The translations under genes were made by a program, and so were the position numbers. The notes beneath the pieces were generated by a model. It made no database searches. It had not been told where the DNA came from and saw only the letters and a program-made list of their open reading frames with translations. Shown piece by piece: positions 1 to 64,000 of a stretch of 64,000 nucleotides of DNA. Position 1 is the first letter of the stretch; every line of letters starts with the position of its first letter. The stretch comes from Terriglobus roseus (lineage in GTDB: Bacteria; Acidobacteriota; Terriglobia; Terriglobales; Acidobacteriaceae), in the NCBI RefSeq assembly GCF_900102185.1, contig NZ_LT629690.1, forward strand, positions 620,001-684,000. The letters run 5' to 3'.

Positions 1-99
1 ATCCGTCGCATCCGTTCGCGTGAAACGGACAACCTGACGGACAAGATGTTGTCTGTAATGCGTAATGCCTTCGGCGGTCACGCCATGAAGAAGGAGTAG
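1..99 (+). CDS. gnd: 6-phosphogluconate dehydrogenase, C-terminal end (partial)
   Basis: Only the last 32 codons are in the window. The frame is open from base 1 to a TAG at 97-99 and ends in NAFGGHAMKKE, which resembles the FGGH-x-V-K-K tail of decarboxylating 6-phosphogluconate dehydrogenases of the GndA/YqeC type. That enzyme oxidises 6-phosphogluconate to ribulose 5-phosphate with loss of CO2. The following genes zwf, pgl and glk supply the earlier steps of the same pathway, which supports the call. The family assignment rests on a short tail plus context, so it is probable rather than certain. Confidence 0.7.
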   Translation: MRRIRSRETDNLTDKMLSVMRNAFGGHAMKKE

Positions 100-221
100 T
101 TCGTCTACTGGAGCAGTATTTGAGCGCATTCCCATGAATCCGGCGAGGCCGCCATGCGCTCTAAACAACAAACAAGACTGCGGCGGCCTTTCGCAGCAAG
201 AATTGAAGAAGGATTGAACCC

Positions 222-1754
222 ATGGCAACAACCGGTATCAATGTTTCCCCAGAGCAGGTGGAAGCGAACAAGTGCAAGGAAAGCATTCCGGAGCCTTGCA
301 TCGTTGTGATTTTTGGCGCTTCGGGCGACCTGACGAAGCGTAAGCTGCTGCCTGCGCTCTATCACCTAGAGCAGGCAAATCTTCTGCCTGAAAATTTTGC
401 GGTTGTCGGCGTGGCTCGTCGCGACCTCTCTGCTACCTTTGCGCCGGACATGAAGGACGGCATCCTGAAGGGCGGCGGCGTTGACGAGAAGGAAGAGAAA
501 CTCGGCAAGTTCATTGACCGCGTGAAGTACTTCGCCACCGAGTTCGACAACGACGAAGGTTTCGAGAAGCTGAAGGCTTATCTCGCCGACCTGGACAAGC
601 AGTTTGGCACCAAGGGCAACCGCCTGTTCTACCTTGCTGTTGCCCCTGAGTTCTTCGCAGACATCACGCACCGTCTGGGCAACCACGGCATGACCGGCGA
701 AGACGGCGACCACTGGGTTCGCGTCATCATCGAGAAGCCCTTCGGTACGGACCTTGAGAGCGCGAAGAAGCTCAACTCTGAGATCAACCAGGTACTCAAG
801 GAAGATCAGATCTTCCGCATCGACCACTACCTGGGTAAGGAGACGGTTCAGAACATCCTCGTCTTCCGCTTCGGCAATGGAATCTTTGAGCCCATCTGGA
901 ACCGTAACTACATCGACCACATCCAGATCACCGCTGCGGAATCCATCGGCATTGAAGGCCGCGGACCGTTCTACGAGGCAGCCGGTGCTCTGCGTGACGT
1001 TCTTCAGAACCACGTGATGGAAGTGCTTAGCTTCGTTGCCATGGAACCGCCAGACGTCTTTGAGTCGGCTCCTGTGCGCATCGAGAAGCTGAAGGTTTGG
1101 AAGGCGATCAGCCCCATCCCAGTCGAGAACACAGCACGTGGCCAGTATGGTCCGGGCAATGTCGATGGCGAGGACGTAAAGGGCTATCGCCAGGAAGATC
1201 GCGTCAGCCCCGAATCGCAGACGGAGACGTTTGCTGCGATGAAGCTGGAGATCGACAACTGGCGTTGGGCTGGTGTGCCGTTCTACATTCGCGCAGGCAA
1301 GCGCCTGAAGACGCGTGTGACGGAAGTGGTCATCACCTTCAAGCGTCCTCCGCTGCACATCTTCCAGGGTTCTGGCGCTGGTGCAGAGCAGCTTGAGCCG
1401 AACGTTCTCACGCTGCGCATTCAGCCGGATGACGGCATCAAGCTGAAGTTCGGTGCGAAGATTCCTGGACCGACGACGAACATTGCACAGGTGAACATGA
1501 ACTTCTCCTATGCTGAGGCATTCGGTAAGTCGTCCGCCAATGGCTATGAGCGTCTGCTGTTGGACGCCATGCTGGGCGATGGAACGCTGTTCGCAGAGCG
1601 TGAAGGCGTAGAGACCACATGGGCTCTGATGACGCCGATCCTCGAAGCGTGGAAGGCTCAGAAGAAGGACTTCCCGAACTACGATGCTGGTTCGTGGGGC
1701 CCGAAGGAAGCAGATGAACTGCTGGAGCGCGATGGACGCGCATGGCAGGCCTAA
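222..1754 (+). CDS. zwf: Glucose-6-phosphate 1-dehydrogenase
   Basis: This cytoplasmic enzyme oxidises glucose 6-phosphate to 6-phosphogluconolactone and makes NADPH, the entry step of the oxidative pentose phosphate pathway. The 510-residue protein has the usual family length. The Rossmann dinucleotide motif FGASGDLTKRK begins near residue 31, EKPFG is at 171-175, and the signature RIDHYLGKE is at 199-207 with the catalytic His in it. The ATG at 222 has AAGGA about ten bases upstream. It lies 122 bp after the gnd end and is closed by a strong terminator, so gnd and zwf may share a transcript while pgl starts separately. Confidence 0.97.
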   Translation: MATTGINVSPEQVEANKCKESIPEPCIVVIFGASGDLTKRKLLPALYHLEQANLLPENFAVVGVARRDLSATFAPDMKDGILKGGGVDEKEEKLGKFIDRVKYFATEFDNDEGFEKLKAYLADLDKQFGTKGNRLFYLAVAPEFFADITHRLGNHGMTGEDGDHWVRVIIEKPFGTDLESAKKLNSEINQVLKEDQIFRIDHYLGKETVQNILVFRFGNGIFEPIWNRNYIDHIQITAAESIGIEGRGPFYEAAGALRDVLQNHVMEVLSFVAMEPPDVFESAPVRIEKLKVWKAISPIPVENTARGQYGPGNVDGEDVKGYRQEDRVSPESQTETFAAMKLEIDNWRWAGVPFYIRAGKRLKTRVTEVVITFKRPPLHIFQGSGAGAEQLEPNVLTLRIQPDDGIKLKFGAKIPGPTTNIAQVNMNFSYAEAFGKSSANGYERLLLDAMLGDGTLFAEREGVETTWALMTPILEAWKAQKKDFPNYDAGSWGPKEADELLERDGRAWQA

Positions 1755-1769
1755 CTAACGGAACAGGAG

Positions 1770-1806
1770 CGGGCGCTGATGAAATCTCATCAGCGCCCGT
1801 TTTCTT
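1770..1806 (+). terminator. Intrinsic terminator after zwf
   Basis: A 13-bp perfect stem (1770-1782 with 1787-1799, core GGGCGCTGATGA) closes a four-base loop and is followed by GTTTTCTTT. It sits 15 bases past the zwf stop codon. Confidence 0.9.
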
Positions 1807-1833
1807 TGTGCGGAGCTTGAAGCTGTGGTGTCG

Positions 1834-1856
1834 TCATTCTGTTTTGCTCAGGATGA
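1834..1856. repeat. Small REP-like hairpin
   Basis: TCATTCTG at 1834-1841 pairs with CAGGATGA at 1849-1856, allowing one G-T pair. The sequence resembles the short TCATCCTGAG-type intergenic repeats familiar from Acidobacteria genomes. Only one copy was noticed here, so calling it a repeat is inference. Confidence 0.3.
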
Positions 1857-1912
1857 AGTCCTAGACTATCTCGCAGCGTGGCGACGCATCCGAAGAATAG
1901 AAGGAACAAGAA

Positions 1913-2713
1913 ATGCCAAGAAAAACGATTGCCGATTATCTTGTCTACGACACGCCGCAACGGCTGGCACACGCAGCAGCAGAAGTCTTTGCGAAGTATG
2001 CCGCAGATGGTGTCGCAGCGCGTGGCGTGGCGCGTATCGCTATCAGTGGAGGCAGCACCCCGAAACGCATGCTCGCTCTGCTGGCGGAGGAGCCATTCCG
2101 TTCACAGATCGACTGGGAAAGGCTGCGTCTTTACTGGGTGGATGAGCGCTGCGTTCCGGCGGATCACGCAGACTCCAACTATCGCATGACGCGAGAGCAG
2201 TTGCTGAGCAAGGTGCCGTTCGCCGAAGAGAACGTGTTTCGCATGGAAGGCGAACTGAATCCTGAGGATGCCGCTTCGCGTTACGAAGCGACGCTGCGCA
2301 ACAGCTTCCGATTGGAAGGCGCAGAGGCTCCTGCGTTCGACCTTGTATTACTCGGCATGGGCGACGATGGTCACACCGCGTCGATCTTCCCGAACACGTC
2401 GGCGATTGATGCGATGGGAACGTTGGTTGCCGCGAACCACGTGCCGCAGAAGGATTCCTGGCGCATTACGCTGACATGGCCGGTGATCAATCATGGCCGT
2501 CGCGTGGTGTTTCTGGTTGAGGGCCAGGCCAAGGCGGAGGTGCTGCGCGAGGTTCTTTTGGGCGGATATGATCCAGATCGACTTCCCGCGCAACTCATTC
2601 GGCCTGAAAATGGACAGATTGGACTCTTGCTGGATGCCGAGGCCGCAAGGCGGCTGCCGAAGTCAGGCAAACACGGTGATGCGGAGACAGGAACTCTGGA
2701 GCTGACACGATGA
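1913..2713 (+). CDS. pgl: 6-phosphogluconolactonase
   Basis: This enzyme hydrolyses 6-phosphogluconolactone to 6-phosphogluconate, linking zwf to gnd. The 266-residue protein belongs to the DevB/SOL family: AISGGSTPKRML is near residues 43-54, WVDERCVP near 75-82, and GMGDDGHTASIFPNT near 147-161, where the His is the expected general acid/base. AAGGA precedes the ATG by eight bases. The stop codon overlaps the glk start by four bases (ATGA at 2710-2713), which implies translational coupling. Confidence 0.95.
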   Translation: MPRKTIADYLVYDTPQRLAHAAAEVFAKYAADGVAARGVARIAISGGSTPKRMLALLAEEPFRSQIDWERLRLYWVDERCVPADHADSNYRMTREQLLSKVPFAEENVFRMEGELNPEDAASRYEATLRNSFRLEGAEAPAFDLVLLGMGDDGHTASIFPNTSAIDAMGTLVAANHVPQKDSWRITLTWPVINHGRRVVFLVEGQAKAEVLREVLLGGYDPDRLPAQLIRPENGQIGLLLDAEAARRLPKSGKHGDAETGTLELTR

Positions 2714-3756
2714 TTCTTGCAGGCGATGTAGGTGGCACTAAGGTTGATCTTGCTTTATATAGCTTCACAGGCGGTGAGGTGCAGATGGTCTGCAACAAGA
2801 AGTATCCCGCCGCGGGCTATGCCGGTCTGCAGGATGTAGTACAGGAATTTCTCGATGATCCCGGAATTGCTCCGGGCGTTGAGAAAGAGGTAGTGGCTGC
2901 GTGCTTTGGCTGTCCTGGGCCGGTGAAGGATGGTCATCTGAAGCTGACCAATCTGCCGTGGGAGCTCGATGCTCGTGAGTTGTCGAAGGGACTGGGCATT
3001 GAACACATCTTCCTGATCAACGATCTGGAAGCGAACGGCTACGGCGTTGCAGAGCTTGGCCCGGACCAGATTTGTGAATTGGAAGCAGGCGATAAATCCG
3101 CTCTGGGACATCGCGCGCTCGTTTCTCCGGGCACCGGTCTTGGAGAAGCTCTGCTTGTCTGGAACCCATTGGCTCGTCGGCACTTCCCACTGCCTTCTGA
3201 AGGTGGCCATGTGGATTGGGCTCCGCGCAATCCGCTTGAGATTGAATTGCTCGAGTATCTGTTGAAGACGTTGAATGGTCGTGTATCCACAGAGCGCGTT
3301 GTTAGCGGTCTGGGCTTAAAGAACATCTACGAATTTCTGCGCGACGCGAAGAAGATGGAAGAGCCCAAGTGGCTGCGTGATCGGATGGCGACTGAAGATC
3401 CGAACTTTGTTATCGGCACCACGGGCGAGGATGGTTCGTGTGAGCTGACAGCGAAGGTGCTGGAGATGTTCAGCGCATCTCTTGGTGCAGAGTGCGGCAA
3501 CATGGGATTGAAGCTGCTGGCTGCTGGCGGTATCTATCTTGGTGGTGGCATTCCGCCGAAGATTCTTAAGACGCTGAAGTCTGGACCGTTCCGTGAAGCA
3601 TTGTTGGATAAGGGACGGCTATCTCCACTGCTGCATACGATGCCGGTGCGCGTCATTCTTGAAGACAAGTGCGCGCTCATTGGTGCTGCGGCATTTGCAG
3701 AAGCTCGTGCTGCAGAGATCAGCGGGCACAGCGAGCGCGCTGCTTCGCAGGCATAA
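2710..3756 (+). CDS. glk: Glucokinase (ROK-unrelated Glk family)
   Basis: This enzyme phosphorylates glucose to glucose 6-phosphate with ATP and so feeds zwf. The 348-residue protein starts with the phosphate-binding segment AGDVGGTKVDLALY (residues 4-17), followed by CFGCPGPVKDG, LINDLEANGYG and SPGTGLGEALL, and AGGIYLGGGIPPK in the C-terminal lobe, all typical of bacterial Glk. Its start overlaps the end of pgl, and a terminator follows. The protein has an internal stretch near residues 205-240 that looks slightly extended compared with the E. coli enzyme. Confidence 0.93.
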   Translation: MILAGDVGGTKVDLALYSFTGGEVQMVCNKKYPAAGYAGLQDVVQEFLDDPGIAPGVEKEVVAACFGCPGPVKDGHLKLTNLPWELDARELSKGLGIEHIFLINDLEANGYGVAELGPDQICELEAGDKSALGHRALVSPGTGLGEALLVWNPLARRHFPLPSEGGHVDWAPRNPLEIELLEYLLKTLNGRVSTERVVSGLGLKNIYEFLRDAKKMEEPKWLRDRMATEDPNFVIGTTGEDGSCELTAKVLEMFSASLGAECGNMGLKLLAAGGIYLGGGIPPKILKTLKSGPFREALLDKGRLSPLLHTMPVRVILEDKCALIGAAAFAEARAAEISGHSERAASQA

Positions 3757-3780
3757 AACAACAACCCAAGTTATCAACAA

Positions 3781-3826
3781 CACAAAGCGTGAGCGGCGTA
3801 AATCGTCGCTCACGCTTTGTGCTTTT
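3781..3826 (+). terminator. Intrinsic terminator after glk
   Basis: A 15-bp perfect stem pairs 3781-3795 (starting CACAAAGCGTGAGCG) with 3807-3821. It is followed by CTTTTTAA and closes the pgl-glk unit. Confidence 0.9.
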
Positions 3827-3845
3827 TAACGGCGATGTGAATCGT

Positions 3846-3876
3846 TTGTTGTGCAGGGTGTCGGATTATTGATAAT
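3846..3876 (+). promoter_or_regulatory. Possible promoter of the TonB receptor gene
   Basis: TTGTTG at 3846-3851 and GATAAT at 3871-3876 resemble -35 and -10 boxes. The 19-base spacing is longer than ideal. The site lies between the glk terminator and the receptor start, so a promoter is expected here, but these exact boxes are only a guess. Confidence 0.25.
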
Positions 3877-3933
3877 TATCCACCCCCAACAGGAACCCCC
3901 TTTTCACACTGAACGATGTTTGGAGAGCCGTTA

Positions 3934-6900
3934 ATGTTTCAACGCAAAGTTCCACTTGCGATTGCCTGCGTATTTGCAGGCGTTTTCGCTGCGCACGCTC
4001 AGGAGTATCGCGGTACGCTGAGCGGCACTATTACTGACGCTGCAGGCTACAAGATCCCCAATGCTCAAGTAGAAGCAAAGAGCCCACAGCAGACCTACAC
4101 CATCAAGAGCGATGCAGGTGGCCACTTCCTCATTCCGTTCGTGCAACCCAGCACGTACGTCGTGACGATCAAGGCAGATGGCTTTACCAGCAGGATTTAC
4201 AACAACGTTGTTGTTTCGGTCTCTGGAAGCGTTGACCTTCCCACCAAGCTCGATGCTGGCGCCTCTGACACCGTCTCTGTTTCTACACAAGACTTTCAGT
4301 TAGAAACGCAGGATGCTTCGTCCGGCACTGTAATGGATCCGGAGAAGGTGCAGAACCTTCCTTTGAATGGTCGTCAGGTGTACCAGTTGATGGCACTGAC
4401 GCCAGGTGTTCGTTTCACTACTACTACGTTCGGAGCCAGCGGAAACTCCGGTACTCGCGGATGGGACGTAACTAACGCTTACACCATTAACGGCGCACCG
4501 GGCACCACGAATCAGTTCCTGTTGAACGGCGCACCAGTATCTATTCAGAATGGTGGTAGTTCTGGTTCCTGGACCATCTCACCCACCATTGATGCTGTGC
4601 AGGAGTTCAAGGTGATGACGGTCACCTTCGATGCGCAGTACGGCCGTGTGGGCGGCGGCGCGATGAATACCATCTTGAAGTCTGGTACCAATGGCTTCCA
4701 TGGCACGGCCTATGACTTCTGGCGCAACTCCGTTCTGGATGCCAACACATTCACTGTGAACCAGTCCGGCGGAGCTAAGCCATATCACAATCAACATCAA
4801 TACGGTTTCACTGTCGGTGGCCCCATCCTGAAGAACAAGGCATTCTTCTTCTTCAGCTTTGAAGGCTGGCGTGAAGTACTGCCTGCTCCTGTTCTCACCA
4901 CTGTGCCCAGGGCAGATATGTTGCCCGGAGCGGATGGCAGCGTCAATCTGACGAACTACCTGAATGCCGCTGGAAAAACCAACGGCATCTATGATCCAGA
5001 GACTGCTGTCTGTGCGAACAACAGCAATCCTTGCAATACCTACACACGTTCCAAGTTCGCTAACAACACCATTCCAGCGGCGCGTATCAGTCCCGTTGGT
5101 GTCGCTGTTCTTAAGTTGTACCCGGCTCCCAATCTGCCTGGATATCAGAACAACTATCTCTTCACCGGTAGGGATGCGTACAAATACACCATGCCCATCA
5201 CCCGTCTGGATTACAACCTGACGGATCGAACACGTCTCTACGCCATCTTCACTCAGTGGTCTGGATATGAGAATCGCAATAACAGCGGTCTTCCGGGGCC
5301 AGCGGCTACCGGCAATTTCGGTAATCATCGCGAAGACTGGACTTCAGTACTCGATCTGACGCACACCATCTCCAACAACATGGTTGCCGATGCTCGCGTG
5401 TCCTGGAACCGCTATTGGAACCCGTCTCCATCCGGTGCGGTGGCTGCTGGAAGCGCCACGCTTACACCGGGTGATCTGGGCTTGACGATGCCTTCCATCC
5501 CCACCACCAGCCGCAATCTGGCACCCACATTCAGCTTCAGTGAAACGCTGCCCACTGCGGTTGGCAACGTGGTGAGTCAGACGATCTTTGAAACGTATGA
5601 CATCGGCCCATCCATCACGCATACCATCGGCCGTCATTCGTTGCATTACGGTGGCGAGTTCTCCTGGTATCACGATGTTGCTTCAGGCATCGGTCAGCCG
5701 AATGGAACCTTCGCGTTCAACACTGGATTTACGCAGCAGAACTATCAAAAGGCCAACAATGATGGCTCGTCTGTCGCAGCTGCGCTTCTTGGTATTCCGT
5801 CCAGCGGCAGCGTGCAGTGGAACCAGCAACTGTATGAGAGCTACAAGTATTACGGCGCGTACTTCCAGGACAACTGGAAGGCGACGGAACATCTTTCTCT
5901 CAACCTGGGTATTCGTTGGGACAATGAAACCAGCCCGCGCGATCGTCACGATCGTCTTCTAGCTGGCGTTTGCTTCACCTGCGCAAATCCGATCAATAGC
6001 TCCGTAAGTCTGCCATCTGTGTTGCCCAATGGGGCATCACCCGTATCAGTGATGTATGGCACGGCGCAGTTCTCCAGCAGCTCGCTGTCGTCGTATGTAA
6101 ACAACACGCAGTTCTGGCAGCCGAAGTTTGGCTTCTCTTATAGCCCGAATCGCAGAATGGTTATTCACGGCGGCTATGCGCTCTCGAAGGCATTCGGCAT
6201 CGAACTGGGCGCGTCGTCTCCGTTTAACCAGACCACGTCGTACAACGCGTCTGCGGATAACAATCTGCATCCGCTGTATACGTTCAAGAACGGAAATCCC
6301 TATCCGAGTGGTGCGCAGGCTCCGGCAGGTACCAGCCTTGGTGGTCTGGCTCTTGTTGGTAACACCATCAGCATTGATCAGCGCGAACACAAGGTTCCCA
6401 TTGTGCAGCAGTGGACCCTTGGTATCGAGCAGGTGATTGCGGGTGGCTTGAAGATCAACCTGGCTTACGTAGGTACGCACGCATATCACTTGCGTGTGGG
6501 TGGAAGAAATCTGAATGGACTCAATCCTTCGGACTACTCCAAGGGCTTTGCCGACAATTCCTACCTCAATCAGCTCGTTCCCAATCCGTTCTATGGTGTG
6601 TTGCCTACCACTACGTCGCTGGGTGCAAACTCGACGATTGCAGCGAAGTATCTGATGGTGCCGTATCCGCAGTTTTATGGAAGCGTCAACGTCAATACGG
6701 ATGCAGGCGGTTTCAGCAACTATCACTCATTGCAGGCAAAGGCTGAGAAGCGATTCAGTTCTTCGCGTTCTGCGTTTGGTGGCATCAGCATGCTGAGTTC
6801 GTTTACGTGGTCCAAGCTGATGGATGCCATAAGCCGTCTTAACAACACCGGCGCTGGTCTGGTCGATCCAAGACCGTATTACGGTATCGATTCTGGCGAT

Positions 6901-7482
6901 CGTGCCTGGACCTTCGCACTCAGTGGACTGTATAACCTGCCATTCGGCCATGGTGCAGCGTACTTCAGCAGCGCCAATCGTTATGTGGATGGCGTGATTG
7001 GTGGATGGCAGCTGGACTGGACGATGCAGCACCAGGGCGGTACGCCCATCGCCTACCCCAATGGATACAACTACACCTGCGGAAACTTCAACATTGTTCC
7101 CACACAGCGCAGCTATAAGAGCTATCTGAACAACAGCAATCCGAGTTGCTTTAGCAACTTCCCGGCGTTCAGCACGGTCACACTACCGCCGTACACCACG
7201 GCAGTTCGTGCGCCGTACGCTCCACAGGTTGCGTTGGGTCTTGAGAAGAAGTGGACCATCCATGAGAGTGTGAAGTTCCAGTTGAAGGCAGAAGCATTCA
7301 ATGCAATGAACACACCTATCTTCCCTGGACCAAGCACCAGCAGTCCCACGGCCGCACCTACGCGTAATCCAGCAGTAGCTGATCCGAATGCTCCCGGTGC
7401 ATGGAGTGGCTACGGAACGATTGGCAACACGCAGCAGAATTTCCCGCGGCAATATCAGTTGTCAGGTAAGGTCTTCTTTTAA
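3934..7482 (+). CDS. TonB-dependent receptor, Oar-like, with carboxypeptidase regulatory domain
   Basis: This is a predicted outer-membrane barrel for uptake of a large nutrient. I place the start at the ATG at 3934 because GGAGA lies eight bases before it and a clean signal peptide follows (MFQRKVPLAIACVFAGVFAAHAQ). An ATG 18 bases earlier is in frame but less likely. The mature protein begins with a CarbopepD_reg_2-type beta sandwich (about residues 25-105), then a plug region (LPLNGRQVYQLMALTPGV) and a long barrel ending in aromatic VFF, as expected for outer-membrane insertion. At 1182 residues it fits the Acidobacteria Oar-like family. The substrate cannot be read from the sequence. It appears monocistronic. 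Confidence 0.92.
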   Translation: MFQRKVPLAIACVFAGVFAAHAQEYRGTLSGTITDAAGYKIPNAQVEAKSPQQTYTIKSDAGGHFLIPFVQPSTYVVTIKADGFTSRIYNNVVVSVSGSVDLPTKLDAGASDTVSVSTQDFQLETQDASSGTVMDPEKVQNLPLNGRQVYQLMALTPGVRFTTTTFGASGNSGTRGWDVTNAYTINGAPGTTNQFLLNGAPVSIQNGGSSGSWTISPTIDAVQEFKVMTVTFDAQYGRVGGGAMNTILKSGTNGFHGTAYDFWRNSVLDANTFTVNQSGGAKPYHNQHQYGFTVGGPILKNKAFFFFSFEGWREVLPAPVLTTVPRADMLPGADGSVNLTNYLNAAGKTNGIYDPETAVCANNSNPCNTYTRSKFANNTIPAARISPVGVAVLKLYPAPNLPGYQNNYLFTGRDAYKYTMPITRLDYNLTDRTRLYAIFTQWSGYENRNNSGLPGPAATGNFGNHREDWTSVLDLTHTISNNMVADARVSWNRYWNPSPSGAVAAGSATLTPGDLGLTMPSIPTTSRNLAPTFSFSETLPTAVGNVVSQTIFETYDIGPSITHTIGRHSLHYGGEFSWYHDVASGIGQPNGTFAFNTGFTQQNYQKANNDGSSVAAALLGIPSSGSVQWNQQLYESYKYYGAYFQDNWKATEHLSLNLGIRWDNETSPRDRHDRLLAGVCFTCANPINSSVSLPSVLPNGASPVSVMYGTAQFSSSSLSSYVNNTQFWQPKFGFSYSPNRRMVIHGGYALSKAFGIELGASSPFNQTTSYNASADNNLHPLYTFKNGNPYPSGAQAPAGTSLGGLALVGNTISIDQREHKVPIVQQWTLGIEQVIAGGLKINLAYVGTHAYHLRVGGRNLNGLNPSDYSKGFADNSYLNQLVPNPFYGVLPTTTSLGANSTIAAKYLMVPYPQFYGSVNVNTDAGGFSNYHSLQAKAEKRFSSSRSAFGGISMLSSFTWSKLMDAISRLNNTGAGLVDPRPYYGIDSGDRAWTFALSGLYNLPFGHGAAYFSSANRYVDGVIGGWQLDWTMQHQGGTPIAYPNGYNYTCGNFNIVPTQRSYKSYLNNSNPSCFSNFPAFSTVTLPPYTTAVRAPYAPQVALGLEKKWTIHESVKFQLKAEAFNAMNTPIFPGPSTSSPTAAPTRNPAVADPNAPGAWSGYGTIGNTQQNFPRQYQLSGKVFF

Positions 7483-7494
7483 ATTGTTGTCTTC

Positions 7495-7544
7495 GCGAAC
7501 AGGAAAGGGAGGCATCCGTGAGGGTGTCTCCCTTTTCTGTTCGC
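7495..7544. terminator. Long inverted repeat after the TonB receptor gene
   Basis: A 17-bp perfect stem pairs 7495-7511 with 7528-7544 (core GCGAACAGGAAAGGGAG). No clear T-run follows it on the plus strand. It lies 12 bases past the stop codon and probably terminates or stabilises the receptor transcript. Confidence 0.6.
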
Positions 7545-7579
7545 ACATAAACAAGGCCGGTGCGTTTCCGCACCGGCCT
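7545..7579 (-). terminator. Hairpin downstream of the Tyr/Pro-rich gene
   Basis: An 11-bp GC-rich stem (7554-7564 with 7569-7579, AGGCCGGTGCG) with a four-base loop is followed on the minus strand by TTGTTT. It sits 37 bases beyond the end of the minus-strand gene at 7617. Confidence 0.6.
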
Positions 7580-7616
7580 GAACATTGTTCTCAATCGAAA
7601 TCGTTAGCGATTGTAA

Positions 7617-7934
7617 TTACCGGCGATAACCGCCGCGGTAGTATCCGCCACCGTAGGGGCGTGCATAAGGACGACCGTAGTAGGGGCGTGGGCCGTAATA
7701 AGGACGCGGGCCATAGTATGCCGGGCCGTAGTAAGGGTAGCCATAGTACGGATAGGGCCGTACATAGCGGGGGCCGTAGTAGCCGCTGTAATAACCGCCA
7801 TACACCGGGCCGGTGCCAATGCTTACGCCGAAACCGACGCGCTGCGCCTCTGCCTTATGCGGTGCTGCGAATAACAGCGCACCAGCAAGGGCTGCGCCCG
7901 TAACCAATTTTGCAATCGTCGTCTTCAAGCTCAT
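7617..7934 (-). CDS. Small secreted Tyr/Gly/Pro-rich protein
   Basis: I do not recognise a named function. The ATG at 7934 is chosen because GAGGTGA lies six bases upstream and a signal peptide follows at once (MSLKTTIAKLVTGAALAGALLFAAPHKAEAQ). The predicted mature part, about 75 residues, is nearly all Y, G, P and R in loose repeats such as YYGPRPYYG. Such proteins are probably exported and may associate with the envelope or matrix. The composition suggests a disordered, sticky polypeptide. An upstream in-frame start (7991) exists but has no ribosome site. It is transcribed convergently to the TonB receptor gene. Confidence 0.75.
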   Translation of the reverse strand: MSLKTTIAKLVTGAALAGALLFAAPHKAEAQRVGFGVSIGTGPVYGGYYSGYYGPRYVRPYPYYGYPYYGPAYYGPRPYYGPRPYYGRPYARPYGGGYYRGGYRR

Positions 7935-8078
7935 CACGTCACCTCTTCTTCGCGTCATCGTCACGCTTTGGTTCGCGTGTTCTCTGCGCACGTTGGTAGG
8001 AACACAGTTGCTGCAAAAGTGTTGCGCTCGCGATGTGGAAATCGCGAGCGCATGATGTTGATGGGGTTGTAAGTGGTT

Positions 8079-9524
8079 TTATGCGTGACTCTTCTGCGTA
8101 TCTTCCACGGCCTGGGCAACTCGTAGTAGCTTGCCTTCCTGAAAGTGTCCTGCAAGTAATTGCACGCCGATGGGCAACCCATCCTTTGTTTCACCGCAGG
8201 GAACACTGATACCACAGATGCCCGCAAGCGAGGCAGCCACTGTATAGATGTCTGCGAGATACATGCTGATGGGATCGTCTGTCTTTTCGCCGAGCTTCCA
8301 TGCTGGTGTGGGCGTCATGGGAGCGACGATGGCATCCACATCGGCGAAGGCCTTTACAAAGTCCTGCGCGATGAGTGTGCGCACCTGCTGCGCCTTGCGG
8401 TAGTACGCATCGTAGTAACCCGCCGAAAGCGAATACGTGCCGAGCAGAATACGGCGCTTCACCTCTGCACCGAAGCCCTCTTCGCGGCTCTCGCGGTACA
8501 GCGTGGAGAGGTTCTTTACGTTGTCTGCGCGATGACCATAACGTACGCCGTCAAAACGCGAGAGGTTGCTGCTGGCTTCTGCTGTTGCCAACACGTAGTA
8601 CGTGGGCACAGCGTATTCGGTATGTGGCAAGCTGATCTGCTTGATGGTGCAGCCCTGCGCCTTTAGGCCTTCGATGACCTTCTCTACCGCCGCACGAATC
8701 TCTGCGTCGAGGCCTTCCGCGAAGTATTCCTTCGGAACACCAATCGTCATGCCTGCAATGGGCTTCTTCGATTCCGCAACGTAGTCGCTCAGCGGTTCCT
8801 GTGAGCTGGTGGCGTCCATGGTGTCAGGACCCGCGAGGACACCGAGTACGGTGGCAACGTCTTCTACGGAATGCGCCATGGGGCCAACGCGATCCAGTGA
8901 GCTGGCGAAGGCGATCAGACCGTAGCGCGAGATGCGTCCGTAGGTTGGCAAGAGACCAACGACTCCGCAGAAGGCTGCTGGCTGACGAACCGAGCCACCC
9001 GTGTCTGTACCGAGAGAGATGGAGCAGAAGTCCGCAGCGACTGCCGCCGCAGAACCACCCGATGATCCACCGGGAACGCGGTCCAGAGCACGCGGGTTGC
9101 GCACAATGCCGTAGGCGCTGTTTTCATTGCTGCCGCCCATCGCAAACTCGTCGCAATTCAGTTTGCCCAACAGCAGTGCGCCGGCTGCGTCGAGTTTGGC
9201 AACGGCAGTGGCGTCGTACGGTGGGTGGTAGTTCTTCAGGATGGCCGAACCAGCAGTGGCTGGTGCGCCGACCATGGTGAGCACGTCCTTAATGCCAATG
9301 GGAATGCCTGCAAGCGGAGGAAGTTTCGTACCGGTCTTCACCAGTTCGTCGATGTGTTCGGCCTGACGCAACGCACGCTCTTCCGCCAGCGAGAGAAAGC
9401 TGTTGATCTCCTGTCCGGCAATCTGGTCGCCGGTGCGAATGCGCGAGAGGTAATCCGCTGCAATGGCGGAAGCCGTGGTCTTGCCGCTGAGAATAGCGGC
9501 TCGAATTTCTGGAATGGTCTTCAT
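8079..9524 (-). CDS. gatA: Asp-tRNA(Asn)/Glu-tRNA(Gln) amidotransferase subunit A
   Basis: GatA releases ammonia from glutamine and passes it to GatB for amidation of mischarged Glu-tRNA(Gln) or Asp-tRNA(Asn). The 481-residue protein has the amidase signature with all three catalytic residues: Lys79 in GIPIGIKDV, Ser154 in PGGSSGGSA and Ser178 in GTDTGGS. It lies 103 bp downstream of gatC on the same strand. gatB is not in this window. Confidence 0.97.
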   Translation of the reverse strand: MKTIPEIRAAILSGKTTASAIAADYLSRIRTGDQIAGQEINSFLSLAEERALRQAEHIDELVKTGTKLPPLAGIPIGIKDVLTMVGAPATAGSAILKNYHPPYDATAVAKLDAAGALLLGKLNCDEFAMGGSNENSAYGIVRNPRALDRVPGGSSGGSAAAVAADFCSISLGTDTGGSVRQPAAFCGVVGLLPTYGRISRYGLIAFASSLDRVGPMAHSVEDVATVLGVLAGPDTMDATSSQEPLSDYVAESKKPIAGMTIGVPKEYFAEGLDAEIRAAVEKVIEGLKAQGCTIKQISLPHTEYAVPTYYVLATAEASSNLSRFDGVRYGHRADNVKNLSTLYRESREEGFGAEVKRRILLGTYSLSAGYYDAYYRKAQQVRTLIAQDFVKAFADVDAIVAPMTPTPAWKLGEKTDDPISMYLADIYTVAASLAGICGISVPCGETKDGLPIGVQLLAGHFQEGKLLRVAQAVEDTQKSHA

Positions 9525-9627
9525 GTTCAGCTTTCAGCCTCTAGCTCTTAGCTTGTTGGCTGCGGCGCTCCAATTTGTAGGGCGGCAACCTGACTTGATC
9601 TTGATTCAGCGCGAACGAACGACTGCT

Positions 9628-9999
9628 TTATCGTTCAATGACCTTGGGCACCTTGAAGAAGCGACCATCGGTATCCGGAGCCTCTTCCATCACCGCGGTG
9701 CGATCCAGGGAGGGCTTCACGGCATCCGGGCGCAGCGAACTACCTCCCAATGCGGGAGCCTTCTGCAGCAGTTGCCCCACCTGCGCCATGGGTTCCACGC
9801 CGTCAGTGTTCAACTTTTGCAACTCGGCAACATGCCCAAGGATGGCGTTCAGGTCGCGCTGCATGCGTGGCTCTTCTTCCGCGGTCAGTTGCAGATTGGC
9901 CAGCGCTGCCACATGGCGCACGTCGGCCAGCGTTACAGTTGCGGTTTCAGGATGCGGAGTGGCTGCGGGCGCTTCGTTTGGATCGAATGTCTCAGTCAT
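9628..9999 (-). CDS. gatC: Asp-tRNA(Asn)/Glu-tRNA(Gln) amidotransferase subunit C
   Basis: This small subunit holds GatA and GatB together. The 123-residue protein has the usual DVRHVAALANLQLTAEEE N-terminal helix region, here after an extra N-terminal tail of about 24 residues, then the LNAILGHVAELQKLNTDGVEP segment split by the hinge, and a C-terminal FFKVPKVIER typical of the family. Its ATG overlaps the stop codon of the upstream dciA-like gene by four bases (9996-9999), so the genes are likely co-translated. Confidence 0.93.
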   Translation of the reverse strand: MTETFDPNEAPAATPHPETATVTLADVRHVAALANLQLTAEEEPRMQRDLNAILGHVAELQKLNTDGVEPMAQVGQLLQKAPALGGSSLRPDAVKPSLDRTAVMEEAPDTDGRFFKVPKVIER

Positions 10000-10328
10000 C
10001 GTTTCTTTCTGGCGGGCCTTGGTACTGCCGGTCGCGGTGGTGCGGCGGCGTTTTCAGGCAACACAAAAAGTATATCGGTCACGGGGAGGCGGCTGATGCT
10101 GGCCAGGTCGCCACGCAGTTGCCCGTGGATCATTTCAAGCTGACGTTGCCACGCTGTGTCTGGAACAGTGACGGTTGCAACGCCGTCGTGGAACGCGGAG
10201 ACGCTGGTCCGGCTGGCCGTGCCGTGCCCTGCGGCAACGGCCCATGCGGCTCCGAGACGATCCAACGGCGTCAGGGTATCCAGCGACCTTGCCAGGGAAG
10301 TCCGCAGAATGTCGCGCATGGCCTGCAT
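9996..10328 (-). CDS. DciA/DUF721-family protein
   Basis: DUF721 proteins include DciA, which helps load the replicative helicase DnaB in bacteria that lack DnaC. The 110-residue protein shows the family pattern: a conserved Trp in LGAAWAVAAGHGTASRT, a strand reading VATVTVPDTAWQRQLEM with a second conserved Trp, and a basic tail PRPARKKR. It is first in a dciA-gatC-gatA unit and overlaps gatC by four bases. It is divergent from tilS with about 40 bp between starts. A start nine bases downstream (10319) is also possible. The helicase-loading role is inferred from the family. Confidence 0.75.
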   Translation of the reverse strand: MQAMRDILRTSLARSLDTLTPLDRLGAAWAVAAGHGTASRTSVSAFHDGVATVTVPDTAWQRQLEMIHGQLRGDLASISRLPVTDILFVLPENAAAPPRPAVPRPARKKR

Positions 10329-10369
10329 GGTGTATCTCCTCTTTGCAGCTTACCCGTAGGATGAAGAGG

Positions 10370-11452
10370 ATGGCTGCTCCCTCTCGCGTCACACTCCCAC
10401 TGAACCGTTCTCTGATGAAGATGGGCGAACGCATCGCTGTTGCCGTTAGCGGCGGAGCTGATTCCACAGCGCTCCTACTGGCGTTAAAGGAAGAGGCGGC
10501 TGTGTTGGGGATCGGGCTTTCCGCCGCGCATCTGCATCATGGCATTCGTGACGCTGAAGCAGATGCGGACCTGAAATTTCTCCGGGACCTCTGCACTCGG
10601 CTGGATATTCCGCTTCATGTGGACCATATAGACGTACCCGCCCAGGCCACGGCAAATGGAGAAACGATTGAGGAAGCTGCCCGCCACGCGCGCCTAGCGT
10701 TTTTCGATCGGTTGGTGGAGCAGGGAATCGTCCACTCCGTTGCTACGGCGCATACGCAGGACGATCAGGCCGAGACGGTCATCATGAAACTGATCCGGGG
10801 AGCCTGGACGGAAGGGCTGGGTGGGATCTCGCCGGTGATGGAACGCGCCTTCGGCAAACTCATCCGGCCTCTGCTGCCTGCTTCTCGGCAGGATGTGCTG
10901 GCGTTCTTGAAAAGCCGCAACCAAACCTGGTGCGAGGATTCCACCAATGCCTCCACGGCTTATACGCGGAATCGTGTTCGGGGGACGCTTATGCCCTTGC
11001 TGAAGGAGTTCAACCCGTCCATCGGTGCGACACTTTCGGCCACGGCCGAATTGGCTCGTGAGGAGCATGCCCGATGGCAGCCAGAGATTGCCCGGTTGCT
11101 CCAGCAGCTAGCTATGCCCGGAAAGCCGGTTCGCGGCGGTGGGCGTGCCGTGGCGACCTCACCCGAGGAGCAGGGTGTGGCCTTCGAACTGGAACGGCTG
11201 CGCGCTCTGGATCTGCCGACGAGACGGCGGCTGATTCGTGCTGCAGTAGAGCGAATGGGCGCGCGTTTGGGGGCTGCCGAGACCCTTCGGATCCTCCTGC
11301 TGGCGGGGCTGGCTCCCCCGGAGACGCCCCCCGATCCCACGGTCCCCACCAAGCCGAATAGCCGGCTTCAACTGGCGCACGGGGTGCGGGCAGAGCGGTC
11401 GGTTCGGGAGCTTCGGCTGGTCCGGGTGGGTGACGGCATTTCAGCCCGGTAA
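10370..11452 (+). CDS. tilS: tRNA(Ile)-lysidine synthase
   Basis: TilS converts C34 of the CAU-anticodon tRNA-Ile to lysidine, which changes it from reading AUG to AUA. The PP-loop ATP pyrophosphatase motif AVSGGADSTALLLAL is near residues 25-39. It is followed by SAAHLHHGIRDAEAD, TAHTQDDQAETV and RNRVRGTLMPLL, all TilS hallmarks. The frame is open far upstream (from 10175), but that part lies antisense to the dciA-like gene. I choose the ATG at 10370, which has AGGA eight bases upstream. An ATG at 10361 is an alternative. The 360-residue product ends with a short divergent C-terminal domain. Confidence 0.92.
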   Translation: MAAPSRVTLPLNRSLMKMGERIAVAVSGGADSTALLLALKEEAAVLGIGLSAAHLHHGIRDAEADADLKFLRDLCTRLDIPLHVDHIDVPAQATANGETIEEAARHARLAFFDRLVEQGIVHSVATAHTQDDQAETVIMKLIRGAWTEGLGGISPVMERAFGKLIRPLLPASRQDVLAFLKSRNQTWCEDSTNASTAYTRNRVRGTLMPLLKEFNPSIGATLSATAELAREEHARWQPEIARLLQQLAMPGKPVRGGGRAVATSPEEQGVAFELERLRALDLPTRRRLIRAAVERMGARLGAAETLRILLLAGLAPPETPPDPTVPTKPNSRLQLAHGVRAERSVRELRLVRVGDGISAR

Positions 11453-11673
11453 AGGGGCCGTCCAGAGTTGTCACAAAAACTATGCTTTCCTACCGTCTTT
11501 GTCGTATGGCGGGAGTAGAATCGTAGCCATTACGGTGTTATCGCCGCCGGAGTAATCCGAACCCTGCCGCTACCCCATGCGTCTAATCAATTGGGCCACG
11601 TATCAGGCAAGGGTGCCGGCCGCGACGAGCGTCACAACTCATCGCGCCGTGGCCGAAAGAAGGGAACCTAACG
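11453..11673 (+). promoter_or_regulatory. tilS-ftsH intergenic region
   Basis: This 221-bp stretch carries no recognisable gene. It must hold the ftsH promoter. Near its end AGGGA (about 11661-11665) serves as the ribosome site for the TTG start. I could not assign convincing -35/-10 boxes. Confidence 0.35.
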
Positions 11674-13593
11674 TTGAATTCCACTGTAAAGACCGTCCTG
11701 ATCTGGGTGCTGATGATCGCATGTGTCATCTCCGTCTGGCAGTTCGTCATGCACAGCGCCACCGGCGGTCACGATTCATTGATCACGCTGTCGCAATTGC
11801 AGGACTACGCTGACAAGGGCCGCGTAGCGGACGTGACGGTCAATGGCACGGATGTCACCGGGCACTTCAAGGATTCCAAGGAGTCCTTCCACACCACCAT
11901 TCCGTCCAACTATCCAGATTTGTACAAGTCCCTGCATGACAAGGGCGTGAACATCACCATCAAGGACCAGTCGAATTCGTTCTGGTTCGCGGCTCTGGTG
12001 CAGTTCCTACCCATGATGCTCATTCTGGGCGTTTTCCTGTTCTTCCTGCGCCAGATGCAGTCTGGCGGCAACAAGGCCCTCAGCTTCGGCAAGAGCCGCG
12101 CACGCCTTCTCTCGCTCCAGCAGAAGAAGGTCACGTTCAAGGACGTGGCTGGCGTCGATGAAGCCAAGGAAGAGCTGAAGGAAATCATTGAGTTCCTGCG
12201 CGAGGCGCAGAAGTTCCAGAAGCTCGGCGGCCGCATCCCCAAGGGCGTGCTGCTCGTCGGACCTCCGGGAACCGGTAAGACCCTGCTGGCTCGCGCCGTT
12301 GCAGGCGAAGCGAACGTGCCGTTCTTCTCCATCTCCGGTTCGGATTTTGTGGAGATGTTCGTCGGCGTGGGCGCATCGCGTGTGCGCGATCTGTTTGAGC
12401 AGGGCAAGAAGAATGCTCCCTGCATCATCTTCATCGACGAAATTGATGCTGTGGGTCGTCACCGTGGCGCTGGCCTCGGCGGCGGACACGACGAGCGCGA
12501 ACAGACGTTGAACCAGTTGCTGGTTGAGATGGATGGTTTCGAGTCCAACGAAGGCGTCATCCTGATTGCAGCAACGAACCGTCCTGATGTTCTGGATCCG
12601 GCTCTGCTGCGTCCAGGTCGTTTTGATCGCCGCGTGATCGTGGATCGTCCTGACATCCGTGGCCGTGAGGAAGTCCTCAAGGTCCACGCGAAGAAGGTTC
12701 CCATGGCCGACGACGTCAACCTGAACGTCCTCGCTCGTGGCACACCGGGCTTCAGCGGTGCAGACCTGGCGAACATGGTGAACGAGGCTGCTCTGACGGC
12801 TGCTCGCCACAATCGCAAGGCCGTGCACATGTTCGACTTCGAAGTCGCCAAGGACAAGGTCCTGATGGGTGCGGAGCGCAAGAGCATGTTGCTTTCCGAC
12901 CAGGAGAAGAAGGTAACGGCGTACCACGAAGCCGGTCATACCCTCGTTTCTGCTCTGACGGAAAACAGCGATCCGCTGCACAAGGTCACCATCATCCCGC
13001 GCGGTATGGCGCTGGGTGTAACGGTGTACCTGCCGGAAGAGGATCAGCACACTGTCACCAAGGGCTACCTGCAGGCTCGTCTGGCCATGATGATGGGCGG
13101 ACGCTGTGCCGAGGAAATCTTCCTGAAGGAGATGACCACGGGCGCAGGAAATGACATTGAGCGTGCTACGGAACTGGCACGCAAGATGGTCTGCGAATAC
13201 GGCATGTCCAACATGGGACCGATGACCTACGGCAAGAAGGAAGGCGGCGAAATCTTCCTGGGTCGCGAGATCCAGCAGCACCGCGACTTCTCCGATTCGA
13301 CGGCCCAGGCCATCGATGCTGAAGTGAAGCGGTTCATGGATGAGGCTTACCGTCACGCCTATAACGTGCTGGATGGCAACCACGACATCATGCATCGCAT
13401 GAGCCAGCTTCTGCTGGAGCGTGAGACGCTGGATGCCGAAGAGATCAAGCTGATTATCGAAGGCAAGGATCTGCCGCCGATTAAGTCTGCTCTCGCTTAC
13501 GCCGAACCCGGCGGTGGCGATACGCAGAAGGTCATCAAGCCGGATACAGGCCGCGCGCCTGGCTTCGGTGAAGGTCGTCCTTCTCCTGCTTAA
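11674..13593 (+). CDS. ftsH: ATP-dependent zinc metalloprotease FtsH
   Basis: This membrane-anchored AAA+ protease degrades misassembled membrane proteins and regulatory substrates. The start is a TTG at 11674 with AGGGA upstream. The 639-residue protein has one transmembrane helix at residues 7-25, a periplasmic domain, and a second helix near 105-127. Walker A GPPGTGKT is at 196-203, Walker [12 protein letters not shown] follows, then the second region of homology with RPGRFDRR, and the zinc motif HEAGH is at 418-422. The length is typical. It is likely monocistronic, with a terminator right behind it. Confidence 0.98.
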
Positions 13594-13614
13594 TCCCTAA
13601 TCATCACGAAACAT

Positions 13615-13653
13615 CAGAAAAGCCCACTCTTCGGAGTGGGCTTTCTGTTTTTG
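13615..13653 (+). terminator. Intrinsic terminator after ftsH
   Basis: AAAGCCCACTC and GAGTGGGCTTT form a stem around a TTCG tetraloop (13630-13633), extended by CAGAA/TTCTG, then TTTTTG. It lies between convergent genes, so it may also slow transcription coming from the minus-strand gene. Confidence 0.88.
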
Positions 13654-13669
13654 CTCTCATCGCTCGGGG

Positions 13670-14902
13670 TCAGATACGCAGGAAGAGTTTTCGCTGGAAC
13701 ATCCAGTAGAGAATCAACCAGTAGGTGATCATCACAGCAATGCCCATCATTAGTGGCTCAAGTCCCGCGCCGAAGATCATGAAGGGGCGCAGGCCTAAGT
13801 GAATCTGAAAGCTGTTGGTGATGAACCTGCCCCACAGCTCTGCGATCAGGTACGCCGCGATGGAGTTCATGCCAACCACCGTGAGGGGAAAAGCCCAGCG
13901 ACGAATCTGTTTTACTTCAATGATCCATGTGAATGCAGCGAGGAAGAGGAAGCAGACGCCTCCGCTAAACAGCGTCCATGCTGGTGTCCAGATGCGTTTG
14001 ACGATGGGGCAGATGTGGCTGAAGTGAAGCAGTAATGCCGCGGCGATCAGGATGCCAGCGGCCTGCAGCATGCGGCGTAAAGGGAAATCTGGTTCAGCAG
14101 CCTTAATCCAACGTCCGCAGGCAAGGCCCAACAGCATGGTTCCGAGTGTTGGAATGAAGCTGAGGGTGAGATAGCCACCGCCATTGAATAGGAACGGATG
14201 TTCTCGCGGGAAGAGATTCAGAAACCAGACGTCGAAGGCCTGACCCAGATTGCTGTTCTTGTTCCAATGAGCCAGGAAGCCTGTGAAGTTGTGATGCCAG
14301 TCTGCGGGAACACCGACTGCAGCATAGTTGAAGTCGGCTGCAGGTAACGGATACAGCGCCCACGCTGCCCAATAGCCAACAAGAATGATGCCCAGTGCAG
14401 TCCATTGCCAACGGGGCCGTGCGAAGGCCAACAGGAACGCGATTGGATAACCGAGTCCGATCTGTGTAAGCGTGTCTTCGAAAGTGAAGTTCGTCATCAC
14501 GCTGTGCGTAGAGCGCAGGAAAATGCCGAGTGCGATGAGAAGAATCGCTCGCCACAGCGTGTGCAGCATCATGCGGGAGAAGCTCTCGCCACGACGCAAA
14601 CGGCTTGCAATTGAGTAGGGAAGCGCAACACCCACGAGGAATGTAAATCCGGGCTGGATGGTGTCGTGCAAGGACATGCCTGCCCATTCAACGTGGCTCT
14701 GGTTGAAGGCGAGGATGTGCCAGAAACGGCTGTCAGGGTAAGCGCGCGAGACCGCGCCGAAGCGCAGTACCTCTCCCATCATGAGGAGCATCACAAGACC
14801 GCGGTAGGCATCCACCGCGATGTTTCGTCGTGGTGCGTTGGGCTTTGCAGACTCTGTGATCGTCGGCTGTGGTTGTGCCGTTTCCAATGTGAGAGAAGCC
14901 AT
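13670..14902 (-). CDS. Membrane acyltransferase, heparan-alpha-glucosaminide N-acetyltransferase-like (COG4299/DUF5009)
   Basis: The family transfers acyl groups across membranes; the eukaryotic member acetylates glucosamine ends of heparan sulfate. The ATG at 14902 is chosen because GGAGGA lies five bases upstream; an earlier open stretch overlaps the transporter gene and is not needed. The 410-residue product has a cytoplasmic tail, the family segment NIAVDAYRGLVMLLMMGEV near residue 30, a loop with WAGMSLHDTIQPGFTFLVGVALP, and about ten hydrophobic helices. The substrate in bacteria is not established. It follows the MFS gene by 22 bp and is probably co-transcribed with it. Confidence 0.8.
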   Translation of the reverse strand: MASLTLETAQPQPTITESAKPNAPRRNIAVDAYRGLVMLLMMGEVLRFGAVSRAYPDSRFWHILAFNQSHVEWAGMSLHDTIQPGFTFLVGVALPYSIASRLRRGESFSRMMLHTLWRAILLIALGIFLRSTHSVMTNFTFEDTLTQIGLGYPIAFLLAFARPRWQWTALGIILVGYWAAWALYPLPAADFNYAAVGVPADWHHNFTGFLAHWNKNSNLGQAFDVWFLNLFPREHPFLFNGGGYLTLSFIPTLGTMLLGLACGRWIKAAEPDFPLRRMLQAAGILIAAALLLHFSHICPIVKRIWTPAWTLFSGGVCFLFLAAFTWIIEVKQIRRWAFPLTVVGMNSIAAYLIAELWGRFITNSFQIHLGLRPFMIFGAGLEPLMMGIAVMITYWLILYWMFQRKLFLRI

Positions 14903-14924
14903 TCGGTTCCTCCAGTTTTGCGAT

Positions 14925-16217
14925 TTATGAAAGCGTCGGAGCGTTTGTGTCTTTGCGAAATGCCAGCAGGACCAGTGCGGTGCCAATGAGTAATGCTGCC
15001 GCCGTCGCGGAAAGCCCCACAACGTAGCTGTGCGTGCGGTCGAGCAGCCATCCGGTGGCATACGGGCCGAGGAAGCCGCCAATGTTGCCAATGGAGTTGA
15101 TAAGTGCAATTGCAAAGGCTACCGCGACCGGCGATATGCGCTGACTAACTCCTGCCCAGAAGACAGGCATCGAGACATACACGCCGAACGATGCGATGGA
15201 TATGGCAAACAGCAGCATTGGCAGCGAAGGCGCAAACGCGGTCAGCAGAAAGCCCGCGCAGCCGGAGAGAAACGATGCTGCAAGTATCCAGCGGCGGCTG
15301 CCACCACGTGCGGCGATGCGATCAGACCAGCGGCACCACGGCAATAGTGTGATGGCTCCCACGGCGTACGGCAGTGCGTTCAGCCAGCCCAGCCACCGCA
15401 GACTTACACCGTGACTCGCAATCAATCGAGGTGTCCAGAAGCCGAGTTCGTAGAGACCGATCATCAGCATGAAATAGGTGGCTGCGAGCATTGCCAGCAG
15501 ACCTATCGGCGATCGTTCTGAGCCTGTGGCATGGATGGTCGCAGAGGCCTCTTCTTCAATGCTCTGCTGCAGCATCTGCTTGTCTTCGTCACTGAGCCAT
15601 GTGGCTGTGTCCGGCCCTGCATCCAGTAGCCATGGGACCGCAAATCCAAGAATGATGGCGGGTATCGCCTCCAGCAAAAAGAGCCATTGCCATCCGTGCA
15701 GACCACCTACCCCGTTCATGCGCAATAGTGCCGCAGAGATCGGCGAACCGATGACGCTGGAGAGTGGAATCGCCAGATATAGCAGTGCAAGAATTCCAGC
15801 GCGCGCCTTCCCGGGAAGCCAGCGTGTCAGGTAATAGACGATGCCGGGCAGGAAACCAGATTCTGCTGCGCCAAGCAGGAAACGCAGCGTGATGTATGCG
15901 GGAGCACCGTGAACAAAAGCAGTGGCGCAGCCAACAACGCCCCACGTGATCATCAACACTGCAACCCAGCGCGGCGCGCCGACTTTCACGATCATGTAGT
16001 TGCTGGGGATGGCTAGAACCATGTAGCCGAGGAAGAAGACTCCTGCAGCGAGGCCATAAGTGGCGTCAGATAGGCCGAGATCATGGTTCATGGTGAGCGC
16101 TGCGAAGCTCACGTTCACGCGGTCAAGAAACGCAACCAGATACAGCAAGAGTGCCAGCGGCGCGACGCGTAGAGAGATGCGGCGATAGAGCGCAAGTTGT
16201 TCGGTGGAATAGGCCAC
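14925..16217 (-). CDS. MFS transporter, anion:cation symporter (ACS) family
   Basis: This is a predicted inner-membrane secondary transporter of 430 residues with twelve hydrophobic segments. FLDRVNVSFAALTM in helix 1, the loop before helix 3, and GAAESGFLPGIVYYLTRWLP are typical of the ACS subfamily, whose members take up sugar acids, tartrate, phthalate or similar anions. The start is a GTG with a weak ribosome site. It is co-oriented with the downstream sugar-acyltransferase-like gene, which suggests a shared carbohydrate substrate, but this is inference from neighbourhood only. Confidence 0.87.
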   Translation of the reverse strand: MAYSTEQLALYRRISLRVAPLALLLYLVAFLDRVNVSFAALTMNHDLGLSDATYGLAAGVFFLGYMVLAIPSNYMIVKVGAPRWVAVLMITWGVVGCATAFVHGAPAYITLRFLLGAAESGFLPGIVYYLTRWLPGKARAGILALLYLAIPLSSVIGSPISAALLRMNGVGGLHGWQWLFLLEAIPAIILGFAVPWLLDAGPDTATWLSDEDKQMLQQSIEEEASATIHATGSERSPIGLLAMLAATYFMLMIGLYELGFWTPRLIASHGVSLRWLGWLNALPYAVGAITLLPWCRWSDRIAARGGSRRWILAASFLSGCAGFLLTAFAPSLPMLLFAISIASFGVYVSMPVFWAGVSQRISPVAVAFAIALINSIGNIGGFLGPYATGWLLDRTHSYVVGLSATAAALLIGTALVLLAFRKDTNAPTLS

Positions 16218-16348
16218 GGCGCAAGCCTACAGGAAGAAACACGCAAAAAGCACATGGCAACCGGGCTGGTGCTTACAGGATTCTCTTGACCGGAAGAACT
16301 TGGGACGAGAGGCTGGTGGGAGTGCATCCTTCAATCAGGAAATGGACC

Positions 16349-17236
16349 ATGAGCATGTCTCTTCTACGCAGCGCTGCTATCGCCACGATGTTTTGTGGTG
16401 TCACTCTTTCGGCGCTGTCGCAGGCGGCCACACCGCAAAAGAATCGCGCAAGCATGGAAACTATGCAGATTCCCAGCCATGGCTCGTTGATGAACGGGCT
16501 TATGTATGTGGCGGAGGGAGCTGGACCGCATCCGGTGGTGATATTGCTGCACGGCTTTCCGGGCAACGAACAGAATCTTGATCTGGCCCAAGATATGCGT
16601 CGTGCCGGATGGGATGTGCTGTTCTTTCACTATCGCGGTGCTTGGGGCTCGTCGGGAGACTATTCGTTTACGCATGTGGTGGAAGATGTCGCCTCTGCTG
16701 TGGCCTACGTGCGCGATCCTGCCAATGCACAAAAGCTGCGCGCGGATAGCAAACACATCGTTTTGCTAGGTCACAGCGCAGGTGGATTTGCGGCAGTGCA
16801 GGTAGGCGCAGCAGATCCCACGATCACTGCGATTGGACTCATTTCAGCGGCGGACATGGCTGGGAGAATCCCGGAAAATCTGCCGAAACAGGCCGAACCG
16901 GTGGCACGCGCGCGGATCAGCAAGGGGCTTGCAGCAGAAGGGATGGCGCCGTTGAGTGGGACCTCGCCAGATGCGTTGGCGCAGGAGACGCTGGATCACG
17001 CGACGCAGTGGCGTTTTCTTGCCAATGCGAAGGCGCTTTCTACGCGGCCCCTGCTGAATGTCACATCGGATGATGGGTTGGCCGGAATGGATGATGCTCT
17101 GGCTGAGGCCGTACGCAAAGATGGCGATGCCGCAGTGACCTCAGTGCATTTCGCGACGGATCACGCCTACTCCGACAAGCGGCAGGAACTATCCGCAGCG
17201 GTCCTGCAATGGCTGAAGGGCTTGCCGTTGAAGTAG
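16349..17236 (+). CDS. Secreted alpha/beta hydrolase
   Basis: This is a predicted serine hydrolase with an N-terminal signal peptide (MSMSLLRSAAIATMFCGVTLSALSQA). The oxyanion region VILLHGFPGNEQ is near residues 64-75, the nucleophile elbow GHSAGG places Ser143 at the active site, and a late DHAYSD supplies a likely His. AGGAA lies about nine bases before the ATG at 16349. The longer open frame upstream overlaps the divergent MFS gene and has no signal peptide. The substrate is unknown; the fold fits dienelactone hydrolase or acyl-peptidase relatives. It ends one base before the convergent neighbour. Confidence 0.82.
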   Translation: MSMSLLRSAAIATMFCGVTLSALSQAATPQKNRASMETMQIPSHGSLMNGLMYVAEGAGPHPVVILLHGFPGNEQNLDLAQDMRRAGWDVLFFHYRGAWGSSGDYSFTHVVEDVASAVAYVRDPANAQKLRADSKHIVLLGHSAGGFAAVQVGAADPTITAIGLISAADMAGRIPENLPKQAEPVARARISKGLAAEGMAPLSGTSPDALAQETLDHATQWRFLANAKALSTRPLLNVTSDDGLAGMDDALAEAVRKDGDAAVTSVHFATDHAYSDKRQELSAAVLQWLKGLPLK

Positions 17237-17237
17237 G

Positions 17238-17780
17238 TTACTTCGCGGTGTAGGGCTGCTCTACGGGGAGCTTCTTTGGCGGATAGCAGGCGGCGTGATC
17301 GCAGGCCTGGTAGTACAGCTCGGCTTTGAGCGTGTGCTGACCGGGTTTTGCCTTCAGGTGCGCAGTGAGAACTACGTCACCCTGATACACGTCCAACTTC
17401 TGCTTGGGCTCAAAGGCGAAGGAGAATGGCTCGCCAGCGGGGAAGTCAACATTCGTTACTTCCGGATCGCCCGGCAACATGGCTACTGTGAGCCGTGTGG
17501 GGATCAGGACGTCGCTCTTTGGGCTGTGCGAATTGATGTGAAAGCCCGGGTCTACGCGAAAGTGCAGTTTAACTGTAGCCGGCTGATTAGCCGCGATCGA
17601 CTGACCATCTGCAATGAAATCGACATGGCCTTTCTTGGCTGGTGCGGGCTGTCCCACGTTCATGCTCTGACCGTGTGCGACGACAGTGCGGATGAGGATA
17701 GCGATCACAAGCAAACCAACCCAAACAAGGACAGTGCGAAGTGTGGATGCCTTTGTGAGCGGTCTCTGTAGCTCGTTCAT
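17238..17780 (-). CDS. DsbD N-terminal (alpha) domain-like periplasmic protein
   Basis: DsbD-alpha receives electrons from the DsbD membrane domain and reduces periplasmic partners. This 180-residue protein has one N-terminal membrane helix (about residues 17-35), then a single immunoglobulin-like domain. HFRVDPGFHINSHSPKSD and the segment YQACDHAACYPP carry the Cys pair expected for the active site. The DsbD transmembrane and gamma domains are absent, so it is a stand-alone alpha domain. It starts two bases after the TlpA-like gene, so the two are co-translated and probably work as one redox relay. Confidence 0.8.
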   Translation of the reverse strand: MNELQRPLTKASTLRTVLVWVGLLVIAILIRTVVAHGQSMNVGQPAPAKKGHVDFIADGQSIAANQPATVKLHFRVDPGFHINSHSPKSDVLIPTRLTVAMLPGDPEVTNVDFPAGEPFSFAFEPKQKLDVYQGDVVLTAHLKAKPGQHTLKAELYYQACDHAACYPPKKLPVEQPYTAK

Positions 17781-17782
17781 GG

Positions 17783-18400
17783 TTAGCTTCCCGACACAAT
17801 CTTCTGGATGTTGGCCTCAGCTTCTTCCTTGGGAGCCAGACCGATGGCCTGCGCTACGATCTTGCCGTTGCGGTCGATGTAAAAAGTTGCAGGCAGAACG
17901 TCCAGACCACCGTAGGCGTTGCCCACTTTCTGGTCGCTCATCAGGATGGTGTAATCCACCCCGGTGTTTTCCAGCACCTTCTTGATCTGCGCCTGAATCT
18001 CGGGGCTCTTAGCATCTTCATCTTCGTTGATGCCAACGACCTGAAGACCCTGCGCGGCGTACTTCTTCTGGAACTCCTCAAACCACGGCATCTCTACCTT
18101 GCAGGGAGTGCACCAGGTGGCCCAGAAGTTCAGCAGAACGGGCTTGCCCTTGTAGTCGTTCAGCGAGATGCGCTTGCCGGTGTTGCTGGTCAGCGTAAAG
18201 ATGGCGGCGGGTTTGCCACGGAGGTCTGCGACCGGCGAATCCATGGTCGCCGAAGCGCCGGGCTTGTCCACGGTGATGGTCATTTGGTGATTTTTCGCTT
18301 CAGCTTCCGCAGCGCGGCGCGCCTTCACGTTGTGAATGCCGGCCCAGCCCAGCCCAGCGACGACCACGACAATGATTCCACCCACCAGGGCATTACGCAT
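17783..18400 (-). CDS. TlpA/ResA-like membrane-anchored thioredoxin
   Basis: This is a periplasmic thiol-disulfide oxidoreductase of 205 residues tethered by an N-terminal helix (residues 5-23). The thioredoxin fold starts near residue 55, with NFWATWCTPCKVEMPWF giving Cys97-x-x-Cys100, and a later cis-proline loop in DVLPATFYID. Such proteins reduce apocytochrome c hemes or other periplasmic thiols. The ATG at 18400 fits the helix. The open frame reaches 18586 but would overlap the proS promoter region. It is the first gene of a two-gene unit with the DsbD-alpha-like gene. Confidence 0.88.
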   Translation of the reverse strand: MRNALVGGIIVVVVAGLGWAGIHNVKARRAAEAEAKNHQMTITVDKPGASATMDSPVADLRGKPAAIFTLTSNTGKRISLNDYKGKPVLLNFWATWCTPCKVEMPWFEEFQKKYAAQGLQVVGINEDEDAKSPEIQAQIKKVLENTGVDYTILMSDQKVGNAYGGLDVLPATFYIDRNGKIVAQAIGLAPKEEAEANIQKIVSGS

Positions 18401-18554
18401 TTTCGACAGAGACCTCAGCAAATACAGATGATCTCTAACAGTGTACCGATGCAGAGGATTGTTGGGGTGGCGCGAATCGTGCTGGGCCGAGCCGGTAGAA
18501 TGGAGGGACACTTTGCCGCGCACTTTTTGCGGCGCAGAAAGCACACAAAACGCA

Positions 18555-20351
18555 ATGCAACGCTGGTCCAAACTGTTTATTCCCACGCTCCGCGAAGCTC
18601 CTGCGGACGCCGAGGTGGCAAGCCACCAGATTCTGCTTCGCGCAGGTTACGTTCGCCAGCTTGGCGCTGGCATTTACAGCTACCTGCCGCTGGCCACGCG
18701 CTCCATCAACAAGATCAACGCCATTGTGCGCGAAGAGATGGACAAGATCGGGCAGGAATTCTTCCTGCCGGCGCTGAACCCGCGTGAGATTTGGGAAGAA
18801 AGTGGCCGCTGGACGGGCATGGGCGACAACATGTTCCGCCTGAAGGACCGCAAGGGCGCGGACCTGTGCCTGGGCATGACGCACGAGGAGATTATGACCT
18901 CCATCGCGCGCAATGAGATTCGCAGCTATAAGCAGTTGCCGCAGATTTGGTACCAGATCCAGACGAAGTTCCGTGACGAACCTCGTCCCAAGAGCGGTCT
19001 TCTGCGCGTGCGTCAGTTCACCATGAAGGACGCCTATTCCTTCGACATCGACCAGGCCGGGTTGGACCACAGCTATGACCTGCATGATGCGGCGTATCGC
19101 CAGATCTTTACGCGCTGCGGTCTTGAATTTGTTGGAGTTGAGGCAGATTCGGGTGCCATGGGCGGATCGCAGTCGCAGGAGTTTATGGTCTACACCGAAG
19201 CGGGTGAGGACTGGATTGCTTCTGCGCGGAATGAGGCTGGCGAGGTTGTTTACGCCGCCAATATCGAGAAGGCGACGTCAAAGCTGGAAGCTGTTGCTGA
19301 TCTGGAAGCGACTGCAGGTGCGCCAGAGCTGGTGCATACGCCGGGACAGCGCACCATCGATGAAGTGGGCGAATTTCTGAAGGTGGAGAAGATTCACCAG
19401 ATCAAGACCATGGCGTACATGGCGACGTGGCCTGCAGACGCAAAGGGTGTTGTGAAGACGCGTTCGCTGGTGGTCTTCCTGCGTGGCGATCACCAGTTGA
19501 ACGAAGCCAAGCTGGGTGCGTTGGCGGCTGGTGCAGAGCTGCGTCCCATGGTTCCTGAGGAGATTGAGGCGACATTCAACGCTCCCGCGGGCTACCTTGG
19601 ACCGATTGGCGTGGTTGCGGCAAAGGCTGGCGATGACAAGGGCATCATGGTGGTGCTGGATGCTGCCCTGGAAGGCCGTGCGAACCTGATCGCTGGTGCG
19701 AACAAAGAGGAATACCACCTCCGCAACGTAACCCCGGGCCGCGACTTTACGGCTACCGTTATTGCTGATGTTCGCAACATCAATGAGGGCGAGGCCGATC
19801 CCGTTGCAGGCATTGCGCTGCGTCTGGGCAAGGCCGTGGAGATTGGCCACATCTTCAAGCTGGGCTACAAGTACAGCGAGAGCATGGGCGCGCGCGTTCT
19901 AGATAAGAACGGCAAGGAAACCACTCCCATCATGGGATCGTATGGCATTGGTATTGAGCGTATTCTGACCGCTGCGATTGAGCAGTCTGCCGCTAAGAAT
20001 GGCAAGAACGACAAGGGTGAATGGAGCTACGTTCTGCCTGCGTCGATTGCTCCGTTTGAAGTGGTGGTGACGGTGACGAAGCAGACGGACGCAGCGTTGG
20101 CAGAGGCAGGCGAAAAGATTGCTGCCGATCTGGAAGCGGCTGGCTTTGATGTTTTGCTGGACGACCGTGACGGTTCTGCGGGCGTGAAGTTCAAGGACGC
20201 TGATCTGATCGGTGTGCCGTATCGCGTGACCATCGGCAAGCGTCTTGCAGAGGGATTCGTGGAATTGGTGGATCGCCTGCAGGGACGAACGGAAGATGTC
20301 GCGGTTGCCGATGTCGTTACTGCGTTAAAGGCAACACGCCAGCAAGCCTAA
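18555..20351 (+). CDS. proS: Prolyl-tRNA synthetase, bacterial type with editing domain
   Basis: This enzyme charges tRNA-Pro. The start at 18555 ([20 protein letters not shown]) matches the usual N-terminus. The 598-residue length is that of the bacterial type, which carries an editing insertion between motifs 2 and 3 (roughly residues 220-400, including the KTMAYMATW segment). Class II motifs are visible: [38 protein letters not shown] (motif 2) and [10 protein letters not shown] (motif 3). The C-terminal anticodon-binding domain ends the protein. Confidence 0.96.
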
Positions 20352-20397
20352 GCGGGACGAAATACGTCCAAGAGCAGGGAAGAAGTAGGGAGGACGA

Positions 20398-23007
20398 TTG
20401 GCAGTCAAGCTTAAGCTCGGTGGCAAGCGCTACGATCACGAGGGCATTCCGGTGCATCACGGCACGGATCGCCCCATGTGGAAGCGCGCCGTAATGGCGC
20501 TTCTGATCGTTGCGCTGGCGTGCCTTCTGCTCGGCGCCATGGTCTTCGGTTATTACTACAACCACTATCAGAAAGTTGTGGATGACCGGCTAAATAACGG
20601 CCCTCTCTTCTCCTCCACCGCGCAGATTTACGCTGCCCCCCGTGAGATTCGGCCGGGGCAGGGTATGACTGCGGCATCCATTGCGCAGGACCTACATCGT
20701 GCTGGTTACAACACGAACACGCAGCTTGGCACCTTTCGGGTTTCCGGCGATAGCATCACCATCAAGCCGGGACCAGCGTCTTTTCACAATACGGATGGCG
20801 CCACCATCAATACCAGCGGCGGCACAGTGCAGAGCATCACCGCTGAGAATGGTGTGGCGCTGCGTGCGTATGAGTTAGAGCCGCAACTCATCACTGGCCT
20901 GAGCGAAGACAAGAACCGTATTAAGCGCAGGCTGGTGACGTACAACCAGATTCCGAAGCAGTTGGTGCAGGCTGTCACTGCGATTGAAGACCGTAGATTT
21001 TTCGAGCACAACGGCCTGAATTTCGGTCGTCTCGTAAAGTGCGGCGTGCAGGATGTTCTGTCGCAGCATGCGGTGTGTGGAGGTTCCACGCTGACGCAAC
21101 AGTTGGCGCGCGGCTTCTTCTTGTCTCCTGAAAAGCATGTAAAGCGCAAGCTGATTGAAATCATGATCACGCTCCAGTTGGAGTCACGCTTCAACAAGCA
21201 GCAGATCTTTGAGATGTATGCGAATCAGATCAACCTTGGGCAGCGTGGGTCGTTCGCAGTCAATGGTTTTGGCGAGGCTTCGCAGGCGTACTTCGGCAAG
21301 GATCTTCGCCAGTTGGATGTGGCGGAATGCGCGTTGTTGGCGGGCATTATTCAGCGGCCTAACTACTTCAATCCATTCCGTCATCCGGAACGCGCGCTGG
21401 AACGCCGCAACATCGTGTTGCGCTCGATGATTGAAACGGGCGCTCTTACTCCACAAGAAGAAGAGCGCGCGGAAGCGGAACCGATTCGTCTTGCAACGCA
21501 GAATGTAGATGCCAGCGAAGCACCGTACTTTGTGGACCTGGTGCATGACCAGTTGCAACAGCGTCTTGGCGATCAGGCGAATGGTGGCACGCTTCGTATC
21601 TATACGTCGCTTGATCCTGAGTTGCAGAAGGCCGCAGCAGAAGCCGTGGCGGAGATGATGCCGCGCATTGATGAAATGATTCGCAAGCGCCACAAGGGCG
21701 ATGCGCCGATCAAGTATCCGCAGGTATCTCTCATCGCATTGGACCCGCACACAGGACAGGTGCTTGCGCTGGTGGGTGGTCGTAACTACGGCTCCTCGCA
21801 GTTGAACCATGCGCTGTCGAGCCGGCCTACGGGATCAATCTTCAAGCCACTGGTTTATGCAACCGCTTTCTCACAGAGCGTGAATGGTCAACCGCTAGGG
21901 GATACTGGACCCTTCACAGCACTCACGCCGCTGAATGACGATACGCAGGATTTTGGCACAGGTGGTCGTTCTTATACACCGGGCAACTTTGAACGCGGCG
22001 AATATCCCGGCATGGTGACTGCGGCAACCGCCTTGTATCACTCGCTGAACATTGCCACGATCTCTCTTGCGCAGCGTGTGGGGTATGAGAACGTTGCTGC
22101 AATGGCGCGTTCTGCAGGCATCGCTTCGGCACGGCCTACGCCCTCTGTGGCAATTGGTACGTATAGCGCTACCCCGATGGACATGGCTGGTGTGTACACC
22201 GTGTTCGCCAATGGTGGCGTCCATCTGAACCCATGGCTGCTGGCGAGTGTGCGCAATGACAAGGGCGATATCGTAGCGGATTTCACGCCTGAAGCGCGGC
22301 AGGTGATGGATCCGAAAACTGCCTACCTTACACAATCGTTGATGGAAGGTGTGGTGACGTACGGCACTGCGTCAACCGTCCGTGCTTTGGGCTTCAGGGC
22401 TCCGGCAGCTGGTAAGACGGGTACATCGCACGACGTATGGTTTGCCGGTTATTCGTCGAACCTGCTGTGCATCGTGTGGATTGGTAACGATGATTACACG
22501 GATATCTCTGACAACCTGACCAAGAAGGTGCAGGGTGCGGACACCGCTGCGCCCATCTGGGCAGAGTTTATGAAGCGTGCGATCCAGCTACCGCAGTACA
22601 GCGATATGAAACAGTTCGCTGCACCGCCGGCGGGCGTGACGAATTACCCCATCGATCTCAGCTCTGGACAGATTGCCGATGGTAGCTGCTCCGGAAAGAC
22701 TGCGACGATGGCGTTTCTGGATGGCACACAGCCGCATAACACGTGTAGTCACATGGGCGATGGTTCGGGTCTGATGGACAGCCTCTTCGGCACGAATAGC
22801 GATACGGCTGGAACCAGTGTGAACGGTGGCGGCATCAACAATGGAGCGCAACCTACCAATGGCTCGCAGTCTACGGTGGGGCCGGACGGACAGCCGCAGC
22901 AGCACCGCAACTTCTTCCAGAAGATGTTTGGTCTCGGCAAACACAACGACGAGAATAATCAGCCGCAGCAGCCTGCGACACCGCCTCCGTCCAATACTCC
23001 ACACTGA
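20398..23007 (+). CDS. Class A penicillin-binding protein (PBP1b-like transglycosylase/transpeptidase)
   Basis: This bifunctional enzyme polymerises and cross-links peptidoglycan. The TTG start at 20398 is preceded by GGGAGG. The 869-residue protein has one membrane helix near residues 30-52, then a UB2H-like region. The glycosyltransferase domain has AIEDRRFFEHNG with catalytic Glu197 and GGSTLTQQLARGFFL. The transpeptidase has Ser480-Ile-Phe-Lys, Ser549-Leu-Asn551 and Lys673-Thr-Gly. The C-terminal 90 residues are low-complexity and rich in N, G, Q and P. It follows proS by 46 bp. The symbol mrcB is possible but not assigned. Confidence 0.95.
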   Translation: MAVKLKLGGKRYDHEGIPVHHGTDRPMWKRAVMALLIVALACLLLGAMVFGYYYNHYQKVVDDRLNNGPLFSSTAQIYAAPREIRPGQGMTAASIAQDLHRAGYNTNTQLGTFRVSGDSITIKPGPASFHNTDGATINTSGGTVQSITAENGVALRAYELEPQLITGLSEDKNRIKRRLVTYNQIPKQLVQAVTAIEDRRFFEHNGLNFGRLVKCGVQDVLSQHAVCGGSTLTQQLARGFFLSPEKHVKRKLIEIMITLQLESRFNKQQIFEMYANQINLGQRGSFAVNGFGEASQAYFGKDLRQLDVAECALLAGIIQRPNYFNPFRHPERALERRNIVLRSMIETGALTPQEEERAEAEPIRLATQNVDASEAPYFVDLVHDQLQQRLGDQANGGTLRIYTSLDPELQKAAAEAVAEMMPRIDEMIRKRHKGDAPIKYPQVSLIALDPHTGQVLALVGGRNYGSSQLNHALSSRPTGSIFKPLVYATAFSQSVNGQPLGDTGPFTALTPLNDDTQDFGTGGRSYTPGNFERGEYPGMVTAATALYHSLNIATISLAQRVGYENVAAMARSAGIASARPTPSVAIGTYSATPMDMAGVYTVFANGGVHLNPWLLASVRNDKGDIVADFTPEARQVMDPKTAYLTQSLMEGVVTYGTASTVRALGFRAPAAGKTGTSHDVWFAGYSSNLLCIVWIGNDDYTDISDNLTKKVQGADTAAPIWAEFMKRAIQLPQYSDMKQFAAPPAGVTNYPIDLSSGQIADGSCSGKTATMAFLDGTQPHNTCSHMGDGSGLMDSLFGTNSDTAGTSVNGGGINNGAQPTNGSQSTVGPDGQPQQHRNFFQKMFGLGKHNDENNQPQQPATPPPSNTPH

Positions 23008-23019
23008 GACCACGAATGA

Positions 23020-24318
23020 ATGCAGCATTACGCTGAGTTACTTCATCCTGACGGCACGCAATTTCCTCCAGACCTCACCGCGCTGAAACTCGGTGTGGCG
23101 CTGGCAATTGGGCTGCTCATCGGGTTTGAACGTCAGTGGTCAAACAAGGAGTTTGGTGTTCGTACCTTCAGCCTTAGCGCCATGCTGGGTGTGCTCACTT
23201 CGTTCCTTTCACCTGCAATGCAGGTCACAGGCATGGTGGGTGTCATCATGCTGGCGATCATGCTGAACGTGCGTGACATCCTGGAAACCAAGTCGGTTGA
23301 GGGAACAACCTCTGCAGCTCTGATGGTCACGTTTGTGTTGGGTGTGCTTTCAGGGCAGGGGCATGTGTTCACTGCAATTGCCGGTGCCATTCTGACGACA
23401 TGGTTGCTCTCGCTGAAGCCACAGTTTCGCGCTCTAACCGGTGGTGTCACGACAGAAGAGATGCGCAGCGCGCTGCTGCTGGGATTGTTCGGATTCATCA
23501 TTTGGCCGTTGCTGCCAAACCACTTTGTTGACCCATGGCATCTGTTGCAACCCCGGCAGGCATGGCTCACGGTTTTGGTCGTCGCAAGCATTGGGTTCTT
23601 GAATTACATTCTGCTGCGCCTGTATGGATCGAAAGGCGTGACTCTGTCCGCTGTTTTGGGTGGATTGGTGAACTCCACAGCAGCTGTTGTTGAACTTGCG
23701 ACAACGCTGCCCGCAGCCGGAATGTTACGCGAAACAGGTGTGGCCGTAACGTTCACTACTGTGGCAATGCTGGTGCGGAATCTTGCACTGCTGACGATCT
23801 TTGGCGGCAACGCGGCGGCGCAGCAGGCTTTCTTGCCGATGGCCGGAATGCTTGCGGTGGCTGCGACTTACATATGGCTCCAACGGCGTGCAGCGGATGA
23901 TCAAAAGGACGTTGCGCTGAACCTGGATTCACCGATTTCGGTTTCCAAGGTGAGCCGCTTCGGCATCCTGTTCCTGCTGATTCAAATCTTCGGAACGCTG
24001 GCCACACGTTGGTTGGGTAGCGAAGGTTTGCTGGTGGTCAGCTTTATCGGCGGAGCTGTTTCGAGCGCCAGCAGTACAGCAGCAGCTGCCAACCTTGTGG
24101 CGCATGGTGATGCAAGCGCCACGCAGGGCGCTATGGCTGCGATCGTCACGTCAATGGTGAGTGCAGCAGCGAATCTGCCGCTACTCTATCGCCAAGACCA
24201 GGCACGCCCCATCGTGCGAAGCATTGCAATCTGGACAGCAATAGAGATTGGTGTCGGCATCACGCTGCTGCTGCTTCAGGTCCATCTGCAACATGCGGGC
24301 CTGTTGCACGCGCGATAA
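23020..24318 (+). CDS. MgtC/SapB and DUF4010 membrane protein
   Basis: This is a 432-residue inner-membrane protein with about twelve hydrophobic helices. The N-terminal 130 residues match the MgtC/SapB pattern (LGVALAIGLLIGFERQW, then FGVRTFSLSAMLGVL). The rest matches DUF4010, with GGLVNSTAAVVELATTL and FIGGAVSSASSTAAAANLVA. The two domains are often fused. The transported solute or role is unknown. It begins 12 bases after the penicillin-binding protein stop and runs convergently into the YhaM-like gene. Confidence 0.85.
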   Translation: MQHYAELLHPDGTQFPPDLTALKLGVALAIGLLIGFERQWSNKEFGVRTFSLSAMLGVLTSFLSPAMQVTGMVGVIMLAIMLNVRDILETKSVEGTTSAALMVTFVLGVLSGQGHVFTAIAGAILTTWLLSLKPQFRALTGGVTTEEMRSALLLGLFGFIIWPLLPNHFVDPWHLLQPRQAWLTVLVVASIGFLNYILLRLYGSKGVTLSAVLGGLVNSTAAVVELATTLPAAGMLRETGVAVTFTTVAMLVRNLALLTIFGGNAAAQQAFLPMAGMLAVAATYIWLQRRAADDQKDVALNLDSPISVSKVSRFGILFLLIQIFGTLATRWLGSEGLLVVSFIGGAVSSASSTAAAANLVAHGDASATQGAMAAIVTSMVSAAANLPLLYRQDQARPIVRSIAIWTAIEIGVGITLLLLQVHLQHAGLLHAR

Positions 24319-24327
24319 CGGTTCGAG

Positions 24328-25314
24328 CTAAGACTCACCTGCAAGGTACGCCTTGGAATTCAGTAACGGCCGTTCCATGGAACGCGAGAAGTCTGTGACT
24401 TCATCAGGCTGTTTGCCGCTTTCCACCGCCTTTGCAAATTCGGCGCGCATATTCTGCATCTTCGCTTCCAGATCATCAATGGCGCTGAAGACGAGAGCCT
24501 CGGGAGTCATGGGAAGCTTCGGCGAACCGAACTCAAACTTGCCATGATGTGACAGGATCATGTGTTCTACCAGAATGCGCAGGCGATCCGGAAAGCCAGG
24601 GATTGCCGCAATCTTTTCCTGCAACATGCGGATCGCAATGGTGATGTGGCCCAGCAACTGGCCTTCCGTGGTGTACGAGAAGCTGGATTTCCATGCCAGT
24701 TCGCGCACCTTCCCAAAGTCATGCAGGATGGCGCCTGCCATCAATAAGTCGGGGTCGACTTCATCGGCATATTGCGGTGCGACGCGCGCGCAGAGACGCA
24801 GCAGGAAGACCACATGCTCAAGCAGGCCGCCGATCCATGCGTGGTGCAGGACCTTTGCTGCGGGTGCTGAACGGAAGGCCGGCCCAAGTATGGGGTCATC
24901 CAGAAAGCTGCGCACGAGTGGCTGCAGCCATGGATTACGGAAGCCAGCGACATAGCCGTTTAGCTCTGTCCATAAGGCGTCTACATCGTATTGCGTAGCG
25001 GGCTGAAAATCGGTGACGTCAATCTCGTCTTCAGTGGCTGGACGCATCTTCTGAAGGGTGATCTGGAACTTGCCGTTGTAACGTTCGATGCGGCCCATGG
25101 CCTTCACATAACAACCTGCCGTGCAGGTGGCAAGTGATTCTGCAAACTCGTCCCACATGCGTGCGTCAAAGCTGCCGGTTCGGTCACTCAGTGTCAATGC
25201 AAGATATTGCCCGCCGCTCTTCTTGTCTCGCGCAGACATCTGCGACAGCAAAAAGTAAGAGGTTACAACGGCGTTCTCATAGGTCGCCGCATCGGCAATA
25301 TAGAAGTCCTTCAT
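24328..25314 (-). CDS. 3'-5' exoribonuclease YhaM-like HD-domain protein
   Basis: The 328-residue protein has an N-terminal OB-fold (about residues 15-90, YLALTLSDRTGSFDARMWDE) and a central HD phosphohydrolase domain. The metal-binding His/Asp residues are in VLHHAWIGGLLEHVV, AGAILHDFGK and EHMILSHHGK. YhaM degrades single-stranded RNA and DNA from the 3' end. It is a predicted cytoplasmic single-gene unit, ending nine bases from the convergent DUF4010 gene. The OB-plus-HD order makes YhaM the best match; a general HD hydrolase is the alternative. Confidence 0.85.
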   Translation of the reverse strand: MKDFYIADAATYENAVVTSYFLLSQMSARDKKSGGQYLALTLSDRTGSFDARMWDEFAESLATCTAGCYVKAMGRIERYNGKFQITLQKMRPATEDEIDVTDFQPATQYDVDALWTELNGYVAGFRNPWLQPLVRSFLDDPILGPAFRSAPAAKVLHHAWIGGLLEHVVFLLRLCARVAPQYADEVDPDLLMAGAILHDFGKVRELAWKSSFSYTTEGQLLGHITIAIRMLQEKIAAIPGFPDRLRILVEHMILSHHGKFEFGSPKLPMTPEALVFSAIDDLEAKMQNMRAEFAKAVESGKQPDEVTDFSRSMERPLLNSKAYLAGES

Positions 25315-25424
25315 GTATCAAGAATACTTGCGCTCGCGGTGAATGCCAGCGAAGTCGATCCAGGAAAAATGACTCCGCATAAAACCTCTTCCCAGGGGTC
25401 TTATGCGAAGCCATTCGGTAGAAC

Positions 25425-27002
25425 CTACTGTGGCAGAGAGAGTACAGCTTTTTCGCTGCGCAGAATGTCCTGCATTTCTTTCACTGGAACTTGTCCGACG
25501 GCTAGCTTCTCGCGTACGGCGATGGCTGAAGCAACGCCCGCCGCTTGCCCCAGAATCATGTACTGCGGTTCCATGCGGATGGTGGAGTACGCGACATGGC
25601 TGGCCGAGAAGCAAACAGGAACCAGCAGATTCTTCACCTGCGTGCCCCTGGGAAGCATTACGCGGTAGGGGATTTCGTAGGGCTTCGTGATGACATACTG
25701 CTCGCCTTCGTTCTCCACATAACCGTCTGGCGTGGGAATGCGTCGCACATGATGCGAGTCGCTCTGGTAAGAGCCCATGCCGATGGAATCGGGCTTTTCT
25801 ACGTCGGTAGTGATGTCCTTCTGTGTCATCACATACTCGCCTAGCATCCGACGACCTTCGCGAACATAAAGCTGGAAGGGCCAGCCATGTTCATCGACAA
25901 ACTCATCCTTTGCCAATCCATAGCTATTCACTTCATCGTGCAATGCTTTCGGAACGCTTGGATCGTTGGCGAGGAAGTAGAAAAAACCAGCGTCGTAGTT
26001 GTAATGGTCCTTCCAGATTTCTTGTTGGCGAGCATAGCTTCCTGAGGGGTAATCCCAATTCGCACCGATGTGATCCGTGGAGAATCCGCCGAAGCTGTTG
26101 ATGTCGAATTTACCGTTTGGGAGCGGCGACATGATCATCAGTTCGCGTATATGCGGTGGATGGCCCTCTCCCTTTTCTAACGCTGCGATATAGCGTTTCA
26201 GCAATTCGTAACGATAGGCGTCGTACCCCGGCGGCTTCGGGAAGGGAATCATATTCTCCTTCACGTTGGTCAGACACATGCGAAAGCCATAGGCTTGCAC
26301 ATACTTGTCACCTGACCCCATCGCCCCGCGGGGTAGATTCTGAACTTCCGGAAGAAGCTTGCCCTGAGAGGCCCATGGCGACACTGGAACGTTGAAGTGA
26401 TGATCCGGACGTTGTCTGCCTCGAACGCCTGCAATGGATTCGTTGTATTCACTCTCCGGTTCGCGGCCCCATGTATATTTCACGCCTGCTTCGTTCATCA
26501 GATCGCCTTCGTAGCTTGTATCCATGAAGACTTTAGCTTTGAGTACATCACCGTTCGTCAGGGCGATGGAAGTGATGTCTCCTTTGCTCATGGTTACGCC
26601 GCCATGCTCTTTGAGGCGCGTACGCGGGATGTAGACAACCTTGGTTTCGTTGAGCATTTCGTGAAACACCTGCTCCGCGATGCGTGGTTCAAAGTTCCAT
26701 TCAAGCGGTTCATTGTAATGTTTGCCTACGCGTTCGAAGAACTCACGCGACATGCCTCCAATCACGGCGTCCTTTCCGCGATCGGAATGGCTGAGACCTC
26801 CACTGACCATGCCACCTAAATGTTGATCGACGCCTACCAGTGCGACGTTCATACCGTGTCTCGCTGCCGAGATGGCTGCGATGACACCGCTTGCCGTTGT
26901 GCCATAGACGACCACATCAAACTGTCGAGGCGTGGCGGCCCACCCCATGTTGCTGATGCTCAGTGTTGCAAGGATTGCAGTTGCAAATTGCTTCCAGCGC
27001 AC
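25425..27002 (-). CDS. Secreted FAD-dependent oxidoreductase (FAD_oxidored, PF12831-like)
   Basis: The 525-residue protein starts at a GTG (27002) with GGAGA about eight bases before it and a signal peptide ending GWAATP. The FAD-binding Rossmann motif is variant: VVVYGTTASGVIAAISAARHG. GGMVSGGLSHSD and MDTSYEGDLM follow, and RVMLPRGTQVKNLLVPVC is near the C-terminus, as in the family that includes xanthan lyase-like flavoproteins found beside polysaccharide-use genes. It lies 39 bp downstream of the TonB receptor gene on the same strand, which suggests action on the imported or captured compound. The substrate is unknown. Confidence 0.85.
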   Translation of the reverse strand: MRWKQFATAILATLSISNMGWAATPRQFDVVVYGTTASGVIAAISAARHGMNVALVGVDQHLGGMVSGGLSHSDRGKDAVIGGMSREFFERVGKHYNEPLEWNFEPRIAEQVFHEMLNETKVVYIPRTRLKEHGGVTMSKGDITSIALTNGDVLKAKVFMDTSYEGDLMNEAGVKYTWGREPESEYNESIAGVRGRQRPDHHFNVPVSPWASQGKLLPEVQNLPRGAMGSGDKYVQAYGFRMCLTNVKENMIPFPKPPGYDAYRYELLKRYIAALEKGEGHPPHIRELMIMSPLPNGKFDINSFGGFSTDHIGANWDYPSGSYARQQEIWKDHYNYDAGFFYFLANDPSVPKALHDEVNSYGLAKDEFVDEHGWPFQLYVREGRRMLGEYVMTQKDITTDVEKPDSIGMGSYQSDSHHVRRIPTPDGYVENEGEQYVITKPYEIPYRVMLPRGTQVKNLLVPVCFSASHVAYSTIRMEPQYMILGQAAGVASAIAVREKLAVGQVPVKEMQDILRSEKAVLSLPQ

Positions 27003-27041
27003 GTTCTTTTCTCCTTCGTTTTGTTTGTGTGTCAGTGCGTT

Positions 27042-30000
27042 CTAGCGGCTCAGATGGACGCCGATCTGGAAGACACGAGGATCCATGGCGCTGGTGATCG
27101 TTCCAAAGAGAGCGTTGGTGTTGACACCCGTGCTGTCTGGAGTGAACGACGTGTTGGGGTTGTTGAGGTTGGGATGGTTGAAAAGGTTAAAGGCTTCTGC
27201 ACGCAGTTCCAACTTCCACTTCTCCATCCTGATGTTCTTGATCAGAGAGGCATTCACGTTGGTGAAGGCGGGACCACGAGTAGCAGGTAGAGTGCGCGGC
27301 GCGTTGCCAATGGTGTATGCCGCGGGGTTCGCAAAGGCAGCGGTATTAAACCATTTGCTGATGCTTCGTTGGCTGCGTGAGAGTGTGGGATTGCCAACGA
27401 GATTTGGGAACGGCGTTCCGGTGAAGTTGTTCGATCCGGTCACTGTCAGCGGTGTGCCCGTCTGCCATTGAAGGATGCCCTGTATCTGCCATCCACCGGT
27501 GAGCACGTTCAGCGCGCGATGCGAAGGTGTTCCGATAGGAAGTTCCCACACACCTGTGGCAGAGAGGTTTTGTGATGTGTCGTTTGGATCCAGCGAACGC
27601 TCAAGATAGGGGCGATAGATGGGATCGCGGAAGGTTCCGTCTGTGCTTTCACCCGAGTCGGATGAGGTGGAATCGTTAATCAACTTACTCTTTGAATACG
27701 CCAGCAGCAGCGTGAGTCCATGAGAGTAGCGATGCTCTGCGGTCGCTTGCAGTGCATGATAGATGCTCATGGCCCCATGACGTGCCAATGTGGTGATGCT
27801 GAGGTAATCGGGCAGCGGCAGCAATGCCTGCGATTGCGAGATCGTGGTGCCTGAGAGCGTGCCGGTAGTGATCTTCCCATAAAACGGATTCGGCACTTGA
27901 TTCTGCAGCTTGGTGCCATACTGTGCGTAATACACGGGGTTTAGCGTGTTGACGTTGTAGTTTCCGCCTAATAAATGTGTTCCTTTATTACCCACATATG
28001 CGGCTGACACAGTCCAGCCACCCGGAAGCTGGCGTTGCACGGCGAAGTTCCATTGCAGTGAATAGGGTGTTGGAGCAAAGGGGTTTTGCCAGAAGACGCT
28101 CTGCCCGCGATACGCAGTTGGGCCACCTGCCGCGCCCGCCGGTGCAATCAGAGCAGACGGTCCCTTGGAAAGCTGGAATGCCGAATACGGGCCGTTGCCA
28201 CTGAAGGTGGTTTGTGATGAGAAGCCGAGGCCCGTGTTCGTTACCTGGTGAATGTCCGCGGACTCCACCGGGTTATAAATCACTGCAATGCCGCCACGGA
28301 TCACTGTTTTGTCATCTGCCGAGTAAGCAAAACCGAAGCGCGGCGCGATGTTGTTTGCATCGTAACGAACGAATAGGCGCGATCCGTTTACACCCGCATA
28401 CTGCATCACGCCGGGCATGCTCGTTTGCGAATTAATCAAATAGGGATTGAAGGTGGAGAACCATCCGTGGCGTTCAACTGGGGGACCGGAGATGTCATAT
28501 CGGATACCCACATTGAACGTGAGTTTTGGTGTGACTTTGAAATCGTCCTGCGCGAAGATTCCCCCTGCCCACGATTTTGTTGCAAAGGCTGGGTTGATGG
28601 TGAGTTGGCCTCCCGCAACCTGTCCCAATAGGAAGTCAGCAAAGGCAACGCCTGTGCCTGCTGGCGATTGCGGGTTGTTTGTGTACGAGCCCGTGAAACT
28701 GAAGTTGCCGGAAGGATAGATCTGACCAAGCTGGTTGTAGCGTGTGATGTGGTCTTCTACGCCAAACTTGAAGCTGTGGCGTCCGCGAATCCAGGAAACG
28801 CTGTCGGCAAATTGAATCACCGTACCGATGCGGTTGCCTGCAGTGAATGTTCCTGTTGTTGGGCCGACGGCGATCATGCCGCTGACAGCGACTGAGGGGA
28901 ACAGCGTTTGAGGAATGATGGATGGGAAGCCAAGTGCCTGGGGATAGTTCTTGTTATATGAGGGGGCAAGAAACGTGAGCTTCTGGCGTACAAAACTGGC
29001 GCGAAATTCATTCAGTACTGTAGGAGCAAACGTGTGCGTTTCCCCCACGGCAAAGTTGTAGTTCTTGCGTGTGTCGTTGCGCGCGAGGGGATCAGAATCG
29101 CCCAAACCGTAGCCTACCGTGTGTGTTGAGTTCAGATTTCCTGCGTAACGGGCGAAGATGCTGTCTGCATCACTGATGCGGTGATCACCGCGAACCGCGA
29201 TCACATCCTGATCGATGCCGCCTGTGGCTTCGGAGTAAAAGTTGTTGGCGTTGGTCTTGGTATCTACCGGAGCAATGTTCGGCTGGGGATAGTACTTAAG
29301 AACCGCCAGCGCCACGGGGTCGAACGTGGTGATCTTATTTCCCGCAAACCGCGTGCGTATAAAGCCGTTTCCCGTCGGATTCGCAATCGTGGTGGATGGA
29401 TCGTAAATAGGGATAGGAGTTGTTGAAGTGGCAGTAGCGTAGGTCTGAGAGAAATCGCCCGAACGCTGCAGGGCAGTGGGTACTGTAGAACGTTGCAGCG
29501 AAGCGCTGCGCTGATGCCACTGCTCATAGCCGAAGAAGAAGAAGGTGCGGTCGTGGCCGTTGTATAGCCAGGGGATACGAACTGGCCCACCAACGGTGCC
29601 ACCAAACTGGTTGTAACGCAGGATGGGCTTTAAGCGGCCAGTGATGGGGTCTTTGGTGGCGAATCGGTTTACGGAGTTGAGTATGTCGTTGCGTACGAAT
29701 TCATATGCCGTCAGGTGAATATCGTTGGTGCCGGTCTTGGTGGCCAGGTTCACATATCCACCGGAACTCATACCGAACTCGGCAGCAGGTGTGTTGGTGA
29801 TGACGCGGAACTCAGCGATGGAATCCACCATAGGTACAACGGACACTTCATTGATGGTTGGAATTGTGTCCATGGCGCCATCGAGCAGGAATTGATTGCC
29901 GAGTGTCGAACCGCCGTTGATGCGCAGGCGAGAGAAGCCTTGGTTGCTGGCGTCGGCAAATCCGTTGGAAGCGCGCGATGTGGTTTGCACTCCCGGTACG

Positions 30001-30491
30001 AGCAGCGCAAGGGTGAACGGCTGGCGTCCGTTCAATGGCAGTTCTTGAATGGCACGCCCTTCAATGACGTTGCCGACGGAAGATTCGTCGGTTTGCAGCG
30101 GTGCGGTCGTGGACGTGACGGTGATCGTCTCGGACGATCCGCCGGTTTTCAGTGACGCATCTGCGCGAAAGCGCTGACCCACGTCGAGGACGATGCCGGT
30201 CTGTTTGAAGCCCGAGAAACCAGTAGCCGCAATCGTGATGTCGTAGCTACCTACCGGCAGCAGCGGCACTGTGTAGCTGCCGTCGGAGGAACTGTTGGCC
30301 TGATAGGTGAGACCTGTGCCGTGAGCAACGACTGTCACCTGTGCACCCGGCACAACGGCTCCAGTGGCATCGGTGACAGTTCCGGTGATGGTCGCCGTCG
30401 CTGTCTGTGCCATCATCGCAGCCGGTGCAGCTAACACCGCAGCCACAGCAAGTAGGATTCTGGGTGCGAACCTCTGAGAAGAAATGAACAT
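27042..30491 (-). CDS. TonB-dependent receptor, Oar-like, with carboxypeptidase regulatory domain
   Basis: This is a predicted outer-membrane uptake barrel. The ATG at 30491 has AGGAGG about nine bases upstream and a signal peptide (MFISSQRFAPRILLAVAAVLAAPAAMMAQ). A carboxypeptidase regulatory domain follows (ATATITGTVTDATGAVVPGAQ, about residues 30-115), then a plug with LPLNGRQPFTLALLVPGV and a barrel to the end. At 1149 residues it is a paralogue of the receptor at 3934-7482. It lies between a membrane-bound regulator and a secreted flavoenzyme, all on the minus strand, which gives the locus the look of a regulated uptake unit. Confidence 0.93.
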   Translation of the reverse strand: MFISSQRFAPRILLAVAAVLAAPAAMMAQTATATITGTVTDATGAVVPGAQVTVVAHGTGLTYQANSSSDGSYTVPLLPVGSYDITIAATGFSGFKQTGIVLDVGQRFRADASLKTGGSSETITVTSTTAPLQTDESSVGNVIEGRAIQELPLNGRQPFTLALLVPGVQTTSRASNGFADASNQGFSRLRINGGSTLGNQFLLDGAMDTIPTINEVSVVPMVDSIAEFRVITNTPAAEFGMSSGGYVNLATKTGTNDIHLTAYEFVRNDILNSVNRFATKDPITGRLKPILRYNQFGGTVGGPVRIPWLYNGHDRTFFFFGYEQWHQRSASLQRSTVPTALQRSGDFSQTYATATSTTPIPIYDPSTTIANPTGNGFIRTRFAGNKITTFDPVALAVLKYYPQPNIAPVDTKTNANNFYSEATGGIDQDVIAVRGDHRISDADSIFARYAGNLNSTHTVGYGLGDSDPLARNDTRKNYNFAVGETHTFAPTVLNEFRASFVRQKLTFLAPSYNKNYPQALGFPSIIPQTLFPSVAVSGMIAVGPTTGTFTAGNRIGTVIQFADSVSWIRGRHSFKFGVEDHITRYNQLGQIYPSGNFSFTGSYTNNPQSPAGTGVAFADFLLGQVAGGQLTINPAFATKSWAGGIFAQDDFKVTPKLTFNVGIRYDISGPPVERHGWFSTFNPYLINSQTSMPGVMQYAGVNGSRLFVRYDANNIAPRFGFAYSADDKTVIRGGIAVIYNPVESADIHQVTNTGLGFSSQTTFSGNGPYSAFQLSKGPSALIAPAGAAGGPTAYRGQSVFWQNPFAPTPYSLQWNFAVQRQLPGGWTVSAAYVGNKGTHLLGGNYNVNTLNPVYYAQYGTKLQNQVPNPFYGKITTGTLSGTTISQSQALLPLPDYLSITTLARHGAMSIYHALQATAEHRYSHGLTLLLAYSKSKLINDSTSSDSGESTDGTFRDPIYRPYLERSLDPNDTSQNLSATGVWELPIGTPSHRALNVLTGGWQIQGILQWQTGTPLTVTGSNNFTGTPFPNLVGNPTLSRSQRSISKWFNTAAFANPAAYTIGNAPRTLPATRGPAFTNVNASLIKNIRMEKWKLELRAEAFNLFNHPNLNNPNTSFTPDSTGVNTNALFGTITSAMDPRVFQIGVHLSR

Positions 30492-30607
30492 ACGGGTGGT
30501 GCCTCCTGAAAACGCGGCCAACAAAGAAAACTGTTTCCGCGGAACGGCAGGAAGAATTCCACCCAATGGACATCGCTGGGTAGTTCCAGGTCGTAAATGT
30601 TACGTTG

Positions 30608-31942
30608 TTACTTAATGTTTTGTTGAACTTGCAGCATTTTTACCATGGTTTCCGGTGATCTCTCGACGAAGGCGCGAACCGTTCCCAGGCGACTTTGCAG
30701 AGGCGCTCCTCGGTTTACTTCGGACAACAGGACAGCTTCGAAGTAGGGAGTCTTCATCCCTGCGAGCGCCTGACCCATCTCCTTCATCCCTTCCTCTGAG
30801 GTGAGGTAGGAAATGATGGCTCTGGTCTGTGCTCCCTGCACGAGCATGATTCTGCCGCCTGCATCGCCGTGAGGAAGAACAGCAACGATACCCGGAACGA
30901 TGTCGCGGTCCGGTCCTTCGCGAGTGGCCAGAAACTCCTGCGGATGATCGGCGGGGCTGAGTAGGTCGGTGACCTTCACCTCATGTGGTGCCAGCCTGAA
31001 GCTGAGGCGGTCCACATCTGTTTGAAAAGCGGCGAGGGAACTTGATGTACCGAAGGCAATGATGTTTTCGTGATCAAGGATCTCGCGCGGTGGATCCGCC
31101 GAACTGGAAAAGCTAGTGCGGACGCCGTAGCGATCCAGAAAACGGGCAAGTTGCAGAGACGCAAAGGTGTCTGATGCAACCGTGTATCCCTGCCACACGC
31201 GCGGGTTTTCTGTTTTACCGAACATGTCTATCAAAGCAGGCGAACTGTTCCACTGCGATGGCGAATTGACGAAGATGTCGCGCAGCATCAACGTGTGTCC
31301 GGGATTGGTCTGCACTGAAAAGAAAATAGGTGCGGGGAGCACGAAGCGGGTGTTTTTGCCGTTGTCCAGAAACGTCTTCCAGAATTGCGGCGTATCTGTG
31401 TGCTCAAGGGCAGAAGTTGTGGGACGTCGCAGCAGGTTCGCGGCCAGGAGCGCTGTGCAGACCAGAACGCAGGCAAGCAGCACGTAGCCGAGCGGCTCTG
31501 AGATCCACGGACGCGGTAGTTGTATGACGGGAGGTGTCGAGGGTCCCGGCCCAAGGTGCGTGCCGGTATCCATTACTAACAAAGAGGATGTAGCAATGAT
31601 TTCCGCATCTGTCGCTGGAACGAACCGAAGTTCGTGCGAACCCATGGGAATGGTTAGCCGCCAAATGTGGTGAGACCCTTCTTCGCTATAAAAACGCTCG
31701 AGATTCCGCCGAAGACGCCCAATCTGGACACGAACGGTTGCATCGATCTTGGAGTCGAAATCGGGAGCACGGCTCAGTGCCTCGGTCGCGATGGCATATT
31801 CGTTGATCTCTTCGCCACGATGTACCCACAGGTACTCCAGCAGGCGGCGAAGAGAAGTGGTGCGTTCGAAGCTCTTGCTGGCCAGTACTTCCTTCACCAG
31901 CAGGATGTCCTGCCCGTCGGGAATAGACGCAGCTGTTTCCAT
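30608..31942 (-). CDS. Membrane-anchored winged-helix regulator
   Basis: This is a predicted transmembrane transcription regulator of 444 residues. The N-terminal 110 residues form a helix-rich DNA-binding region (FERTTSLRRLLEYLWVHRG, then ATVRVQIGRLRRNLERFY), resembling winged-helix domains placed beside Acidobacteria TonB receptors. A single membrane helix spans about residues 150-170. The periplasmic half has no domain I can name, but it may bind a ligand. I choose the ATG at 31942, with GGTGGA upstream; a GTG nine bases earlier is also possible. It precedes the receptor gene by 116 bp. Confidence 0.78.
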   Translation of the reverse strand: METAASIPDGQDILLVKEVLASKSFERTTSLRRLLEYLWVHRGEEINEYAIATEALSRAPDFDSKIDATVRVQIGRLRRNLERFYSEEGSHHIWRLTIPMGSHELRFVPATDAEIIATSSLLVMDTGTHLGPGPSTPPVIQLPRPWISEPLGYVLLACVLVCTALLAANLLRRPTTSALEHTDTPQFWKTFLDNGKNTRFVLPAPIFFSVQTNPGHTLMLRDIFVNSPSQWNSSPALIDMFGKTENPRVWQGYTVASDTFASLQLARFLDRYGVRTSFSSSADPPREILDHENIIAFGTSSSLAAFQTDVDRLSFRLAPHEVKVTDLLSPADHPQEFLATREGPDRDIVPGIVAVLPHGDAGGRIMLVQGAQTRAIISYLTSEEGMKEMGQALAGMKTPYFEAVLLSEVNRGAPLQSRLGTVRAFVERSPETMVKMLQVQQNIK

Positions 31943-32094
31943 AGCTTCCACCGCAAAACGCTACCACCCGCGTTCCACGGCTGACAATGTACGAGAAGCG
32001 CCCGCGACGAGATTCAGATAATAAGAAACTTAAAATCGCATGGAGCGAGTGAATGCAAGAAGCATTGCTCATTGAAACGCATTTCACGGACTGA

Positions 32095-35000
32095 GTGGTA
32101 GACTTCCTGGCATATCTTTTACAACTCTCCTTAGCTCGTTGGAGGAACCCTTTGTTCGCCCTACTGCGGCCGTTTGGCCTCTCTATTGCTTTTCTCTCTG
32201 TCTTGTCTATAACTTCAGCCTCTGCGCAATCTTCCAAAACAGCCTCGGCAGGATCGACCCAGTTACAGAGTCTCCCACTGACATTTGAGTCTTCTGGCTC
32301 TGCCCAGGACGAATATCTGATTCGGTCTGGCGTCATGATCGCAAAAGTTGGACCCACCGAGCTACAGATCGCTCTCCCTTCCGCGAAGGGAAAATCAGAG
32401 TTGCTGTCCGTCCAACTCGGTAACGCTAGCGCAAAGGCCGAATCCACCGTCTCGGAAAAGCAGAATGGCGACGCGAACTATCTGATCGGCAACACGTCGG
32501 AATGGCGAACCCATGTGTCTCGTTACGGAAGACTGACTTACGCTAACGTCTATTCCGGCATTGATCTCACTTATTACGGCAACGGCTCTCGCCTGGAACA
32601 TGACTTCATCGTGCAGCCAGGAGCGGATCCGGCCACGATCGACATGCGCTTCCGAGGAAGCCGCGAGGTTCGGGTTCTATCCAATGGCGACCTCCTTTTG
32701 TCTCTGGACAAGAGCGTCGTCACTCTCCATAAGCCCTTGGCCTACCAATCACGTCACGGCATAAGAAGCGATATCCCCGTACAGTTCGCCCTCTCCGGTA
32801 ATAACGTTCGCTTCACGGTCGGCAGTTATGACCATTCCCAACCGCTGGTTATCGATCCTGTTCTGGATTACTCCACCTTCTTAGGTGACGCGTCGATATA
32901 TGTAAATGCACTGGCCCTTGATTCGACTGGGAACACTTACATTATTGGAGAAGCGCCATCGACCTTCCCCGGTAGCACCTCCACCCCGGCATGCGTCACC
33001 TGCATGGTTGGAACCAACAAGCTGACGCCTTTCATTACCAAGCTGAACACCACGGGCAGTGTGGCTCTGTACACCACTTTCTTTGGTGGCAGTATTTCCG
33101 CATACAATTCTCAGAACAATGACGCGCCGATGGCACTGGTGATAGATGCGAATGGGAATGCCATCATTACCGGAACTACTGACGCCAAAGACTTCCCTAT
33201 GAAGAACCCCATCGCAGCAGGCGTTCCCAGCTTGTTTGATGGTTTTCTTCTTTCGCTCACCGCGGACGGTTCTGCGCTGAACTTCTCAAGCCGGCTTGGA
33301 GGCAGTTCCTCTGCATCTCAAGGTGCAACGGTCTATCCGCAAGCAGTGACAACAAACGCACAAGGCGATGTGTTTGTCACCGGAACGTCTGAATCTCCGT
33401 TCCTTCCTGTTACGTCCGGCGCAGTGCAAGCGTTTGTACCCAGTTACACACACACCGGAATCTTTCTGCTGAAACTGTCATCCACAGGAACACTTGGTTT
33501 CGGCGCGCTACTCGGCGCATCAGGCAGCGCATCCGGCGGCGTGGGAATTGCAGGCATCGCCGTAGACTCATCTGGATTGATCTACATCGCTGGTACGGTT
33601 GGTTCGACTTATACCGACAGCGCGAACTTCACGCCCTGGCCTACAACAGCGAATGCTTATCAAACCCAACTGATCAGTCCATCACAGAATGCACCTTTCG
33701 TTGCCCGGATTGCTGCGGACGGAAGCAAGATACTGAGTTCTACGCTAGTGGGTACAGGGAAGGCAGGTGCCATGACCCTGACTAGCGACAACAATGTCCT
33801 GCTGACCGGTTCACCGAACTACAACTTCCCAGTCACCACCGATGCGTACGCCTCAAACAGCCCCACACAATCAGCCGGCGGAGCAAGCGCCTTCTTTGCG
33901 AAGGTTAGCGGAGATGGGTCACAACTGTTGTACTCCAGCATGTACGGCCCCACATCTACCACCACGACCATGAGTGGCATCGCCCAGGATGCAAGTGGAA
34001 ATGTCTGGATTGCCGGAACGACTTATTACGGTAACATTTCGACCACGACACCGGCCTTGCAATCTGTCCTGACCTCGACGTACGGCCCCACTGGGTTCGT
34101 CGCGCGTTTCGATTCATCGTTGCACAACCAGAACTTTGCCAGCTACGTGAACGACACGGTAGGTTCTTCTCAGCTTCGCGGCATAGCACTTGATGCGGAC
34201 GGTCATGCACATGTCTCTGGCATTGCATCACAGACTTTCCCCACAACCGATGGCGCAGCGGTAAGAACAGTCACTGCCCCTCCGCCGAACTATACGTACA
34301 ATTATGGCTTCGCGGCCCGCATCGATGCGGATAGCCCAGGTCCTGCGGTCTGCTTCGCGAATGCCTCAAGGCCCGTGGTGCAGGTAGGACAAACCGGCAA
34401 TGGAACGCTGGACATTGTGAATTGCGGAAACGCGCAACTCAATGTTTCCTCTGTCAGCGTTCAGCCCGCGATGTTCGCACTGACTTCAGCATCTACGTGC
34501 CCCGCAACGCTCGCTGCTGGCGCGTCCTGCAGCGTGAAGTACACGGTCACCCCGACCACGGCAGGAATCTTCTCCGGGACAATTTCTTTCGCGACCAACG
34601 CTCCCATGGGCGGGACGCAACATCTGATCAGCGGCACCGCGACCGTACCGCAGGTGTATGTCCCATCTCCGTACATTTCGTTTCAACCTGCCGTGGTAGG
34701 TACTGCTGCTCAGTTGGGGGGAGGATTTGTGCTGAATAGAGGAACTGCCCCCCTCGTGATCGATACGACCAGGACCACACTTACGGGTGCGTTCACGTTG
34801 ACCACAACGACCTGTGACAAACCAGTGGCCATCAATGGTCTTTGCAGTTACACCGTAAGCTTCACACCCACAACTGCGGGAACTTTTACAGGTGCACTGA
34901 CCCTATATACCAATGATCCCCAAACACCCACAGTAACGTTCACGTTGTCTGCAACCGCGGTGGATCAGTACCCCGCGCCGACGCTAACCGGAATGTCGAG

Positions 35001-38000
35001 CGGAAGCATCTCTCTCGACGGTGGCATAGCAATCCTGGCACTGTACGGATCGAACTTCTTCCCAACCACGCAGTTGTACGTAAATGGCCAAAGCGTCGCC
35101 ATTACTCAACAGTCATCTACCACGCTGCAATTCAAGCTGGATCCTGCCGCACTGGGATCACTGGGCGAGTTCCCCGTACAGGTGGTGAACCCCGCTCCCG
35201 GTGGCGCTAGCAACACACTGTCACTAACGACCTTTCATGTTGTTCCATTGACACACAGCAATATGGTCTATGATCCGAAGTCCCAAAAAATCTTCGCGGC
35301 CATTCCAAATCTCTCCACCACAAATCCCAACACGATCGTGCCGATCGATCCCACGACAGGCACCGCGGGTACTCCAATCCCAGTATTAAAGAATCCCGCG
35401 CGCCTCGCCCTGTCAGACGACGGTCACTATCTCTACGTGTCGCCTTTCCAGTTGTACGGAGTGACCGGCCAACTGCAGCGCATCGATCTGACAACAGGTA
35501 TGGTGGACCGTACCTTTACGCTTCCTGGGTCGTCTACGGGCATTCAGGATATGCATGCGGTTCCGGGGTATCCCGAACTGCTTGTTGCCACGCTAGTGAT
35601 CAATGGTTCTCCCTCAGAGAATGGCCTGGCTCTTTTCAACGACTCCGGACTGGTTGAGTACCACTCCGTTGGATTTGGCTCCTCTGCTTGGTCGCTCGAT
35701 TCGTTCCAGTTCGTTGGGCAGACGCTCTATGCTCTCTCGGGCAGCAACTTCACAAACTACGCGGTGTTTCCCACCGGATTTGTGAGTTTGAACCCATCCT
35801 TCTGCTGCACCGGCACCACTGGTTATTCCATGGCGACGGACGGTTCGCTGTTGTACACCAGCTCTGGCCAAGTGTGGGACCCGAGAGCGAGCAAGCTTTT
35901 GGGTACTTATTCTTCCAGCAGCACATCGACCACGATTTACGCAGATCCATCTATCAAACGCACCTTCTTTCTCGCCAGTGGCCTACCAGATGTTTCGGCT
36001 CCAGCAGTGGTTAGCTTCGACTCGTCTACCTTTCAACGTGTGGGCTATGTCAGTTTTCCTTCGATGGGAAGCGAAGCTTATTGGTTAGTGCATTCGATTG
36101 GGGACTATTTCGCTTTTGGAAACAACCTGACGGGCAGTTCATCCGGAGATCCTGCCTACGCCACAAATCTGATCCTGTTCCGCAGCAGCATGGGTACTCC
36201 AGGAACACCTATAGGGCCAACGATCCTAAGCACCTCGCCGGCGAACCTGCCCGCAACCTCCCCTGCCACCACGATCACGCTTACGGGAAGCGGGTTTGAT
36301 GCAGATGCAGTCGTCTCATGGAACGGTAGCCCTCGCGTTACGACCTATACCAGCGCGACCTCACTGCAGGTACAACTTACCGCCGACGATCTGAATACCG
36401 CCAGCATTGGCAAACTCAGCGTGAAGAATGCTGGCACCGGACTCACGGGCGCCAACTTTAACTTCCAGGTGATCGGCGCTCCGATCACGTTCTCTCCCGC
36501 CTCGCTTACTTTCCCGGTGCAGGCTGTGAACTCCACCTCAACACAACAGGCCATCACGCTTACGAACACCAGTGGCGCAGATATTCACGATCTGACATTG
36601 GCTGTTACGGGGACGGATGCCACTCTGTTTAAACAAGCTAACAATTGCCTGACTACGCTGGTTTCCGGAGCAAGTTGCACAGCGAGCGTCACCTTTACTT
36701 CCAGCAGCACAGGTACAAAATCCGCTTCGTTGATCGTCAACCAGGCAGGGGTGGCACTTCCCGTATCGGCTGCTCTGTCCGGCAGCGGAAGTACTCCCGC
36801 GTTTACCCTCTCGCGATCCACTCCGGATTTTGGCGTAGTGGGTGTAGGTTTGCTCAAGCAGATTGTTGCTACTTACGTTACGAATTCCGGAGATATTCCT
36901 CTCTCTGGCCTTAAGGCGGTTGTCTCCGGCACGAATAGTGCAGACTTCCCCGGTTCGGTCGATTGCTTCACCGACACGTTGCCTGTTGGCTCACAATGCT
37001 ACGTAATTGTGACGTTCTCGCCCCAGGCTGTTGGTTCCCGGACTGCGACACTGACAATCTCTGCGAACGGCGCAGTCTCGCAACAACTTACATTGACAGG
37101 CACTGGCGCCCGCATTGGCGTAGGCGTTTCCAATTCCACGTTCACCTACGGCGATATCGTTGTGGGTGCGAGTGGCTCCGCCACTACCACGTTCACGAAT
37201 ACGGGCGATATAACGCTGGATCAGCTCGGTGTGCGTTTCGATTCCACCGACTTAGCGCTTGGGCAATTCCAGTTCAGCACAGACTGTGGACAAGCGAGTG
37301 GCTCTTGGACCTTGGCGCCCGGGAAGAGCTGCACATTCACACTGGCTCTTGCTCCCACGCGCCTGGGTGCTATCTCAAATGCGCTGGTCTTTGGCGTGCT
37401 GCAGGGCGACGGTTCCATGCCAGCTATCCTCGCACCAGCACGTCAGCGGATTACCTACACCGCAAACGGAATCGATGCATTTAGTCTTGAGGGGACATCA
37501 GTGGACTTCGGCAGCATCATTGCCGGACAGACTTCATCCGAAAAGACAATATCTCTAACCAACGCAGATGGTTTCGCGTTCGGCTTGAACGGCACACTCT
37601 CAGGAACGAACGCATCCGAGTTCAGCTATAGCAACGACTGCCCCGCTTCGATCGCAACGGCCACCCGTTGTACACTGCATCTCAAATTCAATCCGGCGTC
37701 CACTGGAACGAAGACTGCAATATTAACGCTCGTTCCACAGCGCTCAGCGACGCAGGGCACCTTTCCATATGGATATGTTGCACCGTTATCGCGGGTTGTA
37801 ACACTTACAGGAACAGGCGGTGATTTCAGCATCTCTGGAGGGGCGGGGGGCTCCGCGGGAACACCAGCGGCGACCGTTACCGCTGGGCAACCTGCAGCTT
37901 ATTCGTTTTCGGTGTCCCAGTCGGTAGGTTCTCAAGATACTGTGACAATGTCATGTGGCAATCTTCCACAATATGCCACCTGTACTTTTGACCCACCGTC

Positions 38001-38430
38001 CTTCACTCTCGGGTCGGCTCTCACAGTTGTGAACCTGTCCATTAGCACTCAGCAGACGGTAACTTCAAACGTAGTATCTTTCAATGGTCTGCGAGGAGCT
38101 GTATCGTTAGCCCTCTTGAGCGGCTGGGGACTTTGGGCGGCTGCACGGCGGCGATCAGGTTTTACCGGAGCGCTTCGGGTTGTATTGGCACTCCTCAGCG
38201 TTGGGCTGATGTTTACCGCTGGATGTTCCGGTTCGGGGAGTGGATCTTCCAGCAATGGTGGTAGCAGCGGAGGAGGCACCGGTGGGGGCGGAACAGGCGG
38301 CAGCGGAGGAGGAGGAACAGGTGGGGGGACAACAGTCAACATGACTCCAGCTGGTACTTACTCCATCGCCGTGACCGCCACGACCGGCTCAATTAGTCGT
38401 TCCCAAAATGTGACTCTGACAGTAAAGTAA
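32095..38430 (+). CDS. Giant secreted SBBP/SPD-2 (Hydin-type) repeat protein
   Basis: This is a predicted cell-surface or secreted protein of 2111 residues with no enzyme motif. The GTG start gives a signal peptide ending SITSASAQ. Residues about 55-255 resemble the N-terminal domain found with beta-propeller SBBP repeats (YSGIDLTYYGNGSRLEHDF). Residues 265-770 hold SBBP repeats (IAVDSSGLIYIAGT). Residues 775-965 and 1450-1930 hold SPD-2/ASH-type immunoglobulin repeats (SCSVKYTVTPTTAGIFSG). TIG-like and beta-propeller segments lie between. A hydrophobic helix near 2003-2040 precedes a Gly/Ser linker and a final beta segment. A terminator follows. Confidence 0.85.
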   Translation: MVDFLAYLLQLSLARWRNPLFALLRPFGLSIAFLSVLSITSASAQSSKTASAGSTQLQSLPLTFESSGSAQDEYLIRSGVMIAKVGPTELQIALPSAKGKSELLSVQLGNASAKAESTVSEKQNGDANYLIGNTSEWRTHVSRYGRLTYANVYSGIDLTYYGNGSRLEHDFIVQPGADPATIDMRFRGSREVRVLSNGDLLLSLDKSVVTLHKPLAYQSRHGIRSDIPVQFALSGNNVRFTVGSYDHSQPLVIDPVLDYSTFLGDASIYVNALALDSTGNTYIIGEAPSTFPGSTSTPACVTCMVGTNKLTPFITKLNTTGSVALYTTFFGGSISAYNSQNNDAPMALVIDANGNAIITGTTDAKDFPMKNPIAAGVPSLFDGFLLSLTADGSALNFSSRLGGSSSASQGATVYPQAVTTNAQGDVFVTGTSESPFLPVTSGAVQAFVPSYTHTGIFLLKLSSTGTLGFGALLGASGSASGGVGIAGIAVDSSGLIYIAGTVGSTYTDSANFTPWPTTANAYQTQLISPSQNAPFVARIAADGSKILSSTLVGTGKAGAMTLTSDNNVLLTGSPNYNFPVTTDAYASNSPTQSAGGASAFFAKVSGDGSQLLYSSMYGPTSTTTTMSGIAQDASGNVWIAGTTYYGNISTTTPALQSVLTSTYGPTGFVARFDSSLHNQNFASYVNDTVGSSQLRGIALDADGHAHVSGIASQTFPTTDGAAVRTVTAPPPNYTYNYGFAARIDADSPGPAVCFANASRPVVQVGQTGNGTLDIVNCGNAQLNVSSVSVQPAMFALTSASTCPATLAAGASCSVKYTVTPTTAGIFSGTISFATNAPMGGTQHLISGTATVPQVYVPSPYISFQPAVVGTAAQLGGGFVLNRGTAPLVIDTTRTTLTGAFTLTTTTCDKPVAINGLCSYTVSFTPTTAGTFTGALTLYTNDPQTPTVTFTLSATAVDQYPAPTLTGMSSGSISLDGGIAILALYGSNFFPTTQLYVNGQSVAITQQSSTTLQFKLDPAALGSLGEFPVQVVNPAPGGASNTLSLTTFHVVPLTHSNMVYDPKSQKIFAAIPNLSTTNPNTIVPIDPTTGTAGTPIPVLKNPARLALSDDGHYLYVSPFQLYGVTGQLQRIDLTTGMVDRTFTLPGSSTGIQDMHAVPGYPELLVATLVINGSPSENGLALFNDSGLVEYHSVGFGSSAWSLDSFQFVGQTLYALSGSNFTNYAVFPTGFVSLNPSFCCTGTTGYSMATDGSLLYTSSGQVWDPRASKLLGTYSSSSTSTTIYADPSIKRTFFLASGLPDVSAPAVVSFDSSTFQRVGYVSFPSMGSEAYWLVHSIGDYFAFGNNLTGSSSGDPAYATNLILFRSSMGTPGTPIGPTILSTSPANLPATSPATTITLTGSGFDADAVVSWNGSPRVTTYTSATSLQVQLTADDLNTASIGKLSVKNAGTGLTGANFNFQVIGAPITFSPASLTFPVQAVNSTSTQQAITLTNTSGADIHDLTLAVTGTDATLFKQANNCLTTLVSGASCTASVTFTSSSTGTKSASLIVNQAGVALPVSAALSGSGSTPAFTLSRSTPDFGVVGVGLLKQIVATYVTNSGDIPLSGLKAVVSGTNSADFPGSVDCFTDTLPVGSQCYVIVTFSPQAVGSRTATLTISANGAVSQQLTLTGTGARIGVGVSNSTFTYGDIVVGASGSATTTFTNTGDITLDQLGVRFDSTDLALGQFQFSTDCGQASGSWTLAPGKSCTFTLALAPTRLGAISNALVFGVLQGDGSMPAILAPARQRITYTANGIDAFSLEGTSVDFGSIIAGQTSSEKTISLTNADGFAFGLNGTLSGTNASEFSYSNDCPASIATATRCTLHLKFNPASTGTKTAILTLVPQRSATQGTFPYGYVAPLSRVVTLTGTGGDFSISGGAGGSAGTPAATVTAGQPAAYSFSVSQSVGSQDTVTMSCGNLPQYATCTFDPPSFTLGSALTVVNLSISTQQTVTSNVVSFNGLRGAVSLALLSGWGLWAAARRRSGFTGALRVVLALLSVGLMFTAGCSGSGSGSSSNGGSSGGGTGGGGTGGSGGGGTGGGTTVNMTPAGTYSIAVTATTGSISRSQNVTLTVK

Positions 38431-38449
38431 GTCGTTTTTCATTTACCGT

Positions 38450-38481
38450 AAGGGCGCTCTAAGTGGAGCGCCCTTCTTTTT
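38450..38481 (+). terminator. Intrinsic terminator after the giant surface protein gene
   Basis: AAGGGCGCTC (38450-38459) pairs perfectly with 38466-38475 around a six-base loop and is followed by CTTTTTG. Confidence 0.92.
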
Positions 38482-38559
38482 GATCGATGTTAAGAGGGTT
38501 CCGGAAGATTTATCAAGAAGACGTATGAAGGGCCAACGATGGATATTCAAAACATGCAG

Positions 38560-38894
38560 ACGAGTAATGATGAAAGTCGGGCCCTCATTACGCTTAACGA
38601 AATTCACATCATCGTTGAGTCAGCGCATGCCAGCTTCCACCATGCTTTCGTTGAAGTCGGTAGAAACGAGCTAGGATTGATCGTTTGCACCTGAATTCCT
38701 AAGGGCTTCAACTCTTCGTCCATCGCTTCAGGGATCGATTGCAATACACGTTCGCTTACGGGATATGCGACGGCCGGCTGTACCGAGACAAGTCCGACAA
38801 TGGAAGAGATGAAGACCGCCTTCCCTGACTCTGCAGGGGCCCATCTTTCAAACGCACGTTGGGCTCCTATAGCGCATCCTGAGTCGTTTATTGA
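38560..38894 (-). pseudogene. Short-chain dehydrogenase/reductase remnant
   Basis: Read on the minus strand from about 38894, one frame gives recognisable SDR sequence: GAQRAFERWAPAESGKAVF, then ISSIVGLVSVQPAVAYPVSE, then EELKPLGIQVQTINPSSFL. The match then shifts frame and continues as TDFNESMVEAGMR, an in-frame TGA at 38620-38622 where Trp is usual, and LNDDVNFVKR. The Rossmann-fold N-terminus is missing, and the catalytic YxxxK reads YPVSE, so the Lys is lost. A frameshift, a stop and a lost active site show this is a decayed gene. The limits are approximate. Confidence 0.72.
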
Positions 38895-39112
38895 AGCAAG
38901 GCTTGGACTGGATCGTTTGATTAAACAGCAGCGAACATTGTTTCCTCCCGAGAAGCAGTGTCGCCTATTAGAATCGCGGTGAGTATTGATTCGCTATCCC
39001 GATAAGCAGGTAGCGATGTATAGCATTCCTAGCATGGTTCGTAACCTCGCCGCTTGCAGGCCTCTTCTTTGCGACGAGCACGCTTCCGAGCACAGAAAGC
39101 GAGTGTCTGTAC

Positions 39113-40711
39113 GTGATCAAAGGTTGGGTACCCTTTCAAATCTCGCCTTTTGCTCTGGGTAGCTTGAGCCTTTTGTTTTTCTGGATTGGCTCGGTCTCTT
39201 GCTATGGAGAGAGGCCGGAAGTTCACGTTAGTCCCGTTCCCCTAAGACTGCCCGTTGACCATGCCAATGACATTCGCTTTTCTCATATCTCCACCGCCGA
39301 AGGGCTTTCGCAAATCCGCGTCATGAACATGGTGCAGGATGATGCAGGGTTCATGTGGTTCGGAACTCTTTATGGATTGAACCGGTTCGACGGTTACACA
39401 TTCAAGGTCTTTCTTCACGAAAGGGGAAACCCTAATAGTCTCAGCGGCGTGGATGTAGAGTCGTTGTTCAAGGATCGCGACGGTGTCTTGTGGATCGGTT
39501 GCGAGCAAGCCGTGGATCGCTTTGATCCGAAGACCGAAAACTTCACTCACTTTCCTGTACCGAAGGTCAAACAGATAAGCCAGGATCGCGACGGCTTTTT
39601 GTGGTTCTCAACGGACCGTGGGCTTTATCAACTTGATCAGAAGACTGGAAGGCTTCGTCTCTATGCGCATGATCCGAACGATCCCGACAGCCTTCCAGAC
39701 AATCATGTCGTTTCTGCCGCCGAAGATAAGGCAGGGCGGTTCTGGGTCGGAGAGCCTTATGGAATGTATGAGCTTGATCGCAAGAACGGCCATGTTAAGT
39801 TGTCCATCCCGCTCCACACGGCGTCGCGCGACCTGTCGTTTTACGAGGATCGGCTAGGCGAATTTTGGATCCTTTACGGTACAGGAAACGGGCTGGCGAA
39901 ATTCGATCGCGAGAAAAATATCCTCACCTACTACTCGTTTCACGGTGGCGATATATCCAGTACGGGTTATAGCGGAGTGGCTTCAATGCTGGAAGATCGG
40001 CATGGAACTCTTTGGCTTGCGAAGCAAGAATCTGGTTTGATGCGGTTTGATCGCGACCACAATCGATTCGTTAATTACACCCATACTCCCGGCAATGCTT
40101 ACGGCCTCGCACAAGATAGCGTTACGGCTCTCTTGGAAGATCGGGACGGAAGCATATGGGTATCACTCCCTGGAAATGGTTTGCAACGTTTCTCGCCTGT
40201 CCCACTGCCATTTCAGGCTTTGAGCTCGAAGGAAGGAGAGCATGGGGCTGGATGTTTTTACGAAGACAGCCACGGAAATTTATGGATTGGAACAAGCGTC
40301 GCTTTGTATCGCATTGATCCTTCGGGAAATAGGACAGAATTTGCGGGCGTAAACGTTGGTACCCCTTTGGATGTACTCAGCATCGTTGAAGATCATACTG
40401 GATTCATCTGGGCCGGGACGTCGAACAACGGGCTCTTTCGACTCGACCCCAAGAATGGCAAGTGGACGAGATATCAACACAAGGAAAATGATCCCTCGTC
40501 ATTGAGTAACAACGTTGTCTATCGGCTGCTGGTGGATCACGATGGGACGCTTTGGGCTGCAACGTGGGACGGACTTGATCGCTTCGATGCTCAGGCAGAT
40601 CGATTCACAACGTTCAAAGCAGATTCACATTCGCGCGAGCAGATTTGCCGGAGAGGCTTCCGTAGGGGACGATCCACCTCAGCGGAGATTGGCGGTCCAG
40701 CCTCTGTCTAA
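39113..40711 (+). CDS. Two-component-regulator propeller protein without kinase (probably truncated)
   Basis: This 532-residue protein begins at a GTG and has a membrane-export N-terminus (FALGSLSLLFFWIGSVSC). From residue 60 it consists of repeated Reg_prop/propeller blades such as DDAGFMWFGTLYGLNRFDG and DRDGVLWIGCEQAVDRFDP, roughly ten to eleven copies. Hybrid two-component sensors of this type continue with a Y_Y_Y domain, membrane helix and histidine kinase. Here the reading frame drifts into Arg/Ser-rich sequence (CRRGFRRGRSTSAE) within what should be the next blade and stops. It is probably the surviving 5' part of a sensor, so it may be a pseudogene. Confidence 0.65.
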   Translation: MIKGWVPFQISPFALGSLSLLFFWIGSVSCYGERPEVHVSPVPLRLPVDHANDIRFSHISTAEGLSQIRVMNMVQDDAGFMWFGTLYGLNRFDGYTFKVFLHERGNPNSLSGVDVESLFKDRDGVLWIGCEQAVDRFDPKTENFTHFPVPKVKQISQDRDGFLWFSTDRGLYQLDQKTGRLRLYAHDPNDPDSLPDNHVVSAAEDKAGRFWVGEPYGMYELDRKNGHVKLSIPLHTASRDLSFYEDRLGEFWILYGTGNGLAKFDREKNILTYYSFHGGDISSTGYSGVASMLEDRHGTLWLAKQESGLMRFDRDHNRFVNYTHTPGNAYGLAQDSVTALLEDRDGSIWVSLPGNGLQRFSPVPLPFQALSSKEGEHGAGCFYEDSHGNLWIGTSVALYRIDPSGNRTEFAGVNVGTPLDVLSIVEDHTGFIWAGTSNNGLFRLDPKNGKWTRYQHKENDPSSLSNNVVYRLLVDHDGTLWAATWDGLDRFDAQADRFTTFKADSHSREQICRRGFRRGRSTSAEIGGPASV

Positions 40712-41055
40712 GAATCAGACGTCATGATCGCGGCTCGGTACCTAACTCCTGCATCTCCGCATTTGCAAAGGTTTTCTATGTACCGTCAAGTCTTCATCCA
40801 TCCATTTAATGGAAGCACAACTACTTCACCCAACCGCGTCAACGGATCAATTGAAAATTTTCGCGCCCCATACGTGGACCGTTGATCATAAATCGGTAAT
40901 TACCTTCAGGGCTGGTGGTAGAGCCTCGCCTGGGTGTTCTTCTGGGCTTTGCCTACACCGGGGTTCCTAGCCTATTTTTGTCGGGATGCGGACCTTCGTA
41001 GGCCAGGATTTGGATCGATAAGTGCCGCATTGTTGTAAGTTATTAATAGTATTGA
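40712..41055. other. Gene-free stretch before tRNA-Gly
   Basis: No open frame here resembles a known protein, and no continuation of the propeller sensor is visible in the three forward frames I read. The final 30 bases are AT-rich (including TATTAATAGTATTG) and probably hold the tRNA promoter. I see nothing else. Confidence 0.4.
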
Positions 41056-41130
41056 GCGGGAGTAGTTCAGTGGCAGAACGTCAGCTTCCCAAGCTGAATG
41101 TCGCCGGTTCGATCCCGGTCTCCCGCTCCA
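41056..41130 (+). tRNA. tRNA-Gly, anticodon CCC
   Basis: The acceptor stem GCGGGAG (41056-41062) pairs with CTCCCGC (41120-41126), followed by T and an encoded CCA (41128-41130). The anticodon arm TCAGC-TTCCCAA-GCTGA has CCC in the loop, which reads GGG. The T arm CCGGTTCGATCCCGG is canonical. The gene is on the plus strand and its 3' end faces the convergent FUSC-like gene. Confidence 0.96.
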
Positions 41131-41136
41131 GTTGTT

Positions 41137-42222
41137 TTAAAGCGCTTCTGGCTGCAGCCATCCTGCAGGTTTGCGCTTTAGCCATGACATTCCCGTCATC
41201 GTGAGAGCGGCGAGGCCGCATCCGAGCAGAGTCTCCCAAACGCGTGAAGCGAGAAGACTGACGGATCGTTCGCCGCTGGCAATCATGGTCAGCATTAGCA
41301 CAAAGGCGTAGGCCGCACAGGCAATGTCATAGCGTTCGGGAAGACTGAGTGCGTATATCAGCATGCCGATTGCGACTCCTCCCCAAAGGATGAGGTGTTC
41401 CTTTGTGCCGAAGACGAGGAACAGTAAGCCGAGAGGAACACCGATCACGGTGCCCACGATCCGACGACGGATTCGATCCGCAGTGCCCAACGAATATGCC
41501 GAGACCACGTAAGCAGCGGCCGTAATTGCCCAGGACGGTTCGCGTAGGTGAAAGACCGGGGCCAGCATCAGTATCAGGATTGCAGGGATGGCTGATTGGA
41601 GACCTAATAGAAAGGCGTTTAACCACATGGGCTGGGCAGCGCTTTCTGTTTGATGTATCTCATGTCCACGTGTGATCTCCATGTCTCCATGCAGTAGTAG
41701 TTGCGGAAGTGTGGCTGCTGTCAGCGCGATTAGAAAGATCCAGGGGCCATCGCCTGTCCAGGAGAAGTTTGCGATATTACTCTGCGCAAGCAGGAGACCG
41801 ATGTAGATTTGCGAACCGATTCCGGTGGCAAGATCTCCATACACCCGAAGTCCGGCGACGCAGAACGCTCCTAACACTAGCGGTAGTTCGGTAAATGAGT
41901 GTTGGCCGTAGTGGAGATATTTCGTGCTCGAAAACAGCAGGGCTGCTGTAACGGTGCCGATCGTAACGAGCAGTGCTGCATGCTGCAGGGAAGTTCTTTT
42001 ATCGACGGCGGATTCGCTTACGCAGGCCCATAAGGCGAGTCCACTGCAAAGGCTTAGTGCTGCGGGGGAGGCGAGCGAGGGATGGATATTGTGCGCGGAA
42101 AGTAGAGACAGTCCCACAGCCAGAGCATAGGCAAGAATAAGGCGCGCACCTTTTCGTATGCCGTTTTCACGATGGCTTACGATGTCCTGAATTCGTTGCG
42201 TGAATGGCCGTTCGGTCTTCAT
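41137..42222 (-). CDS. FUSC-family inner-membrane protein
   Basis: This 361-residue membrane protein has about ten hydrophobic helices arranged as two similar halves. The C-terminal half has the FUSC_2 pattern (EPSWAITAAAYVVSA, then RIRRRIVGTVIGVPLGLL). Family members resemble fusaric acid or aromatic-acid efflux components (AaeB, YccS), but the large cytoplasmic domain of those proteins is absent. I choose the ATG at 42222; a GTG at 42264 would add 14 residues. Neither has a strong ribosome site. It ends seven bases from the tRNA. Confidence 0.75.
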   Translation of the reverse strand: MKTERPFTQRIQDIVSHRENGIRKGARLILAYALAVGLSLLSAHNIHPSLASPAALSLCSGLALWACVSESAVDKRTSLQHAALLVTIGTVTAALLFSSTKYLHYGQHSFTELPLVLGAFCVAGLRVYGDLATGIGSQIYIGLLLAQSNIANFSWTGDGPWIFLIALTAATLPQLLLHGDMEITRGHEIHQTESAAQPMWLNAFLLGLQSAIPAILILMLAPVFHLREPSWAITAAAYVVSAYSLGTADRIRRRIVGTVIGVPLGLLFLVFGTKEHLILWGGVAIGMLIYALSLPERYDIACAAYAFVLMLTMIASGERSVSLLASRVWETLLGCGLAALTMTGMSWLKRKPAGWLQPEAL

Positions 42223-42362
42223 CTCGTATCGAGAAGCCCACTCAAAATAGGAGAAGGCGTACACATCTCACGGTACGGTTGCTTGCTCGATCAAACGATA
42301 GAGGTCTCTACAGGGAAGACCGTGTAGGACTACACATAATTCAATGAGTGGAGAAGAGCGAG

Positions 42363-43526
42363 GTGCGATATACCTTTTCCATGCGCCTTCAGATTCTTAC
42401 TGCCGTGGCTTTTGTCACGACTCTTTCGTCAAGCGCGATGGCACAGTCAGCGGTGTTGGACACTTCCATGGGCCGTATTAACTGTCACCTGTTCGCAGAT
42501 CAGAAGCCCGCGACTACCGCTATGTTCGTTGGCCTAGCGAAAGGCACCATCGCATGGGATGGTGGTAGTGGGAAACCTTTCTACGACGGTACGGTGCTTC
42601 GTGGCAGCTCTGGTGCCATATCCGGTGGCTTGCGGCCCGGCGTTGTCGTGAAGGCGGCTGGAGACACTCCGCTGGAAGATCCGGGAGACCGCAAGTTTGA
42701 TGCGCCGGGCTTGCTCGCGATGGTGGGTGAGAAAGGGAAGATGACTCCCCGGTTCACGATTCTGGATCATGCGAATGCAGAGTCCGATTCTCCAAATCGT
42801 TCCATTTTCGGTTTGTGTGATGCAGCGTCTGTGAAGGTCGTGGAGGAGATTTCGCATCGACTCACGTCAGCAGATAATGATCCCTCTGCAGCTGTGAAAC
42901 TACTTCGCGTGTCGATTGTGGACGATGGTTCATCGGTCCCGCCACCGTTGGCTCCAGCGCCATTGCCGCCCGTTGTGCAAGCGAAGCTGCAGGGGCCAGA
43001 ACCCACCGGGCGCGTGGCGGTCTTTCATACCTCCATGGGCAATCTGACCTGCCGTATGTTTGAAAAGGAATCGCCTATTGCTGTGCAGACCTTTATGAGT
43101 TTGGCAGACGGAGCGAAGGATTGGACGAACCCTAAAACGCATTCCGTGGAGCATGGTGTGCGCTTCTACGATGGCATGATCTTCGATCGAGTTCTGCCGG
43201 ATTTCGTTATTCAGACAGGCGACATTACCAACGATCCAAGCGGCGCGACCGATATTGGATTTCGCTTTAGGAATGAAGACACGCCGGGACTTACTTATGA
43301 CCGCCCGGGACGCCTGGCCTTTGGAAACAATGGCAAAGATACCAATAACAGCGAACTGTTTTTCTCAGAGCATCCCATGCATCGCCTAGACGGCGGGTTC
43401 ACCATCATCGGACAGTGTGACGAGGCTTCTATAAAACGTATTGAGGCCATCGCCCGTGTGCCGCGGGATGAACACAACCGTCCGCTAACACCTGTTGTCA
43501 TTCGCAGCGTGATGATTCGTAAGTAA
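42363..43526 (+). CDS. Tandem cyclophilin-type peptidyl-prolyl isomerase, exported
   Basis: This is a predicted periplasmic proline isomerase. The GTG at 42363 has GGAGA ten bases before it. A start at the ATG at 42381 would also give a full signal peptide (MRLQILTAVAFVTTLSSSAMAQ). Two cyclophilin-like domains follow, about residues 30-190 and 215-385, joined by a Pro-rich linker. The second keeps recognisable core sequence (FYDGMIFDRVLPDFVIQTGD, then LDGGFTIIGQC), although the usual FHRV His is Asp. The first is more degenerate (FYDGTVLRGSSGAISGG). Activity of the first half is doubtful. A shared hairpin lies between it and the convergent ctpA-like gene. Confidence 0.85.
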   Translation: MRYTFSMRLQILTAVAFVTTLSSSAMAQSAVLDTSMGRINCHLFADQKPATTAMFVGLAKGTIAWDGGSGKPFYDGTVLRGSSGAISGGLRPGVVVKAAGDTPLEDPGDRKFDAPGLLAMVGEKGKMTPRFTILDHANAESDSPNRSIFGLCDAASVKVVEEISHRLTSADNDPSAAVKLLRVSIVDDGSSVPPPLAPAPLPPVVQAKLQGPEPTGRVAVFHTSMGNLTCRMFEKESPIAVQTFMSLADGAKDWTNPKTHSVEHGVRFYDGMIFDRVLPDFVIQTGDITNDPSGATDIGFRFRNEDTPGLTYDRPGRLAFGNNGKDTNNSELFFSEHPMHRLDGGFTIIGQCDEASIKRIEAIARVPRDEHNRPLTPVVIRSVMIRK

Positions 43527-43531
43527 AACGC

Positions 43532-43570
43532 CAAGAGAAAGGGCCGCCAAAGCTGGCGGCCTTTCTCTTG
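43532..43570. terminator. Hairpin between convergent cyclophilin and ctpA-like genes
   Basis: CAAGAGAAAG-GGCCGCCA at 43532-43549 pairs with TGGCGGCC-TTTCTCTTG at 43554-43570 with one small bulge. On the minus strand the stem is followed by GCGTTTTAC. It probably works in both directions. Confidence 0.75.
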
Positions 43571-43587
43571 ATGATGTTGGTGAAGAA

Positions 43588-45207
43588 TTACTTGATGCTG
43601 GCTGTCTTGGTCTCGCGAGACTTATCGCTGCGCTCTTCCAACGCCAATGCTTCCGGCATGAAAGTAAGTGCCTTGGCGAGGGCCGGGTCTTCGTCGCGAG
43701 CAACCTTGAAACCGGCGTTTGCGCCGAACTGCGAGATGAAGAGCTGGCTACGGATGTTGGTCTTCAGCCATGCCTGATTCGTATTGAAGTCGGCGTCGGT
43801 GTAGTCGATCTTCTCAGACTTCAGATAGTTCTTGAAGTCGGCCATGACGGCATCATCCACGGTGAAGTCCTTCGATACAGTGTGATGAGCGAGGTAGCGC
43901 TTCATGTATTCGAAGAAGACACCGTGCGACAGCATCGTGCCCTGGAATGAGTTCGCACGAGGCGACTCGATCTTCTCGTCCGGCGTGATGCCGCCACCGC
44001 CGTAGACAGTACGACCGCTATCCGTCTGCTTTACCTCAAGGTTCGACTTGTCGGCTGGCTTGGCGTCGTTGCGAACGTAGTAATAGTCGTAGAGCGAAAC
44101 ACCGTTGTAATCACGCTGGATGAGGCGTCCGCTCGGTGTGTAGTAGTGATAGGTCGTTAAGGCGAGGCCGGTGTTTTCGGCGATCTGGAAAACCGTCTGT
44201 ACCAGACCCTTGCCGAAGGTGGTTTCGCCAACGATCAGAGCGCGGTCATGATCCTGCAACGCACCGGAGACGATCTCCGCAGCCGATGCTGTGTTGCGGT
44301 TCACCAGAACGATGATGGGGTAACGCTTGCCCTGTTCGCCGTGGTTGGCACGGTAAACAACATCCTGGAAGCTGCGTCCCTTCTGGCTGACGACGATGTC
44401 TCCCTTGGTCAGGAACTTGTCGCTCATGGCCACGGCTTCATTCAGCAAGCCGCCGGGGTTTCCGCGGAGGTCGATGATCAGACCTTGGAGATCGGGGCCA
44501 AACTTGGCTAGGGCATCGCCCACCTCATGCGAGGTGGTTTCCATGAATTGCGTGACATGAATATAACCAATGCCCGGACGGATAAAGTCCGCCAGATCGA
44601 CTGAGGGGCGTGGAATTTCATCGCGTACCAGATCGAAGCTAATGGGCTTGTCCTGACCTTCACGCAACATCTGAACGGTGACGTGCGTTCCCTTGGCGCC
44701 CTTCAGCAGATTGCTGACCGCGAGGGAATCCATGCCATCAGCATTCTTGCCGTCGATGGTCAGAATGGCGTCGCCGGGGCGGATGCCGGATTTGAAAGCT
44801 GGCGAACCGTCGAACGTGTCGATTACGACTACACGCTGCACGCCGTCCTTATTAAGTTGCGGCTGGATGTGCATGCCCACGCCGTAGTAACGGCCGTGCT
44901 GGTCCTCGCGCATTTGCGCGTAAGCCTTTGGATCGTAGAAGTTGGAGTGCGGGTCCAGCACGTGGAGCATGCTCGGAATCGCGCCGTCATAGATGATCTT
45001 GTCGACGTGATCCTGGTCCAGCTTGTCCGCATAATTCTGCTCCACCAGGGAGTAGACGTCAGTGAACTGATGCAGGCTGTCGCGTACTGCGCTCTCGTCC
45101 GTGGTGGACTGGGCGTTCACGCTGTTGTTCACCAGCGAGCCGCCGACCGCGCACGTGGCGAAGAACAGCGAGAGAGAAACTACGGCGCGGCGGGTGCGTG
45201 TGGACAT
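43588..45207 (-). CDS. C-terminal processing peptidase, S41 family (CtpA-like)
   Basis: This is an exported PDZ serine protease of 539 residues. The ATG at 45207 starts a signal peptide (MSTRTRRAVVSLSLFFATCAVGGSL). A PDZ domain follows near residues 100-185 (FKSGIRPGDAILTIDGKN), then the S41 core. Ser308 in NTASAAEIV and Lys333 in TFGKGLVQT form the catalytic pair at the usual spacing. LRGNPGGLLNEAV is also typical. Such enzymes cleave C-terminal tails of periplasmic proteins and are linked to cell-wall control. It is divergent from the SurA-like gene, with 270 bp between them. Confidence 0.93.
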   Translation of the reverse strand: MSTRTRRAVVSLSLFFATCAVGGSLVNNSVNAQSTTDESAVRDSLHQFTDVYSLVEQNYADKLDQDHVDKIIYDGAIPSMLHVLDPHSNFYDPKAYAQMREDQHGRYYGVGMHIQPQLNKDGVQRVVVIDTFDGSPAFKSGIRPGDAILTIDGKNADGMDSLAVSNLLKGAKGTHVTVQMLREGQDKPISFDLVRDEIPRPSVDLADFIRPGIGYIHVTQFMETTSHEVGDALAKFGPDLQGLIIDLRGNPGGLLNEAVAMSDKFLTKGDIVVSQKGRSFQDVVYRANHGEQGKRYPIIVLVNRNTASAAEIVSGALQDHDRALIVGETTFGKGLVQTVFQIAENTGLALTTYHYYTPSGRLIQRDYNGVSLYDYYYVRNDAKPADKSNLEVKQTDSGRTVYGGGGITPDEKIESPRANSFQGTMLSHGVFFEYMKRYLAHHTVSKDFTVDDAVMADFKNYLKSEKIDYTDADFNTNQAWLKTNIRSQLFISQFGANAGFKVARDEDPALAKALTFMPEALALEERSDKSRETKTASIK

Positions 45208-45477
45208 GCGGTATCGGAACCTCAGCTTGCTGCTTCGACCACTCCTCCAGACCGCAAAGAGCGCTCCAGAGTATGACGGAGTATAGCACCGGTATGTCAC
45301 CCTGCGCGGCGACGCCGTCCGCCGATTTCTATCCGGCGAAACGCTCCAGCATCCCCTTTATCTGCTCCAAGACTTGTAGAATGGGAAGATGGTTTGGCCG
45401 ATGACGATGGTTTACTTTCGCTCGTCTAACACCGTGCGGGTCAGTGTGCCCGTTTCCAAGTCTCTCCGCAGGTACGC
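45208..45477. promoter_or_regulatory. Divergent ctpA-like / surA-like promoter region
   Basis: No gene is visible in this 270-bp gap. TAGAAT at 45377-45382 is a possible -10 box for the plus-strand surA-like gene, but no matching -35 box is evident. Confidence 0.3.
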
Positions 45478-47355
45478 ATGACCGAATTGAACAGGCTGTT
45501 CCGCGCCGGTATTTATGCCGGAGTTCTTCTCTCCACCGCTGCCGTGGCCGTTGCGCAAACCGCGCCGCAGAACATGCCGCGTCCGCGTTACCAGTCGCCG
45601 GGTGTACCGCAGGCCCAACAGATTGCCGAACCAACGCCGCAGTTCTCACTGCCTGTCACGCCCTCCATCACGCCGAATGCGACGGTGGTGGAAGACATTG
45701 TGGTTCGTGTCAATGACCAGATCATTTCGCGGTCTGACGTGGAACGTGCCGAGCAGCAGTTGCAGCAGGAACTTGCATCCAGCCGCGGCAACGGGGGCGA
45801 TCCCGCCGAGCGCCAAAAGAACCTCCTCCGTGACCTCATCGATCAGCAATTGCTGCTGTCGAAGGGCAAGGAACTTGGCCTGAATCCGGATGCCGAAGTC
45901 GTTCGTCGCATGGACGAAATCCGCAAGCAGAACAACTTCCCGTCAATGGAAGCGCTAGAAGCAGCCATTCGTCAGCAGGGGCTTTCGGTAGAGGATTTCA
46001 AGGCAAACATCCGCAACAACATCGTCACCAGCGAAGTGATCCGCGATGAAGTGGGTCGTAGCCTGAGTGGCAAGATCTCTGGCCCGGCTCTGCGCGAATA
46101 TTATGACCAGCACAAGGCCGACTTTGCCCAGCCCGAACAGGTGCGGCTCTCGGAAATCCTTGTTCCTACTGCTGCAAACGCAGACGATACCCAGGTTGAA
46201 GCAGCGCAGAAGTCATCACAGGCCATTTACGACAAGCTGAAGGGCGGCGCGGATTTTGCGGCCACCGCTAAGTCTTCGTCGGGCGGCCCCACTGCGGCAC
46301 AGGGCGGCGATCTGGGCCAGTTTAAGCATGGTGCGTTGGCTCAAGTGCTGGAAGACAAGACGTTTCCGCTGCCCGTGGGCAGCTTTACTGAGCCCATCCG
46401 CACCCGCCAGGGCTACGTCATCCTGAAGGTTACGGAGCATCAGCAGGCAGGCTCGCCGCCGCTGGATCAGATTGAAGGCGATGTGCAGAACGCGATGTAT
46501 CAGGAAGCGATTCAGCCTGCTCTGCGCACGTACCTGACCAAGTTGCGTGAAGACGCTTACCTGGATGTGCGTCAGGGATTCGTGGACAGTGGCGCCAGCT
46601 CGAAGCAAACGAAGCCTGTGTTCTCGGCATATGTGCCGCCTGCTCCGAAAAAGAAGCAGGTAGAAAAGCAACGTATGGATGCGCGTAAGAGTGCGCAGAT
46701 TCTCGCTGCCGCAACCCCGGCTACGCAGGAGCTGGACAAGCACGGCAAGCCCAAGAAGATTAAGCGCGAAAAGGTTCGCTACGGTCAGGCACCGCGCACT
46801 GCGTTGCCGGAAGGCACGGCCGATGGCGATGCAGCAAACGCAGCCACCAGTGCCGCCGCGCCTGGACAGGCCATTAGCCCACTGCAGGAGTCCACGAACA
46901 CCGTTGCAGCGAATGCTCCGGATGAGACGGATGCGATGGCCCCCAAGCCAGAGAAGCAGGCAAAGACGCGTTACGCCAGTCGCGAAGTGGAAGTAAAGCA
47001 GAAGAAGGTGAGCGTTCAGAAGGCCAAGGTCATTGAAAAGGCCAAGGCGACGCCGGTTGCTGCAACCTCTGGTGAGAAGCAGGATAAGACTGTGCAATCC
47101 GGTGCTCTCGGTCTGAATGGCAGCACGGCAGACAAGAAGAAAAAGCCGAAGCGTCAGAAGGGCGAACCGAAGGAACGCCTGCAGGAGAAGACGGTTGAGA
47201 AGCCAGCGCCGCTGGATGACAATGGTCTTCCTGACCGTCTGCATCAGGTTAACGGTCCGGCCAAGCCTGCAACTGACAACAGCACTGCTGCAGGGACTCC
47301 GACCAAACCCGCAGCAGATACGACACAGCCTGCTCCTCCTGCCAACAGGCAATAG
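45478..47355 (+). CDS. SurA-like periplasmic chaperone with parvulin domain and long basic tail
   Basis: This is a predicted outer-membrane protein chaperone. The 625-residue protein has a signal peptide ending AVAVAQ, then a SurA N-terminal domain (VVRVNDQIISRSDVERAEQ, residues 75-200). A parvulin-type domain follows at about 225-330 (VRLSEILVPTA, then GGDLGQFKHGALAQVLEDK). The last 250 residues or so form a low-complexity tail rich in Lys, Ala and Pro (ADKKKKPKRQKGEPKERLQ). A normal SurA stops before this. It begins without a strong ribosome site and ends at a strong terminator. Confidence 0.9.
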   Translation: MTELNRLFRAGIYAGVLLSTAAVAVAQTAPQNMPRPRYQSPGVPQAQQIAEPTPQFSLPVTPSITPNATVVEDIVVRVNDQIISRSDVERAEQQLQQELASSRGNGGDPAERQKNLLRDLIDQQLLLSKGKELGLNPDAEVVRRMDEIRKQNNFPSMEALEAAIRQQGLSVEDFKANIRNNIVTSEVIRDEVGRSLSGKISGPALREYYDQHKADFAQPEQVRLSEILVPTAANADDTQVEAAQKSSQAIYDKLKGGADFAATAKSSSGGPTAAQGGDLGQFKHGALAQVLEDKTFPLPVGSFTEPIRTRQGYVILKVTEHQQAGSPPLDQIEGDVQNAMYQEAIQPALRTYLTKLREDAYLDVRQGFVDSGASSKQTKPVFSAYVPPAPKKKQVEKQRMDARKSAQILAAATPATQELDKHGKPKKIKREKVRYGQAPRTALPEGTADGDAANAATSAAAPGQAISPLQESTNTVAANAPDETDAMAPKPEKQAKTRYASREVEVKQKKVSVQKAKVIEKAKATPVAATSGEKQDKTVQSGALGLNGSTADKKKKPKRQKGEPKERLQEKTVEKPAPLDDNGLPDRLHQVNGPAKPATDNSTAAGTPTKPAADTTQPAPPANRQ

Positions 47356-47370
47356 CACAGGCGTGAGAGA

Positions 47371-47416
47371 AAACAGAAGGGGACAGACGATTCGTCTGTC
47401 CCCTTTCTGTTTCTTC
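47371..47416 (+). terminator. Intrinsic terminator after the surA-like gene
   Basis: An approximately 18-bp stem (47373-47390 with 47391-47410, core GGGGACAGACGA) has a very tight loop and is followed by TTTCTTCT. It lies 15 bases past the stop codon, between convergent genes. Confidence 0.85.
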
Positions 47417-47456
47417 TAACGATGCCGTTCCTTTATGGAACGGTCATCTTGACGGC

Positions 47457-48467
47457 TTATCGCTTTACTAGCTGTGTCAGGTACTCCAATGCCTTGGGAT
47501 CGTTGGACTGACCTAGCCAGAAGACAGCTTGCTTGCGAACGACAGCGTCCTTGTTGTTCTGCGCCAGTTCAATCAGGCGCGGAGTACCTTCTCCGTTCGG
47601 CAATCTTGACAAAGCAAACACTGCAGATTTGCGCACACCCTCATCGGGGTCGTTTTCTGCTGCATCACTCAGGCTTCCGGCGACGCGCTTGCCAGCAATG
47701 TTTGCCATCCAGAATTGCGCCTGCTTACGTACCTTTGGTGACGCATCCTGATGTGCTGTGCGGATCAGAATGTCCGTGGCCGATGGCTGGTGAGTTAACG
47801 TAAGGTCGAAAGTGAGCTTCTCGCGAAAACGATCATCCTTATCGTCGCGCAGCCAGGTATCGAGCGTAGGCAATGCCTCTTTGCCGTGCTGTGTGCTGAG
47901 CCAGAATGCTGCCTTTTCACGGACCGCAAGATCATGGTTAGCAGAGGCAAGCGCTATGAGAGCAGGAACAGTAGCAGGCGAGCTGTGAAGGCTGACGGCG
48001 AAGATTGAGCTGTCGCGCAGTTTGTTTGACGTGGCTCCTTCGGCCAGTGCTTGCAGCGTAGCCACGCTTTGCGCAGGATCAACGGTTGGCAGAAACTCTA
48101 CCTTTGTTCCGCCTGCATCCAGTTTGCGTTCCGGATCTTCCACTCGAACAGTTTGTACGGCATGATCGGCGATACGAAGCAAAAGCAAGGCGCGATAGGT
48201 CTCATGAGTGCTGTCGTTCTGATCATCTCTTTCACGGTCGTGATCGCCCTCAAGGTATGCCACGCTGTCAGAGTTCCAACCGTTCTGAATTCTGCGCGAA
48301 GTCGGAATCGTATAGGCCACCCATGCGACCGCATTCGAAGCCTTGAGTGTATTGATCTCACTCGTCAGATTTGACGTGGATGCAACGCTGAATTGTCCGT
48401 TCTGAATTTTGGGCTGCTGCGCCGCGAGTGGAAGAGCGAGTAGGGACAACAAGATCATTTTGCGCAT
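47457..48467 (-). CDS. Exported HEAT-repeat protein
   Basis: This 336-residue protein has a signal peptide (MRKMILLSLLALPLAAQ) and a strong GGAGG ribosome site. Residues about 130-335 hold at least five HEAT-like helix pairs with a repeating pattern, for example SPKVRKQAQFWMANIAGK and DAVVRKQAVFWLGQSND. HEAT arrays make protein-binding solenoids; no enzyme motif is seen. It is last in the operon with the TPR/HEAT, anti-sigma and ECF sigma genes, 74 bp behind the third gene. A role in envelope stress signalling is inferred from the operon only. Confidence 0.8.
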   Translation of the reverse strand: MRKMILLSLLALPLAAQQPKIQNGQFSVASTSNLTSEINTLKASNAVAWVAYTIPTSRRIQNGWNSDSVAYLEGDHDRERDDQNDSTHETYRALLLLRIADHAVQTVRVEDPERKLDAGGTKVEFLPTVDPAQSVATLQALAEGATSNKLRDSSIFAVSLHSSPATVPALIALASANHDLAVREKAAFWLSTQHGKEALPTLDTWLRDDKDDRFREKLTFDLTLTHQPSATDILIRTAHQDASPKVRKQAQFWMANIAGKRVAGSLSDAAENDPDEGVRKSAVFALSRLPNGEGTPRLIELAQNNKDAVVRKQAVFWLGQSNDPKALEYLTQLVKR

Positions 48468-48541
48468 GGTGCCTCCTTCAAGGCATGGGGTGTCCAGGAC
48501 ATGCCTTGAGCATGTCTGGAGTGTTATCGCTGCGGGTGTAT

Positions 48542-49408
48542 TTACTTCAGAAGTTCCATCATGTAATCCGTTGCCGCCTTGTCTTTCATCAGGGCAAGCT
48601 GGGAAACGATGTCGTGTTTCAAGCTGAGGTCTTTTTCATTGCGCGCAAGCTCAACCATGCGTGGCGCATCACCGGAGATGAACAGCGAGGAGATCACTGT
48701 CCGCTTGATCGAACGGTCATTCGACGAGTGATAGATCTCTGCAAGAGTGTCATTGGCCCGCTTGCCTTGAAAGACACCCATCATCCGGATGGCTTGTTTC
48801 TGTTCTTCCGGAGCGACCTTACCTGTCGCTACATCCCGCACCAGCGCCTGCGCATCCGGTGAAGCATTCTGCGCGAGCATGGTGAGAGCTCTTTGTTTCA
48901 ATTCTGGTGAGTTATTGCCGGTAAGGATATTACGAACGAGAGGGAGCGCTTGCGCGGGATCTCGGTTCAGCAGGGAGTTCAATGCGAGGGCTTTTAGATC
49001 TGCATCGGACCCGACGGTGCTGCGCCGTGAGTCTCGATCAGCCCTGGCTTCTGCGGTGGAAGCACCGTGTGCAACAGTAAGCGCAGCGCAGTCCTTGTTC
49101 CAGCTGCTGCTGGCAAAACTCGTTTGCAATTGTGAGCATGTGCTGCTTACTAGCTCATCGCGGCCAAGTTTGTTTAACGCATACGCTTTCCAATACAGGG
49201 CAGCATCCGCCTTTTTGCCCTTCGCTTCCACAACACGGTCAAAGCTGGTAATGGCATCCTGCCACCGCTGCTGATCTAACGCTTGTGTGCCGCGTGTGTA
49301 ATCGTCTTCTGCAGATACTGTGGCAGACGGCTCGGCAGTGGCTGCGTGCATGAGCGGAGTAGTGCAGCACGCAATCAGAAGGCATGTTGTGCGAAGGTTG
49401 AGTTTCAT
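48542..49408 (-). CDS. Exported TPR/HEAT-repeat protein
   Basis: The 288-residue protein has a signal peptide (MKLNLRTTCLLIACCTTPLMHA), a TPR-like region (DYTRGTQALDQQRWQDAITS, residues 36-110) and then HEAT-like repeats (IKRTVISSLFISGDAPRMVE). Its ATG overlaps the stop codon of the anti-sigma gene by four bases, so the two are co-translated. It looks like a partner of the anti-sigma system in the periplasm. No catalytic residues are visible. Confidence 0.8.
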   Translation of the reverse strand: MKLNLRTTCLLIACCTTPLMHAATAEPSATVSAEDDYTRGTQALDQQRWQDAITSFDRVVEAKGKKADAALYWKAYALNKLGRDELVSSTCSQLQTSFASSSWNKDCAALTVAHGASTAEARADRDSRRSTVGSDADLKALALNSLLNRDPAQALPLVRNILTGNNSPELKQRALTMLAQNASPDAQALVRDVATGKVAPEEQKQAIRMMGVFQGKRANDTLAEIYHSSNDRSIKRTVISSLFISGDAPRMVELARNEKDLSLKHDIVSQLALMKDKAATDYMMELLK

Positions 49409-50136
49409 TGGGGTTCTCCAGTCAGATGGCTGTGGTTCTGGCGCAATATGCGCAGGTCAAACAAAAGGCCGTCGGTATTCATCTCCACCCGAAGTTGCAC
49501 TCCACTCTCTCCGGCGTTGTGTGCCGATGTCAGAACTCGGCCCAGACGTTCCAGGGCAAATGCATCCGGCAGATCGCCGCGACTACGCGCATCACGCAGA
49601 TAGACAGCATTGCTGGTGAGTAGTCGCTCGCCTTCCGCTTGTGTCTGTTCGTCTAGCGGCGCAGTCGCATGATTCACAACGGTGAGCCAACGTTCCGCAC
49701 TGTCCAGGTGGTTCGAAACATCTTGTGTGGCAACGTTCGTTGCAGGAGGTCGAAGCTGAATCACTCCTGCTTCATCCGGCATCGCAGGTTTGCGCAGTAG
49801 ACGAGGCACAAAGAATGCTGCGACCACCAAAACAGCAGCGATGATGCCTGCGGGCACAAGTACGAACTGTTGCCAGAAGCGCGTCTTTTGGGTGCGTTCG
49901 AGAACGGGAAGGCTGTTGCGCAGATGCTGCCAAGCAGCATGAGTATCCGGCGCAGGTACAGGCTCTGCAGAAAAGACACGGAGCGTGCGCTGAATTGATT
50001 CAGAGAGCGCAGCAAATGCATCATCAGTCTGTAGGCGAGCGCGTATTGTCTTCTCATCGCACGGTTCGCCCAAGTGATAGGCGGTTAGTTCCTGCTCGTC
50101 ATTTTGCAGGTCGTCTTGCCAATGTTGATTGCTCAT
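49405..50136 (-). CDS. Membrane anti-sigma factor
   Basis: This is a predicted partner of the ECF sigma factor encoded just upstream. The 243-residue protein has an N-terminal cytoplasmic region of about 90 residues (ELTAYHLGEPCDEKTIRARL), one membrane helix at 91-110, and a periplasmic part of about 130 residues. There is no clear HxxxCxxC zinc motif, so it is not a ZAS-type factor. Four-base overlaps with both neighbours (sigma at 50133-50136, TPR/HEAT at 49405-49408) tie it to the operon. The anti-sigma role is inferred from topology and position. Confidence 0.78.
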   Translation of the reverse strand: MSNQHWQDDLQNDEQELTAYHLGEPCDEKTIRARLQTDDAFAALSESIQRTLRVFSAEPVPAPDTHAAWQHLRNSLPVLERTQKTRFWQQFVLVPAGIIAAVLVVAAFFVPRLLRKPAMPDEAGVIQLRPPATNVATQDVSNHLDSAERWLTVVNHATAPLDEQTQAEGERLLTSNAVYLRDARSRGDLPDAFALERLGRVLTSAHNAGESGVQLRVEMNTDGLLFDLRILRQNHSHLTGEPQ

Positions 50137-50717
50137 CGCATCCCTCCTGCAAGCGAAGCTAACGACGCGCGCAATTTGCTGACTGCGCGAAAGACCGCCT
50201 GCTTCGCGGAGTTGGTTGGAACACGCAACGCCTCGGCAATCTCGGCAATCGAGAGATCTTCCATATGCCGCATGGTGAATGCAGTGCGCTCCATAGGTGT
50301 GAGTGCTTCCATCGCTTTCTGTCGCAACCGCGCCGACTCCGCATCCAGAAGCTGCCGCTCTGGTCCTGCGTGGCTGTCGGCAACCTGTAGCGGAAGCGTT
50401 CCTGGTGCAGCAGGTTCGTCCAGTTGACGCGCTCCGTGGCTGATGTCCCGCCTCCGGCGTTCCACGAGATTGAGTGCAGAATTCATTGCGATGCGGTTTA
50501 CCCAGGTTGAGAAGTTACTGTCTTGCCGAAAGCTTTCCAGCTTGCGGTAGGCGCGAAGGAATGCGTCTTGCGTGGCTTCTTCCGCGTCCTCGGCATTGCC
50601 AGTAATGCGAAAAGCCATGCGATACGCAACGGGATAATGCCGCTCCACGAGCAGGCAATAGCTATCGCGATCACCGCGAAGCACACGCTGGATGGCTGCT
50701 GACTCGTCCCGTTCCAT
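50133..50717 (-). CDS. ECF sigma-70 family factor
   Basis: This is an extracytoplasmic-function sigma factor of 194 residues. Region 2 (YPVAYRMAFRITGNAEDAEE, then FSTWVNRIAMNSALNL) and region 4 (LSIAEIAEALRVPTNSAKQA) are both complete. I place the start at the ATG at 50717 because the protein alignment begins there and an ECF-type promoter lies immediately upstream. The open frame continues to 50804, but that extra part is not like sigma factors. It heads a four-gene operon. Confidence 0.9.
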   Translation of the reverse strand: MERDESAAIQRVLRGDRDSYCLLVERHYPVAYRMAFRITGNAEDAEEATQDAFLRAYRKLESFRQDSNFSTWVNRIAMNSALNLVERRRRDISHGARQLDEPAAPGTLPLQVADSHAGPERQLLDAESARLRQKAMEALTPMERTAFTMRHMEDLSIAEIAEALRVPTNSAKQAVFRAVSKLRASLASLAGGMR

Positions 50718-50724
50718 TCGCTCG

Positions 50725-50750
50725 ATTAGACAATGAGTTTTGAAAGCGGT
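50725..50750 (-). promoter_or_regulatory. Candidate ECF-type promoter of the sigma operon
   Basis: On the minus strand AACC is followed by 16 bases and then GTCTAA. This matches the ECF consensus pattern of an AAC-type -35 and GTC-type -10 at the normal spacing. GTCTAA ends about seven bases before the ATG at 50717, so transcription would begin at or next to the start codon. Self-control by the operon's own sigma factor is inferred. Confidence 0.5.
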
Positions 50751-50993
50751 TAGGAAGATTTTTTTGTTTGAGGCGAGCGACTTCAAGAGCATGCCATTCG
50801 GCAATTACTAAGCGACAGATACGATTGAACTTCGTAGCGGAATTCGCGATGTATATATCTCCGAATCAGGCGCGGCATAAGCCCATGTCTATTCAAAGCA
50901 GAGGGTTAACTCCGATACGAAAGCAGGAGTAATACCATCGTCCAATTGTGCGGTGGCTGGTTCTCTGTCGTACTAGTTGCGGTGGAGGGCGCG

Positions 50994-51482
50994 ATGTCAG
51001 ATTCGGGCGTTACAAAGCAAGGCGATCCTGAGAGCCGTCTCGCAAAGCTCAACATCCAGCTTCCGGGTGCTCCGACCCCATTTGGTTCCTATGTTGAAGC
51101 TCTGCAGACCGGTAATCTTCTGTTTCTGAGCGGGATGCTCCCTGTGATTGATCACAGGCCAGCGTGCGTTGGAATAGTCGGGAAACAGCTTGATACAAAA
51201 GCAGGAAAGGCAGCAGCCCGAATAGCGGCTTTGAGTGCTCTTGCGGCAACCCAGAATCACCTGGGAACACTCAATCGAATATCGCGGGTTGTCCGACTCG
51301 GGATTTTTATGGTGGCAGCGCAGGACTTTGTCGATCATCCTAAAGTCGCCGACGGCGCCTCTGATCTATTTCGTGATGTCTTTGGAGAAGAGAGTATGGC
51401 CGTTCGCACGGTTATCGGAGTCGCAAGTCTTCCACTTGGCGTCCCGGTTGAGTTGGAAGCAACCTTCGAACTCAAAGAGTAG
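50994..51482 (+). CDS. RidA/YjgF-family protein
   Basis: RidA enzymes deaminate reactive enamine and imine intermediates from amino-acid metabolism. This 162-residue protein resembles the longer YjgF subgroup (FGSYVEALQTGNLLFLSGMLP, residues 28-48, then LGTLNRISRVVRL). The strictly conserved Arg of archetypal RidA is not obvious, so activity is uncertain. GGAGGG lies six bases before the ATG. It is divergent from the ECF operon and 9 bp upstream of the hydrolase gene, which is probably co-transcribed. Confidence 0.82.
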   Translation: MSDSGVTKQGDPESRLAKLNIQLPGAPTPFGSYVEALQTGNLLFLSGMLPVIDHRPACVGIVGKQLDTKAGKAAARIAALSALAATQNHLGTLNRISRVVRLGIFMVAAQDFVDHPKVADGASDLFRDVFGEESMAVRTVIGVASLPLGVPVELEATFELKE

Positions 51483-51491
51483 GGAGGATAC

Positions 51492-52460
51492 ATGTCGCTA
51501 TTGCACTGGACGCGTTTGATTTCAGCATTCGTCGCGATCTTGTTTGCGACCGCGCCAGCGTTAACACCGCAAGGAAAGGATGTCGCTATGCACAAGCCGA
51601 TACTCTATCGCACAGTGAATGTGGACGGATTGAACATCTTCTATAGAGAGACCGGACCGAAGGACGCTCCGACGCTTCTGCTGCTGCATGGGCTGCCGTC
51701 ATCCTCCCGTATGTTCCAACCTCTATTCCAACGACTGGCCGATAACTACCATCTGATCGCGCCCGACTATCCCGGCTTCGGCCATAGCGATTGGCCCGAT
51801 CCAAAGCAGTTTGACTATACATTTGATCGCATTGCTCAGGTCATGGATCGTTTTACTCAAACGCTTGGGCTGACTCATTACTCGCTTTATATGCAGGATT
51901 ACGGCGGTCCGGTGGGTTTCCGCATGATTTTGGCGCACCCAGAACGGGTTGATTCGCTCATCGTTCAAGACGCAGTGAGTCATAACGAAGGCTTGGGTGT
52001 TAACTGGGTAACCCGTCGTGCGTTCTGGGCTGATCGTTCCGGACAAGAAGAGGCGATGCGAAAGAATCTGCTTTCGTTGGCGGCGACGAAGACACGCCAC
52101 GTTGGAGACGATCCGAACGTGGAGCTTTACGATCCAGATCTCTGGACGGATGAATATGCATTCTTGAATAGTCCTGGCCAGGCACAGATTCAAAGTGACT
52201 TGTTCTACGATTACCGCACCAACGTTGACGCATACCCCAAGTGGCAAGCCTGGATGCAGAAGAATCAACCCTGTCTTCTTGTGATCTGGGGAAAGCATGA
52301 CTTGTCATTCGATCCCGGTGAGCCGGAGCGCTATCGCAAAGACGTACCGAATGCAGAGGTTCACGTCCTTGATGCAGGTCACTTCGCACTGGATACGAAG
52401 GCGGACGAAATTGCACAGATAATACGACAGTTCTTGTCAACTCACGCCCGACAGAAATAA
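51492..52460 (+). CDS. Alpha/beta hydrolase, haloalkane dehalogenase/epoxide hydrolase type
   Basis: The 322-residue protein has the strong ribosome site GGGAGG and an N-terminal hydrophobic segment (LISAFVAILFATAPAL) that may be a signal peptide. The oxyanion segment LLLLHGLPSSSRMF is near residue 62. The nucleophile is Asp136 in MQDYGGP, not Ser, which points to the dehalogenase/epoxide hydrolase branch. His297 in DAGHFALD is the likely base. The substrate is not known. It follows the RidA-like gene by nine bases. Confidence 0.87.
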   Translation: MSLLHWTRLISAFVAILFATAPALTPQGKDVAMHKPILYRTVNVDGLNIFYRETGPKDAPTLLLLHGLPSSSRMFQPLFQRLADNYHLIAPDYPGFGHSDWPDPKQFDYTFDRIAQVMDRFTQTLGLTHYSLYMQDYGGPVGFRMILAHPERVDSLIVQDAVSHNEGLGVNWVTRRAFWADRSGQEEAMRKNLLSLAATKTRHVGDDPNVELYDPDLWTDEYAFLNSPGQAQIQSDLFYDYRTNVDAYPKWQAWMQKNQPCLLVIWGKHDLSFDPGEPERYRKDVPNAEVHVLDAGHFALDTKADEIAQIIRQFLSTHARQK

Positions 52461-52570
52461 AGTGCCGCGGAGAGTTGATGCGATTTCTGTGGGCTTACAC
52501 CGGAGCGATACTTGATTCGGCACGGCCAGCACAATTCAATCTCTAAATAACGAGCAATAGGAGATTCGAA

Positions 52571-53116
52571 TTGTCCAACTCCGCCAGCGCCGAATTAGTT
52601 CTTGAAGACATTCTGGCGCCCAATTTGCGAGTGGTATTTTGCGGAATCAATCCTGGTCTTACGTCAGCTACGCGCGGCCATCACTTTGTGAATCGTAGCA
52701 ATCGATTTTGGAAGACGATCTATCTTGCCGGTTTCACCAACGAATTGATTACGTCAGAGAACGATCGGTCCGTCCTGAAATACGGAATAGGCCTGACAAC
52801 TGCAGTGGCAAGGCCGACGAAGCGCGCGGATGAACTTGCTCGACATGAGTTTGCGGGGATTGCGACAACATTGTCGGCGAAGCTTGAGCGCTATTCTCCA
52901 CGGTGTGTTGCATTCCTAGGGAAGCCTGCTTATTCAACGATTGTGAGGCGTACGTTGGTCCACTGGGGAAGGCAGGAGTTGCAATTTGCTGGATGCGAAA
53001 CGTGGGTGCTTCCGAATCCCAGTGGTCTAAACCGATCCTTCCGACTTGACGAGCTCGTTCGCGCTTACACAGAGCTTCGCGTTGCACTTGACCAAAATCA
53101 AATTGCGAAATGTTAG
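52571..53116 (+). CDS. mug: G/U mismatch-specific uracil-DNA glycosylase (MUG/TDG family)
   Basis: This repair enzyme removes uracil or thymine from mismatches with guanine. The TTG start at 52571 is preceded by AGGAG. The 181-residue protein has the family motif VVFCGINPGLTSA (residues 21-33, with catalytic Asn27). The late motif VLPNPSGLN carries the inserted wedge. The length matches the family. It is a single gene in an accessory-looking area. Confidence 0.9.
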   Translation: MSNSASAELVLEDILAPNLRVVFCGINPGLTSATRGHHFVNRSNRFWKTIYLAGFTNELITSENDRSVLKYGIGLTTAVARPTKRADELARHEFAGIATTLSAKLERYSPRCVAFLGKPAYSTIVRRTLVHWGRQELQFAGCETWVLPNPSGLNRSFRLDELVRAYTELRVALDQNQIAKC

Positions 53117-53268
53117 CAGCGGTTGCGAATTCTAAGTTCGGACCTGTCTCAATGCGAACATGCATGTCGTGATGTCATTTGGCGGCGAATTCAGGGGGCT
53201 CAGGGAACAGGAATTCTGATGGCCAAGCATGCCGTTGCTGCTCTCGTCTAGACTGCATGGATCTTTGA

Positions 53269-53282
53269 GGTGATGCATCACC
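53269..53282. repeat. Perfect 14-bp palindrome
   Basis: GGTGATGCATCACC is a perfect inverted repeat in the intergenic stretch 53117-53341. It could be an operator, but no repressor is encoded beside it. The rest of this 225-bp gap shows no gene. Confidence 0.35.
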
Positions 53283-53341
53283 GTGTGTGTCGTTGCCATG
53301 ACGATTGCGGTGTTTTTGATTGCTTGCGGGTTAGCTCAACG

Positions 53342-53707
53342 TCAAGGTGTTCTGTTTTTCTGGAGAAGTTGTAGCAAGACCACGGCCTCGTTGTGCTCTT
53401 CGTCTTTCGCGCCGTACAGCAAAGTAACCGTGCCGTGCACTGACTCTTCTTTAAGATAAGTAAGAGCATCAAGCCGACTTGCGAGCTCTTCCAGGTATCT
53501 CTTTTTGAACTCATTCCATTTCAGCGGATCGTGATCAAACCACTTACGAAGGCTCTGGCTTGGCGCGACATCCTTCAGCCAGAAATCGACCTTGGCTTTT
53601 GCTTTTGTCATCCCTCTCGGCCATAGTCTATCCACGAGTATTCGCTTACCGTCATCCAATGCGGGTTGGGCATATACCCGTTTTATCTGGATGTTTAAAT
53701 GCTCCAT
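53342..53707 (-). CDS. DUF488-family protein
   Basis: This 121-residue protein matches the DUF488/YeaO-type family, with IQIKRVYAQPALDDGKRILV and LWPRGMTKAKAKVDFWLKD near the N-terminus, and SQSLRKWFDHDPLKWNEFKK. The biochemical role of the family is unknown. The ATG at 53707 has GAGGAAG seven bases before it. The longer open frame to 53758 overlaps a small upstream frame and is not required. Confidence 0.88.
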   Translation of the reverse strand: MEHLNIQIKRVYAQPALDDGKRILVDRLWPRGMTKAKAKVDFWLKDVAPSQSLRKWFDHDPLKWNEFKKRYLEELASRLDALTYLKEESVHGTVTLLYGAKDEEHNEAVVLLQLLQKNRTP

Positions 53708-53880
53708 ATCACTTCCTCTTTCATCTCTTCGCGACTGGCCCTTATAGGGAATAGCCAAACTCTAAAGGAAGCTTTGCCATCAGTCTTGTCCGCTTTTGGA
53801 TACAGATCCTTAAGATATTGAGTCAATGAATTGCCCAGCATCAATATCAAAGTATTTTCGAGATCCCAAGGCGAAGACAT
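53695..53880 (-). CDS. Possible small protein upstream of the DUF488 gene
   Basis: A 61-codon frame begins MSSPWDLENTLILMLGN and ends by overlapping the DUF488 start by 13 bases, a layout seen in coupled genes. No homologue is recognised and no ribosome site precedes the ATG, so it may not be real. Confidence 0.25.
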   Translation of the reverse strand: MSSPWDLENTLILMLGNSLTQYLKDLYPKADKTDGKASFRVWLFPIRASREEMKEEVIWSI

Positions 53881-54105
53881 CTTGTTACATCGCCTGAAAA
53901 TGGAAGCACCATCACTTAGGTTTGATGGCGCCTACTACTGCTTTCCTTTTTCAGCCCGCCCAGGTGATCCGCCGCGTGGAGACCGGAAGCGCAGCGCTAA
54001 CTCTTCCTTACGAGCTTATGAACACAATTTTGGAGAACCGGACTGATGCTACCCGTAATCTTCTGAGTTGCCGTTTTATCAAGGTCGTTGTCTTCACATT
54101 TTGGA
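53881..54105. other. Gene-free gap before the orphan sigma gene
   Basis: These 225 bases hold only a short plus-strand frame (53922-54131) without recognisable similarity. The frame ends antisense to the sigma gene. I see no promoter, repeat or terminator that I would support. Confidence 0.3.
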
Positions 54106-54819
54106 TTACATGTTTGTTGCATGCATCATGACGCGCGCTCGATAGAGTCTCGACTTCGCAGCCGCGTATGAGATGTTGAGACGGCACGCGGCCTCTCGAA
54201 CCGTGCAATCTTCGATCAAAAGAGTTTGTACGACATCTTGGAGCCTAGTAGGCAGTTGATCGACATCGTGCATAAGAGTGGCGTGCTGCTGTTTTCGATC
54301 AAGGAGTTGCTCAGGCCCGGGTGCAATATCTCGAAATCCCTCGGACCAGCGATCATCTTCGGGCGACGACATAGCCTCCAGCGACATTTCAGGACGCCGC
54401 CGCCGCCGCCGCAACATTCCGAGTGCGGAATTGATAGCGATGCGGGTAAGCCATGTGTGGAAGCTCGACCTTCCTTCGAATCGACGCACCGCGGAGAACG
54501 CGAGTATGAAGGAATCTTGCAATGCATCCTCTGCATCAAAGGGATTTCTTACGATTCTCAAAATGGTGAGATATAGCCGTTTGGAGTGGATGTCCCAAAG
54601 TTCGCCGAATGCCATGGGGCATCCCGATCTTGCACTATCGACAAGATGCTGATAACAAGCTGAGGAACCGGACAAGGATTGATCTAGAAGTCTCTTCTCA
54701 TCTCCGTGAATGAAGTCATGCTGGAAATTAGGAAGAGTACTGCCATCAGAATCAAAGGCTTCGCACGTCGGTTGTATGTGTAATTCCAACCTTGGTATTT
54801 CCATAGCTTGAGCGATCAT
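54106..54819 (-). CDS. ECF sigma-70 family factor (orphan)
   Basis: The 237-residue protein has sigma region 2 (RLYLTILRIVRNPFDAEDAL, then FHTWLTRIAINSALGMLRR) and region 4 (CTVREAACRLNISYAAAKSR). The N-terminus is extended by about 75 residues compared with typical ECF factors. I choose the ATG at 54819 because GGAGGA lies just upstream; an earlier start would add 22 residues. Unlike the other two ECF genes here, it has no anti-sigma gene next to it; its neighbours are an SDR gene and a gene-free gap. Confidence 0.88.
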   Translation of the reverse strand: MIAQAMEIPRLELHIQPTCEAFDSDGSTLPNFQHDFIHGDEKRLLDQSLSGSSACYQHLVDSARSGCPMAFGELWDIHSKRLYLTILRIVRNPFDAEDALQDSFILAFSAVRRFEGRSSFHTWLTRIAINSALGMLRRRRRRPEMSLEAMSSPEDDRWSEGFRDIAPGPEQLLDRKQQHATLMHDVDQLPTRLQDVVQTLLIEDCTVREAACRLNISYAAAKSRLYRARVMMHATNM

Positions 54820-54973
54820 TGTTCCTCCATGTGCTAAACACGCGACTTCTTGGAAGCAGTTTGTTGTCTCAATAGCCAGAGTCAAGTGTGGGACAGCGTT
54901 CGACGTTTAAAGATCTCGGCGTGACGGAGCCATCAACTACTCATGGTCCGTCAGATTGGAATCTGATCTTGCC

Positions 54974-55696
54974 TCACCATCTGCCTGAGTGTGCGCCGCC
55001 ATCCACATGGAGAACTTCACCTGTCACGTGTCGGGCTTCCGCGAGATAGACGACTGCTTTAGCAATGTCTTCCGGTTCCACAATCTGTCCCATCGGCGAC
55101 ATCGACTTCATGGCATCGTTGGGAGTGCCTTTATGGAGCGGAGTATCAACCACTCCCGGTGCGACTGCATTGAAGCGGATATTGGACTTCGCATATTCGC
55201 TCGCAAGGCTTAGAGTGACTGACTCCAAGCCCCCCTTGGTGATCATGGGAATGGAAGCGGTGACCCCAGCTATGGGGTTTTGAGCAAGGGATGCTGTGAT
55301 GGTTGTAATGCTGCCGCCCGTTCCTTGTCGAAGCATCTGCGTGACGGCAATCTGAGTAATGAGTATGAACCCTTCAAGGTTTGTCGATACGAACGATCGA
55401 AACTCGTCAATGGTGTAATCCGTGAAAGGTTTCGTTGAGAAAATGCCTGCGTTGTTGACAACATGATCAAGTGACCCGAACCTTCCAATCGCAACTTCAG
55501 CGATGTTCTTCGCTGTTTGTGCGAGACCAATGTCCCCGTCAACGGTGGCCAGCTTGGAGTCAGATGCGAAACCGGCGGTAGTGGCGTGTCTTGCTGTTGC
55601 GACGACGTTATACCCGCGTGCTAGAAACTCTCGCACGGTGGCAGCCCCGATACCCTGTGAGGCACCTGTCACTACGACTGTTTGCGGTTTTTGCAT
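54974..55696 (-). CDS. Short-chain dehydrogenase/reductase lacking the catalytic Tyr
   Basis: The 240-residue protein has the Rossmann motif VVVTGASQGIGAATVREFL (residues 7-25) and the conserved VVNNAG. The catalytic YxxxK region reads SIPMITKGG, so the Lys is kept but the Tyr is replaced. The C-terminus LHVDGGAHSGRW is typical. A subgroup of SDR proteins with this change exists, and its reaction, if any, is unclear. It is a single gene, 154 bp upstream of the orphan sigma gene start and on the same strand. Confidence 0.88.
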   Translation of the reverse strand: MQKPQTVVVTGASQGIGAATVREFLARGYNVVATARHATTAGFASDSKLATVDGDIGLAQTAKNIAEVAIGRFGSLDHVVNNAGIFSTKPFTDYTIDEFRSFVSTNLEGFILITQIAVTQMLRQGTGGSITTITASLAQNPIAGVTASIPMITKGGLESVTLSLASEYAKSNIRFNAVAPGVVDTPLHKGTPNDAMKSMSPMGQIVEPEDIAKAVVYLAEARHVTGEVLHVDGGAHSGRW

Positions 55697-55928
55697 GCTG
55701 TTACTTACCTTTCCAGCCCAAGAAAGATTTTCATGTCAGTTACCCACGCAGTGATCACACCAGAAGCAGGAGAGAAGCAGCTATTGGACAAAGGTGTTGT
55801 TCAATACTTTCGTATGAACGGAGCGGGTGTCTTGAGCTCATATTTGGAAGCCGCACTAGGCGAGCATGGCAGAAGCAACACGAATTTAGTCGTGTTTGCA
55901 AAGCCACAGAGCATCAGATACTCGTGTG
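55697..55928. other. Gap between SDR and small membrane protein genes
   Basis: A plus-strand frame (55736-55990, 84 codons) is open but shows no known family and runs antisense into the small membrane protein gene. No other feature is seen in this 232-bp gap. Confidence 0.3.
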
Positions 55929-56102
55929 CTATCGATTGGCAAAGAAAAGATATGCAACGACAGCCTGTCCAACGATTAGGGCGAGGGTGATAAAGAGCGT
56001 TCGAAATGTTGCCTTGCTGAAGTTTTTGTCCTTTAGTGCGTTGCCAGACTCGAGAGGGTTCGCGGCGTCATTACGATCACGGAATTTCATCGATTTCTCC
56101 AT
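55929..56102 (-). CDS. Small single-pass membrane protein
   Basis: This 57-residue protein starts MEKSMKFRDRNDAANPLESG and ends with one hydrophobic helix (FRTLFITLALIVGQAVVAYL). AGGA sits four to five bases before the ATG at 56102. No family is recognised. The helix and ribosome site make it a credible small gene. Confidence 0.55.
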   Translation of the reverse strand: MEKSMKFRDRNDAANPLESGNALKDKNFSKATFRTLFITLALIVGQAVVAYLFFANR

Positions 56103-56372
56103 GAGTCCTAGGGTTTTATCCGGCACCGTTCGGCGTTTGATGAGCAAGTAATGTGTTTTGGAATACTTTTGGCTCAGTGCTCAAACGGGCCGGATGGCTG
56201 TAATCAGAGCTTCGACTAACCAGGACTCGATGTCGATTTGATACGTAGTTTACGAGGAGGGATATAGGACAAAGGTATCGCTTGAACTCTGAATTGAAGA
56301 TCATCGTTGCAGGGGGAGGGTTTTAGTCGTTCGACGTCCTATTCCGATTCGGCAGCACGTCGCACATGGGCA
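56103..56372. other. Gene-free gap
   Basis: No coding sequence or hairpin terminator is evident in these 270 bases, which lie behind the anti-sigma gene and before the small membrane protein gene on the minus strand. Confidence 0.3.
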
Positions 56373-57047
56373 TTATTCGACCGCAACGCGGAAGGAGAGT
56401 TCGTAGTGTTCGGATAACGAGTCGAGCGTGACCCGATAGTGCATTTCGTGGAGTGTACCTGGGGGAAATGTAAGTTCGAGATATAAGCCACCAATGGCAC
56501 CCTGAGGCCTAATGTCGGGGATGGGGGGCTCATTTTCTAGTTGCACGGTAAAGGTCTCGCTCCGTGCAGAGGCTGGCAGCAGGATTTGCAGACGTGTTGC
56601 GTTCGCGTGATGCACTGTGTAGACAGCAGGCACGTTTGCGCTGTCGCTACTGCGCTGGCGGACTGCTGCCAAAAGGATCGTGTCCTGTTGGCTGTTTGTA
56701 GAGGGGGGTACTGCATTAGCTTGTGTAGGACTTGAAGCTGAGTAACGTGGAGTGCGAGCGATGGCAAGTATTAGGAGGCAGGCAGTTACCACTGCTACTC
56801 CGAAGAGCCACCAGCGCCAGGGCTTCCGGTCAGGTTTGATGCTATGAAGTCGCTGCGATATAAAGACGCGCGTGCGAAGCTCAGGTGATGACTCAATCCA
56901 GCGTTTGATCTCCTTATGTTCAGCGGGTGGAAGCGCACCTGCGGCGTATTCGTCGATAAGGTCGAACTCCTCTGCTTCGACTGCCTCCGAGAACTCCTCG
57001 TCCTCAATGAGGCGCAGCTCGAAAGCCTCGCGTTCCTGTGGCGGCAA
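56373..57047 (-). CDS. Membrane anti-sigma factor of the CHAT operon
   Basis: The coordinates give a TTG-initiated 224-residue product, but coding similarity clearly extends upstream to about 57104 (TREQLLRYILGALPPQE), where no ATG, GTG or TTG is available. The protein has an acidic cytoplasmic region, including a repeated ILGALPPQ/AGALPPAE motif, one membrane helix at about residues 80-97, and a periplasmic domain of about 125 residues with beta-strand-rich sequence. It lies directly after the ECF gene with no gap in frame, which marks it as its regulator. Confidence 0.75.
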   Translation of the reverse strand: MPPQEREAFELRLIEDEEFSEAVEAEEFDLIDEYAAGALPPAEHKEIKRWIESSPELRTRVFISQRLHSIKPDRKPWRWWLFGVAVVTACLLILAIARTPRYSASSPTQANAVPPSTNSQQDTILLAAVRQRSSDSANVPAVYTVHHANATRLQILLPASARSETFTVQLENEPPIPDIRPQGAIGGLYLELTFPPGTLHEMHYRVTLDSLSEHYELSFRVAVE

Positions 57048-57125
57048 AGCGCCAAGGATGTAGCGAAGGAGCTGTTCTCTCGTATTGGATTGCGTGTCGT
57101 TCAGCGTGACTCTCTCTTTCTTAAC

Positions 57126-57689
57126 CTAAGTGCGATTTTGGGAAGAAACATCAGATAGGCGATTGCGGACGCAGGTGTCGAGCTCGCGACGGGCACGCAT
57201 AAGACGGTTTCGCAGAGTGTTGATTGAAATGCCGAGGCGTTCGGCAAGCTGGCGATGGTGTTCGATCTTTTGTTTTCCAGTGGATTCGTAATAGGTGCGC
57301 AGAAGCTCGCTTTTTGCAGTAGGCATACTTGCGAGACAAACGTCGATGGCTTGCAGGGCGACCTCCTCGTCAGGGTTGGCTATCTTTCTGGAGGTTTGCC
57401 AGTTTCGGCCTGCCTCCGCTTCGCGAAGTTCTGCACGGACGTTTTCCTGCAGTACGTGACGGGCAATGCCCAGAGCGAAGGCAGTTGGGGAGGCTATGGA
57501 GGCTGCGTCGCTCGCCGCGATTTTCGCGAGACGGTTCAGTACCTCGTCGGCAAGTTGTTCCGGATCGGCGCATGCATTGATGCGGAAGTATCGCGTGAGG
57601 CGTTGGTGCAGGTTGCCGTAAGCGGTTCCGGACGACTCTGGGCCATCGCCGAGCAGACTGAGGAGCGCGCTGAGGGACCCTTCCTGCAT
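57126..57689 (-). CDS. ECF sigma-70 family factor of the CHAT operon
   Basis: The 187-residue protein has a compact region 2 (RYFRINACADPEQLADEVLN) and a region 4 helix-turn-helix (LAERLGISINTLRNRLMRAR). It is divergent from classical ECF groups. Its ATG lies three bases after the CHAT stop codon. Its TAG is in the same frame as the following anti-sigma gene. This tight layout indicates one transcript with coupled translation. Confidence 0.83.
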   Translation of the reverse strand: MQEGSLSALLSLLGDGPESSGTAYGNLHQRLTRYFRINACADPEQLADEVLNRLAKIAASDAASIASPTAFALGIARHVLQENVRAELREAEAGRNWQTSRKIANPDEEVALQAIDVCLASMPTAKSELLRTYYESTGKQKIEHHRQLAERLGISINTLRNRLMRARRELDTCVRNRLSDVSSQNRT

Positions 57690-57692
57690 TTG

Positions 57693-60600
57693 TCAGTTGC
57701 CCCCGATATGTGGGCCCGCAGGTTGTACGCCGTTGACCACGAACGCTGCCCAGTCGGATACCACTGCGTGATTGTGAAGCATAGAGAGCTGTGTCTGGCG
57801 GATGGCTTCGGCGATTGTGAGTTTCTGCTTCAAGAGCTGCTGGTAGAAGCCAGTCATAAGGGTTGCGGTTGCGTCGTCGTCGACATCCCACAGACTGCCG
57901 ATGACTTGTTGCGCCCCTGCATAGAAGAAAGCTTGTGTAAGTGTGGCGAGTTCTTCACCAGAGGGCGCTTCGCCTTCTGTGGTGCAGCCGCTGAGTGTGA
58001 CGAGTGGAGGAGCGTGGAGCGAGGGGATATCGCGTAGCCATAGGACGCTTTGTGCTGCCCCATGTGCGTTGCCGGAAGAGAGTGCGATACCGGAGAGCTC
58101 AGGATGGCCGCTGACAAGAAGCGTATGCGTTGCTACGTGGAAGATTGCAAGGTCGGTTCGCAAAGCGGAGCGGACGTTGTCAACGGTGGCCTGTTTACCG
58201 CGGAGCTGTTCCAAGTACATCGCAGGGATGAGGCGTGCGATGGCGTCTGCTTCTCGGTGTGTTCCCGGAAGCGCAGCCAGGTGCATCCACTGTGGTGTGG
58301 CTTGGGATTGCGTCGAGATTGTGTCGGCGACGAGAAGGACGTTCTTTGTCCGGTCTGGATGTTCCATGCGCGCAAGCGAGATGGCGATGGAGACTGAGGG
58401 CTCAATGGAAGTGGCGAAACGTTCAACCGCGTAGCAGCTATTCGCTCCGCAAGGAATGCGTAGCGCGCTCCACGGGACGGAGAGCAGCGAGCCTTCCGCA
58501 ACGATATAGAGATGATGTACGGAAGGCGGAAGCCTGGGAAGGAGTAATTGCCCGGCCGCGAGAAGCGCCTCTTCGCGATTGCGATTCCATTGATTGAGAC
58601 GTGTGTTGTATGCCTGCACATCTTCGCCAGGATGCAGGGCTGGCTGGTGGTCGCGCAGCATCTGTAGCAGGGGAGTAAGGCGTTGTTGCAAGACATTCTT
58701 TGTTGGCAGCGGCGTGATGGTCGTTGATGACGATGTGATGAGCCAGCGATAAGTATGGCTGGAGCCATGGGAGAACGAGATAAGAGCTTCGCCGGGATGA
58801 AGGAGCGACTGCTGAACATCGTGTGCTGACGCTATCCAGTTGCCTCTGAGTTTGCCGGGCTGGTTGGATGCCTCTGCATTGAGAGCTTCTTCTTCGAGAT
58901 AGAGCGAACGCAGAGTGGTGGCGATGTTTTTGGGGTCGGTGCTTGTAAGGAGTGCTGCCTTCTGCTTTTCTAGCTGAGCCTGGTTCGCGAGAATTCGCTG
59001 TCGGAGTTGGGGTTGTAGATCTGCGGTTTGCGAGTTCTGAGCACCAATGGCGTCGAGCATGGTGCGTGCTCGCGAGCGCTCTGTGTAGCGGAAGGCCGTT
59101 TCGCGAAAGCCTTTATTGGGTGAGCGTTTGTCGAGCTGCATGGAGAGTTCGATGGCAAGTTCGTACCAACTGTGGCGGCCAGTGAAGTAACTTGCGGCAA
59201 GGTCACGTGCTGCGAGTGAGGATCGGGAGTGTTCCACGATAGCAAGTGCTGCAGCTATCGCGTTGAGTGCGGCTTCGTCATCATGCCGTGACTTGTAGAC
59301 GAGAGCGAGACCAGCATCGGCTGTGGCTTCCTGTTCGCGTTCCCCCAAATCCTGCGCAAGCGTGAGGGCTTGCTTGTAAAGATCTTCTGTTTGTGGACAG
59401 GATGCACATGTGTGCTGGTAGATAGCAGCTTGAGCGAGCTTGGTATCTAAACCAAGAGCGGGGAGTTTGAGCTCGTCCGCGAGGCGTGCGGCATCCGCTA
59501 CATCATTTTGCGCGGCCGCTATTTGATCAGTGTGTAAGTACGTAGCTGAGCGACGAAGGAGTAGAGATGCTTCCTCCGGCTTAAGTTCGAGCTTCTGAGC
59601 GACGGCGATCGCGGAGGCGTATTCGCGGAGTGCATCCTGCGGTTTTCCATTGTGTTCGAGGACATTCGCAAGCATGCCACGTGCGTCGAGCGCGACCTGG
59701 CTGTCAGTCGAGGCGTGATTTAGGCAAAGGCGGAGCTGCGTTTCCGCTTCGCCGTTCATCCCAAGATCGAGATAGAAGCTGCCGAAGTCTTTTTCGATTT
59801 CGGCTTCGATGAGCGGAGCGTAATGGATACTTTCACCCCAGGCCGTGGCTCGGCGAAAGGCTTCGAAAGCTTCTTCAAATCGACCCTGCTCGCGATAGAG
59901 AGTGCCAAGTTCGCTGAGAGTGAAGACAACGCCCGCGGGGTCTTCGGTTTTTTCTGAGTCGGCGAGCGCTTCCTGTCCTGCAGCTACTGCATCGTCGGCG
60001 CGTCCGGCTTCTCCGTAAAGGGAGACAAGATTACCGAGGACGATTCCTTGCCAGTAAACGTCGCCGTTCTTCCGGTAGAGTGCCAGCGCTTTTTCGGAGT
60101 CTTCGATCGACGCCTGAAGATTGCCGAGGAAGTATTCGTCAGCTTCAAGTGTTTTCCAGACCAGCGCCTGGACGGCCGTATCGGAAACGTCAGGGAGTGC
60201 GAGTGCCTGTTGCAACAATGCTCGCCCTTCAACGTATCTGCTGCGTTGGTAGATGAGGAACCGAGCCTTTTGCGTGATGGCCCAGCGAGCGAGCGCGGTG
60301 TTGTGGGCGGCTGTTGCTTCGGCGGCTGCAGTGTCGTAGAGGGTCAGCGCAGTAGGCCCGTCGGGCGCCCCGGGCATCTTTCTCCGCGTCATGTCGGCAC
60401 GGGCCAGGGCAGTGCCCGCTGCGAGGAGGTGTTCTCGATCCAGCGCCGAATGGGTGGCCGTAACGTCCCGAAGGATGAGGGAGGCCTGCCGCGACTGCTC
60501 TGCTGAGGAGAGGTCGATGTGGGCGAGACCGTCGTTAGCGGCGGTGACTGCGTAAAGGAGTTCGCCGCCCGAGCCAAGATCGAGGATGCGACGCGGTGTC

Positions 60601-60812
60601 TCTGTGGATTGGGCGAAGAGCAGACCACCTTGCAGTTCTAACTGGAGGACCACAATCGTGCCGGGCTGGGCGGCTATCTGATAGCCCCGCTTTTCGCCGG
60701 ATTTGAGAGTGCTTTGAACCGAGCCGCCGGGCGGGATGACTGTTTGCGCATGCGCGAACCCTGCCGTTAGTGCTAAGGATGCAAGGACACAGAAGAAGCC
60801 ACCGCGTTTCAT
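57693..60812 (-). CDS. Secreted TPR-CHAT caspase-like peptidase
   Basis: This is a predicted exported clan CD peptidase of 1039 residues. A signal peptide (MKRGGFFCVLASLALTAGFAHAQ) is followed by a beta domain (residues 25-120) and about ten TPR motifs (roughly 170-560, such as SLYGEAGRADDAVAAGQEAL). The CHAT domain fills residues about 700-1030. The catalytic pair is intact: His896 in HVATHTLL and Cys943 in VTLSGCTTEGE. GSLWDVDDDATATLM follows, as usual. It leads an operon with an ECF sigma factor and anti-sigma factor. The peptidase target is unknown. Confidence 0.88.
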   Translation of the reverse strand: MKRGGFFCVLASLALTAGFAHAQTVIPPGGSVQSTLKSGEKRGYQIAAQPGTIVVLQLELQGGLLFAQSTETPRRILDLGSGGELLYAVTAANDGLAHIDLSSAEQSRQASLILRDVTATHSALDREHLLAAGTALARADMTRRKMPGAPDGPTALTLYDTAAAEATAAHNTALARWAITQKARFLIYQRSRYVEGRALLQQALALPDVSDTAVQALVWKTLEADEYFLGNLQASIEDSEKALALYRKNGDVYWQGIVLGNLVSLYGEAGRADDAVAAGQEALADSEKTEDPAGVVFTLSELGTLYREQGRFEEAFEAFRRATAWGESIHYAPLIEAEIEKDFGSFYLDLGMNGEAETQLRLCLNHASTDSQVALDARGMLANVLEHNGKPQDALREYASAIAVAQKLELKPEEASLLLRRSATYLHTDQIAAAQNDVADAARLADELKLPALGLDTKLAQAAIYQHTCASCPQTEDLYKQALTLAQDLGEREQEATADAGLALVYKSRHDDEAALNAIAAALAIVEHSRSSLAARDLAASYFTGRHSWYELAIELSMQLDKRSPNKGFRETAFRYTERSRARTMLDAIGAQNSQTADLQPQLRQRILANQAQLEKQKAALLTSTDPKNIATTLRSLYLEEEALNAEASNQPGKLRGNWIASAHDVQQSLLHPGEALISFSHGSSHTYRWLITSSSTTITPLPTKNVLQQRLTPLLQMLRDHQPALHPGEDVQAYNTRLNQWNRNREEALLAAGQLLLPRLPPSVHHLYIVAEGSLLSVPWSALRIPCGANSCYAVERFATSIEPSVSIAISLARMEHPDRTKNVLLVADTISTQSQATPQWMHLAALPGTHREADAIARLIPAMYLEQLRGKQATVDNVRSALRTDLAIFHVATHTLLVSGHPELSGIALSSGNAHGAAQSVLWLRDIPSLHAPPLVTLSGCTTEGEAPSGEELATLTQAFFYAGAQQVIGSLWDVDDDATATLMTGFYQQLLKQKLTIAEAIRQTQLSMLHNHAVVSDWAAFVVNGVQPAGPHIGGN

Positions 60813-60937
60813 GTCGACTCGTTAGGGGACGGCAGTGCGGTCAGAATACCAATGCATTTGGGCTCTCGAAAAAAAATGTGTGATGTTTCTGCGCTTCTGC
60901 TCATTAGGTTGTGAAAGCCAAAGACCAAAGATGTTCT

Positions 60938-60953
60938 GCCCCTGTGAAGGGGC
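60938..60953 (+). other. Short hairpin in the leader of the FG-GAP gene
   Basis: GCCCCT at 60938-60943 pairs with AGGGGC at 60948-60953. It lies 57 bases before the start codon in the divergent gap 60813-61009. No T-run follows. It could be a leader hairpin; its function is not known. Confidence 0.3.
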
Positions 60954-61009
60954 GTTTCAAGCTGATTCAGTTTCTTTTTGCCATTGCAAGGTTCTCCGGA
61001 GAGTCTGTT

Positions 61010-64000
61010 ATGTCCTTCGCAACTTCGATCCAGGCGATTGCTGGCGTTAGCCGGACATCGTTCGCGCGTGTAGCCATCACAATGTTGACCGCGAGCCTTT
61101 CTATATCGCCGCTGGTGCCTCAGGCTGCTGCACAGACAAGCGAAGTCAAAGCTCGGCCTAGCGTGATCACCGGAACGGATGGCACAGCTTCGGGGACCGC
61201 CAGCTTTCAGGGGAACTTCACGGCAATCTCGGCACCGTCAGGGCAGGCGGTGGGGCTTGCCCGCGAGGCGGATTGTTCGTTGAACTTCTATACCGGCAGC
61301 TACAGCCTTACCACCACGAGCTTTAGCTACACGCGCACCAGCATTGCCACCAAATACGATCAAACTCTGCATGCGCATGCAGCCTTGGGTACTACCGCTG
61401 GATCGGCTTACGCCGCCGGTTGCAATAGCTATCCTGTGGGAATTGGATCGCGGCCCGGACTGTTTCTTGGTCGGACACCCACAAATATCAATGTTTTCGC
61501 GGGTTTGTACTATTCACCAGTTTCGATGGGCGAGGCTCTTTATGTGCTTTCCGGCCTGGAGGGTAGTGTTACCGGCTATGGCATGAAGGTCTACAGCTTC
61601 TCAAGCGCCACTGCGCTTTCGTCCGCAGATCTGAACGGGGACCACGTTGGAGACATCGTCGTTTCGCGTGGCACGGGAACTTCCGCCGGTTCTGTCTCTG
61701 TCCTGCTTGGAAGCAGTGACGGAAGCTTTCCGGCTTCTGGGGTTACGTACAACACGGGCGGTTCAGCTACGGTGGCGTCTGTTGTAGATGACTTCGATGG
61801 CGATGGCGTATTGGACATCGTCGCGATTTCGAACGGTATTAATTTGGGCGATGCGCAAATCCTGTCATTCCTGAAGGGCAAGGGTGATGGCACGTTTGCC
61901 GCGGCAGTGAACATGAATGTTCCGCTGGTCGCGGGAACCACCTCGTCGTCAGCCCCTGTAACCAACCTTGCTTCCGCGAACCTTCGAGGGACGGGGATGA
62001 AGGACATTGTTTGCAGCAATGGACTCGTGCTGTTAAACAACACGTCGACATCAAGCTCCACGCCGTTTACTGCTTCTAGCTCGTATGCGTTTCCTTACGA
62101 CATCGCCAGTGGCAGCCCAGGGCCCAACCTTGCGCTTGGAGACATTAACAAGGACGGCCGCGTGGACCTTGTTGTGGGTGGTGGCGGCGTCGTGCACACG
62201 TACCTCGGCAAGGGCGACGGCACCTTCACTCCCGGCCAGAGTTACGACTCCATCCCGTCGATTGGCTTTGTCACGATTGACGATCTCGACGGCGATGGCA
62301 ATGCCGACATTTATGTCGGATTGGGAAACAACGGCGTCGATGAAGGCGATGGGTATTTCAACAATATGTCGTACGCCCTGATGGGCAATGGTGACGGCAG
62401 CTTTCAGGGAGCGTACTCCGGTAGTGCAACGTATAACGGCACGAATATTGGTGATGTGAACGGAGACGGCATACCAGACATGGTGGCCGCGACGAGCTCT
62501 CAGGCCAACAATGGATTCTTTGCCAGTTTCACTGTTCAGCTTGGCAATGGTAAGGGAGGTTTTACTGCTGGCTCTGCTGTGCCGCAGCCGGGAGCCTTTT
62601 CTCTGAATGGTTATAGCTTTGCGGCAGGTAGTCTTTCAACTGCGCAAGTGCCTACCTATGCCCTTGGCGACATCGATGGCGATGGTAAAGCTGATCTTGT
62701 ATTTATCGCGAATGGCCTGACTGCAACGAGCAGTGGTGGCTCTCTCGTTACGTATCCATATCCGGTGTACTTCACCGCTCACTCAAACGGCGACGGCACG
62801 TTTGCTACGCCGATGCCTTATGCCTTCCCGCAGATTGCTCCTGCGGCTGACTTCGACAATCAGCTGTCGGTGACAAATCTCCAACTGGTGGATGTGACCA
62901 ACGACGGCAAGTTGGATTTGGTGGCGAGTTACAACGCTATCGCTGGAACTGCATTTGGACAGCCTCCGGTCAATCCATACCAGGAGGGGATTGTTGTGCT
63001 GGCCGGAACGGGTACGGGCACGTTCAGCACTACACGAGTATTGACAAGCGTTTACTCAAGCACGACTGCACCGACCACTGCAGTTGTGCCTTACGTGGCA
63101 GGGCATGCCGACCTGAACGGCGATGGCAAGAACGATCTGATTGTGTACAACAGCACCTTCGCTGTTGTGAACGGCACGGGTGTAACGACTACGACGTATA
63201 GTGCCTTTTTGAGCAATGGTGACGGAACCTTCGCGGCACCTACTGTGCTGGCAACCGCAGCAAAACTAAACGACCTGACCATCAATGACTTCAATAATGA
63301 TGGACATCCTGATGTCGCGTACGTTGCTGAAGCGGTGAACGGTGGCCAGGCGACACTCAACATCGTTTTGGGTAATGGAAACGGTGGTGTTGGAGGGAAT
63401 CATTCCTACAATCTGAGCGGTGGAGACGCCGTAATGATCGCAGGCCTTGCAGCGGCTGACTTCGATGGCGATGGCAAGGCAGACCTTGCCTTGATCGGCA
63501 GCAATATCGTAAGTGGTGTGTTTTATGGCAACGGTGACGGCACATTCACGAACGTTGTGAGTAATAACCTTTCCTATCCGCGTGACCTCATCAACCTTTC
63601 TGGCGGTGGCGCTTCAACCGCTTTGGATTTGAATAAGGATGGGAAGCCAGACATCCTTACAGGCAGTACTGTGTTGCTGAATATGTATGGCTCCGCTCCA
63701 AGCCTGCTTGCAACGACGGCTACAGCACTCACAGCAAATGCATCAACCATTCCTGCAAACGGATCGGTTGTACTGACCACTACGATCACGTCAACAACTG
63801 CCGGGGCGCCGACGGGGACGGTGAAGTTCCTGGATGGATCGAACACTCTTGGTGTGGTGACGTTGGCTTCGGGAAGCGCTTCATTGACAGCGAAAAATCT
63901 AAGCGTTGGTTCGCATTCGATTACCGCTGTTTATTCAGGCGATAGCACATATGCCACGTCGACATCTTCGATTGTGACCTTGGCGGTTACGGCATCTGTA
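61010..64000 (+). CDS. FG-GAP/VCBS repeat surface protein (3' end outside window)
   Basis: The ATG at 61010 has GGAGAG seven bases before it, and the frame is open for 997 codons to the window edge. A signal peptide (ending PLVPQAAAQ) leads into a beta domain, then at least eight FG-GAP/VCBS repeats with calcium-binding DxNxDG/DxDGDG loops, such as DDFDGDGVLDIV, GDINKDGRVDLV and DFDGDGKADLAL. An immunoglobulin-like domain (TGTVKFLDGSNTLGVVTL) begins near residue 940. It is probably an outer surface protein. Its remaining length is not visible. Confidence 0.9.
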   Translation, partial: MSFATSIQAIAGVSRTSFARVAITMLTASLSISPLVPQAAAQTSEVKARPSVITGTDGTASGTASFQGNFTAISAPSGQAVGLAREADCSLNFYTGSYSLTTTSFSYTRTSIATKYDQTLHAHAALGTTAGSAYAAGCNSYPVGIGSRPGLFLGRTPTNINVFAGLYYSPVSMGEALYVLSGLEGSVTGYGMKVYSFSSATALSSADLNGDHVGDIVVSRGTGTSAGSVSVLLGSSDGSFPASGVTYNTGGSATVASVVDDFDGDGVLDIVAISNGINLGDAQILSFLKGKGDGTFAAAVNMNVPLVAGTTSSSAPVTNLASANLRGTGMKDIVCSNGLVLLNNTSTSSSTPFTASSSYAFPYDIASGSPGPNLALGDINKDGRVDLVVGGGGVVHTYLGKGDGTFTPGQSYDSIPSIGFVTIDDLDGDGNADIYVGLGNNGVDEGDGYFNNMSYALMGNGDGSFQGAYSGSATYNGTNIGDVNGDGIPDMVAATSSQANNGFFASFTVQLGNGKGGFTAGSAVPQPGAFSLNGYSFAAGSLSTAQVPTYALGDIDGDGKADLVFIANGLTATSSGGSLVTYPYPVYFTAHSNGDGTFATPMPYAFPQIAPAADFDNQLSVTNLQLVDVTNDGKLDLVASYNAIAGTAFGQPPVNPYQEGIVVLAGTGTGTFSTTRVLTSVYSSTTAPTTAVVPYVAGHADLNGDGKNDLIVYNSTFAVVNGTGVTTTTYSAFLSNGDGTFAAPTVLATAAKLNDLTINDFNNDGHPDVAYVAEAVNGGQATLNIVLGNGNGGVGGNHSYNLSGGDAVMIAGLAAADFDGDGKADLALIGSNIVSGVFYGNGDGTFTNVVSNNLSYPRDLINLSGGGASTALDLNKDGKPDILTGSTVLLNMYGSAPSLLATTATALTANASTIPANGSVVLTTTITSTTAGAPTGTVKFLDGSNTLGVVTLASGSASLTAKNLSVGSHSITAVYSGDSTYATSTSSIVTLAVTASV

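Follow-up and report, generated by a model that had tools for sequence, protein, structure and literature searches.

The analysed window is a 64,000-nucleotide stretch of the Terriglobus roseus genome. Three adjacent reverse-strand genes near its end (Table 1) encode a CHAT protein in which an export signal is predicted and the His/Cys pair is intact, an ECF sigma factor, and a putative anti-sigma factor that would comprise a cytoplasmic domain of the sigma-binding type, one transmembrane (TM) segment and a periplasmic domain, the ECF gene lying between the other two. The initial annotation had described a 1039-residue TPR-CHAT protein with a signal peptide and His896/Cys943, three bases ahead of an ECF gene whose stop codon is in frame with a membrane anti-sigma gene. 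The ORF coordinates, the PF12770 match and the two residues agree with this description, the signal having been read by eye: the ECF start lies only 3 bases past the CHAT stop, and the ECF stop codon (TAG, 57126-57128) shares the reading frame of the anti-sigma gene, which ends at 56373.

Table 1. Features of the T. roseus locus, in window coordinates (G013, a congener)
Feature	Position	Strand	Basis or remark
Anti-sigma factor, one TM segment, 243 aa, inferred CTG start	56373..57104	-	NF052375 E 4e-10, below cut-off; CTG kept in G013
TM segment of anti-sigma factor, about residues 94-113	56766..56825	-	Hydropathy
Divergent ECF sigma factor, 187 aa	57126..57689	-	PF08281; TIGR02989 E 3e-10, below its cut-off
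TPR-CHAT ORF, predicted exported	57693..60812	-	1039 aa, ATG start; PF12770 and TPR_12 matches
CHAT peptidase domain, residues 757-1028	57729..58544	-	Profile match
Predicted catalytic Cys943 codon	57984..57986	-	Invariant in 24/24 rows of alignment A5
Predicted catalytic His896 codon	58125..58127	-	Invariant in 24/24 rows of alignment A5
Signal peptide, residues 1-22, MKRGGFFCVLASLALTAGFAHA	60747..60812	-	Read by eye; N-terminal hydrophobic window 2.37
Intergenic region, CHAT to divergent FG-GAP gene	60813..61009	.	170/195 aligned bases identical to G013 (87%)
Giant secreted-type FG-GAP/Big_3_5 protein, divergent	61010..64000	+	Runs off window end

In Pfam, the CHAT protein scored 185 bits against PF12770 (cut-off 24), which places it in this family, and 67 bits against TPR_12. 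Residues 896 and 943 are His and Cys, respectively, and this predicted catalytic pair was intact in all 153 CHAT ORFs. Read by eye rather than by a prediction program, the N-terminus, MKRGGFFCVLASLALTAGFAHA-QT, resembles a Sec signal peptide that would be cleaved before QT; the signal is also retained at a congener locus (L040). Residues 23-125 matched no Pfam family and had no relative in the PDB (best E 0.45), and were left unnamed. TPR proteins dominated a PDB search with the full-length CHAT profile; with the C-terminal part of the profile, the best match was another CHAT protein (8rot, E 1.8e-9). PADLOC matches were weak (TPR 1e-7, BovA 3e-4, a kinase model 0.003) and do not support a role in defence.

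The sigma factor is divergent, to judge from its borderline region 4 and the lack of a Pfam region 2. Region 4 (PF08281) scored 27.6 bits, just above the cut-off of 25.7, over positions 29-54 of 54; for region 2 (PF04542) Pfam reported nothing at E up to 0.1, and TIGR02937 gave 28.1 bits, under its 42.9-bit cut-off. A region-2-like stretch is discernible by eye. Several other CHAT-linked ECFs score weakly or not at all in Pfam, whose sigma models missed those of loci L041 and L157 and placed that of L181 below cut-off. NCBIfam sigma models matched all five class ECFs spot-checked and the three ECFs linked to fusions (see below), mostly below their cut-offs, while support for the Bacteroidales ECF of L039 came from neither set of models.

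The anti-sigma factor has a single TM segment with a basic stretch just before it, and from these residues we predict a cytoplasmic N-terminus and a periplasmic C-terminus. Its putative sigma-binding domain reached 22.2 bits against zf-HC2, exactly at the 22.2-bit cut-off, and 40 of the 100 bits required by NF052375; a profile search of the PDB gave no solved relative below E 0.027. A fitting ATG, GTG or TTG start was not found for this gene. The TTG at 57047 at which the ORF could begin would remove conserved first residues, and the same codon is TTA in G013. The CTG at 57102-57104 is preceded by a purine-rich stretch and is conserved in both genomes. Based on this conservation and on the length of homologous anti-sigma N-termini, we favour the CTG as the start over read-through of the ECF TAG, which would yield a sigma/anti-sigma fusion and is a less favoured, still tenable alternative. 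An ECF gene adjoining that of a TM anti-sigma factor recalls the ECF/class I anti-sigma pairs (PMC7406223, available text), with the HxxxCxxC motif absent from the T. roseus sequence as read; a word search of the main text of that paper found neither CHAT nor caspase.

Relatives were surveyed in a class sample of 77 loci plus the T. roseus stretch and in a phylum sample of 40 loci, hand-chosen so as to be spread across genomes. The class sample consists mainly of best-scoring rows; it takes in few of those weaker than about E 1e-53 and passes over several that lie on short contigs. Profiles iterated on these same loci supplied the labels for ECF and anti-sigma genes. Linkage was counted for same-strand ECFs, so that loci with an opposite-strand ECF (L048, L068, L088 and others) do not contribute; L073 and L079, in which 160 bases are common to the ECF and CHAT frames, fall outside the gap filter, and no signal peptide was seen in their CHAT proteins.

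The congener G013 has all three genes, with protein identities of 89% (CHAT), 90% (ECF) and 66% (anti-sigma), which argues that the arrangement is not due to chance. A three-gene neighbourhood conserved in relatives, put forward as a check in the initial annotation, was borne out across the class and not within the genus, where the trio is rare (the T. roseus ECF was matched in 1 of 18 congeners). In the class, a same-strand ECF lay within 2 kb of 42/79 sampled CHAT ORFs (40/75 after filtering). Whole-genome sigma density predicts about 2%, and a within-locus control, contaminated by the CHAT operons' own ECFs, gave 7/48. Twelve loci have the order CHAT, ECF, anti-sigma, L040 and the TM segment of L128 having joined this count on separate evidence; elsewhere gene order varies, though the three genes stay together. 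The same annotation had held an exported CHAT protein wired to an ECF switch to be unusual. The sampled genomes contradict this: 45 of 74 CHAT ORFs of at least 700 aa have a hydrophobic N-terminus, and a TM anti-sigma factor accompanies 21 of 45 ECF-linked CHAT proteins. Three trio CHAT proteins of one genome (L052, L054 and L055) have a PDZ-like N-terminus by whole-sequence E (best 6e-6), with no single stretch below 0.01 and Pfam PDZ_6 below cut-off in L055.

Gene spacing bears on a reading in which the substrate of CHAT would be, instead of the anti-sigma factor, a third protein with an inhibitory role, guarding the anti-sigma factor in the manner of RseB. An extra gene does lie between anti-sigma and CHAT in some operons of the order ECF, anti-sigma, CHAT (for example L066 and L078). 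However, the T. roseus trio has no extra gene, and the ECF follows CHAT by at most 135 bases in all 12 CHAT-ECF-anti-sigma loci; we consider such a guard very improbable.

Conservation of the catalytic pair and of the signal peptide had also been proposed as a check. The pair was kept throughout, as described above, and hydrophobicity of the CHAT N-terminus was found to track the membrane anti-sigma factor: in the class it was seen in 28/28 loci with a TM anti-sigma factor, as against 3/27 in which no anti-sigma TM segment was found, and outside the class in 13/13 and 2/6, respectively. L080 and L128, whose CHAT frames are cut short, are omitted from this comparison, and L040, whose anti-sigma has no listed start codon, was set by hand to the TM group. 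As 27 of the 28 rows labelled cytoplasmic form one clade (24/24 in a smaller tree), the match amounts to nearly one evolutionary event and Fisher p values overstate it; a test on independent pairs had 2 pairs only, too few to reach significance. Five rows break the match (L102, L127 and L138 in the class, L155 and L167 outside it) and were accounted for by re-reading the same rows, not independently. Moreover, 24 of 32 sampled CHAT proteins without an ECF link are also N-terminally hydrophobic, so that export of CHAT alone implies no anti-sigma partner.

Upstream of CHAT, the intergenic region is 87% identical between T. roseus and G013, as against 75% (551/732) in the anti-sigma coding part, and is a probable promoter region. 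The divergent FG-GAP/Big_3_5 gene, which has a counterpart of the same FG-GAP type at L040, is a possible target of the ECF. That CHAT heads the operon, that the shared intergenic region is conserved and that a giant surface-type protein gene diverges from it would also suit a CHAT protein that is a mere ECF target, first in an autoregulated operon and acting on other envelope or surface proteins with no feedback on the anti-sigma factor. We regard this as unlikely, given that the three genes stay together despite their varying order and that fusions in three genomes, as well as L138, unite both functions in one chain.

In these three genomes (G188, G174 and G232), a single protein encoded behind the ECF gene consists of an anti-sigma domain, a TM segment, TPRs and CHAT; the L138 protein combines two HxxxCxxC motifs, a TM segment and CHAT. 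The T. roseus ECF matches the fusion-linked ECFs (G188 E 6e-22, G174 8e-20, G232 1e-24), and its anti-sigma factor has matches in the fused anti-sigma domains as well: G174 (E 9e-13; 40% over 86 aa), G188 (6e-11) and, weakly, G232 (0.002). The best fusion case is homologous to the T. roseus trio part by part. Pfam did not recognize the fused anti-sigma domain of L157; NCBIfam anti-sigma models matched those of L157 (3e-7) and L181 (6e-6), both below cut-offs. Joining of enzyme and brake in some relatives suggests that the exported CHAT protein probably acts at the membrane anti-sigma factor. As judged from these chains, fusion ties the two functions more tightly than a neighbourhood of separate genes does, and a functional bond between them is well supported.

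The fusions would also fit a pure sensor role, in which TPR-CHAT would attach to the anti-sigma factor on its periplasmic side, a ligand-driven change would control the stability of the anti-sigma factor and another protease would cut first. Indeed, TPR-CHAT there occupies the usual position of the periplasmic domain, the place of a sensor domain. Yet a pure binding domain would have no need of the His/Cys pair kept in 153/153 ORFs, and we deem sensing without cutting rather unlikely.

Cleavage of the anti-sigma factor by CHAT is, we infer, the best explanation, and on balance we lean towards the three genes forming one signalling unit in which a site-1 cut of the anti-sigma factor by CHAT, or teardown of its partner, frees the ECF. 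At rest, the ECF would be held at the membrane by the anti-sigma factor. The periplasmic TPR array, with the PDZ-like domain in some relatives, would sense envelope or surface proteins that are misfolded or mis-sorted, whereupon the CHAT peptidase would make the first cut on the periplasmic side of the anti-sigma factor, or tear down the partner, and RseP-type and cytoplasmic proteases would complete degradation and free the ECF. Its likely targets would be its own operon and the large secreted surface proteins adjoining it. A text search of the literature found no description of CHAT cleaving a membrane anti-sigma factor, and we know of no experiment that shows proteolysis by an exported CHAT protein or names its substrate.

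DegS is an HtrA serine protease whose gene is not known to lie beside rseA and rpoE. In contrast, the candidate site-1 enzyme here is a caspase-like CHAT cysteine peptidase, encoded in the same operon as the anti-sigma factor and sometimes fused to it. In other respects the predicted unit resembles the E. coli DegS-RseA-RpoE system, with its periplasmic protease, one-TM anti-sigma factor and ECF (PMC8103513, available text): by sequence, periplasmic protease, TM anti-sigma factor, ECF and M50 protease are all present, the M50 proteases in the T. roseus genome itself, and some CHAT relatives share the PDZ-like domain.

More tentatively, and at somewhat less than even confidence, we propose that such units are widespread, undescribed caspase-type envelope switches. 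Each exported CHAT protein would serve as the dedicated site-1 protease for its own TM anti-sigma factor, whether the two are separate or form one anti-sigma-TM-TPR-CHAT chain. A sister clade would act in the cytoplasm, together with soluble zinc-finger proteins, and this older wiring would have been recruited into the RNA-triggered type III-E module (Csx29, Csx30, CASP-sigma). If so, exported CHAT proteins, common in the sampled genomes and with no described job that we found, would gain a testable role, and a caspase-like cysteine peptidase would join the proteases that switch off membrane anti-sigma factors; the protease-sigma arm of type III-E CRISPR systems may have had its cellular origin in such wiring. 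A precedent for the proposed cut exists in that system: Csx30, which inhibits an ECF-like sigma factor, is cleaved by the CHAT protease Csx29, and one locus likewise holds a TPR-CHAT protease, the sigma factor and its inhibitor (PMC10028731, available text). Csx29, however, partners Cas7-11 and is activated by target RNA, whereas the present CHAT protein is predicted to be exported, with a TM anti-sigma factor as the inhibitor. The T. roseus ECF scored 17.5 bits against the CASP-sigma model (cut-off 100), and the C-terminal part of the CHAT profile matched the Csx29 chain 7y9x in the PDB at E 8.6e-6.

The arrangement proposed in the initial annotation, CHAT, ECF and TM anti-sigma genes in that order on the minus strand, was confirmed on reanalysis, as were the CHAT domain and its intact His896 and Cys943. 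The encoded CHAT protein combines TPRs with a CHAT domain (185 bits, Pfam) and carries a predicted, signal-peptide-like N-terminus. The ECF protein is divergent, its region 4 clearing the Pfam cut-off narrowly and no region 2 match being reported in the Pfam search, and its best NCBIfam match (TIGR02989, E 3e-10) lies under the model's cut-off. The anti-sigma, which has one TM, matches NF052375 with an E value of 4e-10, also under that model's cut-off.

Genes of the trio and of its surroundings in the window
Feature	Position	Strand	Remark
CHAT gene	60812-57693	minus	first in order; ORF
ECF sigma gene	57689-57126	minus	second in order, after CHAT gene
TM anti-sigma gene	ends 56373	minus	third in order, after ECF gene
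Giant FG-GAP/Ig-like protein gene	61010-64000		divergent from CHAT gene; candidate target
Further ECF gene	50133-50804	minus	<7 kb from trio
Further ECF gene	54106-54885	minus	<7 kb from trio

The anti-sigma apparently starts at a CTG (57102-57104), which is preceded by a purine-rich stretch and is kept in G013, the congener genome with the trio; 43 of 45 bases around it are identical between the two, and homologous anti-sigmas start at about the same distance from a conserved Y-L-L motif. The listed ORF start, a TTG at 57047, would cut away conserved residues and corresponds to TTA in G013. The anti-sigma frame is open back to the ECF TAG, which is in frame with it; read-through of this TAG is a conceivable alternative to initiation at the CTG.

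At the genus level the distribution of the trio is patchy: among 61 genomes searched, the window ECF was matched (E up to 1e-3) only in its own genome and in G013, one of 18 congeners. In G103, of the same family, the same three genes stand in the window's order, with a CHAT 32% identical to the window's over most of its length. The linkage of ECF and CHAT recurs across relatives. PF12770 is present in 39 of 61 class genomes, and 77 loci from this list, together with the window, yielded 79 CHAT ORFs, 42 of which have a same-strand ECF within 2 kb (40/75 under a stricter filter), versus about 2% expected from sigma density, calculated on three of four genomes that have 27 to 47 sigma-region-4 matches each. 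The order CHAT, ECF, anti-sigma occurs in 12 loci, six of the class sample and six from a search with the window CHAT; in other loci the ECF comes first, followed either by anti-sigma and CHAT or by CHAT and a soluble zinc-finger-like protein. Beyond the class, a same-strand ECF lies within 2.7 kb of 19 of 42 CHAT ORFs (≥500 aa). Two genomes of the phylum, G208 and G218, both of one family, have at least 32 CHAT matches each, representing large paralogous expansions. The catalytic His and Cys are kept in all 153 CHAT ORFs, which were picked by a CHAT profile that may disfavour dead copies somewhat, including 41/41 with a TM anti-sigma.

We then compared CHAT N-termini with anti-sigma type in 57 ECF-linked CHATs (one from the Bacteroidales locus L039), minus two shortened frames. 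A hydrophobic N-terminal segment is present on 28/28 CHATs with a TM anti-sigma versus 3/27 without (class sample only, 19/19 versus 3/24; beyond the class, 13/13 versus 2/6), and ECF proteins, taken as a control, exceed the same threshold in 1/71 cases. Among the exceptions, L102 has a weak TM in its anti-sigma, the hydrophobic window of L127 sits within a charged stretch, L138 holds zinc-finger motifs, TM and CHAT in one chain, the contig ends at L155, and a zf-HC2 protein is encoded behind the CHAT gene of L167; L157, entered as a cytoplasmic row, is in fact a fusion. The nominal p of 1e-12 overstates this match and should not be taken at face value, because the rows labelled cytoplasmic fall in one clade (24/24 in one tree, 27/28 in another), making the match almost a single evolutionary contrast.

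Loci such as L074, L063, L117, L104 and L121 encode an ECF, a CHAT without export signal and a soluble zinc-finger-like protein of ~200-240 aa; in some, the protein encoded next has a hydrophobic N-terminus. The L074 protein passed Pfam zf-HC2, whose cut-off those of L117 and L121 did not reach. We read these loci as a putative second, intracellular version of the ECF-CHAT wiring. L039 (L039:1643-9908) encodes, in succession, a TM anti-sigma-like protein, one with a caspase domain (Peptidase_C14) and a pair of CHAT proteins; its candidate ECF was confirmed by neither Pfam nor NCBIfam.

A profile made from separate, unfused anti-sigmas matched one of 151 CHAT ORFs, L157 of G188 (residues 4-114, E 5.5e-23). 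With L157 as query against 149 phylum genomes, at least two more full-length relatives were found among the matches listed (up to four candidates scored per genome), in G174 (1222 aa; profile E 8.8e-27) and G232 (1170 aa; E 6.8e-19). All three consist of anti-sigma domain, TM, TPR and CHAT, retain the His/Cys pair and have an ECF gene directly ahead. The G174 operon is homologous to the window trio part by part: the window anti-sigma matches the fused domain (40% over 86 aa, E 9e-13), the ECF its counterpart (25% across the entire length, E 8e-20) and the CHAT the fusion CHAT (30% over 275 aa, E 3e-15). The window ECF also matches those of G188 and G232 (E 6e-22 and 1e-24), and the anti-sigma the fused domains of G188 (E 6e-11) and, weakly, G232 (E 0.002). 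Of all the evidence, these fusions speak most strongly for a direct link between the CHAT and anti-sigma functions. G188 also encodes anti-sigma-TM-TPR and CHAT as two ORFs on contig 27 (L203:6022-9527), besides its intact fusion. In the window's own family, L138 (L138:3104-6835) combines two HxxxCxxC motifs, TM, TPR and CHAT with intact His/Cys in a single chain, and an ECF gene lies immediately ahead of it; L138 is the sole carrier of the motif among the 151 CHAT ORFs, and its zinc finger was not recognized by Pfam.

The initial annotation had held that an exported CHAT may cut the periplasmic part of the anti-sigma, or another envelope protein, and so release the sigma factor. This interpretation is partly supported and considerably strengthened, because the ECF-CHAT linkage recurs and fusions exist; they bear on the partnership, and from it we infer that CHAT may also be a protease of the anti-sigma. 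In type III-E CRISPR, Csx29 cuts Csx30, which in the authors' model frees an ECF-like sigma (PMC10028731), and E. coli DegS cuts RseA (PMC8103513). Structural work on the type III-E Craspase has also been published (PMC9729208). Both the Csx29 and the DegS switch are close to the window module, which seems to combine the two without belonging to either kind. No description of an exported CHAT paired with an anti-sigma was found in the literature searched, which covered few subscription journals.

Three trio CHATs, all from G071 (L052, L054, L055), have a PDZ-like N-terminal stretch matching DegP, DegQ and related Do proteases in the PDB (whole-sequence E 6e-6 to 1e-3); no single stretch scored better than 0.01, and the Pfam PDZ_6 match of L055 falls under the cut-off. 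The window's own genome has four matches to M50 (RseP-type) proteases. Giant repeat proteins beside trio operons are possible targets: the divergent FG-GAP/Ig-like neighbour is also seen in the congener, and giant RHS-repeat proteins adjoin L049 (L049:1-5217) and L054 (L054:3-4265), the neighbour scanned at L041 being a glycosidase instead. The CHAT/FG-GAP intergenic region is 87% identical to that of G013, and the anti-sigma coding part 75%.
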